From the NCBI GenBank assembly GCA_937872315.1, contig CALMST010000081.1, forward strand, positions 1 to 38,387: 38,387 nucleotides of DNA, in the 5' to 3' direction. The notes beneath the pieces were generated by a model, which saw only the letters and a program-made list of their open reading frames with translations, did not search any database and had not been told where the DNA came from. Positions 1 through 38,387 of the stretch are shown in pieces. Within the stretch, counting starts at the first letter, position 1, and the number at the start of each line of letters is the position of its first letter. A program made the translations under genes and the position numbers. The DNA is from an uncultured Ignavibacteria bacterium. Lineage in GTDB: Bacteria; Bacteroidota; Ignavibacteria; Tepidaquicellales; Tepidaquicellaceae.

Positions 1-37
1 ATTTCTGTTTAAAATTTATACTTCAACCTGAATAATT

Positions 38-389
38 CATACCTGCCCAAAACGATTAATAAAAATTACTCTTTATCTGAATATAGAAAAATCTAACCGA
101 CTTTCTTTTGAAAGATCAAAAGAAAGCCGGCAAAGAAAAATCCCCCGCCGGTTATAAAAAAAAATTGCCGTAAATTCATTCGCTTTGGCGGCAAAAATTT
201 CAACTCACCGCACGGCAGAAGATCACTGCCGAGCGTCTCAGACAGGATATTTTTATATTTCGCCAAAGCTCCGAATTTCTTTCGGCAATTTATCACAGGA
301 GGGTTGTTTTATTTCACAGCTTGCAATCTTTGAATCTGAAGTGAATTTTAAACAATTATTAATTTTACAAAATGTTTTGGACTGTACTG
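38..389. repeat. MITE-like repeat, copy A (longest)
   Basis: This non-coding element shares its ends with copies at 13636-13810 and 38104-38340. The left part reads CCCAAAACGATTAATAAA, followed by a hairpin at about 98-130 (CTTTCTTTTG / CAAAAGAAAG around AAAGAT). The right part ends AAAATGTTTTGGACTGTACTG, which is an imperfect inverted copy of the left end. Compared with the right-end copy, about 95 bp are added in the core. That addition makes a long imperfect palindrome (arms about 165-190 and 261-288) with a small hairpin CGGCAG/CTGCCG at about 212-230. No matching 9-bp target duplication is seen. Short ORFs across it are not credible genes. Confidence 0.75.
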
Positions 390-482
390 ATTTTTAACCC
401 CGAAAGATCTAGTTATATAAACAGAACATTTCATCCTCGTTCCCAAACTAACACTCTGTCTGAAAACGTTAGGTTTGCCTCT

Positions 483-522
483 AAGTCTCTAAGTCTCAAA
501 GTCTCTAAGTTTCAAAGTCTCA
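483..522. repeat. 8-bp tandem repeat, unit AAGTCTCW
   Basis: Five consecutive 8-bp units (AAGTCTCT, AAGTCTCA, AAGTCTCT, AAGTTTCA, AAGTCTCA) are followed by a decayed sixth. The tract is in the non-coding spacer downstream of the receiver-cyclase gene. No function is evident. It looks like a slippage-generated microsatellite. Confidence 0.8.
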
Positions 523-666
523 AAGATAAAATCCTTCAAAAAGCTCTTCTTTAAGCCTTCGAGTCTATGAGGTAAATATACTTGAATTTTTTTCGGACAG
601 TCTGTCCTTTTTGGGAACGCTATTGCTGCTGAAATTCCGTTTCGGATAATGTGGAAAATACATACA
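523..666. other. Spacer downstream of the receiver-cyclase gene
   Basis: No gene is seen. A short palindrome GGACAGTCTGTCC at 595-607 is followed on the plus strand by TTTTT. The usable stem is only about 4 bp, so it is not called as a terminator. Confidence 0.5.
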
Positions 667-1707
667 TTAATCAAACACTTCATAAATATTCATCGGATTA
701 CTTTTATTTTTCAAACTTACTTCACCTACTTTCCTGCAGTTAAACGACTCTTTAATTTTTTCATATGCCTTTTCACTTATTAATATCTGTCCCTTATCTG
801 CGGAAGATTGTAATCTTTGGGCCGTGTTTACAGTATCTCCGATCACTGTATAATCAAGTCTTTTCAGACCGGCTGAACCAATGTTTCCCGAGATCATTTC
901 ACCGCTGTTAAGACCGATAGATACTTTAGGATTAAAATTTACACTTTCTGATAAAGCCGGTAACTTTTCTATCTTGTTTCTTACCGCAAGACTTGCATCA
1001 ACTGCCCTGTCCAGATGATAGTCACCACGGAATACTGCCATAATTGCATCGCCTATAAATTTATCCACATATCCACCCTGATCAATAACCTCTTTTACAA
1101 TGACATCAAAATAACTATTGAGTAATTTCACTACCGTGTCCGGGGGTTCTTTTTCACTGATGGAAGTAAAACTGCAGATGTCAATAAAAACGACACTCGC
1201 CTCTATGGTTTCATTTGCCATTAAAGAAGTTTCAAACTCACGGCTGTCCATAAAGTTGAGTACTGTTTCATCCACATACATTTTCAGAATGTTATTTTCC
1301 TTTATTGCTTTTAAAGTATCTTTGATTTGTTCAACATGATTAATAGTCTTCTCCATTGTGACTGCAAGATCTTCAAAATTAATTGGCTTGGTGATGAAAT
1401 CAAATGCGCCTCGGTTCATGGCTGTGCGGATATTTTCCATGTCACCGTATGCGGAAACTATGACTGACTTGAGCAAAGGATTTGATACATTAAGTTTGCT
1501 GAGCAAAGTCAGTCCGTCCATCTCAGGCATGTTGATATCAGTAAGAACAATGTCGACATCTGTATGCTGAATAAGCTTCTCCAGCGCGTCCTTACCGTTC
1601 ACTGCAAATACAAATTCATATTCATGTTCACGGATCTTCTGTCTGAATTTTTGTTTGATGAGGGTTTCGAGATCCGGCTCATCGTCGGCTACCAGTATTT
1701 TTGCCAT
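667..1707 (-). CDS. Response regulator with class III adenylate cyclase output domain
   Basis: The protein has 346 residues. Residues 1-125 are a CheY-like receiver with the acidic pocket D8/D9, phosphoacceptor D57, S85 and K107. Residues about 165-305 are a class III nucleotidyl cyclase domain. Both metal-binding aspartates (D176, D220), an ATP-selective K216/T287 pair, and the transition-state N294 and R298 are present, so it should make cAMP from ATP in the cytoplasm when its receiver is phosphorylated. The start follows the lone receiver gene by 5 bp, so the two are probably one transcript with the two upstream kinases, which are the likely phosphodonors. No Shine-Dalgarno is visible, as for most genes here. 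Domains are seen directly; partner kinases and signal are inferred. Confidence 0.93.
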
Positions 1708-1712
1708 TTATA

Positions 1713-2087
1713 TTATAGGTTTAGTTTTTCTTTTAATAAAGTAAAATCAATCGGCTTGGAAAGAAAATCATCCGCGCCAAGTTCTTTTGCTATCCTGTAG
1801 TTTTCACCGTCTCCGTAAGCGGTTATCATCATTACAACCGGCGGTGGTTTGTGATACTTCTTTTTGATATGCTCAAGCAGTTCCAGACCGCTCATGCCCG
1901 GCATATTTATGTCGGATAAAATCAGTATAGCTTCATGTTCCATTTCATGCAGTTTTAAATATTCAATAGCTTCTTCTCCGGAAAAACTATAGGCAAATTC
2001 TACAGATTTATCCCTGATCTCTTTCCTGAACCGCTGTTCAAAAAGAGTTTGTATATCCTTTTCGTCATCTACTACTAAAATTTTCAT
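1713..2087 (-). CDS. Single-domain response regulator (CheY-like receiver)
   Basis: The protein has 124 residues and is a receiver only: acidic pair D7/D8, phosphoacceptor D59 in the LSDINMPG motif, the ITAYG segment with the conserved Thr, and the Lys of SKP near residue 112. There is no DNA-binding or enzymatic output domain, so it probably acts as a phospho-shuttle, phosphate sink or protein-binding switch. It lies between a soluble histidine kinase gene (26 bp upstream) and a receiver-cyclase gene (5 bp downstream). Its sequence resembles the receiver of that cyclase, which suggests duplication. A relay from the hybrid-less kinases through this receiver is an inference. Confidence 0.92.
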   Translation of the reverse strand: MKILVVDDEKDIQTLFEQRFRKEIRDKSVEFAYSFSGEEAIEYLKLHEMEHEAILILSDINMPGMSGLELLEHIKKKYHKPPPVVMMITAYGDGENYRIAKELGADDFLSKPIDFTLLKEKLNL

Positions 2088-2113
2088 TCTATTATATTTA
2101 GATATTTAATTTT

Positions 2114-3400
2114 TTAATTTGGCAAAACAATTGAAAATTCTGTGCCCTCACCTTCCTGCGTTTCTACAGTTAGTTCACCGCCATGCGCCTTTACAATATC
2201 ATAACTCAGTGATAATCCCAGTCCAGTTCCTTGTCCTGTAGGTTTAGTGGTAAAGAACGGCTGAAATATTTTATCCATTACTTTCTGCGGAATACCGTTG
2301 CCGTTATCCTTCACACTTATTTCAACTTTATCACCGGTCTTTTTTGTACTTACTGAAACGGTTGGTTCATATCCTTCAGGATTCTGCTTCTTTTTCTCAT
2401 CTACCGCATAAAACGCATTCGTAATCAAATTCAGGATCACTCTGCCGATATCCTGTGACACAACTTCCACATTTCCAATACTTTCATCAAAGTTTGTTTC
2501 CATTTTTGCATTGAAAGTTTTATCTTTCGCCCTGAGTCCGTGATATGCCAGACGTAAATATTCATCTGCCAGAGAGTTAATGTCAGTCGGCTCTTTGACG
2601 CCGCTGCTCGAACGGCTGTGCTGAAGCATTCCTTTTACTATCTCTCCCGCCCGTTTGCCGTGATGATTTATCTTTTCAAGATTTTGTTTAAGGTCGTGCG
2701 CTATTAGTTTAGCATCTTCAGTATTTCCATTTTCAATTTCAGTATTCATTTCATCAACTAATTCTGTGCTTACTTCGGAAAAATTATTCACAAAGTTCAA
2801 AGGATTCTGAATTTCATGAGCTATTCCCGCTGTGAGCTCTCCAAGTGATGCCATTTTTTCGGAATGGATCAATTGTGACTGAGTAGCTTTAAGTTCTTCA
2901 ATGGATCTTTTTAACTCATTTGTCCTTTCCTCCACCTTGTTTTCAAGTTCTTCTTTTTCTTTCTTCCATTGCTCCTTATGCCATGTATCTCCCTCAGAAT
3001 CTATACCGACTGAACCGTGCATATGAACCAGTTTCCATTTGTTGTCCAGATAATAAAAAACATAACTTAACCGTAATGGTATAATATTTTCTTCACTTCC
3101 AACTGTCATGCTTATCCTGATCTCATCAATAAAAACAGCGGAATCATTACTGACTGATACTCTTCGAAAAACCGGATTTATATCAAAATGCATATTCAAA
3201 CCGGCTCCCTGCTCTCTTTGATCCGTGATAAGTTTACGAAACCGGTTTATATCTGAAATTTTTTCATCCAGTGTTGTACCATATCCCATTATATCGCTGA
3301 CTACATATTCTTCCAGCTGATCAATCGGTTTATCATACAACATTAAATTCAGAAGTGAATCATATGATTCTTTAAGTAGATTTGCTTTTTTTTCGTCCAT
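2114..3400 (-). CDS. Soluble sensor histidine kinase with SnoaL-like input domain
   Basis: The protein has 428 residues and no membrane segment. Residues about 1-135 resemble the SnoaL/NTF2-like fold, ending in the DNKWKLVHMHGS strand, and presumably bind a small ligand. Residues about 145-180 are a charged coiled coil. The HisKA H-box AHEIQNPLNF carries the phosphoacceptor H195. The HATPase_c domain has N-box NLITNAFYAV, G1 DNGNGIP, F-box FFTTKPTGQ and G2 GTGLGLS. The catalytic core is almost the same as that of the 1629-residue kinase just upstream, including at DNA level, whereas the input domains are unrelated. Likely phosphate acceptors are the two receivers immediately downstream on the same strand. 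Confidence 0.93.
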   Translation of the reverse strand: MDEKKANLLKESYDSLLNLMLYDKPIDQLEEYVVSDIMGYGTTLDEKISDINRFRKLITDQREQGAGLNMHFDINPVFRRVSVSNDSAVFIDEIRISMTVGSEENIIPLRLSYVFYYLDNKWKLVHMHGSVGIDSEGDTWHKEQWKKEKEELENKVEERTNELKRSIEELKATQSQLIHSEKMASLGELTAGIAHEIQNPLNFVNNFSEVSTELVDEMNTEIENGNTEDAKLIAHDLKQNLEKINHHGKRAGEIVKGMLQHSRSSSGVKEPTDINSLADEYLRLAYHGLRAKDKTFNAKMETNFDESIGNVEVVSQDIGRVILNLITNAFYAVDEKKKQNPEGYEPTVSVSTKKTGDKVEISVKDNGNGIPQKVMDKIFQPFFTTKPTGQGTGLGLSLSYDIVKAHGGELTVETQEGEGTEFSIVLPN

Positions 3401-3531
3401 TTAAGTTTATTTTAATTCTATTCCTGTATGGATTGAAATCCGTTAATACAACTATTTTATTCTGAAACAACGTTTCTTTAAAATTTGTAATAATTAACAA
3501 TTTCCAAATCCGAAATTCCAAATCCCCATTC

Positions 3532-6500
3532 CTATCTCACTGGAATTATAATGCTAAACTCACTGCCTTCACCTTCAACCGTCTCCACCTTCAGTTCACC
3601 GCCATGCGCCTTTACAATATCATAACTCAGCGATAATCCCAACCCCGTTCCCTGTCCGGTAGGCTTTGTCGTAAAAAACGGCTGAAAGATTTTATCCATT
3701 ACTTTCTGCGGAATTCCGTTGCCGTTATCCTTCACGCTTATTTCAACTTTATCACCGGTATTCTTTGTACTGACTGAAACTGCCGGTTCATATCCTTCAG
3801 GATTCTGCTTCTTTTTTTCATCTACCGCATAAAACGCATTCGTAATCAAATTCAGGATCACTCTGCCGATATCCTGTGACACAACTTCCACATTTCCAAT
3901 ACTTTTATCAAAATCTGTTTTCATTGATGCATTGAAAGTTTTATCCTTCGCCCTGAGTCCGTGATATGCAAGGCGTAAAAACTCATCAGCTAATGCATTA
4001 ATATTTGTAGGTTCTTTAACACCGCTGCTCGAACGGCTGTGCTGAAGCATTCCTTTTACTATTGCCTCAGCTCTCCTGCCATGATGAATGATCTTGTTCT
4101 CATTTTCTTTAATGTCTTTTGCTATCGCGGCTGCATCATCAAAATTTCCTTTTCCAAGTTCCTCATTAAGTTCATCTATCAGTTCGGAATTCACTTCGGA
4201 AAAATTATTCACAAAGTTAAGCGGGTTCTGTATCTCATGCGCAATGCCTGCCGTCAGTTCTCCTAGAGATGCCATTTTTTCGGATTGTATAAGCTGTGAT
4301 TGTGTAGCGCGCAGCTCTGTCAGCGCATCTTCGGCGCGTTTTTTTTCAGTCTGCAATTTTATGAGATCGAGCTCAGCCTGTTCTGCATGTTTTTCAGCAA
4401 TTTGCAGATCATTAAACCGTGTAAAAGTCAGATTAAATACCGCTGCAAACCTTTCAAGCAGAAGTCTTGTTTCTTCAGGCTGCTCATACGGAGATGCCAG
4501 TCCGATAAATCCTTTGGAAAAAAAAGCTATTGTCTGAACTCTTCTCTTTTGTGAAAGACCAAGTTTGAAAGGAACTTTGAGCTCAACGCTTAAATGATGA
4601 AAATAATCTTCAAGTTCTTTTCCATGCATGTTAATTGTAAGAGATTTTTTTCTCTCTTTCCATCCGTCAAACATTTTTTTAAATGAATAGTTGTTATTCA
4701 TATTTGCTGTGAACATTCTGCTTACTTTAGTTCCGTCCTCATCCGTAATCCAGAATTCCGCATTCACATTATCATCTTTGACGATTCCGATGTAGAGCCG
4801 GTTTGGCTCTATACCTAAACTGATCAATTGCTTAAAAACAACCGCGGCAGTATCAGCAAGTTCATCACTCTTATGCATCGCAAGCGTCCTGCTTCGGATC
4901 CTTTCAAGCGCTGCTTCTATCTGCGCCTCCCTGGTCTGAGCTTCAGCTTTTTTCAGATCAAGAAAACGGGTATAAGTACGTTCAAATTCTACTGCAAAAC
5001 GGTATAGTATCTTTTTTTCTTCTGAAGTTAATTCTGTTTTTCGCATTACACCAAAGCAACCGTGCCTCATGAAAGCTTCCATATAATATAATCCGTCCCG
5101 GAAATGTTCCGGTTTAAATTTTTCAATGCCATCAAACAATTCCTGCCATGCGGCAAAATAATTTTCCACACCTTCGGGAGGTACTGTATAGGAATGAACA
5201 GGTTCATTGCTTTTCCAATCAACTAAACATTGCGCGGTGGCAGGCTCATTTCTGTCAAGTGGATAGCTAACAGCTTTGTTTTTAAAAACCGTTGAGCCGT
5301 TTATGCTTTCTTCCCAGATAGCCCAGAAAATGTGCTGATCATTTATTTCATCCGGCAGCCATAAAAAAGAAAAAGCTGAATTGAATCCAAGCAACTGAAT
5401 CTGCTCATGAAAAACCTTTAACGTATTATCCAGCTCTTTTGAATGCTGCATGATCATGCTCTGAGTACGGGTACGCTCCAGTGCTGCCTCAATCTTAGCT
5501 TCCCTTGCCTGCATTTCCGAATTTTGCAGGTCAAGAAAACGTGTGTAAGTCTGCTGGAAGACTTTTCCAAAACGCATGAGTGTTTTATTGTCTTCATTCG
5601 AATAAGGAGTACCCGAAAAATTCTCTATGTATAATCCGACATTATCCAGCAAAACAGTTGATATGGCAAGTCCCGGACAGGTAAGATAATATTCTAATGT
5701 TTCCTCCGGCACGCCGGGGATAAGCTTAAAAAGATCTGTATAAAATTTATTTTTTTCTTCAAATGAAAGTTGGTTGGTAAAGAAATCCATTCCTTTATCT
5801 TTTGCCTCAATAAAACTGTTCCAGTGCGGAGAATCAAAATATGGAATAGTAACTTCAAAGGGAGCGAAGTTTTTGTCAGCAAGCCAGATATGCATGTCAT
5901 CCCTGGTTTTATAATCTATAATAAATCCGCTGTGTTCAACAAAGATATTCAAAAGAACCAATTGTTCAAACACAACCTGAATTACTTCTTTAAGCTCTTC
6001 GCTTTTCTGCATGCCCATTGTTCTGCTTCTCACTCTTTCAAGCGCTGCTTCTATCTTTGCTTCCCTTGCCTGCGCTTCCGCCAGCGCAATGTCGGTATAG
6101 CGCTGATAAGCAAGCCCGAATACATTTTTAAAACGTTCAAGAATTTCGAGCTGAGCATCTTCCACTTTATTAAATGCAGAAATCCCCAAAGCTCCGGAAC
6201 CGATAGAAAAAAAATAATAAATGAGTATCGATGAAATTTCCAGGCGTTCATCAACTTTTTTCCCGTGTTTATACATGTATGATTTCCATTCCAGAAGTTC
6301 TTTACCGGTAAATTCCAAAACAGCAAAGGAATCTGATTTTTTCCTTATTTCTTCATTAAAGGAAATCAGTTTAGCATTGCCGCTTATAGGGACTTCAATC
6401 AATTCCGGTCCGGCAAAATCAGAATATGCATAATTCAGATATGTGATTTTTTCATCATCATAAATATTTATCTGAGCATTGCGCAAATCGGTAAAACCCA

Positions 6501-8421
6501 GATGCAGAAACTCTTTATAAACCGATTCACTTACTTTCAGCAGATCATCCGGTTTCATCATGCTCAGTGAAACTGCTCTTACTCTTTCAAGCGCTGCTTC
6601 TATCTTTGCTTCCCTTGCCTGCGCTTCCGCTTTCTGCAGATCAAGAAAACGTGTATACGTCAAGTCAAACACCTGTGCAAAGCGGTTGAAAATATCCTCT
6701 TCCGGACAAGGTTCCTGTGTTATTATACATAAATACCCTTTTGAAAAATAAGCCGCATGGAGCTTTTGCCAATCCGGACGTTCCATACCTGCTGAATCCA
6801 TTTCCTCAAATATTTTCCTTGATGTCGGAATGCTCTTCAGCCATTCATAGTGTTCTTGTAAATCTTTTCCTTCCAGTGTTACAGTCCGGAAAGTATCATG
6901 ATTCAGCCAGCCTTCATATAATGCAGCATGCGCATAATCTCCAGTATTAGGCATAAAAAATCCACGGGTAAAACCGGTATCCATACTCAGCCACCATTCG
7001 TCTTCAGCCCGGTCTTTTTCGCACAAAACAAAACCACATGTCCATAGATTTGTTATTAGTAAATTCATTTGAGCAAACAATATGGCAGTTACTTCACCAA
7101 GTTCAGAACTACTATGCATTGCCATTGTTCTTGCCCGAACTCGCTCAAGCGCCAGTTGAATTTCCGATTCTCTAACCTGAGCTTCCGCATTTTGTAAATC
7201 GAGAAATCTGGTATAGGTAAGATCAAAGACTCCGGCAAATCTTTCGAGAAGCTGTATGGTTTCATTTGAACGGGGATCATTGGTGGAAATGGTGATCATG
7301 CCTTTAGAAAAAAACGCTGCCTGAATATAACGAATATCATGAGTATGGTCATTTTTTCCCGATACTCCTGTCAGCCTGATCCTGTAGTCAATGTAATCAT
7401 GTAATTCCTTTCCTTTTATCTCAATTGCAATTGATCTTTTTTGGCTCTTCCATGCCTTATAAATTTTTTTCATAAGATTGGTTTCCCGGATAGGAAATCT
7501 AACCATGTTGCTGATCTTTTTCCCTTCCATTGTAGTCCAGAAGTCGATCACTTTTTCTTCTTCGTTTATAATTCCAATAGTGATCTGGTCGGGTGCTTCT
7601 CCAAGCTCAAGAAATTGCCGGAAAAGTATGTATGTTGTTTCAGAAAGCTCTTCACTTCCTTCCATAGCCATTGTCCTGCTGCGGACTCTTTCCAATGCAA
7701 TTTCAATCCTGGCTTCTCTTGCCTGTGCCTCAGCTTTTGAAACATCTTCAAATCTTCTGTAAGCAAATTCAAATACATTTCTGAAACGCTTCAAAACTTC
7801 TAATTTATTTTTGCTGAGACCGTCAAATGTTGAGATTCCTATAGAACCTGTTCCTATTGAATAAAAATAATAATAGAGTGCTTTTGTGTTTTTTAAACGC
7901 GGATCATCCTTCTCACCTCTGCTTTTTCTGAACCTTTTCCATTCCGCTAATTCTTTACCTTTAAACGAAGTTTCTGAAAATGCATCTTTTCCTTTTCGAA
8001 CCTGCCTGATTTGTTTTTCAACCAGAGGATGTATATTATAAAATAAAGGTGTAATGCTTTTGCCAAGTGTATCTGAATAATCATAATTCAAAAACGATTT
8101 TTTATCATCATCATGAATATTAATCATTGCATTTCTGATTTCACTGAATCCCAGACTTTTAAGTTCTTTAAAAAGAATTTCAGTTATTTCAAGCAGGTCA
8201 TCAGGCTTTCGCATTCCCATAGCTATAGTTCTCACGCGTTCAAGAGACGCTTCAATTTGCAGTTCAAGGGTTTTGAGCAAAAGATCAGCAGTCTTTTCGG
8301 TTACTTTTTTTTCAAGTTCCTCTGCTTTTTGTTTCCATTCATTAATATTAAATGAATCATCTTTACTCAATTTTTTGTGAGAAATGTTTGACTTTGCCTT
8401 AGGTTGAAGTTTTTTGGTCAT
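3532..8421 (-). CDS. Giant cytoplasmic histidine kinase with seven tandem sensor modules
   Basis: The protein has 1629 residues and no signal peptide or membrane helix. After an N-terminal coiled coil come seven sensor modules of about 185 residues. Each starts with an ALERVR-type helix, at roughly residues 57, 242, 427, 610, 794, 980 and 1172. Each ends in a YTRFLDLQxAEAQ-type helix that leads into the next. The modules look GAF-like, but I cannot assign the fold with certainty. Modules 1 and 4 are one subtype and modules 2 and 7 another; 3, 5 and 6 are each distinct. The C-terminus is HisKA (H1395 in AHEIQNPLNF) plus HATPase_c with complete N, G1, F and G2 boxes. It starts the co-directional signalling cluster. 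Its ligands are unknown; several different small molecules or one multivalent cue are possible. Confidence 0.9.
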   Translation of the reverse strand: MTKKLQPKAKSNISHKKLSKDDSFNINEWKQKAEELEKKVTEKTADLLLKTLELQIEASLERVRTIAMGMRKPDDLLEITEILFKELKSLGFSEIRNAMINIHDDDKKSFLNYDYSDTLGKSITPLFYNIHPLVEKQIRQVRKGKDAFSETSFKGKELAEWKRFRKSRGEKDDPRLKNTKALYYYFYSIGTGSIGISTFDGLSKNKLEVLKRFRNVFEFAYRRFEDVSKAEAQAREARIEIALERVRSRTMAMEGSEELSETTYILFRQFLELGEAPDQITIGIINEEEKVIDFWTTMEGKKISNMVRFPIRETNLMKKIYKAWKSQKRSIAIEIKGKELHDYIDYRIRLTGVSGKNDHTHDIRYIQAAFFSKGMITISTNDPRSNETIQLLERFAGVFDLTYTRFLDLQNAEAQVRESEIQLALERVRARTMAMHSSSELGEVTAILFAQMNLLITNLWTCGFVLCEKDRAEDEWWLSMDTGFTRGFFMPNTGDYAHAALYEGWLNHDTFRTVTLEGKDLQEHYEWLKSIPTSRKIFEEMDSAGMERPDWQKLHAAYFSKGYLCIITQEPCPEEDIFNRFAQVFDLTYTRFLDLQKAEAQAREAKIEAALERVRAVSLSMMKPDDLLKVSESVYKEFLHLGFTDLRNAQINIYDDEKITYLNYAYSDFAGPELIEVPISGNAKLISFNEEIRKKSDSFAVLEFTGKELLEWKSYMYKHGKKVDERLEISSILIYYFFSIGSGALGISAFNKVEDAQLEILERFKNVFGLAYQRYTDIALAEAQAREAKIEAALERVRSRTMGMQKSEELKEVIQVVFEQLVLLNIFVEHSGFIIDYKTRDDMHIWLADKNFAPFEVTIPYFDSPHWNSFIEAKDKGMDFFTNQLSFEEKNKFYTDLFKLIPGVPEETLEYYLTCPGLAISTVLLDNVGLYIENFSGTPYSNEDNKTLMRFGKVFQQTYTRFLDLQNSEMQAREAKIEAALERTRTQSMIMQHSKELDNTLKVFHEQIQLLGFNSAFSFLWLPDEINDQHIFWAIWEESINGSTVFKNKAVSYPLDRNEPATAQCLVDWKSNEPVHSYTVPPEGVENYFAAWQELFDGIEKFKPEHFRDGLYYMEAFMRHGCFGVMRKTELTSEEKKILYRFAVEFERTYTRFLDLKKAEAQTREAQIEAALERIRSRTLAMHKSDELADTAAVVFKQLISLGIEPNRLYIGIVKDDNVNAEFWITDEDGTKVSRMFTANMNNNYSFKKMFDGWKERKKSLTINMHGKELEDYFHHLSVELKVPFKLGLSQKRRVQTIAFFSKGFIGLASPYEQPEETRLLLERFAAVFNLTFTRFNDLQIAEKHAEQAELDLIKLQTEKKRAEDALTELRATQSQLIQSEKMASLGELTAGIAHEIQNPLNFVNNFSEVNSELIDELNEELGKGNFDDAAAIAKDIKENENKIIHHGRRAEAIVKGMLQHSRSSSGVKEPTNINALADEFLRLAYHGLRAKDKTFNASMKTDFDKSIGNVEVVSQDIGRVILNLITNAFYAVDEKKKQNPEGYEPAVSVSTKNTGDKVEISVKDNGNGIPQKVMDKIFQPFFTTKPTGQGTGLGLSLSYDIVKAHGGELKVETVEGEGSEFSIIIPVR

Positions 8422-8678
8422 TTATTTATTGGTAGAAATTGTTTCAAAATAGTTAAATTAATAATTTAATTAACTGTATTGTTTGATTACTATATAGAAG
8501 GCACTTATATATAAATCGAACTTCATAATCATTCTATACAAAAGAAGAAATCTAAATTGAGAGTTAATTAAGGAATATTTTTTTATGTTAAATGATTTTT
8601 TGGCAGGAGTATGAAGTCTTCGTAAATAAATGAATTTGAAAGTGACTAACCTGAAATATGTTGTAAAATAATGTTTTG
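8422..8678. other. AT-rich spacer upstream of the giant kinase
   Basis: About 250 bp are without a credible gene. The 60 bp before the kinase start are very AT-rich, with ATTAATAATTTAATTAA-like sequence that could hold its promoter, but no clear element can be named. Confidence 0.4.
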
Positions 8679-9038
8679 TTATTTTATTTTAATTCTGAAT
8701 TTTTCGTTCTGATAAACACAGAAATTATTTTTTAAATCTGAAACGTAATATTCTATAATTTCTTTAATAACTTTTTCCTTTTCATCACCATTTACATCTT
8801 CAAGTCCTAATAATAAAACGCCGGAATGTTTCTTTCCGGAATTAGAAATCAATTCACCAAAATCCTTATCCATAGTAATAACAATTCTCTCTTAATTAAC
8901 GGCAATTCTCAAAATTTCAATTTCTTTTAATCTGACATCGATGTTACGGATAAATTTTACTTCGTAGTCCTCTTTATCCGGTTAAGATTCAAATTGTCTT
9001 CCGACACCAACGTCAATTAAATATTTTACATCTTTCAT
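8679..9038 (-). pseudogene. DUF5615 PIN-like toxin, inactivated by two in-frame stops
   Basis: Reading one frame from ATG 9038 gives a full-length DUF5615 relic of 119 codons plus stop. It starts MKDVKYLIDVGVG, continues YEVKFIRNIDVR and ILRIAVN, then IVITMDKDFGEL and HSGVLLLGLED, and ends FCVYQNEKFRIK. TAA codons interrupt it at codon 19 (8982-8984) and codon 49 (8892-8894), with no frameshift. Only the last 64 codons are open, starting at an internal Met. DUF5615 proteins are PIN-like putative RNases, usually the toxin paired with a DUF433 antitoxin. The remains of that partner lie directly upstream, overlapping stop to start (TGATG), so this was a standard operon. The family identification is from recognised motifs. 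Confidence 0.85.
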
Positions 9039-9271
9039 CAGGTTCCAATATAATAAACCCTTTCTTCTTCAACTTACTTAGCAGCATACAAAAGTACGGT
9101 CTTTATATCATCTGCTTCCAGCTCAGGGAAAACTTTCATTATTTCATCAACCGAAATAATTGCTGAAAGGGAATTTAAAATTTATTCAACTGTAATTCTC
9201 ATTCCTCAGATCACAGGTTTTCCGGTCATTATTTCCGGATCTACTGTTATTCTGTTTAATATCTTATCCAT
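9038..9271 (-). pseudogene. DUF433 antitoxin, inactivated by three in-frame stops
   Basis: From ATG 9271 one frame encodes 77 codons with a clear DUF433 pattern. It starts MDKILNRITVDPEIMTGKPV, then has the G-x-RITVE segment, SVDEIMKVFPELEADDIKT and VLLYAAK. Stops interrupt it at codon 22 (TGA where the family has Arg in the IRGTR motif), codon 30 (TAA) and codon 66 (TAA), again without any frameshift. DUF433 proteins are small DNA-binding antitoxins encoded just before DUF5615 toxins, which is the arrangement here. It cannot make a functional product, and the neighbouring toxin is also broken. Confidence 0.85.
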
Positions 9272-9293
9272 AATAATGTGTTATTAATGAATT

Positions 9294-12278
9294 TTATTTA
9301 CTGATTGCAATCTCTATAGCTTGTTCAAATAACATCAATTTCCCGGCTTCATAAGATTTTAAAAATTCCTTTTCACTCAATTTCTTTTTCAACTCCACTA
9401 TTAAGTTATCAAAAAAGATTTGATCTACCTTAGGAAATATAATTTTATTCGATTCAAAATATTTTTCTTTTATAAACCCAAGCATTTTTAAAGCTTGAAT
9501 ATTTTGTCCCGCAAAACAATGAAATTCTGCCAGTCTTAAAATATTGAGAGCAATGTCTTTTTTATTTCCTGTTTCATAATAAATATTAAGACTTTCATGA
9601 TAATACTCCCTTGCTTTTTCATATTCGTTTTTCAGAAATGCAATTCTGCCTAAATAGTAAAGACAACATGCAGTTTGTGACAGTGACCTTATCTCACGAT
9701 TGACTGCAAGACTATCCTTTATTAATTTTAATGCCTGTTCTGTTTCTTCCTTTTCCAGTCTTGATTTCCCTAAATTGCACAGAGAATCTGCTATAAGTGA
9801 TTTATCTCCCATCTCTATGCAAATTTTCAGACTCTCTTCATAGAAATTTGATGCTTTCAAATAGTCTCCCTGATTATAAGCAGTATGTCCCAGGTTAAGG
9901 AATGAAATTGAAATACCATTTCTATCTCCAATCTCATGTCTGATCCGGAGACTCTCGTTTAGTAAATCAGTAGCCTTTTCATATTCTCCCTGTTCAAAAG
10001 CCAGAACGCCCAGATTGTTGAGAGTAATGCCTATACCAAGTTTATCTTTTAACTCACGGCGAATTTCCAGACACTCCTCAAACAGTTTATTTGCTTTGAT
10101 GAAATCTCCAAGTTTTGAAACCACATTACCTATATTGTTTAAAGTTATTGCAATACCATTTTTATTTTCACTCTCCCTGTAAATTTCAAGATTTTCCTCA
10201 TAATATTCTGCCGCTTGCTCATATCTCCCCTGGTCAAATTCATTAACTCCCAATGAGTTAAGTGTATCCGTAATTCCCTGTTTCTCTCCAACCTCACGCC
10301 AATACTTCAAACTCCTGTTCAAAAAATTTTTTGCCTTTTCAAAATCTCCATTTAATCTGGCAAATTTTCCAATAAAGTAATTAACTCTGCAGAAATAAAA
10401 ATCCATAGATTCCGGCTGCTTTTTTAAAACAATTTCAAGCCATAACATTGCCTCAGATATTTTTCCGATTATAAACAAATACTGTGCAATTGCTCCTACT
10501 AATCTCGCTCCCGTTTCATTTTCATTATTTTCCAACGACCAGATCAATCCCTTTTCTAAATTTTTATATTCATTATTTAAAACTTTTATCCAAAATGCAG
10601 CATTACTTCCCCTGAAATTTTTGCTAGCCGTCTCCGCTAGTTCAATTTGATAATTTAGAAACCGACTCATAATGTTTTTATATTCATCTGACATTAATAG
10701 TTTTTCATGTCCGTATTGCTTTATAGTTTCAAGCATTGTATAGCGATTGTTATCCTGATTAAAAATCACTATTGACTTATCTGTTAAATTACTCAGCTGA
10801 TCCAATATCTCTTCTTTTTGAATTATCGATATATCCGAACAAATTTCCTCAGCAGCATCTAAATTCCATCCTCCGGAAAAAACAGATAATCTGCTCCATA
10901 GTGTTTTTTCTTTTTCGGAAAGCAAATCATAACTCCAGTCTATTAAAGCTTTCAGAGTCTGCTGTCTAGGTAATGCAGTACGCTTTCCACCGGTAAGTAA
11001 TTTAAATCTGTCATCCAGTCTTTCATTTATTTTTTCAATAGATAATATTTTTAATCTCACTGCTGCAAGTTCAATTGCAAGTGGGATACCGTCCAGTTTA
11101 TGACAAATATCCGCAAGTGCCGGTGCATTTTCATTATTAACTCTGAAATTCTTATTTACACTTAATGCTCTTTCAATAAATAATCTAACTGCTTCATATT
11201 GAGTAAGCTGTTCAGGAGATTCCTTTTCTTTTGGATCCGGAGTCTCAAGTGACAAAGTTTTATGTATCTGTTCGCCGTAACATACTAGAGCTTCCCGGCT
11301 TGTTGCTATTATTTTTAATTTTGGAGAGTTTTTTAAAATCTTTTCTGAGAGAATTGCACAAGCTTTAATTATATGTTCACAGTTATCAAGTATAATTAAT
11401 ATTTCCTTATCCTGAAGATAATCAGTTAATGTATCTTCGGTTTTTTGTTTCGGTTGTTCTTTTATTCCTATTGCCTGCATGATTGCATTCGGAAGAAGCT
11501 CAGGTTCTATCAATGAAGCCAGCTCAACAAACCAAACTCCGTTTCCAAAGTAATCAATAATTTCCGCTGCAATCTGAAGTGACAGTCGTGTCTTACCAGT
11601 TCCACCCGGACCGGTTAGAGTTAGGAGTCGTTTTTCTTTTAAAATGCTTTTAATCTGCCTCATCTCTTCCTCACGTCCTATAAAACTCGACAATTGAACC
11701 GGTAAATTATTCGGGCGTGCATCAAGTGTTTTTAATTGTGGAAATTCTTCACGTATTCCTTCAGCAACAATCTGATACAACCGAATCGGCTGGATTAAAT
11801 CTTTTAATCGTCTTTCACCTAAATCTCTGAATGAAATTTCTGAAAAAATATTATTTTTTAACAATTCATATGTATCATTTGAAATAATTATTTGCTCACC
11901 GTATGTAGCCGACATTACTCTCGCTGTGCGGGCAAGTGTAATATATCCCATATAATTTTCACCGTTCCATTCCGCTGCACCGCTGTGTATTCCGATTCTT
12001 GTTTTAATAACAACATCATCCCACTTATAATTTGCAAGATTTTTCTGAATAATTACAGCTGCACTCACTGCATCTTCCGGACTTTCAAAAGCACAGTAAA
12101 AAGCATCGCCTATATTGTCAAACACAAATCCGTTGTTTGATTCAATTGCTTCATACAAGATCAAATGATGTTTCTCTATAGCAGAATGTATTGTCTCCGG
12201 ATATTCCTGTGAAAGCCGGGTGCTGCCTTCAATATCGGTAAAAAGAAAAGTTACTGTGCCTGATGGAGGATTATTCAT
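9294..12278 (-). CDS. Cyclase-like / STAND ATPase / TPR regulatory protein
   Basis: The protein has 994 residues from ATG 12278 (MNNPPSGTVTF). A TTG seven codons upstream would also be open but looks unneeded. Residues about 8-170 form a class III cyclase-like domain (FLFTDIEGSTRL). The two metal aspartates are kept, but the usual Lys before GDA is replaced (FDNIGDAF) and the Asn of the N-x3-R pair is Ala (ARTAR), so catalysis is doubtful. Residues about 195-540 are a predicted NTPase of the STAND/AfsR type: FIGREEEM, Walker A GPGGTGKT, Walker B ILIILDNCEH, GIPLAIELAA, then a winged-helix-like part. The C-terminal 400 residues are TPR repeats such as LGVNEFDQGRYEQAAEYYEE. No DNA-binding domain is seen. 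It probably senses a ligand through the TPRs. The gene is monocistronic and downstream of hairpin-rich DNA. Confidence 0.88.
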   Translation of the reverse strand: MNNPPSGTVTFLFTDIEGSTRLSQEYPETIHSAIEKHHLILYEAIESNNGFVFDNIGDAFYCAFESPEDAVSAAVIIQKNLANYKWDDVVIKTRIGIHSGAAEWNGENYMGYITLARTARVMSATYGEQIIISNDTYELLKNNIFSEISFRDLGERRLKDLIQPIRLYQIVAEGIREEFPQLKTLDARPNNLPVQLSSFIGREEEMRQIKSILKEKRLLTLTGPGGTGKTRLSLQIAAEIIDYFGNGVWFVELASLIEPELLPNAIMQAIGIKEQPKQKTEDTLTDYLQDKEILIILDNCEHIIKACAILSEKILKNSPKLKIIATSREALVCYGEQIHKTLSLETPDPKEKESPEQLTQYEAVRLFIERALSVNKNFRVNNENAPALADICHKLDGIPLAIELAAVRLKILSIEKINERLDDRFKLLTGGKRTALPRQQTLKALIDWSYDLLSEKEKTLWSRLSVFSGGWNLDAAEEICSDISIIQKEEILDQLSNLTDKSIVIFNQDNNRYTMLETIKQYGHEKLLMSDEYKNIMSRFLNYQIELAETASKNFRGSNAAFWIKVLNNEYKNLEKGLIWSLENNENETGARLVGAIAQYLFIIGKISEAMLWLEIVLKKQPESMDFYFCRVNYFIGKFARLNGDFEKAKNFLNRSLKYWREVGEKQGITDTLNSLGVNEFDQGRYEQAAEYYEENLEIYRESENKNGIAITLNNIGNVVSKLGDFIKANKLFEECLEIRRELKDKLGIGITLNNLGVLAFEQGEYEKATDLLNESLRIRHEIGDRNGISISFLNLGHTAYNQGDYLKASNFYEESLKICIEMGDKSLIADSLCNLGKSRLEKEETEQALKLIKDSLAVNREIRSLSQTACCLYYLGRIAFLKNEYEKAREYYHESLNIYYETGNKKDIALNILRLAEFHCFAGQNIQALKMLGFIKEKYFESNKIIFPKVDQIFFDNLIVELKKKLSEKEFLKSYEAGKLMLFEQAIEIAISK

Positions 12279-12299
12279 TTTGCAAATTACTAAAATCAA

Positions 12300-12818
12300 C
12301 AGTAAAATTGAATATCTATATATTCTGTCAATTTAAATTTGCACATAAGAGTTCATAACATTTCAGTGCCGTCCAATATATTTTAAAGAAAGGAATCATG
12401 TTTTAAAATACTCTTATTCTAATCAGATTATCTTTGTTGAACCCCTACTAATGGCAGCGAAAATAATCACAGAAGTTTTTTGCTTTTTAAAATTCCCCCC
12501 AGCAATATATTGACGTTAAGAATTCTTGAGAAATTGTTAAAATAAAATATCCTTATCGGAGAAATTTGCGAAGCAATTTTGAGTTGGATGTTTTATTTCA
12601 ATTTCGAAAAGAATTTAGGCAATCTAATACCAGCGGGCGACTTTGTGTTACTTTTTTGGTCGTTCAAAAAATGTAAGTAGAAAATAATGAATCCGGATTC
12701 ATGGACGTAATCATTTTGAACGGGTGTGAAAACATTTCAAAAAAGAATGAAAAAAGTCCGTTCAATTTTGATGAACTTATTTTAAATTGCTTTTAAAAGT
12801 TATTTTATAATTAAAAAG
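12300..12818. other. Divergent intergenic region with nested inverted repeats
   Basis: No gene is seen in about 520 bp between divergent genes. Three structures stand out. The first is an imperfect stem of about 20 bp, with arms at about 12530-12552 and 12586-12605. The second is a perfect 16-bp palindrome ATGAATCCGGATTCAT at 12687-12702. The third is an enclosing inverted repeat CGTTCAAAAAATG (12661) / CATTTTGAACG (12712), with a third related copy CCGTTCAATTTTGATGAAC at 12758. They may be remnants of small mobile repeats or regulatory sites. Confidence 0.55.
12687..12702. repeat. 16-bp perfect palindrome
   Basis: ATGAATCCGGATTCAT is self-complementary across all 16 bases and is centred inside the larger CGTTCAAAA...TTTTGAACG inverted repeat. 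It lies about 120 bp upstream of the methyltransferase start. It could be an operator or the loop-side part of a cruciform; the sequence alone cannot decide. Confidence 0.6.
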
Positions 12819-13574
12819 TTGATATATCAAAATTTAATAAATACTTACAAATCTCTGTGTTCAGAATTTTATGATCTGGATAAACCCGTTGCTCCAAAGG
12901 GCGTTCTGGATTTCTATATAAATGAAATAAAGAGGAGCGATCAACCGGTACTGGAGCCAATGTGCGGGACAGGCAGGTTTTTGATACCAATACTGGAACA
13001 GGGAATAGATATTGAAGGAGCGGATGCTTCATCAGAAATGCTTCTTCGCTGTAAGCAAAATTCACAGAACAAAAATCTGAATCCGGTTTTGTATAATCAA
13101 AAAATTCAGGATTTTAAACTTCCGGAGAAATACGGTTTAATATTTATTCCGTCAGGCTCAATCGGATTGATTACAGAAGAGGAAGAGGTAAAACAATGTT
13201 TAAGAAGTCTTTACTCCAGTCTGAAAAAGAGAGGGAAAATACTGATAGAATTTGAAACTCCTGTTGGAATTTCAGGAGACGGATCTTTTGAAAACAGGGA
13301 AGTAATATGCCGCGATCATTCAGTGATCAATCTGACTACAACATCAGATTTTGATTTTGAAAAAAATATAGAAACAATAAAATGTGAATATAATAAAATT
13401 ACTGACAGTACTGTTACGTTGACCGAAGTTGAACATCTAAAAATTAAATACCACCATGAGAATGAATTCAAAGAACTAATGGAAGTGGGAGGGTTTACTG
13501 AAATTGAAAAATTGAACATTCAGTCTCCTGAGGTTCCGGAAAATAATGTTTTGTTCAGGGGAGTCAAAGTCTGA
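12819..13574 (+). CDS. Class I SAM-dependent methyltransferase
   Basis: The protein has 251 residues. Motif I is VLEPMCGTGRFLIPILEQG at about residues 44-62, and the acidic ribose-binding loop is GADASSEML. These indicate a Rossmann-fold SAM methyltransferase acting in the cytoplasm on an unknown substrate. The N-terminal LCSEFYDLDKP segment is typical of this methyltransferase subgroup, so the start must lie near the TTG at 12819. No in-frame ATG occurs before motif I and no strong ribosome binding site is visible, so the exact start is uncertain. It is monocistronic: a MITE-like repeat follows 62 bp after its stop. Confidence 0.85.
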   Translation: MIYQNLINTYKSLCSEFYDLDKPVAPKGVLDFYINEIKRSDQPVLEPMCGTGRFLIPILEQGIDIEGADASSEMLLRCKQNSQNKNLNPVLYNQKIQDFKLPEKYGLIFIPSGSIGLITEEEEVKQCLRSLYSSLKKRGKILIEFETPVGISGDGSFENREVICRDHSVINLTTTSDFDFEKNIETIKCEYNKITDSTVTLTEVEHLKIKYHHENEFKELMEVGGFTEIEKLNIQSPEVPENNVLFRGVKV

Positions 13575-13635
13575 CTTCTATAGAATTGATTCAGCTAAAT
13601 ACAATTCTTAAAATCTAAAATCTAAAAAGGAATCT

Positions 13636-13810
13636 CAGTCTTGTCCAAAACGATTAATAAAATTTATTCTTTATCTGAATATAGAAAATCTAACCGATTT
13701 TCTTTTGAAAGATCAAAAGAAAGGTACTGTGTTAATAATCAAGTACCAACAACATACGCGTATGTTGTTTTAACAATTATTAATCTTATAAAATGTTTTG
13801 GTCAATACTG
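13636..13810. mobile_element. MITE-like element, copy B, with 9-bp target duplication
   Basis: The 175-bp element starts CAGTCTTGTCCAAAACG and ends CAAAACATTTT-type sequence in inverted orientation (AAAATGTTTTGGTCAATACTG), giving imperfect terminal inverted repeats of about 20 bp. Both outer ends abut AAGGAATCT (13627-13635 and 13811-13819), a perfect 9-bp direct repeat that looks like a target-site duplication. The interior has the family hairpin (TTTCTTTTG/CAAAAGAAA) and a 22-bp perfect palindrome at 13748-13769. It contains no transposase, so it would be non-autonomous. A caution: AAGGAATCT also occurs just right of copy C. Confidence 0.7.
13748..13769. repeat. 22-bp perfect palindrome inside element copy B
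   Basis: The half-site AACAACATACG is followed directly by its reverse complement CGTATGTTGTT. It replaces the core seen in copies A and C, so it is a copy-specific insertion or rearrangement in the middle of the element. With the neighbouring GGTACT/AGTACC pair it would fold into a compact structure. Confidence 0.8.
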
Positions 13811-13834
13811 AAGGAATCTGATAAAAAGAAAGAA

Positions 13835-14235
13835 ATGACTTTTCGGTAACAGTAAATCCCCCTGCAGAAATACTCTGGAAAAAATGGACAAGTCCTGAAG
13901 ATATCAAAAACCGGAACTATGCATCAGACGACTGGCATACTACAAAAGCTGATAATGATTTAAGAACCGGAGGAAAGATTTCTTCAAGAAAGGAAACAAT
14001 GGACGGGAGTATGGGCTTTGATTTCTATGGGGTCTATGACAATATTATTACAAATGAGCTTATTGAATTTAAACTTGGAGACGGCAGAAAAGTAAAAGTA
14101 AAATTTGTAAAGGAAAACAATGCAGTTAAAGTGACGATAATATTTGAAGCTGAAAGTGAGAATTCCATTGAACTGCAAAAGACCGGCTGGCAGGCAATAC
14201 TTGATAATATTAAAAAATATACTGAAACAGAGTAA
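13835..14235 (+). pseudogene. SRPBCC (AHSA1-like) protein with frameshift at the start
   Basis: One frame from about 13840 to the stop at 14235 encodes a near-complete SRPBCC/AHSA1-type protein: FSVTVNPPAEILWKKWTSPE, then NYASDDWHTTKA, LRTGGKISSR, GFDFYGVYD and the C-terminal GWQAILDNIKKY. Such proteins bind hydrophobic ligands in a helix-grip fold. The only sensible ATG (13835) is out of frame by one base: it reads MTFR-stop. Adding one T to the TTTT run at 13840-13843 would give MTFSVTVN and restore the gene. Two stops precede the frame at 13819-13824. The MITE-like element ends 25 bp upstream. The options are true inactivation, homopolymer slippage, or an assembly error. Internal initiation at 13999 would lose a third of the domain. 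Confidence 0.7.
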
Positions 14236-14358
14236 ACAGCAGATTTTTATATAAATATTCTCCGGAAACCTGATAATAAAAATTTAATTTTTTTCAGATA
14301 TTTTCAAAGTTACATTTTTATATGTTTAAGATTATTTATACAATTTATATATTTGCAA

Positions 14359-14775
14359 ATGGTAAACAATATTGATGAAAAGCAACTGAAAATCAGTTCA
14401 AACCCTTTCTTAAGATGGCTTTTAATTATTAGCGGTTTCGTACTCACGGGAATAGGAATTGCAGGAATGTTCCTGCCGTTACTTCCAACGACAATATTTC
14501 TTCTTCTTGCTGCATGGTGTTTTGCAAGAAGTTCTGAAAAGTTTTATAAATGGCTTCATAACAACAGATTTTTTGGAAAATATCTTTCTGATTACAGTTC
14601 GGGAAGAGGAATGACCCTGAGATCAAAAATATTTTCCATAACTTTTCTCTGGGCCGGAATTCTTTTTTCAGTTTTTTATGCTACAGAAGTATTTTATGTG
14701 AGGATCTTATTATTAACAATAGCAATCGGTGTTACATGGCATTTACTGGCAATAAAAACCGCAGATAAGAATTAA
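14359..14775 (+). CDS. DUF454 (YbaN-like) inner membrane protein
   Basis: The protein has 138 residues from ATG 14359. Two TM helices lie near residues 20-60, around GIGIAGMFLPLLPTTIFLLL, and two more near residues 85-130. The conserved LPLLPTTIFLLLAAWCFARSS segment and the amphipathic YKWLHNNRFFGKYLSDY loop mark DUF454, whose biochemical role is unknown. The TATATTTGC just before the ATG resembles a Bacteroidota -7 element, which would make the transcript nearly leaderless. It is a single gene between the broken SRPBCC gene and tRNA-Arg. Confidence 0.9.
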   Translation: MVNNIDEKQLKISSNPFLRWLLIISGFVLTGIGIAGMFLPLLPTTIFLLLAAWCFARSSEKFYKWLHNNRFFGKYLSDYSSGRGMTLRSKIFSITFLWAGILFSVFYATEVFYVRILLLTIAIGVTWHLLAIKTADKN

Positions 14776-14912
14776 ACTATTCATTTCATAAATCCACAGC
14801 TTTATTAAGATCAGAAAATAATTAAGTATTTTTCAGCATAATACATCGAATATTCAAAATACCACTGAATTTCTCGTTTTGCTTTAGTATTTTGTGTGTT
14901 AATGTTAAATTC

Positions 14913-14986
14913 GCCCTTGTAGCTCAGGTGGATAGAGCAGCAGTTTCCTAAACTGCTTGTCGGATGTTCGAGTCATCCCAAGGGCA
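14913..14986 (+). tRNA. tRNA-Arg, anticodon CCT
   Basis: A complete cloverleaf can be drawn. The acceptor stem is GCCCTTG/CAAGGGC, the D stem GCTC/GAGC, and the anticodon stem GCAGT/ACTGC with loop TTCCTAA. The anticodon CCT is at 14959-14961 minus 12, that is positions 14947-14949. The T stem is GGATG/CATCC with loop TTCGAGT, and the discriminator is A. CCA is not encoded. It reads AGG arginine codons. Confidence 0.97.
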
Positions 14987-15081
14987 CTTATTTAATTTTC
15001 AATTTTCAATTATAAATGTTCAATTTATTATTTATCTGATTGACATTTCGGCATAAAAGAAAATTCATAACTACCCTTTAA

Positions 15082-15816
15082 ATGAAAAAAAAGATAGCTT
15101 TGGTGACGGGCGGAGCGAGAAGATTGGGGAAAGACATTTGTTTAGAATTAGGAAGCTCAGGATTTGATTTAATATTAACTTACAACAATAGCAGTAAGGA
15201 AATTTTAGATAAAACATTATCTGAGATCAAAGATACCGGTGCATCAGTGGTCGCATATAAATGTGATGTAACGAAAGTTAAAAATATCAGGGGCTTGTTT
15301 GATAAAGTTGAAAATAAATTCAACCGTTTAGATTTACTTGTAAATAATGCTGCTATATTTGAGCGTACAGAATTTACTGAAACTTCTGAAGATTTTTTTG
15401 ATAAATTCACAGACACTAATCTGAAGAGTGTATTTTTTTGTTGCCAGGAAGCAGCAAAGATCATGCTTAAAAACAAAAAGGAAACGGGTAGAATAATCAA
15501 CATTGCCTCTCTGGGTGCCATTGAAAACTGGACCGGTTATATTCCATATTCTATTTCTAAAGCGGGTGTACAAAAGCTGACAAAACAGTTAGGAAAAAAA
15601 CTTGCACCTGATATTCTTGTAAATGCAATAGCTCCCGGAACGGTTTTTATTGAAAATGATGAAAATAAGACGGTAGATCAAAAAGAGAAAAGTAAATATC
15701 CTATGAAGAGATTTGCAGTTTCAAAAGACATTACATCTCTGGTAAGATATCTGGCTTTGGAGAATAATTATATTACAGGGCAGATGATAGTAGTGGACGG
15801 GGGAAGGAGTTTGTGA
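15082..15816 (+). CDS. Short-chain dehydrogenase/reductase (FabG-like)
   Basis: The protein has 244 residues, the usual SDR length. The cofactor loop TGGARRLG at residues 9-16 has Arg residues that favour NADPH. It also has CDVT, the NNAA motif near residue 89, and the catalytic Ser (IASLGA) and YSISK of the S-Y-K triad near residues 142-160. The C-terminal GQMIVVDGG is typical. The best fit is a 3-oxoacyl-ACP-reductase-like or pteridine-reductase-like enzyme; the substrate cannot be read from sequence. It stands alone after tRNA-Arg, with 65 bp to the next gene on the same strand. Confidence 0.92.
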   Translation: MKKKIALVTGGARRLGKDICLELGSSGFDLILTYNNSSKEILDKTLSEIKDTGASVVAYKCDVTKVKNIRGLFDKVENKFNRLDLLVNNAAIFERTEFTETSEDFFDKFTDTNLKSVFFCCQEAAKIMLKNKKETGRIINIASLGAIENWTGYIPYSISKAGVQKLTKQLGKKLAPDILVNAIAPGTVFIENDENKTVDQKEKSKYPMKRFAVSKDITSLVRYLALENNYITGQMIVVDGGRSL

Positions 15817-15883
15817 AATAATTATGTACAAAAGATCTTAATTCTGAAAAAATAAATTTTTGAGTATAATTAAAAAAATCTGA

Positions 15884-16714
15884 ATGAAGTTTTTAAACAA
15901 GTCACCCAAAGCGTATCATGATCTGAAATTTTTAAATTCACCATCTGCAAGAAATATTAGAATTCTGACAGAATACCATGAACCAATGGAAAGGTTCAGA
16001 AGGAATAAAATATTTCATACCATTGTATTCTTTGGTTCTGCAAGAACGCTTCCCGAAAAGAAAGCAAAAGCAAATCTTAATGCAGTAAAGAAAAAGGTCA
16101 AAGCATCAAAAAAGATCGATTTAAAATTAACCAGAGAGTTAAAGAGCGCGGAAATGGATCTTCACATGTCAAAGTATTATGAAGAGACAGTTGAGCTTTC
16201 ATATATGCTGACCAGGTGGGCAATGAATCTGGATAAGCCAAATAAATTTGTCGTATGCTCTGGAGGCGGTCCGGGAATCATGGAAGCAGCAAACAAAGGA
16301 GCATATAAAGCAAAGGGATTATCAATGGGACTTAATATTTCTTTACCATTTGAGCAGTATCCGAATCCATACATTACACCTGAGCTGAATGTTGAGTTTC
16401 ATTACTTCTTCATGAGAAAATTCTGGTTTGCATATCTTGCTAAAGCATTGATAATAATGCCGGGCGGATTTGGCACACTGGATGAACTCATGGAAGTGCT
16501 AACTCTTGTGCAGACAAAAAAATTAAGGAAGAAAATTACGGTGGTTATTTATGGTAAAGAATTCTGGGATAAGATAATAAACATGAAAAGTTTAGTAGAG
16601 ACAAACGTGATCTCTCCGGAAGATCTGAAATTATTTAAATTTGTGAATTCTCCTCAGGAGGCATTTGACTATCTTACCAAGAAGATCACAAAAAACTATG
16701 TGGTAACCAAATAG
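15884..16714 (+). CDS. LOG-family nucleotide-binding protein
   Basis: The protein has 276 residues. It carries the LOG (lysine decarboxylase-like) Rossmann fold with CSGGGPGIMEAANKGA near residues 126-142 and the PGGFGTLDE motif near residue 193. Characterised LOG proteins cleave ribose 5-phosphate from nucleoside 5'-monophosphates; this member's substrate is unknown. An extra charged, Lys-rich helical insertion at about residues 60-90 separates the first strand (FFGSARTLPE) from the rest, as in the longer TIGR00730-like proteins of the FCB group. The following yicC starts 10 bp after its stop, so co-transcription with the yicC-gmk-rpoZ group is likely. Confidence 0.9.
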   Translation: MKFLNKSPKAYHDLKFLNSPSARNIRILTEYHEPMERFRRNKIFHTIVFFGSARTLPEKKAKANLNAVKKKVKASKKIDLKLTRELKSAEMDLHMSKYYEETVELSYMLTRWAMNLDKPNKFVVCSGGGPGIMEAANKGAYKAKGLSMGLNISLPFEQYPNPYITPELNVEFHYFFMRKFWFAYLAKALIIMPGGFGTLDELMEVLTLVQTKKLRKKITVVIYGKEFWDKIINMKSLVETNVISPEDLKLFKFVNSPQEAFDYLTKKITKNYVVTK

Positions 16715-16724
16715 AAAGGAAAAA

Positions 16725-17606
16725 ATGATAATCAGCATGACAGGTTTTGGGAATGCGGAAGGCGTATTCCGGGACAGAAAATATTCGATAGAGATTCGTT
16801 CGGTAAACAACAGATTTTCCGAAATATCTTTCAAATATCCGAAATATCTGTCTTCAAAAGATTTTGAACTTAAAGAAATAGTCAGGAAGAAAATTTCCAG
16901 AGGAAAGGTGAATATCTTTCTGAATGTGGATGCTGAAAATGAAACGCCGGCCAATCTGGATGCTGATGAAAATATTATAAATGAATATTTCAGTCTTATA
17001 AAAAAAATAAAAAAGATCATTGGAACTGATGAAGAAATAAAGATAGAACACATTCTGACATTCAGTGATCTGTTCACCTCCGGAGTTTCAAATGAGATAG
17101 ATGAGGAAGAATTTAATTTTATATGTGATCTTTTGAATAAAGCGCTTGATGATGTAAACAAAATGAAGATCAAAGAGGGAGAAAGTCTGAAAAAAGATAT
17201 CCTGGAAAGAATTAAGTTCATAGAAAAAGAATCCTCTGTAATAACAAAAATATCAAAAGACAGAATAAAAGCGGAAAAAGAAAGACTCCGGAAAAAGGTA
17301 GAAACTCTTGTTTCAGATAAAAGAATAATCGATGAGAACCGGCTGGAGCTTGAGGTAGTATTGCTTGCGGATAAAATTGACATAACAGAAGAGGTAATCA
17401 GATTAAGATCACATACAAAATATTTTACTGAATATTCAAAATCAAAAGAGCCGGCTGGCAGGAGATTGAATTTTCTTATTCAGGAATTGAACAGGGAAGT
17501 TAATACAATAGCATCAAAATCAACGGATGCGGAAATATCTCAGAGATCAGCCAGGCTTAAAGAGGAACTTGAAAAGATCAGAGAACAGCTGCAAAATGTA
17601 GAGTGA
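16725..17606 (+). CDS. yicC: YicC-family endoribonuclease
   Basis: The protein has 293 residues, normal for YicC/YloC. It begins with the diagnostic MTGFG five residues in, followed by the SVNNRFSEISFK strand. The C-terminal half holds DUF1732: RLRSHTKYF, GRRLNFLIQELNREVNTIASKS and LKEELEKIREQLQNVE. YicC proteins are reported metal-dependent endoribonucleases involved in RNA turnover. AAAGGAAAAAATG gives one of the few clear Shine-Dalgarno starts in the window. It precedes gmk by 25 bp in the conserved yicC-gmk-rpoZ order. Confidence 0.95.
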   Translation: MIISMTGFGNAEGVFRDRKYSIEIRSVNNRFSEISFKYPKYLSSKDFELKEIVRKKISRGKVNIFLNVDAENETPANLDADENIINEYFSLIKKIKKIIGTDEEIKIEHILTFSDLFTSGVSNEIDEEEFNFICDLLNKALDDVNKMKIKEGESLKKDILERIKFIEKESSVITKISKDRIKAEKERLRKKVETLVSDKRIIDENRLELEVVLLADKIDITEEVIRLRSHTKYFTEYSKSKEPAGRRLNFLIQELNREVNTIASKSTDAEISQRSARLKEELEKIREQLQNVE

Positions 17607-17631
17607 CAGAAATAATAAGATTAATAAAGAT

Positions 17632-18186
17632 ATGTTATATGTAATAGCTGCGCCGTCAGGTGCGGGCAAAACAACAATTGTTAAAGAAATACTGAAGAAA
17701 TATCCCGGACTTGTCTTTTCTGTTTCAGCCACAACAAGAAAAAAAAGAGAAAATGAATCTGAGGGTAAGGATTATTTCTATTTCACAAGGGAAGAATTTA
17801 AACAGATGATTGATAAAGGTGAGCTGGTTGAATATGAGATCCTTTTCAATGGTGATTATTACGGTACATTGAAATCTTTTGTAAATCAAAATCTTGAAAA
17901 AGGCAGAAATGTGATCTTCGATATAGATGTGAACGGAGCTCTGAATATAAAGAAGATCTACGGGGAAAAAGCGATATTAGTCTTTATAATGCCGCCTGAT
18001 ACTGATACACTGAAGGAAAGATTAAAGAAAAGAGGTACAGAAAGCACTGACCAGATAAATGAAAGGATAAAAAGGGTAGATTTAGAAATCGGAAAAAAAG
18101 ATGATTTTGACTATATTGTAGTAAATGATAATCTTAATAAAGCAATATCTGAAGTAGAAGAAATTTTTAAAAATAACATTAAATAA
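17632..18186 (+). CDS. gmk: Guanylate kinase
   Basis: The protein has 184 residues. The P-loop APSGAGKTT at residues 7-15, the GMP-binding SATTRKKRENESEGKDYFY segment, GELVEYEIL..GDYYGT, and the IDVNGALNIK Walker B region are all present, followed by the lid and R-rich RLKKRGTES. It phosphorylates GMP to GDP with ATP. It is slightly shorter than E. coli Gmk but complete. It lies between yicC and rpoZ, 15 bp before the latter. Confidence 0.97.
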   Translation: MLYVIAAPSGAGKTTIVKEILKKYPGLVFSVSATTRKKRENESEGKDYFYFTREEFKQMIDKGELVEYEILFNGDYYGTLKSFVNQNLEKGRNVIFDIDVNGALNIKKIYGEKAILVFIMPPDTDTLKERLKKRGTESTDQINERIKRVDLEIGKKDDFDYIVVNDNLNKAISEVEEIFKNNIK

Positions 18187-18201
18187 TTTAAAAAATAAAT
18201 C

Positions 18202-18507
18202 ATGTCAATAGAAACATTAGATCTTGATAAGTTTGAATCTAAAACAGCAAATCTTTATGAGTCAATCGTTGTAGCTTCAAAAAAAGCAAGACAGATAAAT
18301 GATGCAATTAAAATGGAATTAAATCAAAGACTTGAACCTATAATTGCCAAAGAAACTGAAGATGATTCGATAATGAATCAGGATAAATTAAATATCTCTC
18401 TGGAATTTGAAAAAAGAGAAAAACCTACAATAGAGGCTATCGATAATCTCATGGAAGATAAAGTCAATTACAGATTTAAAAATGAAAATGAAGAAGAAGT
18501 AAAGTAA
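18202..18507 (+). CDS. rpoZ: RNA polymerase omega subunit (RpoZ-like)
   Basis: The protein has 101 residues. The core YESIVVASKKARQINDAIK at about residues 18-36 is the omega signature (Y-E-x-V-V-x-A-x-x-A-R-x-I-N). The tail, with EKPTIEAIDNLMEDKV, also fits omega of the FCB group. Omega aids assembly of RNA polymerase. Its position directly after gmk supports the call. A strong intrinsic terminator follows. Confidence 0.9.
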   Translation: MSIETLDLDKFESKTANLYESIVVASKKARQINDAIKMELNQRLEPIIAKETEDDSIMNQDKLNISLEFEKREKPTIEAIDNLMEDKVNYRFKNENEEEVK

Positions 18508-18534
18508 ATCATTTTTTTTTAGTAATTCAGTTTT

Positions 18535-18568
18535 AAAATATCCCTTTAATACAGGGATATTTTTTTTT
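18535..18568 (+). terminator. Intrinsic terminator after rpoZ
   Basis: An 11-bp perfect stem AAAATATCCCT / AGGGATATTTT with a 7-nt loop runs into eight T residues. It ends the yicC-gmk-rpoZ transcript just 14 bp before the coaBC start, so coaBC needs read-through or a promoter within or near the hairpin. Confidence 0.85.
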
Positions 18569-18581
18569 AATATTGGAGAAA

Positions 18582-19796
18582 ATGCTTAAAGGTAAAAAAA
18601 TATTGCTCGGAATATCCGGCGGGATTGCTGCATATAAGATATGCTATCTTGTCAGGATGCTAGTTAAAGAAGGTGCAGAAGTCAGAATCATAATGACGCC
18701 TTCTGCAGTGAATTTTGTCTCTCCCGTAACTCTATCGGCTCTTTCAAAAAATGAAGTAATTGTAAATATGTTTCCGGCTAATCCGGATCTCAGCAAAGCA
18801 GAAAAAGTAGAAACGAAGACCTGGCATGTGAATCTCGGGATCTGGGCAGATGTGTTTGTGATAGCGCCGGCAACTGCAAATACCATAGCAAAAATTGCAT
18901 GCGGTATATGTGATAATTTTCTGCTAAGCAGTGTGCTTGCAGCCAAATGTCCACTCTTGCTGGCTCCCACTATGGATGATGATATGTATAAAAATCCTTC
19001 TACCAGAAATAATATTGAAAAACTTAAACAATATGGCTATAAAATTATTGATCCGGAATTCGGTGAACTGGCAAGCGGAATTTACGGAGAAGGACGAATG
19101 GCAGAACCGGAAAAAATTTCCGATTACATAAAAGATTTTTTTAAACATAAAAATGATCTGAAGGGCAGGAAGGTGCTTATTACTGCAGGTCCAACTATAG
19201 AATTTCTTGACGGAGTTAGATTTATTACGAATTCATCTACAGGAAGGATGGGATTTGAGCTAGCAAGGGCAGCCCGCGACAGGGGAGCGGAAGTAACTCT
19301 CATAACCGGTCCTGTTTCTCTTGAGAATATAGATAAAGTAAAAAGAGTAAATGTAAATACTGCGGATGAAATGCTCAGAAAAGTAAAAAGCAATATTAAT
19401 AAAAAAGATCTTGTAATAATGACAGCAGCTGTTGAGGATTTTAAACCTGTTAATACCGTTAAGTCGAAAATTAAAAAAGAAGATAAGGACAGATTTGTAT
19501 TCGAATTCAAAAAAACTGTGGACATACTTGAAAGTATCGGCAGGATCAAACAAGGATTTAAACTTATTGGATTTGCGCTTGAAACCGATAACGGAATAGA
19601 AAATGCGAAAGCAAAATTAAAGAAAAAGAATCTTGATCTGATTGTACTGAACAATCCTAATACTCCGGGAGCAGGATTCGGTAGTGACACAAATGTTGTG
19701 ACATTGATAGACAAAACAAATACTGAGGAACTTCCGATAATGACAAAGTATGATGTTGGAAATGCAATACTTGATAAATACATTAAAATGAAATGA
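18582..19796 (+). CDS. coaBC: Bifunctional phosphopantothenoylcysteine decarboxylase/synthase
   Basis: The protein has 404 residues from ATG 18582; GGAG just upstream and the family start MLKGKKILLGISGGIAAYK support this over the TTG at 18573. The CoaC half (about 1-190) has the flavin-binding GISGGIAAYK, the catalytic His in TWHVNLGIWAD, and APATANTIAK. The substrate clamp reads APTMDDDM, where the usual form is PAMNxxM. The CoaB half has LITAGPTIEFLDGVRFITN, MTAAVEDFKP, KIKKED and GFALET. It makes 4'-phosphopantetheine from 4'-phosphopantothenate and cysteine, for coenzyme A. The stop overlaps the next start (ATGA). Confidence 0.95.
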   Translation: MLKGKKILLGISGGIAAYKICYLVRMLVKEGAEVRIIMTPSAVNFVSPVTLSALSKNEVIVNMFPANPDLSKAEKVETKTWHVNLGIWADVFVIAPATANTIAKIACGICDNFLLSSVLAAKCPLLLAPTMDDDMYKNPSTRNNIEKLKQYGYKIIDPEFGELASGIYGEGRMAEPEKISDYIKDFFKHKNDLKGRKVLITAGPTIEFLDGVRFITNSSTGRMGFELARAARDRGAEVTLITGPVSLENIDKVKRVNVNTADEMLRKVKSNINKKDLVIMTAAVEDFKPVNTVKSKIKKEDKDRFVFEFKKTVDILESIGRIKQGFKLIGFALETDNGIENAKAKLKKKNLDLIVLNNPNTPGAGFGSDTNVVTLIDKTNTEELPIMTKYDVGNAILDKYIKMK

Positions 19797-20638
19797 GCAA
19801 AAAAAAAATAATTGATGACACAATAAACTATCTTAAGTATTATAAAGAATACAGCAATTATCAGGTATTTTCAGATGAATTAAAAATTCTGACCGATGAT
19901 CCTGTTTTTCTCTTAAGAGAAGTCAGTATTAAAGAAAAAGATGTAATTCCTGAAGAAAGCGGATCTGAAAAAGAAAGTATTCTATCAGCAGGTCAAGAAG
20001 ATCCTGAAGTCAAAATAATAAAAGAAAAAGAATTTATCAGTGAACCGGTATCAGTAAGTGAAGACTGGAAAAATTGCAGCTCGCTGGAGGAATTTGAGGA
20101 TCTGATAAAGAACTGTGATAAATGCAGGCTGCTTGCGGGGACGAGAAAACAGATTGTATTCGGAACAGGCAATCCGGATGCCGATGTTGTGGTCGTCGGT
20201 GAAGCTCCCGGAGCCGATGAGGATTCTCAGGGAAAACCATTTGTCGGAAGAGCCGGCAAACTGCTCACAGATATACTGAAAGCAATAAATTTCACCAGAG
20301 AGGAAGTTTATATCTGCAACATCCTTAAATGCAGACCTCCGGATAACAGAAATCCGGAACCTGGTGAGATTGTAAACTGCGAACCGTATTTATTCAGACA
20401 ACTTGAAATGATCAGACCAAAATTGATACTGGCAGTTGGTGCATTTGCTGCTCAGACCTTGTTAAGATCCAAAGAACCTCTAGGAAAACTAAGAGGTAAA
20501 TTTCATTTATATAACGGAATAAAAATGATGGTTACATATCATCCGGCTGCTTTACTCAGAAATCCAAACTGGAAAAGGCCAACATGGGAAGATGTACAGC
20601 TATTCAGAAAAGAATACGATTTATTAATTAAAAATTAA
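19793..20638 (+). CDS. Family 4 (Fe-S) uracil-DNA glycosylase
   Basis: The protein has 281 residues. The first 90 residues are a charged, low-complexity extension. The glycosylase domain follows with NCDKC near residue 105, motif GEAPGADEDSQGKPFVGRAG near 136, the second cysteine pair CNILKCRPP plus IVNCEPY for the [4Fe-4S] cluster, and HPAALLRNP near residue 250. It removes uracil from DNA in base excision repair. It overlaps coaBC by 4 bp, so translation is probably coupled. Confidence 0.94.
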   Translation: MSKKKIIDDTINYLKYYKEYSNYQVFSDELKILTDDPVFLLREVSIKEKDVIPEESGSEKESILSAGQEDPEVKIIKEKEFISEPVSVSEDWKNCSSLEEFEDLIKNCDKCRLLAGTRKQIVFGTGNPDADVVVVGEAPGADEDSQGKPFVGRAGKLLTDILKAINFTREEVYICNILKCRPPDNRNPEPGEIVNCEPYLFRQLEMIRPKLILAVGAFAAQTLLRSKEPLGKLRGKFHLYNGIKMMVTYHPAALLRNPNWKRPTWEDVQLFRKEYDLLIKN

Positions 20639-20750
20639 AAGTTCAAATATATTTAGATTTTATTTTGAGTTTTTATGCTGAAGGTGTATGGCTGATTTAG
20701 TTTATCAGAAACTATTCATATTTTGAAAAATTTATTAAAAGAGTTTATAA

Positions 20751-22205
20751 ATGGCGAAAAAAAAATACAATAAAATAAAATCCGAGGATGCTGTTGATGA
20801 AACAATGATGTTTTCAGAGAACGGCAGGATGCCACCGAATGCGCTTGAGCTTGAACCAAAGATCTTAGGATGCGTGCTTATCGATAATGAGGTCATGAAT
20901 GACATTCTTCAAATACTTGATCCGAAGCATTTTTACAGAAAAGTTCACGGAACGATTTTTCAGGCAATGATAAACCTGGACGGTAAGAAAGAGCCGATAG
21001 ATCCGAATACATTAAAGGAAGAATTGAAAAGGCTGGGTAAGCTGGAAGAGGCAGGCGGCATAGAATATATTATTGAACTTACAACCTCGATCTCCACTTC
21101 AGCAAACGTAGAGTTTTATACCAGGATTGTTTTTGAAAAATTCATTCTCAGAAATCTGATAAGCATTTCTTCAAAGATAGCGGATAAGTGTTTTGATCCG
21201 ACATCAAATACTTTTTCTATTCTTGACGATGCCGAACAGAAGATCCTGGATGTTTCCGAATCATTGTCTAAGAAAAAAATTCTATCAGTTAAAGATGAAC
21301 TTCAGTCTCTGATAGATAATATGGCTGAGCAGAGAAATAATAAGAATTCCATAATAGGAGTGCCGACGGGATTTACTGAACTTGATGATATGACAGCCGG
21401 ACTGCAGAAATCGGAGTTAGTTGTAATTGCCGGAAGACCTTCCAGCGGGAAAACTGCTTTCTCTATGAACATTGCCAGAAACGCTGCTGTGGATCATGGA
21501 AAATCCGTTGCTATATTCAGTCTCGAAATGTCATTCAGGGAATTATTACTCAGACTACTTGCCGGTGAAGCGCGGGTCGACGGGAAGAAATTAAAGACAG
21601 GTAAATCAAGAATAGAAGAATGGAACAGAGTGCTGCAAACATATCATAATTTAAAAACAAATTTGTATATAGATGATTCAAGTGAGCTTTCCATACTTGA
21701 AATAAGAGCAAAAGCCAGAAGGATGAAAATGGATTATGGTATCGATCTCATTATCATAGATTATCTTCAGCTTGTAAGAGGACCGGAAAATTCCGAAAGA
21801 AGGGATCTTGAAGTTGCTTATGTGTCAAGAGGTCTTAAAGCTCTTGCAAAGGAACTTGATATCCCTGTCATAGCATGCGCCCAGCTCAACCGATCAGTGG
21901 AGCAGAGAGGCGGTAAAGAAAAACGTCCGCAACTGGCGGATCTCAGAGAATCAGGAGCAATTGAGCAGGATGCTGACGTTGTCATATTTGTACACAGACC
22001 GATCATGGGAATGAAAGCCAATTCGGATGAACCTGAATATGAAGAGCTGAAAAGAAAAGCAGAGATCATAATAGGTAAACAAAGAAACGGTCCTGTAGGT
22101 GATTTTGATCTGGTGTTCCTGAATGAATATGCTAAATTTGAAAACAAGATCAGGCATCCGGTCATAGAGATACCGGGAGAAAGTCATAATGAAAGTCCAT
22201 TTTAG
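20751..22205 (+). CDS. dnaB: Replicative DNA helicase DnaB
   Basis: The protein has 484 residues and is full length with no intein. The N-terminal primase-interacting domain begins PPNALELEPKILGCVLID. The RecA-like domain has Walker A GRPSSGKTA near residue 228, where most DnaBs have GRPSMGKT; FSLEMS; Walker B DLIIIDYLQL; the CAQLNRSVEQR loop; and LRESGAIEQDADVV. The hexamer unwinds DNA at the replication fork. It is preceded by 112 bp of AT-rich DNA, which may hold its own promoter, and followed by a strong terminator. Confidence 0.97.
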   Translation: MAKKKYNKIKSEDAVDETMMFSENGRMPPNALELEPKILGCVLIDNEVMNDILQILDPKHFYRKVHGTIFQAMINLDGKKEPIDPNTLKEELKRLGKLEEAGGIEYIIELTTSISTSANVEFYTRIVFEKFILRNLISISSKIADKCFDPTSNTFSILDDAEQKILDVSESLSKKKILSVKDELQSLIDNMAEQRNNKNSIIGVPTGFTELDDMTAGLQKSELVVIAGRPSSGKTAFSMNIARNAAVDHGKSVAIFSLEMSFRELLLRLLAGEARVDGKKLKTGKSRIEEWNRVLQTYHNLKTNLYIDDSSELSILEIRAKARRMKMDYGIDLIIIDYLQLVRGPENSERRDLEVAYVSRGLKALAKELDIPVIACAQLNRSVEQRGGKEKRPQLADLRESGAIEQDADVVIFVHRPIMGMKANSDEPEYEELKRKAEIIIGKQRNGPVGDFDLVFLNEYAKFENKIRHPVIEIPGESHNESPF

Positions 22206-22233
22206 TACTTAAGATTTAAAAGTTAAAATAAAA

Positions 22234-22266
22234 AAACCCGGGCTTTTTCAAGTCCGGGTTTCTTAT
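22234..22266. terminator. Bidirectional intrinsic terminator after dnaB
   Basis: The 12-bp stem AAACCCGGGCTT / AAGTCCGGGTTT (one G-T pair, TTTC loop) spans 22234-22261. It has T-rich sequence to the right and an A-tract to the left. It can stop dnaB on the plus strand and the convergent metal-binding-protein gene on the minus strand. Confidence 0.88.
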
Positions 22267-22291
22267 TTCTGGAAAAAGTATCTTTTATAAA

Positions 22292-22753
22292 TTAAGATTT
22301 CTTAGTGCTTTTTTTAGAGTCGCATTTTGAACCGTCTCCGCATTTTCCCTGAAGTCCTTTTTCTTTAACTGAAGCTGAAATAATTTCAGGAGTTGTTTCT
22401 TCTGCAGAGTATATGACCTTTACAGATGTCATTTTTGAAACATTACAAGTTTCGCCATATGAAATCTCTTTTACTCCTGAGATTCCCATCAGGCTTTCTG
22501 ACATACCTGGTTTGCAACCGTCACATGAGATCTGATCAGTTACAAATTCATAAGTTGCTAATCCGTCCTGAGTTTCGGAGGAATTTGCGCCACCCATTGT
22601 TTGATCAGTGGTACTTGATTTCTGGGTGCATTTGGAAGAACAGTCTTTACCGTCTTTGTCATCTGCGATAACACTACTGTTATTTGTGTAAAAAAGAAAT
22701 GCCAACACAAGCATTGCAACCATTGAAAAGCTGATTAAGAGTTTTTTCTTCAT
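22292..22753 (-). CDS. Secreted heavy-metal-associated (HMA-like) domain protein
   Basis: The protein has 153 residues. A signal peptide or anchor spans residues 1-30 (KKKLLISFSMVAMLVLAFLF). A linker with CSSKC follows. Residues about 66-140 are an HMA-like ferredoxin fold: YEFVTDQISCDGCKPGMSESL with the metal-binding CDGC near residue 77-80, GVKEISYGE, SVKVIYSAEE and IISASVKEKGLQGKC. The tail has C-x5-C and Lys-rich ends. At least seven cysteines suggest soft-metal binding (Cu, Hg, Zn) outside the cytoplasm. No P-type ATPase or metal regulator is adjacent, so the role is open. Confidence 0.8.
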   Translation of the reverse strand: MKKKLLISFSMVAMLVLAFLFYTNNSSVIADDKDGKDCSSKCTQKSSTTDQTMGGANSSETQDGLATYEFVTDQISCDGCKPGMSESLMGISGVKEISYGETCNVSKMTSVKVIYSAEETTPEIISASVKEKGLQGKCGDGSKCDSKKSTKKS

Positions 22754-22801
22754 AGTTTTTTGAGTTTAGTTATTAAATGATTTTTTAATTTGTATTTACC
22801 A

Positions 22802-23752
22802 TTACATTGGATCCAGATCAATTGAATTATTATTGTATTCTACATCTTCTGAACGTCTATCACAATCTTCATCTTCATCGTCATTATAACTGTCACACTC
22901 AACACTGACGTCATAATCTTCATAATCTTCATCATATTCTTCACTGTTTGCTTTGACTTTAGTCACAGGTAAATTTATCCTGATCTTATTTACACCGGAA
23001 ATTTTATTGGTTGTACAATTCTGATTTACGTTATTATTCCAGTTAACGTTGAAATTTCTATTAGTATTTTTGTCCTTATTCTTATTTTTGTTTTTAATTT
23101 TAACCTTATTGCAATTTTCAGAAACCAATATCTGAATATCGGTGATGGATTCATCAAAATGTGAATTTAAAATTTCTACTTCACAATTCCCGGATTCCGA
23201 TGAATTTTCAGTAACGTAATTAATTCTAAAACCGTTCCCTGCGTCATATGCCAGGATATTTTCTATACCCTGTTTGTTAATTCTGTCATTTCTTTTAAAA
23301 TTCCTTTCAGCATCAGCTATCTGAAATTCATTGCAGCTCAGAATTTTATTATTTCCGGAATTAACAATATTATCTGTTCCATTAAAATCTTCTTTACCAA
23401 CATTGATCAATTTATTCAGCTCTGATGTAAAATCAATGTTTTTATCAGGAAGTGGTCTTACGAAAGTCGCCTGATCAACAGAATTCATTTCCGAATACTG
23501 ATCGTGATCAAATTCATTTTCATGTAAATAAAAATTTAAATTGTTTTTGCTTATTTTCGGAGCAGACTTTTTTGATATTTCATAAAATGGAAAACATTCA
23601 GTGGTCAGATACATATCCGGAGCATTGCTGCTGAGGATCGCTTTTACAGAACTCTGAATGTTTACCGGCAAATTTTCCCCGGCAATTAAATAAATAAATC
23701 CTGCCAGAAAGGATACAATGACAGACGATAAAAATCGTGACTTATCTTTCAT
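22802..23752 (-). CDS. Secreted protein of unknown function, Asn/Lys-rich with acidic tail
   Basis: The protein has 316 residues. An N-terminal hydrophobic segment (FLSSVIVSFLAGFIYLIAG) suggests export. I recognise no domain. A run at about residues 220-245 is almost only K, N, D and R (IKNKNKNKDKNTNRNFNVN). The last 50 residues are acidic, with DEDYEDYD, YNDDEDEDCD and DVEY. A few cysteines are spread through the mature part. This charge layout could bind cations or polyanions, but that is speculation. The next gene on the strand, an M48 protease, ends 76 bp upstream. The following gene is the HMA-like protein, 48 bp downstream. Confidence 0.7.
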   Translation of the reverse strand: MKDKSRFLSSVIVSFLAGFIYLIAGENLPVNIQSSVKAILSSNAPDMYLTTECFPFYEISKKSAPKISKNNLNFYLHENEFDHDQYSEMNSVDQATFVRPLPDKNIDFTSELNKLINVGKEDFNGTDNIVNSGNNKILSCNEFQIADAERNFKRNDRINKQGIENILAYDAGNGFRINYVTENSSESGNCEVEILNSHFDESITDIQILVSENCNKVKIKNKNKNKDKNTNRNFNVNWNNNVNQNCTTNKISGVNKIRINLPVTKVKANSEEYDEDYEDYDVSVECDSYNDDEDEDCDRRSEDVEYNNNSIDLDPM

Positions 23753-23827
23753 GGAATTTATTTTAAATTAATGAGTGAATTGATTTTTAAGCTTGCTTAA
23801 TATAAGGATTTTAATTTAAAAATAAAA

Positions 23828-24619
23828 TTATTTTTTTCCATAATCTCTTATGTATTGTTCAATAGCTTCTATTCTGTGCTCGGGGTTTGGGTGAGTACTC
23901 AGAAATTCGGGCGGATTCTGTCCGCCGGATGCCTTTTTCAGTACTTTCATTACCTCTATCTGGGCTTCGGGATCATATCCGGTCTCGAATAAATATTTTA
24001 CTCCGAATCTGTCAGCTTCAAGTTCATCTTCTCTGCCGTATTTCATATTTATCACAGAGCCGATATACTGAGCGATCGCATTTTGCGTCCCAGGATTATT
24101 TGGATCCATTGTTGCTAATGTACCTGCGGAGACAAGTCCCTGAGTCAGTTCTTCCTTTACCATATGCTCAGCCGAATGTCTTCCGATGACATGTCCAATT
24201 TCATGGCCGAGTACTCCGGCAAGTTCATCTTCAGTCTTTAGCATGTTTAGCAATCCCATTGTAATAAAAATCTGACCGCCCGGTAGAGCAAATGCGTTTA
24301 CGGTTTTCGGATCAGCCAGCACATGAAAATCAAACTGATATTTTGATCTTCCGGCTTCTGTACCGTTTACAATTTTCATACCTACTCTTTCAACCATTGC
24401 CTTAACTTTCGGATCATTATATTCACCTCCCATTTGTCTTATCATCTGAGGCGCTGTCTGAAGACCGAGAGCAACTTCCTGCTCCTGAGTAAGACTGACT
24501 CTTTGCTTTTCTCCGGTTATCGGATTTATTTCGGTTTTACTATAATATGAGATCAGCGCAACTGCTGCTATTAAAATAGCAATTAGAAACCTTGGATTTG
24601 ATAATATTCTTTTAATCAT
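23828..24619 (-). CDS. M48-family zinc metalloprotease
   Basis: The protein has 263 residues. An N-terminal membrane anchor or signal peptide spans about residues 8-24 (FLIAILIAAVALISYY). The zinc site is H139-E-I-G-H143 in GVLGHEIGHVIGRHSAEHM, and the third ligand is Glu in DELEADRFGVKYL. The tail has the conserved FLSTHPNPEHRIEAI. It resembles periplasmic, membrane-tethered M48 proteases (BepA/LoiP-like) that remove misfolded envelope proteins, though without a TPR domain. The SpoIIE-type phosphatase gene lies 48 bp upstream on the same strand. Confidence 0.93.
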   Translation of the reverse strand: MIKRILSNPRFLIAILIAAVALISYYSKTEINPITGEKQRVSLTQEQEVALGLQTAPQMIRQMGGEYNDPKVKAMVERVGMKIVNGTEAGRSKYQFDFHVLADPKTVNAFALPGGQIFITMGLLNMLKTEDELAGVLGHEIGHVIGRHSAEHMVKEELTQGLVSAGTLATMDPNNPGTQNAIAQYIGSVINMKYGREDELEADRFGVKYLFETGYDPEAQIEVMKVLKKASGGQNPPEFLSTHPNPEHRIEAIEQYIRDYGKK

Positions 24620-24667
24620 TTTTTTATAAAAATAGAATTATAGAAACTAGTATTTGCAATAATAAAA

Positions 24668-25921
24668 TTACAAGATCCTTTTAATAACCACTATCGTTCT
24701 GTCATCGGAATATACTCCATGTGAAGAGAATTTTTCTACTTCCTGAATCAGATTATAGCAAATATCCTTGGTATTATGATCTTTATATTTTCTGATAAAA
24801 TCCTTTATCCTGTCTTCTCCGAAGAACTCAAATTTTTCATTAGTTGCTTCTGCTATTCCGTCAGTATATAAAAGAAGAATGTCATTTTTCCTGAAATTTA
24901 TACTATCGGAATAATATTTCTGATATGGCGCCGGTCCAAGCACAGGACCTGTGGATGAGAGCGAATCGATCCGGTCAATTTCAGATTTAAAAAACAAAGG
25001 AGGATTCTGACCTGCATTTACATACTGACAAAGCCCTTTCTTATCGGAAATAAGTTCGCAATAAAACAAAGTAACAAATCTTTCATAAGGAAATGTCTCA
25101 TAAACAAGATTATTTATCCTGGAAACCATTGCAGTTATCTTTGTCTGATATTCTGCGCCCATCCTCAGAGCTCCCGAAACATACAATGACTGGGCTGCAG
25201 CCGAAAAGCCTTTTGATGCCGCATCACCTATTGCGATACCGACTCTTTCTTTATCATCACTTTCTAGATAATCAAAAAAATCACCGCCTACAATTTTATC
25301 AGGAAGAGATAATCCGAACATTTCATAATTTCCGAATTTAAGTTCGTGTTCGGGTAATATGCCTTTCTGAATTTCTCTTGCCTTTTCAAGTTCCACTATA
25401 TTTTCCTTTGCACTGGATTCCACATACCTAGCCCTGAGAATAGAGTTCAAGGTCATGCTGATTATGTTCAGCGCATTCAGAAGATCCCCTTCAAAACTCT
25501 TTGCATTCAGAGCAATCAAATACTGATACAAATAATATGGCTCTTTATCATCATTCAGCTTGATTTTGAATCTGTATCCTGCGCCGGATGCGGAATACTG
25601 GTATATGCCTTTCTCAATAAGATATTCATCCGTTTCTTCCGCAATGACGGATCTGTATTGCCCGACTTTTTTAAACATTGGATATTTGTCAACCTGCACT
25701 TCGTATTTATCTTTAATTATATCAACATCCCCGCTCTGCTTTATAAGAATATAAGCCTTCTTATCTTCATTAAGCTTCCAAATTCTTCCGCCGTAAATGC
25801 GGATCTGATCATTATTGATGATCTGCTGAAGAACGTAACCGAGCAGTTCATCATCTGTGTCGATCTTAGGAGCTTCTTTTATTATATCCTCGAGTATTCT
25901 GTATAATTTTTTTTGATCCAT
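24668..25921 (-). CDS. RsbU/SpoIIE-type PP2C serine phosphatase
   Basis: The protein has 417 residues and no membrane helix. Residues 1-170 are a putative sensor region with alpha/beta character (IRIYGGRIWKLNEDKKAYIL); I cannot name its fold. A helical linker AREIQKGILPEHE leads to the PP2C_SIG domain at about 195-417. The metal-binding residues are in GGDFFDY, GDAASKGFSAA, YTDGIAEAT and the final YSDDRTIVV, and NAGQNPPLFF is also present. Family members dephosphorylate anti-anti-sigma factors in partner-switching control. No STAS or RsbW gene is nearby, so the target is unknown. Confidence 0.92.
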   Translation of the reverse strand: MDQKKLYRILEDIIKEAPKIDTDDELLGYVLQQIINNDQIRIYGGRIWKLNEDKKAYILIKQSGDVDIIKDKYEVQVDKYPMFKKVGQYRSVIAEETDEYLIEKGIYQYSASGAGYRFKIKLNDDKEPYYLYQYLIALNAKSFEGDLLNALNIISMTLNSILRARYVESSAKENIVELEKAREIQKGILPEHELKFGNYEMFGLSLPDKIVGGDFFDYLESDDKERVGIAIGDAASKGFSAAAQSLYVSGALRMGAEYQTKITAMVSRINNLVYETFPYERFVTLFYCELISDKKGLCQYVNAGQNPPLFFKSEIDRIDSLSSTGPVLGPAPYQKYYSDSINFRKNDILLLYTDGIAEATNEKFEFFGEDRIKDFIRKYKDHNTKDICYNLIQEVEKFSSHGVYSDDRTIVVIKRIL

Positions 25922-25941
25922 TATAATTTAAGTTTCAGTTT

Positions 25942-26856
25942 TTATGTGTTTTTGGGTTTAAATTTCATGTCTAAATTTGCTTTATTTCTTTCATAATAGA
26001 TCGAGCCTAATTCCGCTCCCACTACAAATATTACCGAGATGTAATATATATAAAAAATGCTGATTACTATGGTGGCATAAGCTCCGTATATCTTTCCGTA
26101 ATTTGCGATCTTTAACACGTATATTGAAAACAGGTATTTTAATGCTTCAAAAAAAAGCGCTGACATAAATGATGAGAATAATATCACTTTTTTGTTATAT
26201 CTCCAGTGCGGAACTAAAGCATATAACACATAGAACAATCCGAAAGATAAAATGTAAGCAATAATCATCGGAATAAGCTTCTGAAAAAATGTGAGAATAA
26301 CTATTTCTCCGAATATTCCCTGGGAATATTCCTCAATGATCTGAAATCCCGAAGTGACTGCCATTGATAATATAAAAAGAACAACACTTATGATCACAAG
26401 CGCAAAATCCCTTATCTTTCCTATAAAATAATTCAGCTCGGTGTTTATGTTGTATATTTTTCTTAAAACTTCCCGCATTGCAGAAAACAACCCGCTTACG
26501 GTCCAGAATAATCCCGCAAGCCCGAGTGTTCCTGTCAGAAACGCATTATTAGAGAGTTCTTTTGTCCTTTCTGTTAATTCAAATATGAATCTGTCCTTGT
26601 ACTGACCCGGAAGCGGTACGATACTGTTGAGATAGCTTATGAGTTTCTCCTGTACTTCTCCGCTCTCGAGATAATATCCAAGCACTGTTAAAAGCATCAG
26701 AGTAAATGGAATTATACATATCAGGATATTAAAGGATATACCCGATGACATTATCCAGATGTGGTCGGTATCAAATTTTTTTAATAATACATCTATGTAA
26801 TGGTAAACAGTCCTGTAAACTTTCAGATCTTTTATCCGGTCTAAAATTTTTTTCAT
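25942..26856 (-). CDS. YihY/virulence factor BrkB family membrane protein
   Basis: The protein has 304 residues with about six TM helices: ISFNILICIIPFTLMLLTV, AFLTGTLGLAGLFWTVSGLF, FALVIISVVLFILSM, MIIAYILSFGLFYVLYAL, VILFSSFMSALFFEALKY and the last TIVISIFYIYYISVIFVVG. GAELGSIYYE is the usual family ending. The function of the family is not settled; an old RNase BN annotation is incorrect. It lies 20 bp upstream of the phosphatase gene on the same strand and 39 bp downstream of hutH. Confidence 0.9.
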   Translation of the reverse strand: MKKILDRIKDLKVYRTVYHYIDVLLKKFDTDHIWIMSSGISFNILICIIPFTLMLLTVLGYYLESGEVQEKLISYLNSIVPLPGQYKDRFIFELTERTKELSNNAFLTGTLGLAGLFWTVSGLFSAMREVLRKIYNINTELNYFIGKIRDFALVIISVVLFILSMAVTSGFQIIEEYSQGIFGEIVILTFFQKLIPMIIAYILSFGLFYVLYALVPHWRYNKKVILFSSFMSALFFEALKYLFSIYVLKIANYGKIYGAYATIVISIFYIYYISVIFVVGAELGSIYYERNKANLDMKFKPKNT

Positions 26857-26895
26857 TCAGTGGTTTAGTGTCAAAATATGGGCGTGGTAAATTAG

Positions 26896-28437
26896 TTATT
26901 CCAGCTTTCCTGTTTTGGCTTCAACAGATTTAAGGAACTTTTCTTCAAAAACCGTTTCAACGGTTTTTAGAATGTAGCCGGATGTTACAACATCATCTGA
27001 AATGTGTTCAATTTCTTTTCTTACATTCAGATATGCCTGCTCTGTTCCTTTTCCGCTTTTCAATGGTCTGAGAAAATCAATTCCCTGCGCTGCACACAAT
27101 ATTTCTATTGCTATCACTTTCTTTACATTGTTTACAACGTCAAAGCATTTACGCGAACTTACCGAACCCATGGAATTGTGATCTTCCTGATTTGCGCTGG
27201 TAGGTATTGAATCTACCGAAGCAGGGTGGCATAAAACTTTATTCTCGCTTATTAAAGCTGCAGCAGTGTACTGAACAATCATGAGACCTGAGTTAAGCCC
27301 CGCTTTTTCTTCATTGATCAAAAATCTCGGCAATCCGCTCAGACTTCCGTCAACCAGTCTTGCTGTCCTTCTTTCACTTATGTTTCCGAGTTCGCTGATG
27401 GCTATTGCAAGAAAATCCGCTGCCAATGCCAAAGGCTCTCCGTGAAAATTTCCGCCTGTAATAAATTCTTTTCCATCGGTAAATATAAGAGGATTATCCG
27501 TTACTGAATTTATCTCAGTCTCAAGTACGCTTTTGCAATAATTGATCGCATCTTTGACAGCGCCATGAACCTGAGGCATGCACCTCAGCGAATAAGAATC
27601 CTGTACCTTTCCGCAGTTTTTGTGTGAATCTAAGATCTGACTTCCTTTTAATAATTTTCTTAAATTGTTTGCGGTTGCAATCTGACCTTTATGCGGTCTG
27701 ACTTTCTGAAGTTTATCAGAGAATGCTTTCACGCTTCCCCGCATTGCGTCAAGTGACATGCTTCCCGAAATATCAGCTATCTTTGATAAATATTCCGCAT
27801 CATAGACCGCCCTGCAAAGGTATGCTGACATCATCTGAGTTCCGTTTATAAGAGCAAGTCCCTCTTTTGCTGTAAGCTTTATTGGCTTAATTTTTTTCTT
27901 TTTTAAAGCTGAAATGCTGTCGGTAATTTCGCCGTCGCATTTGCACTGACCTTCGCCTATGACCGTAAGCGCGAGGTGTGAAAGCGGTGATAGATCTCCC
28001 GAACTCCCGACCGAGCCCTGAGATGGTATCAATGGAACGATACCGGAATTGAAAATTTTTATCAGATGCTGTAATAACTCAACTCTTATACCCGAATATC
28101 CTGAAGCGAGTGAATTTATTCTGAACAAAAGCATCAGCCTGACAATAAAGTCAGGTATATATTTCCCGACTCCTGCAGCATGTGAAAGTATAAGATTTCT
28201 TTGCAGATCGTGTATATTCTTAGCGGATATTTTAACATCTTTAAATTCACCGAAACCTGTAGTGATGCCGTAAATGATTTCATCATTGCTGATCCATTCC
28301 TCAACGAGCTTTCTTGAAGCTTTTACCTTTTTTTCGGAAGATCTGCTTAATGATATCTTCCTGCCCGTTATTACTGTCTGAACGGAATTTTCCACGGTGA
28401 GATTATTCCCCGTAATAGAAAAGATTGTTTTTTGCAT
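26896..28437 (-). CDS. hutH: Histidine ammonia-lyase (aromatic amino acid lyase family)
   Basis: The protein has 513 residues from ATG 28437; a TTG two codons earlier is also open. It should deaminate histidine to urocanate. Y56 (YGITTGFGEF), LSHAAGVG with H86, and the C-terminal block SVDSIPTSANQEDHNSMG match HutH. The prosthetic-group (MIO) segment reads GSVGSSGDLSPLSH, so the cyclising tripeptide at 145-147 is Ser-Ser-Gly rather than the usual Ala-Ser-Gly. LNSGLMIVQYTAAALISENK is conserved. No hutU, hutI or hutG is in the window, so this could serve another aromatic substrate. TATATTTGCAAATG at the start may be a near-leaderless promoter. Confidence 0.88.
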   Translation of the reverse strand: MQKTIFSITGNNLTVENSVQTVITGRKISLSRSSEKKVKASRKLVEEWISNDEIIYGITTGFGEFKDVKISAKNIHDLQRNLILSHAAGVGKYIPDFIVRLMLLFRINSLASGYSGIRVELLQHLIKIFNSGIVPLIPSQGSVGSSGDLSPLSHLALTVIGEGQCKCDGEITDSISALKKKKIKPIKLTAKEGLALINGTQMMSAYLCRAVYDAEYLSKIADISGSMSLDAMRGSVKAFSDKLQKVRPHKGQIATANNLRKLLKGSQILDSHKNCGKVQDSYSLRCMPQVHGAVKDAINYCKSVLETEINSVTDNPLIFTDGKEFITGGNFHGEPLALAADFLAIAISELGNISERRTARLVDGSLSGLPRFLINEEKAGLNSGLMIVQYTAAALISENKVLCHPASVDSIPTSANQEDHNSMGSVSSRKCFDVVNNVKKVIAIEILCAAQGIDFLRPLKSGKGTEQAYLNVRKEIEHISDDVVTSGYILKTVETVFEEKFLKSVEAKTGKLE

Positions 28438-28443
28438 TTGCAA

Positions 28444-28780
28444 ATATACAAATGTAGTGAGGAATTATAAAGATAGAAATTATATGCGGAATGAATAAGA
28501 AATCAATAATTTCCGGATTAATTTAAAAAAGTTATAAGAAATTTTATTGCAGTCTTAAATCAGCATTCTTAAATTGATTTTCAAAATAAACCCGCCTGTT
28601 TTAAATTACCGAAATAGATTCAGAGTGTTGGCGATAGGTAAAAATTTGATGAATAGCCGTTCTACAAGAATAAAATACCCGGAGCGAAGGAGACTCCGCC
28701 GGGAAGAAAAAATAAGGTCTTTTGATAAGTAAATTGCATTAATTTCAATACTCCGAAACAAAGCTAATTATCACTTCTGA
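28444..28780. other. Intergenic region between divergent hutH and TonB receptor
   Basis: No gene is seen. Two TAnnTTTG matches (TACATTTG, TATATTTG) lie just upstream of hutH. A GC-rich inverted repeat CCCGGAG...CTCCGCCGGG at about 28678-28703 stands out in the AT-rich background. It has no T-tract directly after it and is not recognised as a known riboswitch. Confidence 0.45.
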
Positions 28781-28798
28781 TTATGATTTAAATCATAA
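28781..28798. promoter_or_regulatory. 18-bp palindrome, candidate FNR/CRP-type operator
   Basis: TTATGATTTAAATCATAA is a perfect palindrome 34 bp before the TonB receptor start. Its core TGAT-N4-ATCA resembles CRP/FNR-family sites (TTGAT-N4-ATCAA). The position fits an operator for the receptor gene. The regulator is not in the window, so the assignment is a suggestion. Confidence 0.5.
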
Positions 28799-28832
28799 AG
28801 ACATAATTTTCATTCTTGATATTTTTAAGCAA

Positions 28833-31223
28833 ATGAGAATTATGAAACTTTTATTTTATTCAATATTCTTAATAATATTTTCTGCAAAACCTGCTTCAGG
28901 TCAGTTTCAAATTTCAGGAAAAGTCCTGGATGAAAATTCAGAGTATCCTCTATCGGGTGCTGTGATAATTCTGTATCCGGGCGAACTTAGTACCGTATCG
29001 GATGACAGCGGCAGGTTTTCGATATGTAATGTTAATATTGAAAATGTTACAGTTAAAGTAAATATGATCGGTTATAAGAATGTTTCAATTTATAAAAAAC
29101 TATCTGCCTCCGAAAACAACTTTATCATAATCAATCTTGCTGAGATGAATATCATGACCGGTGAGATTGAAGTCTATTCAACTAAAATTGAGCATCAGCT
29201 TAAGTACTCGATCTTTCCCATTGCTTTGGTTTCAAAAAAAAATATTGCCGGTGTAAATCCGGTATCTGTATCGGAAGTGATAAGCACAAAACCCGGACTT
29301 AATCTGATAAGGGACGGTATCTGGGCTACTGACATTAACATTAGAGGAATGAGCAGGGATAATATTGTAGTGCTTATAAACGGAAACAGGATCGAAACTG
29401 CAAACAATCTCTCGGCAAGATTATCGCTTGTGGATATGAATACAATTGAAAGGATCGAAGTGATCAAAGGCGGGACTTCATCGATCTATGGGTCGGGCGG
29501 TACAGGCGGAGTAGTCAGCATTACTACTCTATCAGGAAAATATGAGAAAAAATTTTCTCTGAATGGTGTTCTCTCCGGAGCATATGCGTCGGTTAATGAA
29601 ATGACCAACCCCGGTCTGTCTCTTTATCTTAGTTCAGAAAAAATGTATGCAAATCTTTACACCATATTCCGGCAGGCATCTGATATGAAAATTCCTTCGG
29701 GAATTATTCCAAACAGTTCTTTCAGAGATTATGGTATTTCATTAAACTCGGGAATCAGATTCAGCAGGAATAATCTCCTGACACTCGATCTGCAGTTCAT
29801 GAATACGCCTTATGCAGGCATTCCGGGCGGATATCCTTTGTTCCCAAATACAGCAACCGTTACATACGAGCCGGCGGAAAGACAGCTTGCAGCATTGACT
29901 TATGAAAACAGAAATGTTTCAGGTCTGATAAGCGATCTGTCGGTTAAGATATTTTTTCAGAATATTTTCAGGGACGTGAATGTAGCTCCTGACAATTTTG
30001 TTATTGTTCCGGGAACAGCCACCACTCCCGCAAGGAAGATCACGAATGTTTCAATTGATCCTGACGGCAGTCATTATTCATCCGGAGCCATCATAGAGGC
30101 AGAATTTGTAACAAATAGTAATAATAAACTTATTGGAGGCATTGATCTTTGGAGAAGAAAGCTTGAGACTTCAAGAGAACGGACGCAGATAATTGAAGTG
30201 CTTGATTCAAATAATAATGTTGTCTCGACTTCGATAATTCAGACCGGAGATATCCCGATCCCTGATTCCAGATATACAAGTATCGGACTTTTCGCGCAGG
30301 ATCAGATAAGTATAATGAATGATAAGTTGTTTTTAGATTTTAGTGCCAGAGCCGATGGAATTTACATCTCAAATGAGCAATCCGTAAGTCCGCTATATGT
30401 GATCACAAACGGAGTCATCAGTAATTCTCCTGCAGATCAGATCGTGCTGTGGGAAGCATCTGCTTCCAGTGATCTTTCATGGAGTTTTAACTCAGGGGGG
30501 AATTACAAACTAAGCAGCGAACTGAATTACGCTTTGAATTTTTCTTATGCTTACAGATCTCCGTCACTTGAAGAAAGATTTCAGTATATAGATCTCGGAA
30601 ATGTAGTAAGACTCGGCAATCCGCTTCTAAATCCTGAAACAGGATACTTTATCTCCACCTCCCTGAAATACTGGGGTGAAGATCTGAATCTTTCGCTTGA
30701 GTTGTATGCAAATTATCTGTCAGATCTGGTAACTGAAATTCCGGGAATTTATGAAAACAGAAATGCTTTCATAAAAACCAATATAGGCAGCGCGAGACTG
30801 GCGGGATTTGATGCAGAATGGGCTTATAATTTTTACGGAGGTCTGGTGTTCTATGGCGGTGCTTCGTTTGTAAACGGAGAAGACACATATAACGGTTCGG
30901 CTCTCCCGCAGATACCGCCGCTCAACGGAAATATTGGTCTGAAATATGATCTCAATAATTTGTTTAATTTAAATTTGAATACGTTTGTTTATGCTGCACA
31001 GAACAGAGTCGCACCGGGCGAAATCACAACTCCGGGATATGTTGTGTTTAATTTTTATACTGGCATAAATAAATTATTTTTAAGCGGTTATGAAATGGGA
31101 ATTGATGCGGGAATTGAAAATATTTTCGATAATGATTACAGAGATCATTTGTCAACCGGCAGAGGCTCTGTCACATCTGAACCCGGCAGAAATTTTTTCT
31201 TTAAAGCAAAACTGGTCTTCTGA
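28833..31223 (+). CDS. TonB-dependent outer membrane receptor
   Basis: The protein has 796 residues. The signal peptide is LLFYSIFLIIFSAKPASG, so mature protein starts near QFQISGKV. Residues about 25-110 are a carboxypeptidase-regulatory-like beta domain (GKVLDENSEYPLSGAVI), typical of Bacteroidota-type receptors. The plug follows, with DINIRGMSRDNIVVLINGNR and IERIEVIKGGTSSIYGSGGTGGVV. Then comes a beta barrel with alternating hydrophobic strands that closes FFFKAKLVF, ending in Phe as expected. It imports a metal chelate, vitamin or similar through TonB energy. The substrate is not readable, and no TonB or ABC genes are adjacent. A second ATG three codons in is an alternative start. Confidence 0.93.
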   Translation: MRIMKLLFYSIFLIIFSAKPASGQFQISGKVLDENSEYPLSGAVIILYPGELSTVSDDSGRFSICNVNIENVTVKVNMIGYKNVSIYKKLSASENNFIIINLAEMNIMTGEIEVYSTKIEHQLKYSIFPIALVSKKNIAGVNPVSVSEVISTKPGLNLIRDGIWATDINIRGMSRDNIVVLINGNRIETANNLSARLSLVDMNTIERIEVIKGGTSSIYGSGGTGGVVSITTLSGKYEKKFSLNGVLSGAYASVNEMTNPGLSLYLSSEKMYANLYTIFRQASDMKIPSGIIPNSSFRDYGISLNSGIRFSRNNLLTLDLQFMNTPYAGIPGGYPLFPNTATVTYEPAERQLAALTYENRNVSGLISDLSVKIFFQNIFRDVNVAPDNFVIVPGTATTPARKITNVSIDPDGSHYSSGAIIEAEFVTNSNNKLIGGIDLWRRKLETSRERTQIIEVLDSNNNVVSTSIIQTGDIPIPDSRYTSIGLFAQDQISIMNDKLFLDFSARADGIYISNEQSVSPLYVITNGVISNSPADQIVLWEASASSDLSWSFNSGGNYKLSSELNYALNFSYAYRSPSLEERFQYIDLGNVVRLGNPLLNPETGYFISTSLKYWGEDLNLSLELYANYLSDLVTEIPGIYENRNAFIKTNIGSARLAGFDAEWAYNFYGGLVFYGGASFVNGEDTYNGSALPQIPPLNGNIGLKYDLNNLFNLNLNTFVYAAQNRVAPGEITTPGYVVFNFYTGINKLFLSGYEMGIDAGIENIFDNDYRDHLSTGRGSVTSEPGRNFFFKAKLVF

Positions 31224-31258
31224 TTGATTTCAATAAACCAATTAACCTGTTAAACATC

Positions 31259-32140
31259 ATGGAATGGTACTGGCTTGCAATAGCATCAGCTTTATTATCC
31301 GCATTCTCAGCAATAATGCAGAAAAAGGTACTTGGTAAAATATCAGCTCTGAATTTTACTGTTATTGTTTCTGTCATCATTGCATTGCTGTCAACTATAC
31401 TGGTCGGTAAAGTTGATCTTTCTTCTGCTGGATCTTTTACTATACCGGTGCTCATTGGTAAATCCATTATCAACGCAGCGGCATTCTTATGCATTATGAC
31501 AGCATTGAAAAATCTGGAGATAAGCAGAGCTTTGCCAATACTTGCTGCCTCTCCTATGACAGTTGCATTGCTTGCATTTATATTTCTCGGTGAAAGTTTA
31601 TCGCTTACAGAGGTCATGGGGATGCTGCTTATAGTTTCGGGAACATACATACTCGAACTCAAAAAAAGCGAAAACATTTCTGCGCCATTCAGGGTTTTTA
31701 TTGATTCAAAATATCACAGGATAATACTGATAGCTCTGGGTCTGATGACATTGTCCGCAATACTTGATAAATTGCTTCTGACAAGTTTTAAATTACCGCC
31801 TCTTACATTTCTTGTTTTACAGAATTATTTCTTTTTGATAATATTCCTTCTGTTCAGAATTTTTAACGGTTTCAGGAATAAAAATGAAAAACTCTTTTCC
31901 GGGGTCAGTAAAGAAATACTGCTGATAATAATTTTTATAGCCATTGCTACAATAGGGTACAGATGGACACAGATTGAAGCAACAAGACTTGGTCCGGTCG
32001 GACTTGTGATAGCAATAAAGAGATTATCGGTTTTATTTGCTGTTGTGATCGGTGCTAAATTATTTAATGAGGAAAACTATCTGAAGAAGGTCATAGCAAC
32101 AATAACAATAGTTGCCGGTGCATTGCTGATTTATGATTAA
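31259..32140 (+). CDS. EamA/DMT-superfamily membrane transporter
   Basis: The protein has 293 residues with about ten TM helices arranged as two EamA repeats. The first spans residues 1-138, with ISRALPILAASPMTVALLAFIFLGE followed by a helix ending GTYILELKKS. The second spans about 150-293, with ATRLGPVGLVIAIKRLSVLFAVVIGAKLF and ending ATITIVAGALLIYD. Such proteins export or import metabolites; the substrate is unknown. The start follows the TonB receptor by 35 bp, so they may share a transcript. It ends 2 bp before the convergent histidine kinase gene. Confidence 0.9.
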   Translation: MEWYWLAIASALLSAFSAIMQKKVLGKISALNFTVIVSVIIALLSTILVGKVDLSSAGSFTIPVLIGKSIINAAAFLCIMTALKNLEISRALPILAASPMTVALLAFIFLGESLSLTEVMGMLLIVSGTYILELKKSENISAPFRVFIDSKYHRIILIALGLMTLSAILDKLLLTSFKLPPLTFLVLQNYFFLIIFLLFRIFNGFRNKNEKLFSGVSKEILLIIIFIAIATIGYRWTQIEATRLGPVGLVIAIKRLSVLFAVVIGAKLFNEENYLKKVIATITIVAGALLIYD

Positions 32141-32142
32141 AA

Positions 32143-33561
32143 CTATTTTCTATTTACTGCCGGCTCATCATTACTCTCAATATACGGTATCTCTACATAT
32201 ATTGTCGTTCCGGGAAATTTATCATTCCCGATCTTATTCGGACTGACGATTTTCATAGTACCGTTATGCTGCTCAACGATCTTTTTTACTACGGATAATC
32301 CGAGTCCAATACCTTCAACCTTATTTTTCTTTACATTACTTGCGCGGTAAAACTCATCAGATATTTTACTTATCTCATCAGGCGGTATGCCAATGCCGGT
32401 ATCACTCAGAGAGATCATCAGCTTATCTTTGTTTTCAGAATCAGATATTTTTAATGTGACCTCACCTCCCGAAGGAGTGTACTTTATGGCATTACTTATT
32501 ATGTTTGAAAAAAGAATTTTAATTAAACTTTCGTCAGCATAAATAGCTCTTTCTGTTTCTCTTTCATCTTCATATGTAAAATGAATATTTGCTCCTGAAA
32601 ATTTATCTTTGATCTTTTCTATAATTCCGGTAACAATGATCTCAGGGTCTGTTTTGTCTTTTCTGATAACATCCAGAAGTTTGACTTTTGAAACTTCAAT
32701 AATATTGTTTGTCAGACTTATCGACTCTTCCGATCTTTTTTTCATTTTCAGTAAAATGTCTTTCGCCTTATCATTGATATCTCCGGCTATGCCGCCGATC
32801 AGCAGATTCAGATAAGATACAATTGCAGACACGGGAGATTTTAATTCATGTACAACAGCCAGCACATACCTTTGTTTTTCCTTTTCGGAAAGTTCAAGTT
32901 CGTATATAGCTTCAATAAGCTGCTGATCCCTTTTATACAAAGCGCTTGCGAGATTATTTGAGAACATCACACTAACGAGCATCATCAGCCAGAATGTTAT
33001 AAGATTAAGAAATACATAGGTTGTTTTTAAATTAATGATCGAACCTGTATTGGAAATCGGAAATTCGTCTATGAGTCCGAAGTGAACTGAGAGTGTCAGG
33101 AAAGAAAAAATCATTAATACGGTTAAAACTATTCCATAGACTAATCTGCCGGGTAATATCATGCTTCCGATGATTGCATGAAAGATAAAGAATAAATAGA
33201 AAGGGCTGTTGAGCAAACCTGTAAGATAAACCAGTATCATTAATGAAATAAGATCAAAGACTATCTGCAGAAAAGCGAATTTAATCGGATTGAATTTCCG
33301 AATGTCGTTCCGGATCCTACCGGAGTTGAATAGGTAAGAAAGCGTTAAGTTATAAATTAATGTAAGAATGAATATTGCTATAATTCCCTTATACTGAATG
33401 TTGCTGAGCTTTTCCCCGCTGAAAAAAACTATGAATACATATAAAGATGCAAGCATTACAACAGCTGCATATCTTAGTTTTATGAACCATTTATTTCTCT
33501 CGGATACAAGCTCCCATAAATAATCCAGATCTGTAGTATTTGCGGGGATAAGATTTATCAT
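32143..33561 (-). CDS. Membrane-bound sensor histidine kinase
   Basis: The protein has 472 residues. The first 205 residues form about six TM helices (for example AVVMLASLYVFIVFF, GIIAIFILTLIYNLTLSYLF, FLQIVFDLISLMILVYL, NLITFWLMMLVSVMF) with no large periplasmic loop, so sensing is probably within the membrane. A short coiled coil leads to HisKA with H238 (VHELKSPVSAIVSY). The HATPase_c has NIISNAIKYTPSGGE, SDTGIGIPPDE and GIGLGLSVVKK. The kinase core is of a different type from the two near the left end. No receiver gene is adjacent. The nearest, at the head of the hydrogenase operon, is 4 kb away and only a speculative partner. Confidence 0.93.
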   Translation of the reverse strand: MINLIPANTTDLDYLWELVSERNKWFIKLRYAAVVMLASLYVFIVFFSGEKLSNIQYKGIIAIFILTLIYNLTLSYLFNSGRIRNDIRKFNPIKFAFLQIVFDLISLMILVYLTGLLNSPFYLFFIFHAIIGSMILPGRLVYGIVLTVLMIFSFLTLSVHFGLIDEFPISNTGSIINLKTTYVFLNLITFWLMMLVSVMFSNNLASALYKRDQQLIEAIYELELSEKEKQRYVLAVVHELKSPVSAIVSYLNLLIGGIAGDINDKAKDILLKMKKRSEESISLTNNIIEVSKVKLLDVIRKDKTDPEIIVTGIIEKIKDKFSGANIHFTYEDERETERAIYADESLIKILFSNIISNAIKYTPSGGEVTLKISDSENKDKLMISLSDTGIGIPPDEISKISDEFYRASNVKKNKVEGIGLGLSVVKKIVEQHNGTMKIVSPNKIGNDKFPGTTIYVEIPYIESNDEPAVNRK

Positions 33562-33871
33562 GATTTTTTTTAGTATTACAGCGGATATTCCTCCGTCCCG
33601 GTCTTACCGAAAACATTCTCTTAGCCCCGGAGTCTCAAAGGCAATATGATTTAAATCTTTGACATGCACTTGACTAATCTTTCAATCCGCCAAGGCTAAT
33701 TTGAGGCAGAAGCTAAACAGCTATACCGGATATCCCGTTGTGACGGAATTTTGTTTAAAGATAATATAATTTCAATATTCCGGAATTTATCATAATTCCT
33801 GACCGGTAATGCACAACTAACAATTCCTGATTCCTGATTCCTGATTCCACTATTCAATACAAACTAATTTT
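33562..33871. other. Spacer between hydrogenase operon and membrane kinase
   Basis: No gene, riboswitch or clear terminator is seen in 310 bp. Small inverted repeats include ATTCCGGAAT near 33777 and GGAATTtatcatAATTCC at 33782-33799. The sequence next to the hydrogenase gene holds a 7-bp tandem repeat. Confidence 0.5.
33823..33848. repeat. 7-bp tandem repeat, unit ATTCCTG
   Basis: About 3.7 direct copies of ATTCCTG lie in the spacer downstream of the hydrogenase operon. This is a microsatellite-like tract with no evident function. Confidence 0.8.
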
Positions 33872-35743
33872 TCACAAAATATATTTCCCTCTCTTCACAT
33901 ACTTCGTATGAAGCAGTTTATGCGATAACTTTCCTCCCGGTCCGTCAGTAAGGAATTTATTATAAATATATTTAATTCTTGGATTCTCATGTGACTTCCT
34001 TACCGGCATAGTCGATTCTTCCGCATAGATAGCCCTGGCTCTTAATTTTCTTATTAGTTCCGAGGTCGGTATCGGCTGTCCGCCTCCTCCGATACATCCG
34101 CCCGGGCAAGCCATTATTTCAACGAAATGGTAACCTTCAAGCTCACCTCTGATCAGCATTTTCATTACATGATTTGCATTTGCCGTTCCGTGCGCTACTA
34201 TGAATTTTAATTCAACTCCTTCCAGATAACTGAATTCATCTTTACAGTTTTCGAGTTTAATTTTAGCTTCTTTTATTCCTTTCATACCGCGGCAGACATC
34301 AATGTTTAATCCTTCAAACGGAACAGGTCTTCCGGTCACTAATTCATATACAGTCCTTAACGCAGCTTCCATGACGCCGCCGGTAGCACCGAATATTAAA
34401 CCCGCGCCCGAAGCATCTCCAAACGGTTCATCAAAATTTGTTTTCGGAAGATCGGGTAATTTAAGACCCGCCTCTCGTATCATCTTAGCCATCTCTCTTG
34501 TGGTCAGTCCGTAATCAACATCTTTATATCCCGATGAATTCATCTCCGGTCTGTTGCATTCAAACTTCTTGGCGGCACATGGCATCAATGCAACTGTCAC
34601 AATGTCTTTCGGTTCGATACCGGATTCCTGAGCATAAAATGTTTTTATTACCGCTCCGAACATTTGCTGAGGGGATTTTGCCGTTGATAAGTATTCCAGT
34701 CTTTCGGGATAAAAATGCTCTATGAATTTTACCCAGCCGGGTGAGCATGAGGTAAACTGCGGGAGCTTTACACTTTTGTCTTTATCAACTATAACTTTTT
34801 TGAGCCTGCTAAGAAGCTCAGTGCCTTCTTCCATGATTGTCAGATCGGCAGAAAAATCAGTATCAAAGACCATGTCAAATCCCATTCGTTTGATCGCAGT
34901 ATTAAGCTGTCCTGTCATCGAAGTTCCGGCGGGTAATCCAAACTCTTCACCTATAGCTGCTCTCGGTGAAGGAGCTGTCTGCATTACTACATGTTTGGAC
35001 GGATCTTCAATTGCTTTCCAGATCTCGTCCGAAGGATCATTGGCATGGAGCGCTCCGGTCGGACATCTGTTGATACATTGTCCGCAGTTTATACATATTA
35101 CATCGGCAAGCGGTTTATCCATGAACGTTGATATCTTTGTATCGTAACCTCTGTTGATGGCTTCGAGAACGCCGACTTCCTGAAGATCTATGCATGTTCT
35201 CACACACCTTCTGCATAGAATGCATTTATCCATATCTCTGATGACTGCTGCCGAAGATTTATCGATCTCAAATCTCGGTTCGCATATGTGACCGAACTCA
35301 TAACTATCCACTCCGCATTCCCTGGCTATTGTCTGAAGTTCACAATTATTGTTTCTTACACATGAATAACATTCGCCGTAATGCTCGCTGAGAAGCAAGT
35401 CAGCCATATGCTTTCTTGCTTTTCTTACCTTGTCGGAAAATGTTTTAATTTTCAGGGGAGAGGTAATGGGAAAAGCGCAGGCAGCCTGCAGAGTTCTCAT
35501 GCCTTCAACTTCCACCATACACATTCTGCAGTTACCGGCAATGCAGAGATCTTCATGATAACATAATGTAGGAATGTAAACATTGTTCTCTCTGCATACA
35601 TCGAGTATGGATTTTCCAATATCAACTTTTAAATTAACTCCATTCAGCTCGACACTGATCTGAGCTCCGATCCCTGTTTTCGAAACAGGATCATCGACAT
35701 TCATCGGTCTCTGAGCTACGGGACTTCTTAATTCCTTTTTCAT
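33872..35743 (-). CDS. hydA: [FeFe]-hydrogenase catalytic subunit, NAD(H)-linked type (HydA)
   Basis: The protein has 623 residues. The N-terminal [2Fe-2S] domain has CYHEDLCIAGNCRMC..C. A His/Cys-ligated [4Fe-4S] site reads HYGECYSCVRNNNC, and two [4Fe-4S] clusters CILCRRCVRTC and CINCGQCINRCPTGAL follow. The H-cluster domain carries L2 MPCAAKKFE (C389) and L3 EIMACPGGCIGGGGQP (C546, C550). L1 reads TSCSPGW (C333, S334) where the textbook motif is TSCCPxW. It makes or oxidises H2 using electrons from the NuoE/NuoF-like subunits encoded directly upstream, all in the cytoplasm. The order NuoE-NuoF-HydA is that of trimeric HydABC hydrogenases. Maturases HydE/F/G are not in the window. Confidence 0.92.
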   Translation of the reverse strand: MKKELRSPVAQRPMNVDDPVSKTGIGAQISVELNGVNLKVDIGKSILDVCRENNVYIPTLCYHEDLCIAGNCRMCMVEVEGMRTLQAACAFPITSPLKIKTFSDKVRKARKHMADLLLSEHYGECYSCVRNNNCELQTIARECGVDSYEFGHICEPRFEIDKSSAAVIRDMDKCILCRRCVRTCIDLQEVGVLEAINRGYDTKISTFMDKPLADVICINCGQCINRCPTGALHANDPSDEIWKAIEDPSKHVVMQTAPSPRAAIGEEFGLPAGTSMTGQLNTAIKRMGFDMVFDTDFSADLTIMEEGTELLSRLKKVIVDKDKSVKLPQFTSCSPGWVKFIEHFYPERLEYLSTAKSPQQMFGAVIKTFYAQESGIEPKDIVTVALMPCAAKKFECNRPEMNSSGYKDVDYGLTTREMAKMIREAGLKLPDLPKTNFDEPFGDASGAGLIFGATGGVMEAALRTVYELVTGRPVPFEGLNIDVCRGMKGIKEAKIKLENCKDEFSYLEGVELKFIVAHGTANANHVMKMLIRGELEGYHFVEIMACPGGCIGGGGQPIPTSELIRKLRARAIYAEESTMPVRKSHENPRIKYIYNKFLTDGPGGKLSHKLLHTKYVKRGKYIL

Positions 35744-35766
35744 TATTTATATCAAAAATTCTTTAA

Positions 35767-36954
35767 TTAATTTTTACTGAATATTTCATCTTTAAAATTT
35801 TCAAGTATTGATAAGAAAGGATTCGGACTTGTCTGTCCGAGTCCGCATTTGGAAGCGATCTGCATTGTCCTGCCAAGATCTTTGAGCTTATCAATATACT
35901 CCGGTTTGTAATTTTTATTTTCAATCATTTCCACACCTTCTAGTAATCTCACATTCCCAATTCTGCATGGAGTACACTGGCCGCATGATTCTTCCACAAA
36001 AAATTTCATAAAGTTCTTGAGTACTTCAAGCATGCTCCTGTCTTTATTAAAGATCATTACCGAACCGCCTGTTGCAATATCCTCATAAGCAAGCGTTCTG
36101 TGAAATTCAGAAACCGGAAGACATACACCTGACGCGCCGCCGATCTGCATGGCTTTAGTATTTTCTGCGCCGGTGAGTTCTAATATTTCTTTTAAGGTCG
36201 TTCCCCATGAGACTTCATAAACACCTGGATACTTGCAGTCCCCGGACACGGATATCAGTTTCGATCCGGAAGAATTTTCTGTGCCGAATTTTCTGTACCA
36301 TTTGCTTCCTTTCATAATTATGTGCGGTACAGATGCCAGAGTCTCAACATTATTAACAGAAGTCGGGAATCCGAGATAGCCTGTATTTACAGGGTATGGC
36401 GGACGGTTTCGGGGTTCTCCTCTGTGTCCTTCGAGTGATTCGATCAAAGCAGTTTCTTCGCCGCATACATAAGCTCCCGCTCCAAGTATGATTTTAATAT
36501 CAAATTCCAGATCCTTACCGCAGATGTTTTTTCCGAGTAAATTTTCTTTTCTTAGCTTATCAATATAGTCTTCAAGAAATTCCTGTAAATATGAATACTC
36601 AGCTCTCAGATATACTATACCATTTTTCGCGCCGGCAGTATATCCGGCAATGATCATTCCTTCAAATACCAGCCATGGATATTCAAGCAGCAGAACTCTG
36701 TCTTTGAATGTACCCGGTTCGCCTTCGTCCGCATTACAGATAATGAATTTCTGCACCGCATTAGCCGCTGCTGTGAGCATCCATTTTGTAGAAACGGGAT
36801 ATCCCGCTCCGCCTCTGCCTTTAAGACCGGAATCTTTCATTTCAAACAGGATATCTTGGCGATCCATTTCAAGCGCTTTCTTTACCGACGAACCTTTTTC
36901 GTATTCTGAGAATAATACAGGTCCTGATCTGTTGATCTTACTTGAGTTATTCAT
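35767..36954 (-). CDS. hydB: NuoF-like NADH/FMN subunit of hydrogenase (HydB, short form)
   Basis: The protein has 395 residues. It has the NADH site GRGGAGYPVSTKW near residues 46-58, the FMN site NADEGEPGTFKDR, the SLBB-like GVYEVSWGTTLKEIL, and a [4Fe-4S] site ESCGQCTPCRIG plus a later Cys (SKCGLGQ). It moves electrons between NAD(H) and the iron-sulfur chain of HydA. It has the length of respiratory NuoF. It lacks both the N-terminal thioredoxin-like [2Fe-2S] domain and the C-terminal ferredoxin domain found in larger HydB proteins such as that of Thermotoga. The start overlaps the NuoE-like stop by 4 bp (ATGA), implying coupled translation. Confidence 0.92.
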   Translation of the reverse strand: MNNSSKINRSGPVLFSEYEKGSSVKKALEMDRQDILFEMKDSGLKGRGGAGYPVSTKWMLTAAANAVQKFIICNADEGEPGTFKDRVLLLEYPWLVFEGMIIAGYTAGAKNGIVYLRAEYSYLQEFLEDYIDKLRKENLLGKNICGKDLEFDIKIILGAGAYVCGEETALIESLEGHRGEPRNRPPYPVNTGYLGFPTSVNNVETLASVPHIIMKGSKWYRKFGTENSSGSKLISVSGDCKYPGVYEVSWGTTLKEILELTGAENTKAMQIGGASGVCLPVSEFHRTLAYEDIATGGSVMIFNKDRSMLEVLKNFMKFFVEESCGQCTPCRIGNVRLLEGVEMIENKNYKPEYIDKLKDLGRTMQIASKCGLGQTSPNPFLSILENFKDEIFSKN

Positions 36955-37424
36955 TTTAATTTTCTTATTAAATTTAATGCTGTCTCTTTATTAACTCTTT
37001 CATGGATCTTATCATTTATAAGTATCGAAGGACTTTTGTCGCACATTCCGAAACAGCTGGCATATTCGAGAGTAACTCTTCCGTCTTCAGTGGTCTGGTC
37101 AAATTCAATTCCGAGTTCATCCCTGAGTGCTTTGGCAATACCTTTGCTCCCGTGAAATTCGCAAATAATATTCTTGCAGACTCTTACAATGTTTCTCCCC
37201 GTGGGCTTATCATATAAAAAAGCATAAAAGGAAATAACACTGTTGACCTCGACAGGATGGATGCTAAGCAGACCGGCAACAACCTGCTGAGAGTATTCAT
37301 CTATGTAATGGAATTTTTTCTGAATTTCCTGAAGAATGGGAAGTAAGGATTTCCTTTCACTGCCCAGCTTTTTTACAAGTTCGCCTATAAATTCATTCCG
37401 TAAAAGTTTACCGGATTCACACAT
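36951..37424 (-). CDS. hydC: NuoE-like [2Fe-2S] subunit of hydrogenase (HydC)
   Basis: The protein has 157 residues from ATG 37424; a TTG two codons earlier is also open. It is a thioredoxin-like ferredoxin of the NuoE/24-kDa family. An N-terminal helical part (LLPILQEIQKKFHYIDEYS) precedes the [2Fe-2S] ligands in VCKNIICEF (C-x4-C) and SCFGMC (C-x3-C). It passes single electrons from the flavin of the NuoF-like subunit. The gene begins 6 bp after the receiver stop and overlaps the next gene by 4 bp, so all four genes probably form one operon. Confidence 0.93.
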   Translation of the reverse strand: MCESGKLLRNEFIGELVKKLGSERKSLLPILQEIQKKFHYIDEYSQQVVAGLLSIHPVEVNSVISFYAFLYDKPTGRNIVRVCKNIICEFHGSKGIAKALRDELGIEFDQTTEDGRVTLEYASCFGMCDKSPSILINDKIHERVNKETALNLIRKLK

Positions 37425-37430
37425 TTTCAA

Positions 37431-37811
37431 TTACTTATCCTTTCCGTTTAGATATTTTTCAATTGTCTTTAAAAGTAGCTCCGGCTCTGCAGGTTTATCT
37501 ATGAACTCTTCCGCGCCGATCATTTCATTTTTACCGAAATCAAAACCCAGCGCATTTGAAACAGACGAATAAATAATTACCGGTACATTGATTCCATTCT
37601 TTCTTAATTTTTTAAAGAAGAAAAATCCGTCGTCCGGATCATCCATCATAATGTCAAGTATTATAAGATCGGGTTTGTTTGCAGTTGCGGAATCGAATCC
37701 TTTTTCCGGATCATTTTCGGAATAGACCCTGTAGTTTTTTGATTCGAGAAGTAAGGTTAAAGCTTCAACTATATCAAGGTCGTCATCGATTATTAAGATT
37801 TTCTTGTCCAT
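37431..37811 (-). CDS. Receiver-only response regulator at head of hydrogenase operon
   Basis: The protein has 126 residues from ATG 37811, chosen because AGGA lies 7 nt upstream; the longer TTG start is less likely. It has the acidic pocket D9-D11, phosphoacceptor D53 in LIILDIMMDD, the Ser/Thr segment VIIYSSVS and Lys in FIDKPAE. There is no output domain. It is the first gene of the hydrogenase operon, so it may tie hydrogenase production or activity to a two-component signal. No kinase adjoins it. Confidence 0.9.
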   Translation of the reverse strand: MDKKILIIDDDLDIVEALTLLLESKNYRVYSENDPEKGFDSATANKPDLIILDIMMDDPDDGFFFFKKLRKNGINVPVIIYSSVSNALGFDFGKNEMIGAEEFIDKPAEPELLLKTIEKYLNGKDK

Positions 37812-37862
37812 TATTTTTCCTGAATTTTGCTTATTCAAAATTAAGGAATAATGAATTTATGT

Positions 37863-37882
37863 AGTATGATTGGAGTCATACT
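37863..37882. promoter_or_regulatory. Inverted repeat, candidate operator of hydrogenase operon
   Basis: The perfect 7-bp arms AGTATGA and TCATACT are separated by 6 bp and sit upstream of the first gene of the operon. The spacing is suited to a dimeric regulator. On the plus strand it is followed by TTTTT, but no plus-strand gene would need a terminator here. Confidence 0.4.
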
Positions 37883-37943
37883 TTTTGAAATTAATGAACA
37901 ATATTCAATGTGCAATGCTCTATCTGCTGTGCTGGATTTGAAG

Positions 37944-37980
37944 CAGTCCTGTCCAAAATGATTAATAAAAATTATTTTAA
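37944..37980. repeat. MITE-like repeat, partial copy D (left end only)
   Basis: CAGTCCTGTCCAAAATG followed by ATTAATAAAAATTA matches the left terminus of copy B with few differences. The hairpin and right end are missing. It is a truncated copy or solo end upstream of the hydrogenase operon. Confidence 0.65.
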
Positions 37981-38103
37981 TTGACCGCTTATGATCAACA
38001 GTAATTGATAATTTTTTTTTACCACGATTTATCACGAATAAATAGTATTACAATTTTTGGGAATGAGTAAAAATCTGTTTTAATCTGTGAATTGTCCTTC
38101 TTA

Positions 38104-38340
38104 CCAGAACGATTAATAAAAATTACTCTTTATCTGAATATAGAAAAATCCAACCGGCTTTCTTTTGAAAGATCAAAAGAAAGCCGGCAAAGAAAAATCT
38201 CCCTCTGGTGATAAATTGCCGGAAATTCATTCGCTTTGGCGGCAATTTATCACAGGAGGGTTGTTTTATTTCACAGCCCGGAATCTTTGATTCTGAAATG
38301 AATCTTAAACAAATATTAATTTTACAAAATGCTTTGGACA
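38104..38340. repeat. MITE-like repeat, copy C
   Basis: This copy shares the left part (CGATTAATAAAAATTACTC and onward) and right part (TTAATTTTACAAAATGCTTTGGAC) with copy A. It contains a perfect 14-bp stem CCGGCTTTCTTTTG / CAAAAGAAAGCCGG at about 38154-38187, and a perfect 12-bp stem GATAAATTGCCG / CGGCAATTTATC at about 38210-38251. The outermost left bases are diverged. No ORF in it is credible. Confidence 0.75.
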
Positions 38341-38387
38341 CCTTTAAAAAGGAATCTATCAAGAGAAAATAAAATACCTTTGAGTAA

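Follow-up and report, generated by a model that had tools for sequence, protein, structure and literature searches.

A MITE family with IS4-type ends in an uncultured Ignavibacteria genome, with a likely IS4/DUF4372 driver and a probable IS110 scar in one copy

Bacteria harbour MITEs, and also mobile cassettes derived from IS4 (e.g., MIC231); both are short, multicopy elements with IS-like ends which can be moved in trans. In the IS4Sa subgroup of the IS4 family the ends have the form CA------T, and the duplications measure 8-10 bp (De Palmenaer et al., 2008, PMC2266710); MIC231 is named as an IS4-derived mobile cassette in the same paper. Within the IS110 family IS621, ISPa11, ISPpu9 and ISPpu10 use REP hairpins as targets (PMC1525189). 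BrickBuilt, of Porphyromonas gingivalis, is a multicopy MITE with 23-bp tandem repeats (PMC4596501).

The repeats described here lie in a window of 38,387 nucleotides (the whole stretch of DNA analysed, contig C81 of a 4.56-Mb Ignavibacteria MAG which has 386 contigs and is 96% complete). They are a MITE family of a kind already known. Its ends are of IS4 type, its driver is likely an IS4/DUF4372 transposase, and one copy, copy B, carries a probable IS110 scar. The likeness to IS4Sa lies in the MITE ends, CA......T with a T at position 9 (CAATCTTGT, CAACTCTGT and CAGTACTGT fit CA------T), in the 9-bp duplications found at both the MITE and the IS4-type IS copies, which fall within the 8-10 bp of IS4Sa, and in a candidate driver with DDE_Tnp_1 and a YREK motif. 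The MITE differs from IS4Sa in having no transposase, and the comparison is made by ends, duplications and motifs. Like other MITEs and MIC231 it is short, has IS-like ends and occurs in many copies; unlike them it has a core unrelated to the interior of the IS, its long nested palindromes cross genera without the MITE ends, and copy B carries the IS110 scar. As with the REP-targeting IS110 elements a dispersed hairpin is hit at a constant position, in this case right after hairpin 1, but the hairpin belongs to a DDE-type MITE and not to a REP. BrickBuilt, compared by description, is likewise a MITE family with many copies whose interior is structured; the tandem repeats are its own. Beyond the reach of the first reading of this DNA were the family of the driver, the IS110 origin of the core of copy B, the spread of the palindromic core outside this genome and the distinct sequence beside copy C.

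Copy B is a MITE of 175 bp without genes, one of the family (13636-13810, + strand). Its terminal inverted repeats, CAGTCTTGTCCAAAACG on the left (13636-13652, + strand) and GTTTTGGTCAATACTG on the right (13795-13810, - strand), are imperfect, with 14 of 16 bases inverted-complementary, and the copy is bracketed by the exact 9-bp target duplication AAGGAATCT (13627-13635 and 13811-13819), as the earlier note had described. The interior contains hairpin 1 with the arms TTTCTTTTG and CAAAAGAAA (13699-13722, + strand), which is a conserved element of the family core, followed by the putative IS110-family end (13724-13780, + strand), the final 13 bp of which fit the MITE right end too. Inside this part is the perfect palindrome AACAACATACGCGTATGTTGTT (13748-13769). 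The 9-mer AAGGAATCT occurs four times in the window, at 6326, 13627, 13811 and 38349. A tRNA was the sole match in an Rfam scan of the window.

When the flanks of copy B are joined with one 9-mer they align across the junction to the homologous loci of two relatives, G001 (L067, 72% over 1013 bp) and G023 (L072, 66% over 421 bp), neither of which has an insert. Since both loci are uninterrupted across the insertion point, AAGGAATCT is host sequence. Empty sites in relatives, suggested earlier as a check, thus exist, and identical repeats at syntenic sites in distant relatives, named earlier as evidence against a mobile element, were not seen. An AHSA1-like gene (13811-14235, + strand) has the copy in its first codons and is interrupted near its start, with a frame shift after KESDKKKEMTF; the downstream frame matches AHSA1 (PF08327, E=1.2e-15). 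The gene may have been broken either by the insertion or by later decay.

The family comprises about 40 copies or fragments in its own genome. A BLAST query with copy B matched 71 pieces there, and profile scans of the fetched stretches gave about 40 left and about 25 right ends. Copies with two ends are mostly 151-357 bp long, contain no transposase gene and have imperfect inverted ends of the type CAATCTTGTCCAAAACG...GTTTTGGACAGTACTG around a palindromic non-coding core. The flanks of the 19 two-ended copies were scored over 9 bases per side with zero shift allowed; a copy was excluded if its right end meets the end of the contig or repeat X (see below), because no right flank exists there. 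The flanking 9-mers match at 7 or more of the 9 positions in 14 copies, and at all nine in six (AAGGAATCT, ATAAAATAC, GAAATTGAG, TGAATTTTC, GAATAAATT and AAATACTTT), to be compared with a mean of 1.05 copies and a maximum of 6 at 7 or more positions when flanks were shuffled among copies (20,000 shuffles). Five of the 19, copy A included, have no clear duplication. The length of the duplication is constant at 9 bp and its sequence differs from copy to copy, each with its own; the concern that AAGGAATCT might be constant in all copies is not borne out. With copy-specific duplications and with AAGGAATCT being host sequence, copy B and its relatives are therefore a MITE family, i.e., short, multicopy, and provided with terminal inverted repeats and 9-bp duplications.

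The odd core of copy B (13724-13780) is, judged by its sequence, the end of an IS110-family element. The 81 bp at 13700-13780 of the window are 98% identical to G002:C141:269-349. In this contig of a relative in the same genus the matching sequence comes after the end of an IS110-family gene (DEDD transposase, PF02371, Transposase_20, E=1.2e-9; a fragment at the contig edge) and before the MITE hairpin. The junction AAAGAAAG^GTACTG is common to copy B, G002:C141 and G002:C83, in the last of which it sits at the contig end, and G001:C461 has a shortened IS110 remnant at the same point. The element enters the MITE right after hairpin 1, its putative hairpin target being TCAAAAGAAAG. Three contigs of G010 (L217-L219) finish in the same IS110-type end, each adjoining CAAAAA, with sites of the form CAAAAA^GG, which suggests a short fixed target. 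The sequence AAAGAAAGGTAC in L201 (G013) was considered as a further IS110 insertion and is instead a natural variant of the stem. An IS110-family element landing in the hairpin of a MITE would be a parallel to the REP-targeting members of the family.

It is unlikely that the exchange went in the opposite direction, so that the core of copy B is no IS110 remnant and the G002 IS110 element acquired its sequence from the MITE. The IS110 pieces beside MITE copies in G002 are fragments at contig edges with borders which are never whole, and this would leave room for such an origin, but related ends (GGTACTGTATTAA... and GGTACTGTGTTAA..., then a palindrome) are found away from MITE hairpins in G010 (three copies), G006 and G002:C5, and the one in G002:C5 adjoins an IS110 gene fragment.

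We hold with considerable confidence that copy B is a MITE moved in trans by an IS4/DUF4372 transposase and that its core is an IS110 leftover. An IS4-family DUF4372 transposase from a full-length IS of the same lineage would act in trans on the MITE ends, and staggered cuts at insertion would leave the 9-bp duplications flanking the MITE. Copy B would have landed in this way in the first codons of the AHSA1-like gene. An IS110-family element would have inserted right after hairpin 1 of copy B, or of its parent copy, and would later have been lost almost whole, probably via deletion at TTTTAA(A)CAATTAT, which is shared, so that about 57 bp of its end remained as the odd core. Copy B enters the MITE right end within TTTTAACAATTAT, which is common to the IS110 end, and this points to a deletion at this short stretch of homology. 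The order of events and the deletion route are inferred.

The likely driver of the MITE, to judge from end sequences and protein domains, is a transposase of the IS4 family in which DDE_Tnp_1 comes after an N-terminal DUF4372. A search with the DUF4372 model found IS elements with these two domains in 45 of 294 genomes of the class; the proteins score 241-253 bits against NCBIfam transpos_IS4_1 (NF033592), for which the cut-off is 115. Full elements are 1.31-1.37 kb long and have ends CA...TGTCC, and exact 9-bp duplications are present at L079, L080, L118, L119, L121, L126, L133 and L141. The YREK motif YKGRWNIEAFFKMLK was read by eye in the candidate driver L077. The end beside a DUF4372 gene in G002 (L148, E=6.6e-21) equals the ends of the MITE copies of that genome over the first 20 bases, CAACTCTGTCCAAAACGTTT. 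Allowing up to 2 mismatches this 20-mer has 25 sites in G002, where the reversed pattern used as a control has 0; the 20-mer has 0 sites in G029 and in G044. The IS4 gene of G002 is cut by the contig end and one end of the element is visible, with these 20 bases in common with the MITE ends there; past 20 bp the two diverge, and the MITE is therefore not a simple internal deletion of the G002 IS4 element. Through end sequence and duplication length a MITE family of uncultured Ignavibacteria would thus be tied to an IS4/DUF4372 transposase.

As no DUF4372 gene was detected with the DUF4372 model in the assembled MAG of the own genome, we infer that the MITE would be mobilised in trans by the DUF4372 transposase. 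This absence says little, because multicopy elements break short-read assemblies, and such elements may be missing from this MAG. The two DDE_Tnp_1 matches of the own genome (C283 and C164) were rejected as drivers; they are broken genes of other types with other end sequences. The earlier note had proposed a MITE family driven by a transposase elsewhere, and this is still the best reading in view of the copy-specific duplications, the uninterrupted sites and the match of the ends to the IS4/DUF4372 element of the same genus. The transposase gene with similar ends and 9-bp duplications which it anticipated has its counterpart in the DUF4372 IS elements of the class and in the end match in G002, and was not found in the own genome.

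There is a small chance that another transposase with similar ends is the driver, e.g., that of ISAs1 or of another family making 8-10 bp duplications, and that the likeness to IS4 is convergent. CA-type ends together with 8-10 bp duplications are not unique to IS4, and the failure to find the IS4 gene in the own genome would agree with a different driver. ISAs1, which these ends and duplications suggested, was rejected because an ISAs1 transposase was found in none of 42 lineage genomes, and the identity of 20 terminal bases to an IS4/DUF4372 element within G002 speaks against any such driver.

Copies A and C of the window are longer relatives of copy B without clear duplication. The former (38-389, + strand, 352 bp) has a long palindromic core, both ends and flanks with no matching duplication, and gave no match to phage and plasmid records. 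Ends shared with copy B had been claimed for A, C and a partial copy D; they were recovered at both sides of A and at the left of D, whereas copy C (38095-38340, + strand) starts at 38095 with a degraded left end and has its right end cut at GGACA, and copy D is a 33-bp left-end fragment (37944-37976, + strand) which stops at 37976.

On its right side copy C passes at GGACA into repeat X (38341-38387, + strand), which reaches the contig end. Repeat X follows GGACA again where contigs C223 and C376 of the own genome end, and contigs C44, C144, C160 and C1 terminate precisely at GGACA. Repeat X has the look of a multicopy element attached at a single point to the right ends of MITE copies. It was met at three contig ends in all and not in viral contigs. 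The stray AAGGAATCT 3' of copy C (38349) is explained by its position inside repeat X; the earlier fear that it belonged to a larger repeat was right in this respect, and wrong in so far as the 9-mer is no constant part of the copies. An IS110 identity of repeat X is unsupported, the IS110 gene of the own genome (C158) having different ends, and a 74% match in G008 was set aside, as it sits in coding-like sequence.

The palindromic core is found in 16 of 59 relatives, among them a second family of the order and other genera. The exact 51-base left-end pattern had no match in the genome contigs collection; a degenerate pattern for the hairpin picked up 12 stretches, in MAGs of Ignavibacteria, and the named relatives from the search with the family-core pattern are all Ignavibacteria. 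In the second family the core occurs without IS4-type ends, the 20-mer being absent from G029, the one genome tested. It is very improbable that the repeats are immobile structured sequences (REP-like or terminators) spread by recombination, with 9-mers that arose by chance or belong to a larger unit: a core in a second family without MITE ends and several copies without duplications would fit this, but 14 distinct 9-bp duplications, each peculiar to its copy and placed at the same two boundaries, do not, nor do the uninterrupted homologous sites.

In 18 distinct sequences the four outer pairs of hairpin 1, left free by the search pattern which fixes the inner stem, are paired in 47 of 72 cells against 27 +/- 3.5 in shuffled ones, a figure which kinship among the 18 sequences can inflate. 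Pairing of the stem would seem to be kept by compensatory changes. Copies B and A fold better than shuffled sequences (z = -6.3 as DNA, -4.2 as RNA), and the core could possibly act as a terminator or in a protective role. The mosaic of a shared palindromic core, IS4 ends and an IS110 scar would mean that small repeats can be built from the parts of unrelated elements. A doubtful extension is that the nested-palindrome core is an order-wide repeat whose folded form is under selection, and that in one family of Ignavibacteria it was caught between ends of IS4 type and is now mobile as a MITE, with hairpin 1 as the landing site of IS110; if true, a dispersed structured repeat would be acted on by two unrelated transposition systems.

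Two minor observations were made on related repeats. In L106-L117, which are stretches from Ignavibacteria MAGs, GTTACTTTCTTTTGANNGATCAAAAGAAAGTAAC precedes nested palindromes; this repeat is common in another family of the order and has no recognisable IS4-type ends. Two MITE copies on contigs C254 and C376 of G000 (L011 and L012) have about 20 bases of left flank in common, CCTGAACCGAATAAATT, and have perhaps inserted at the same place of another repeat.
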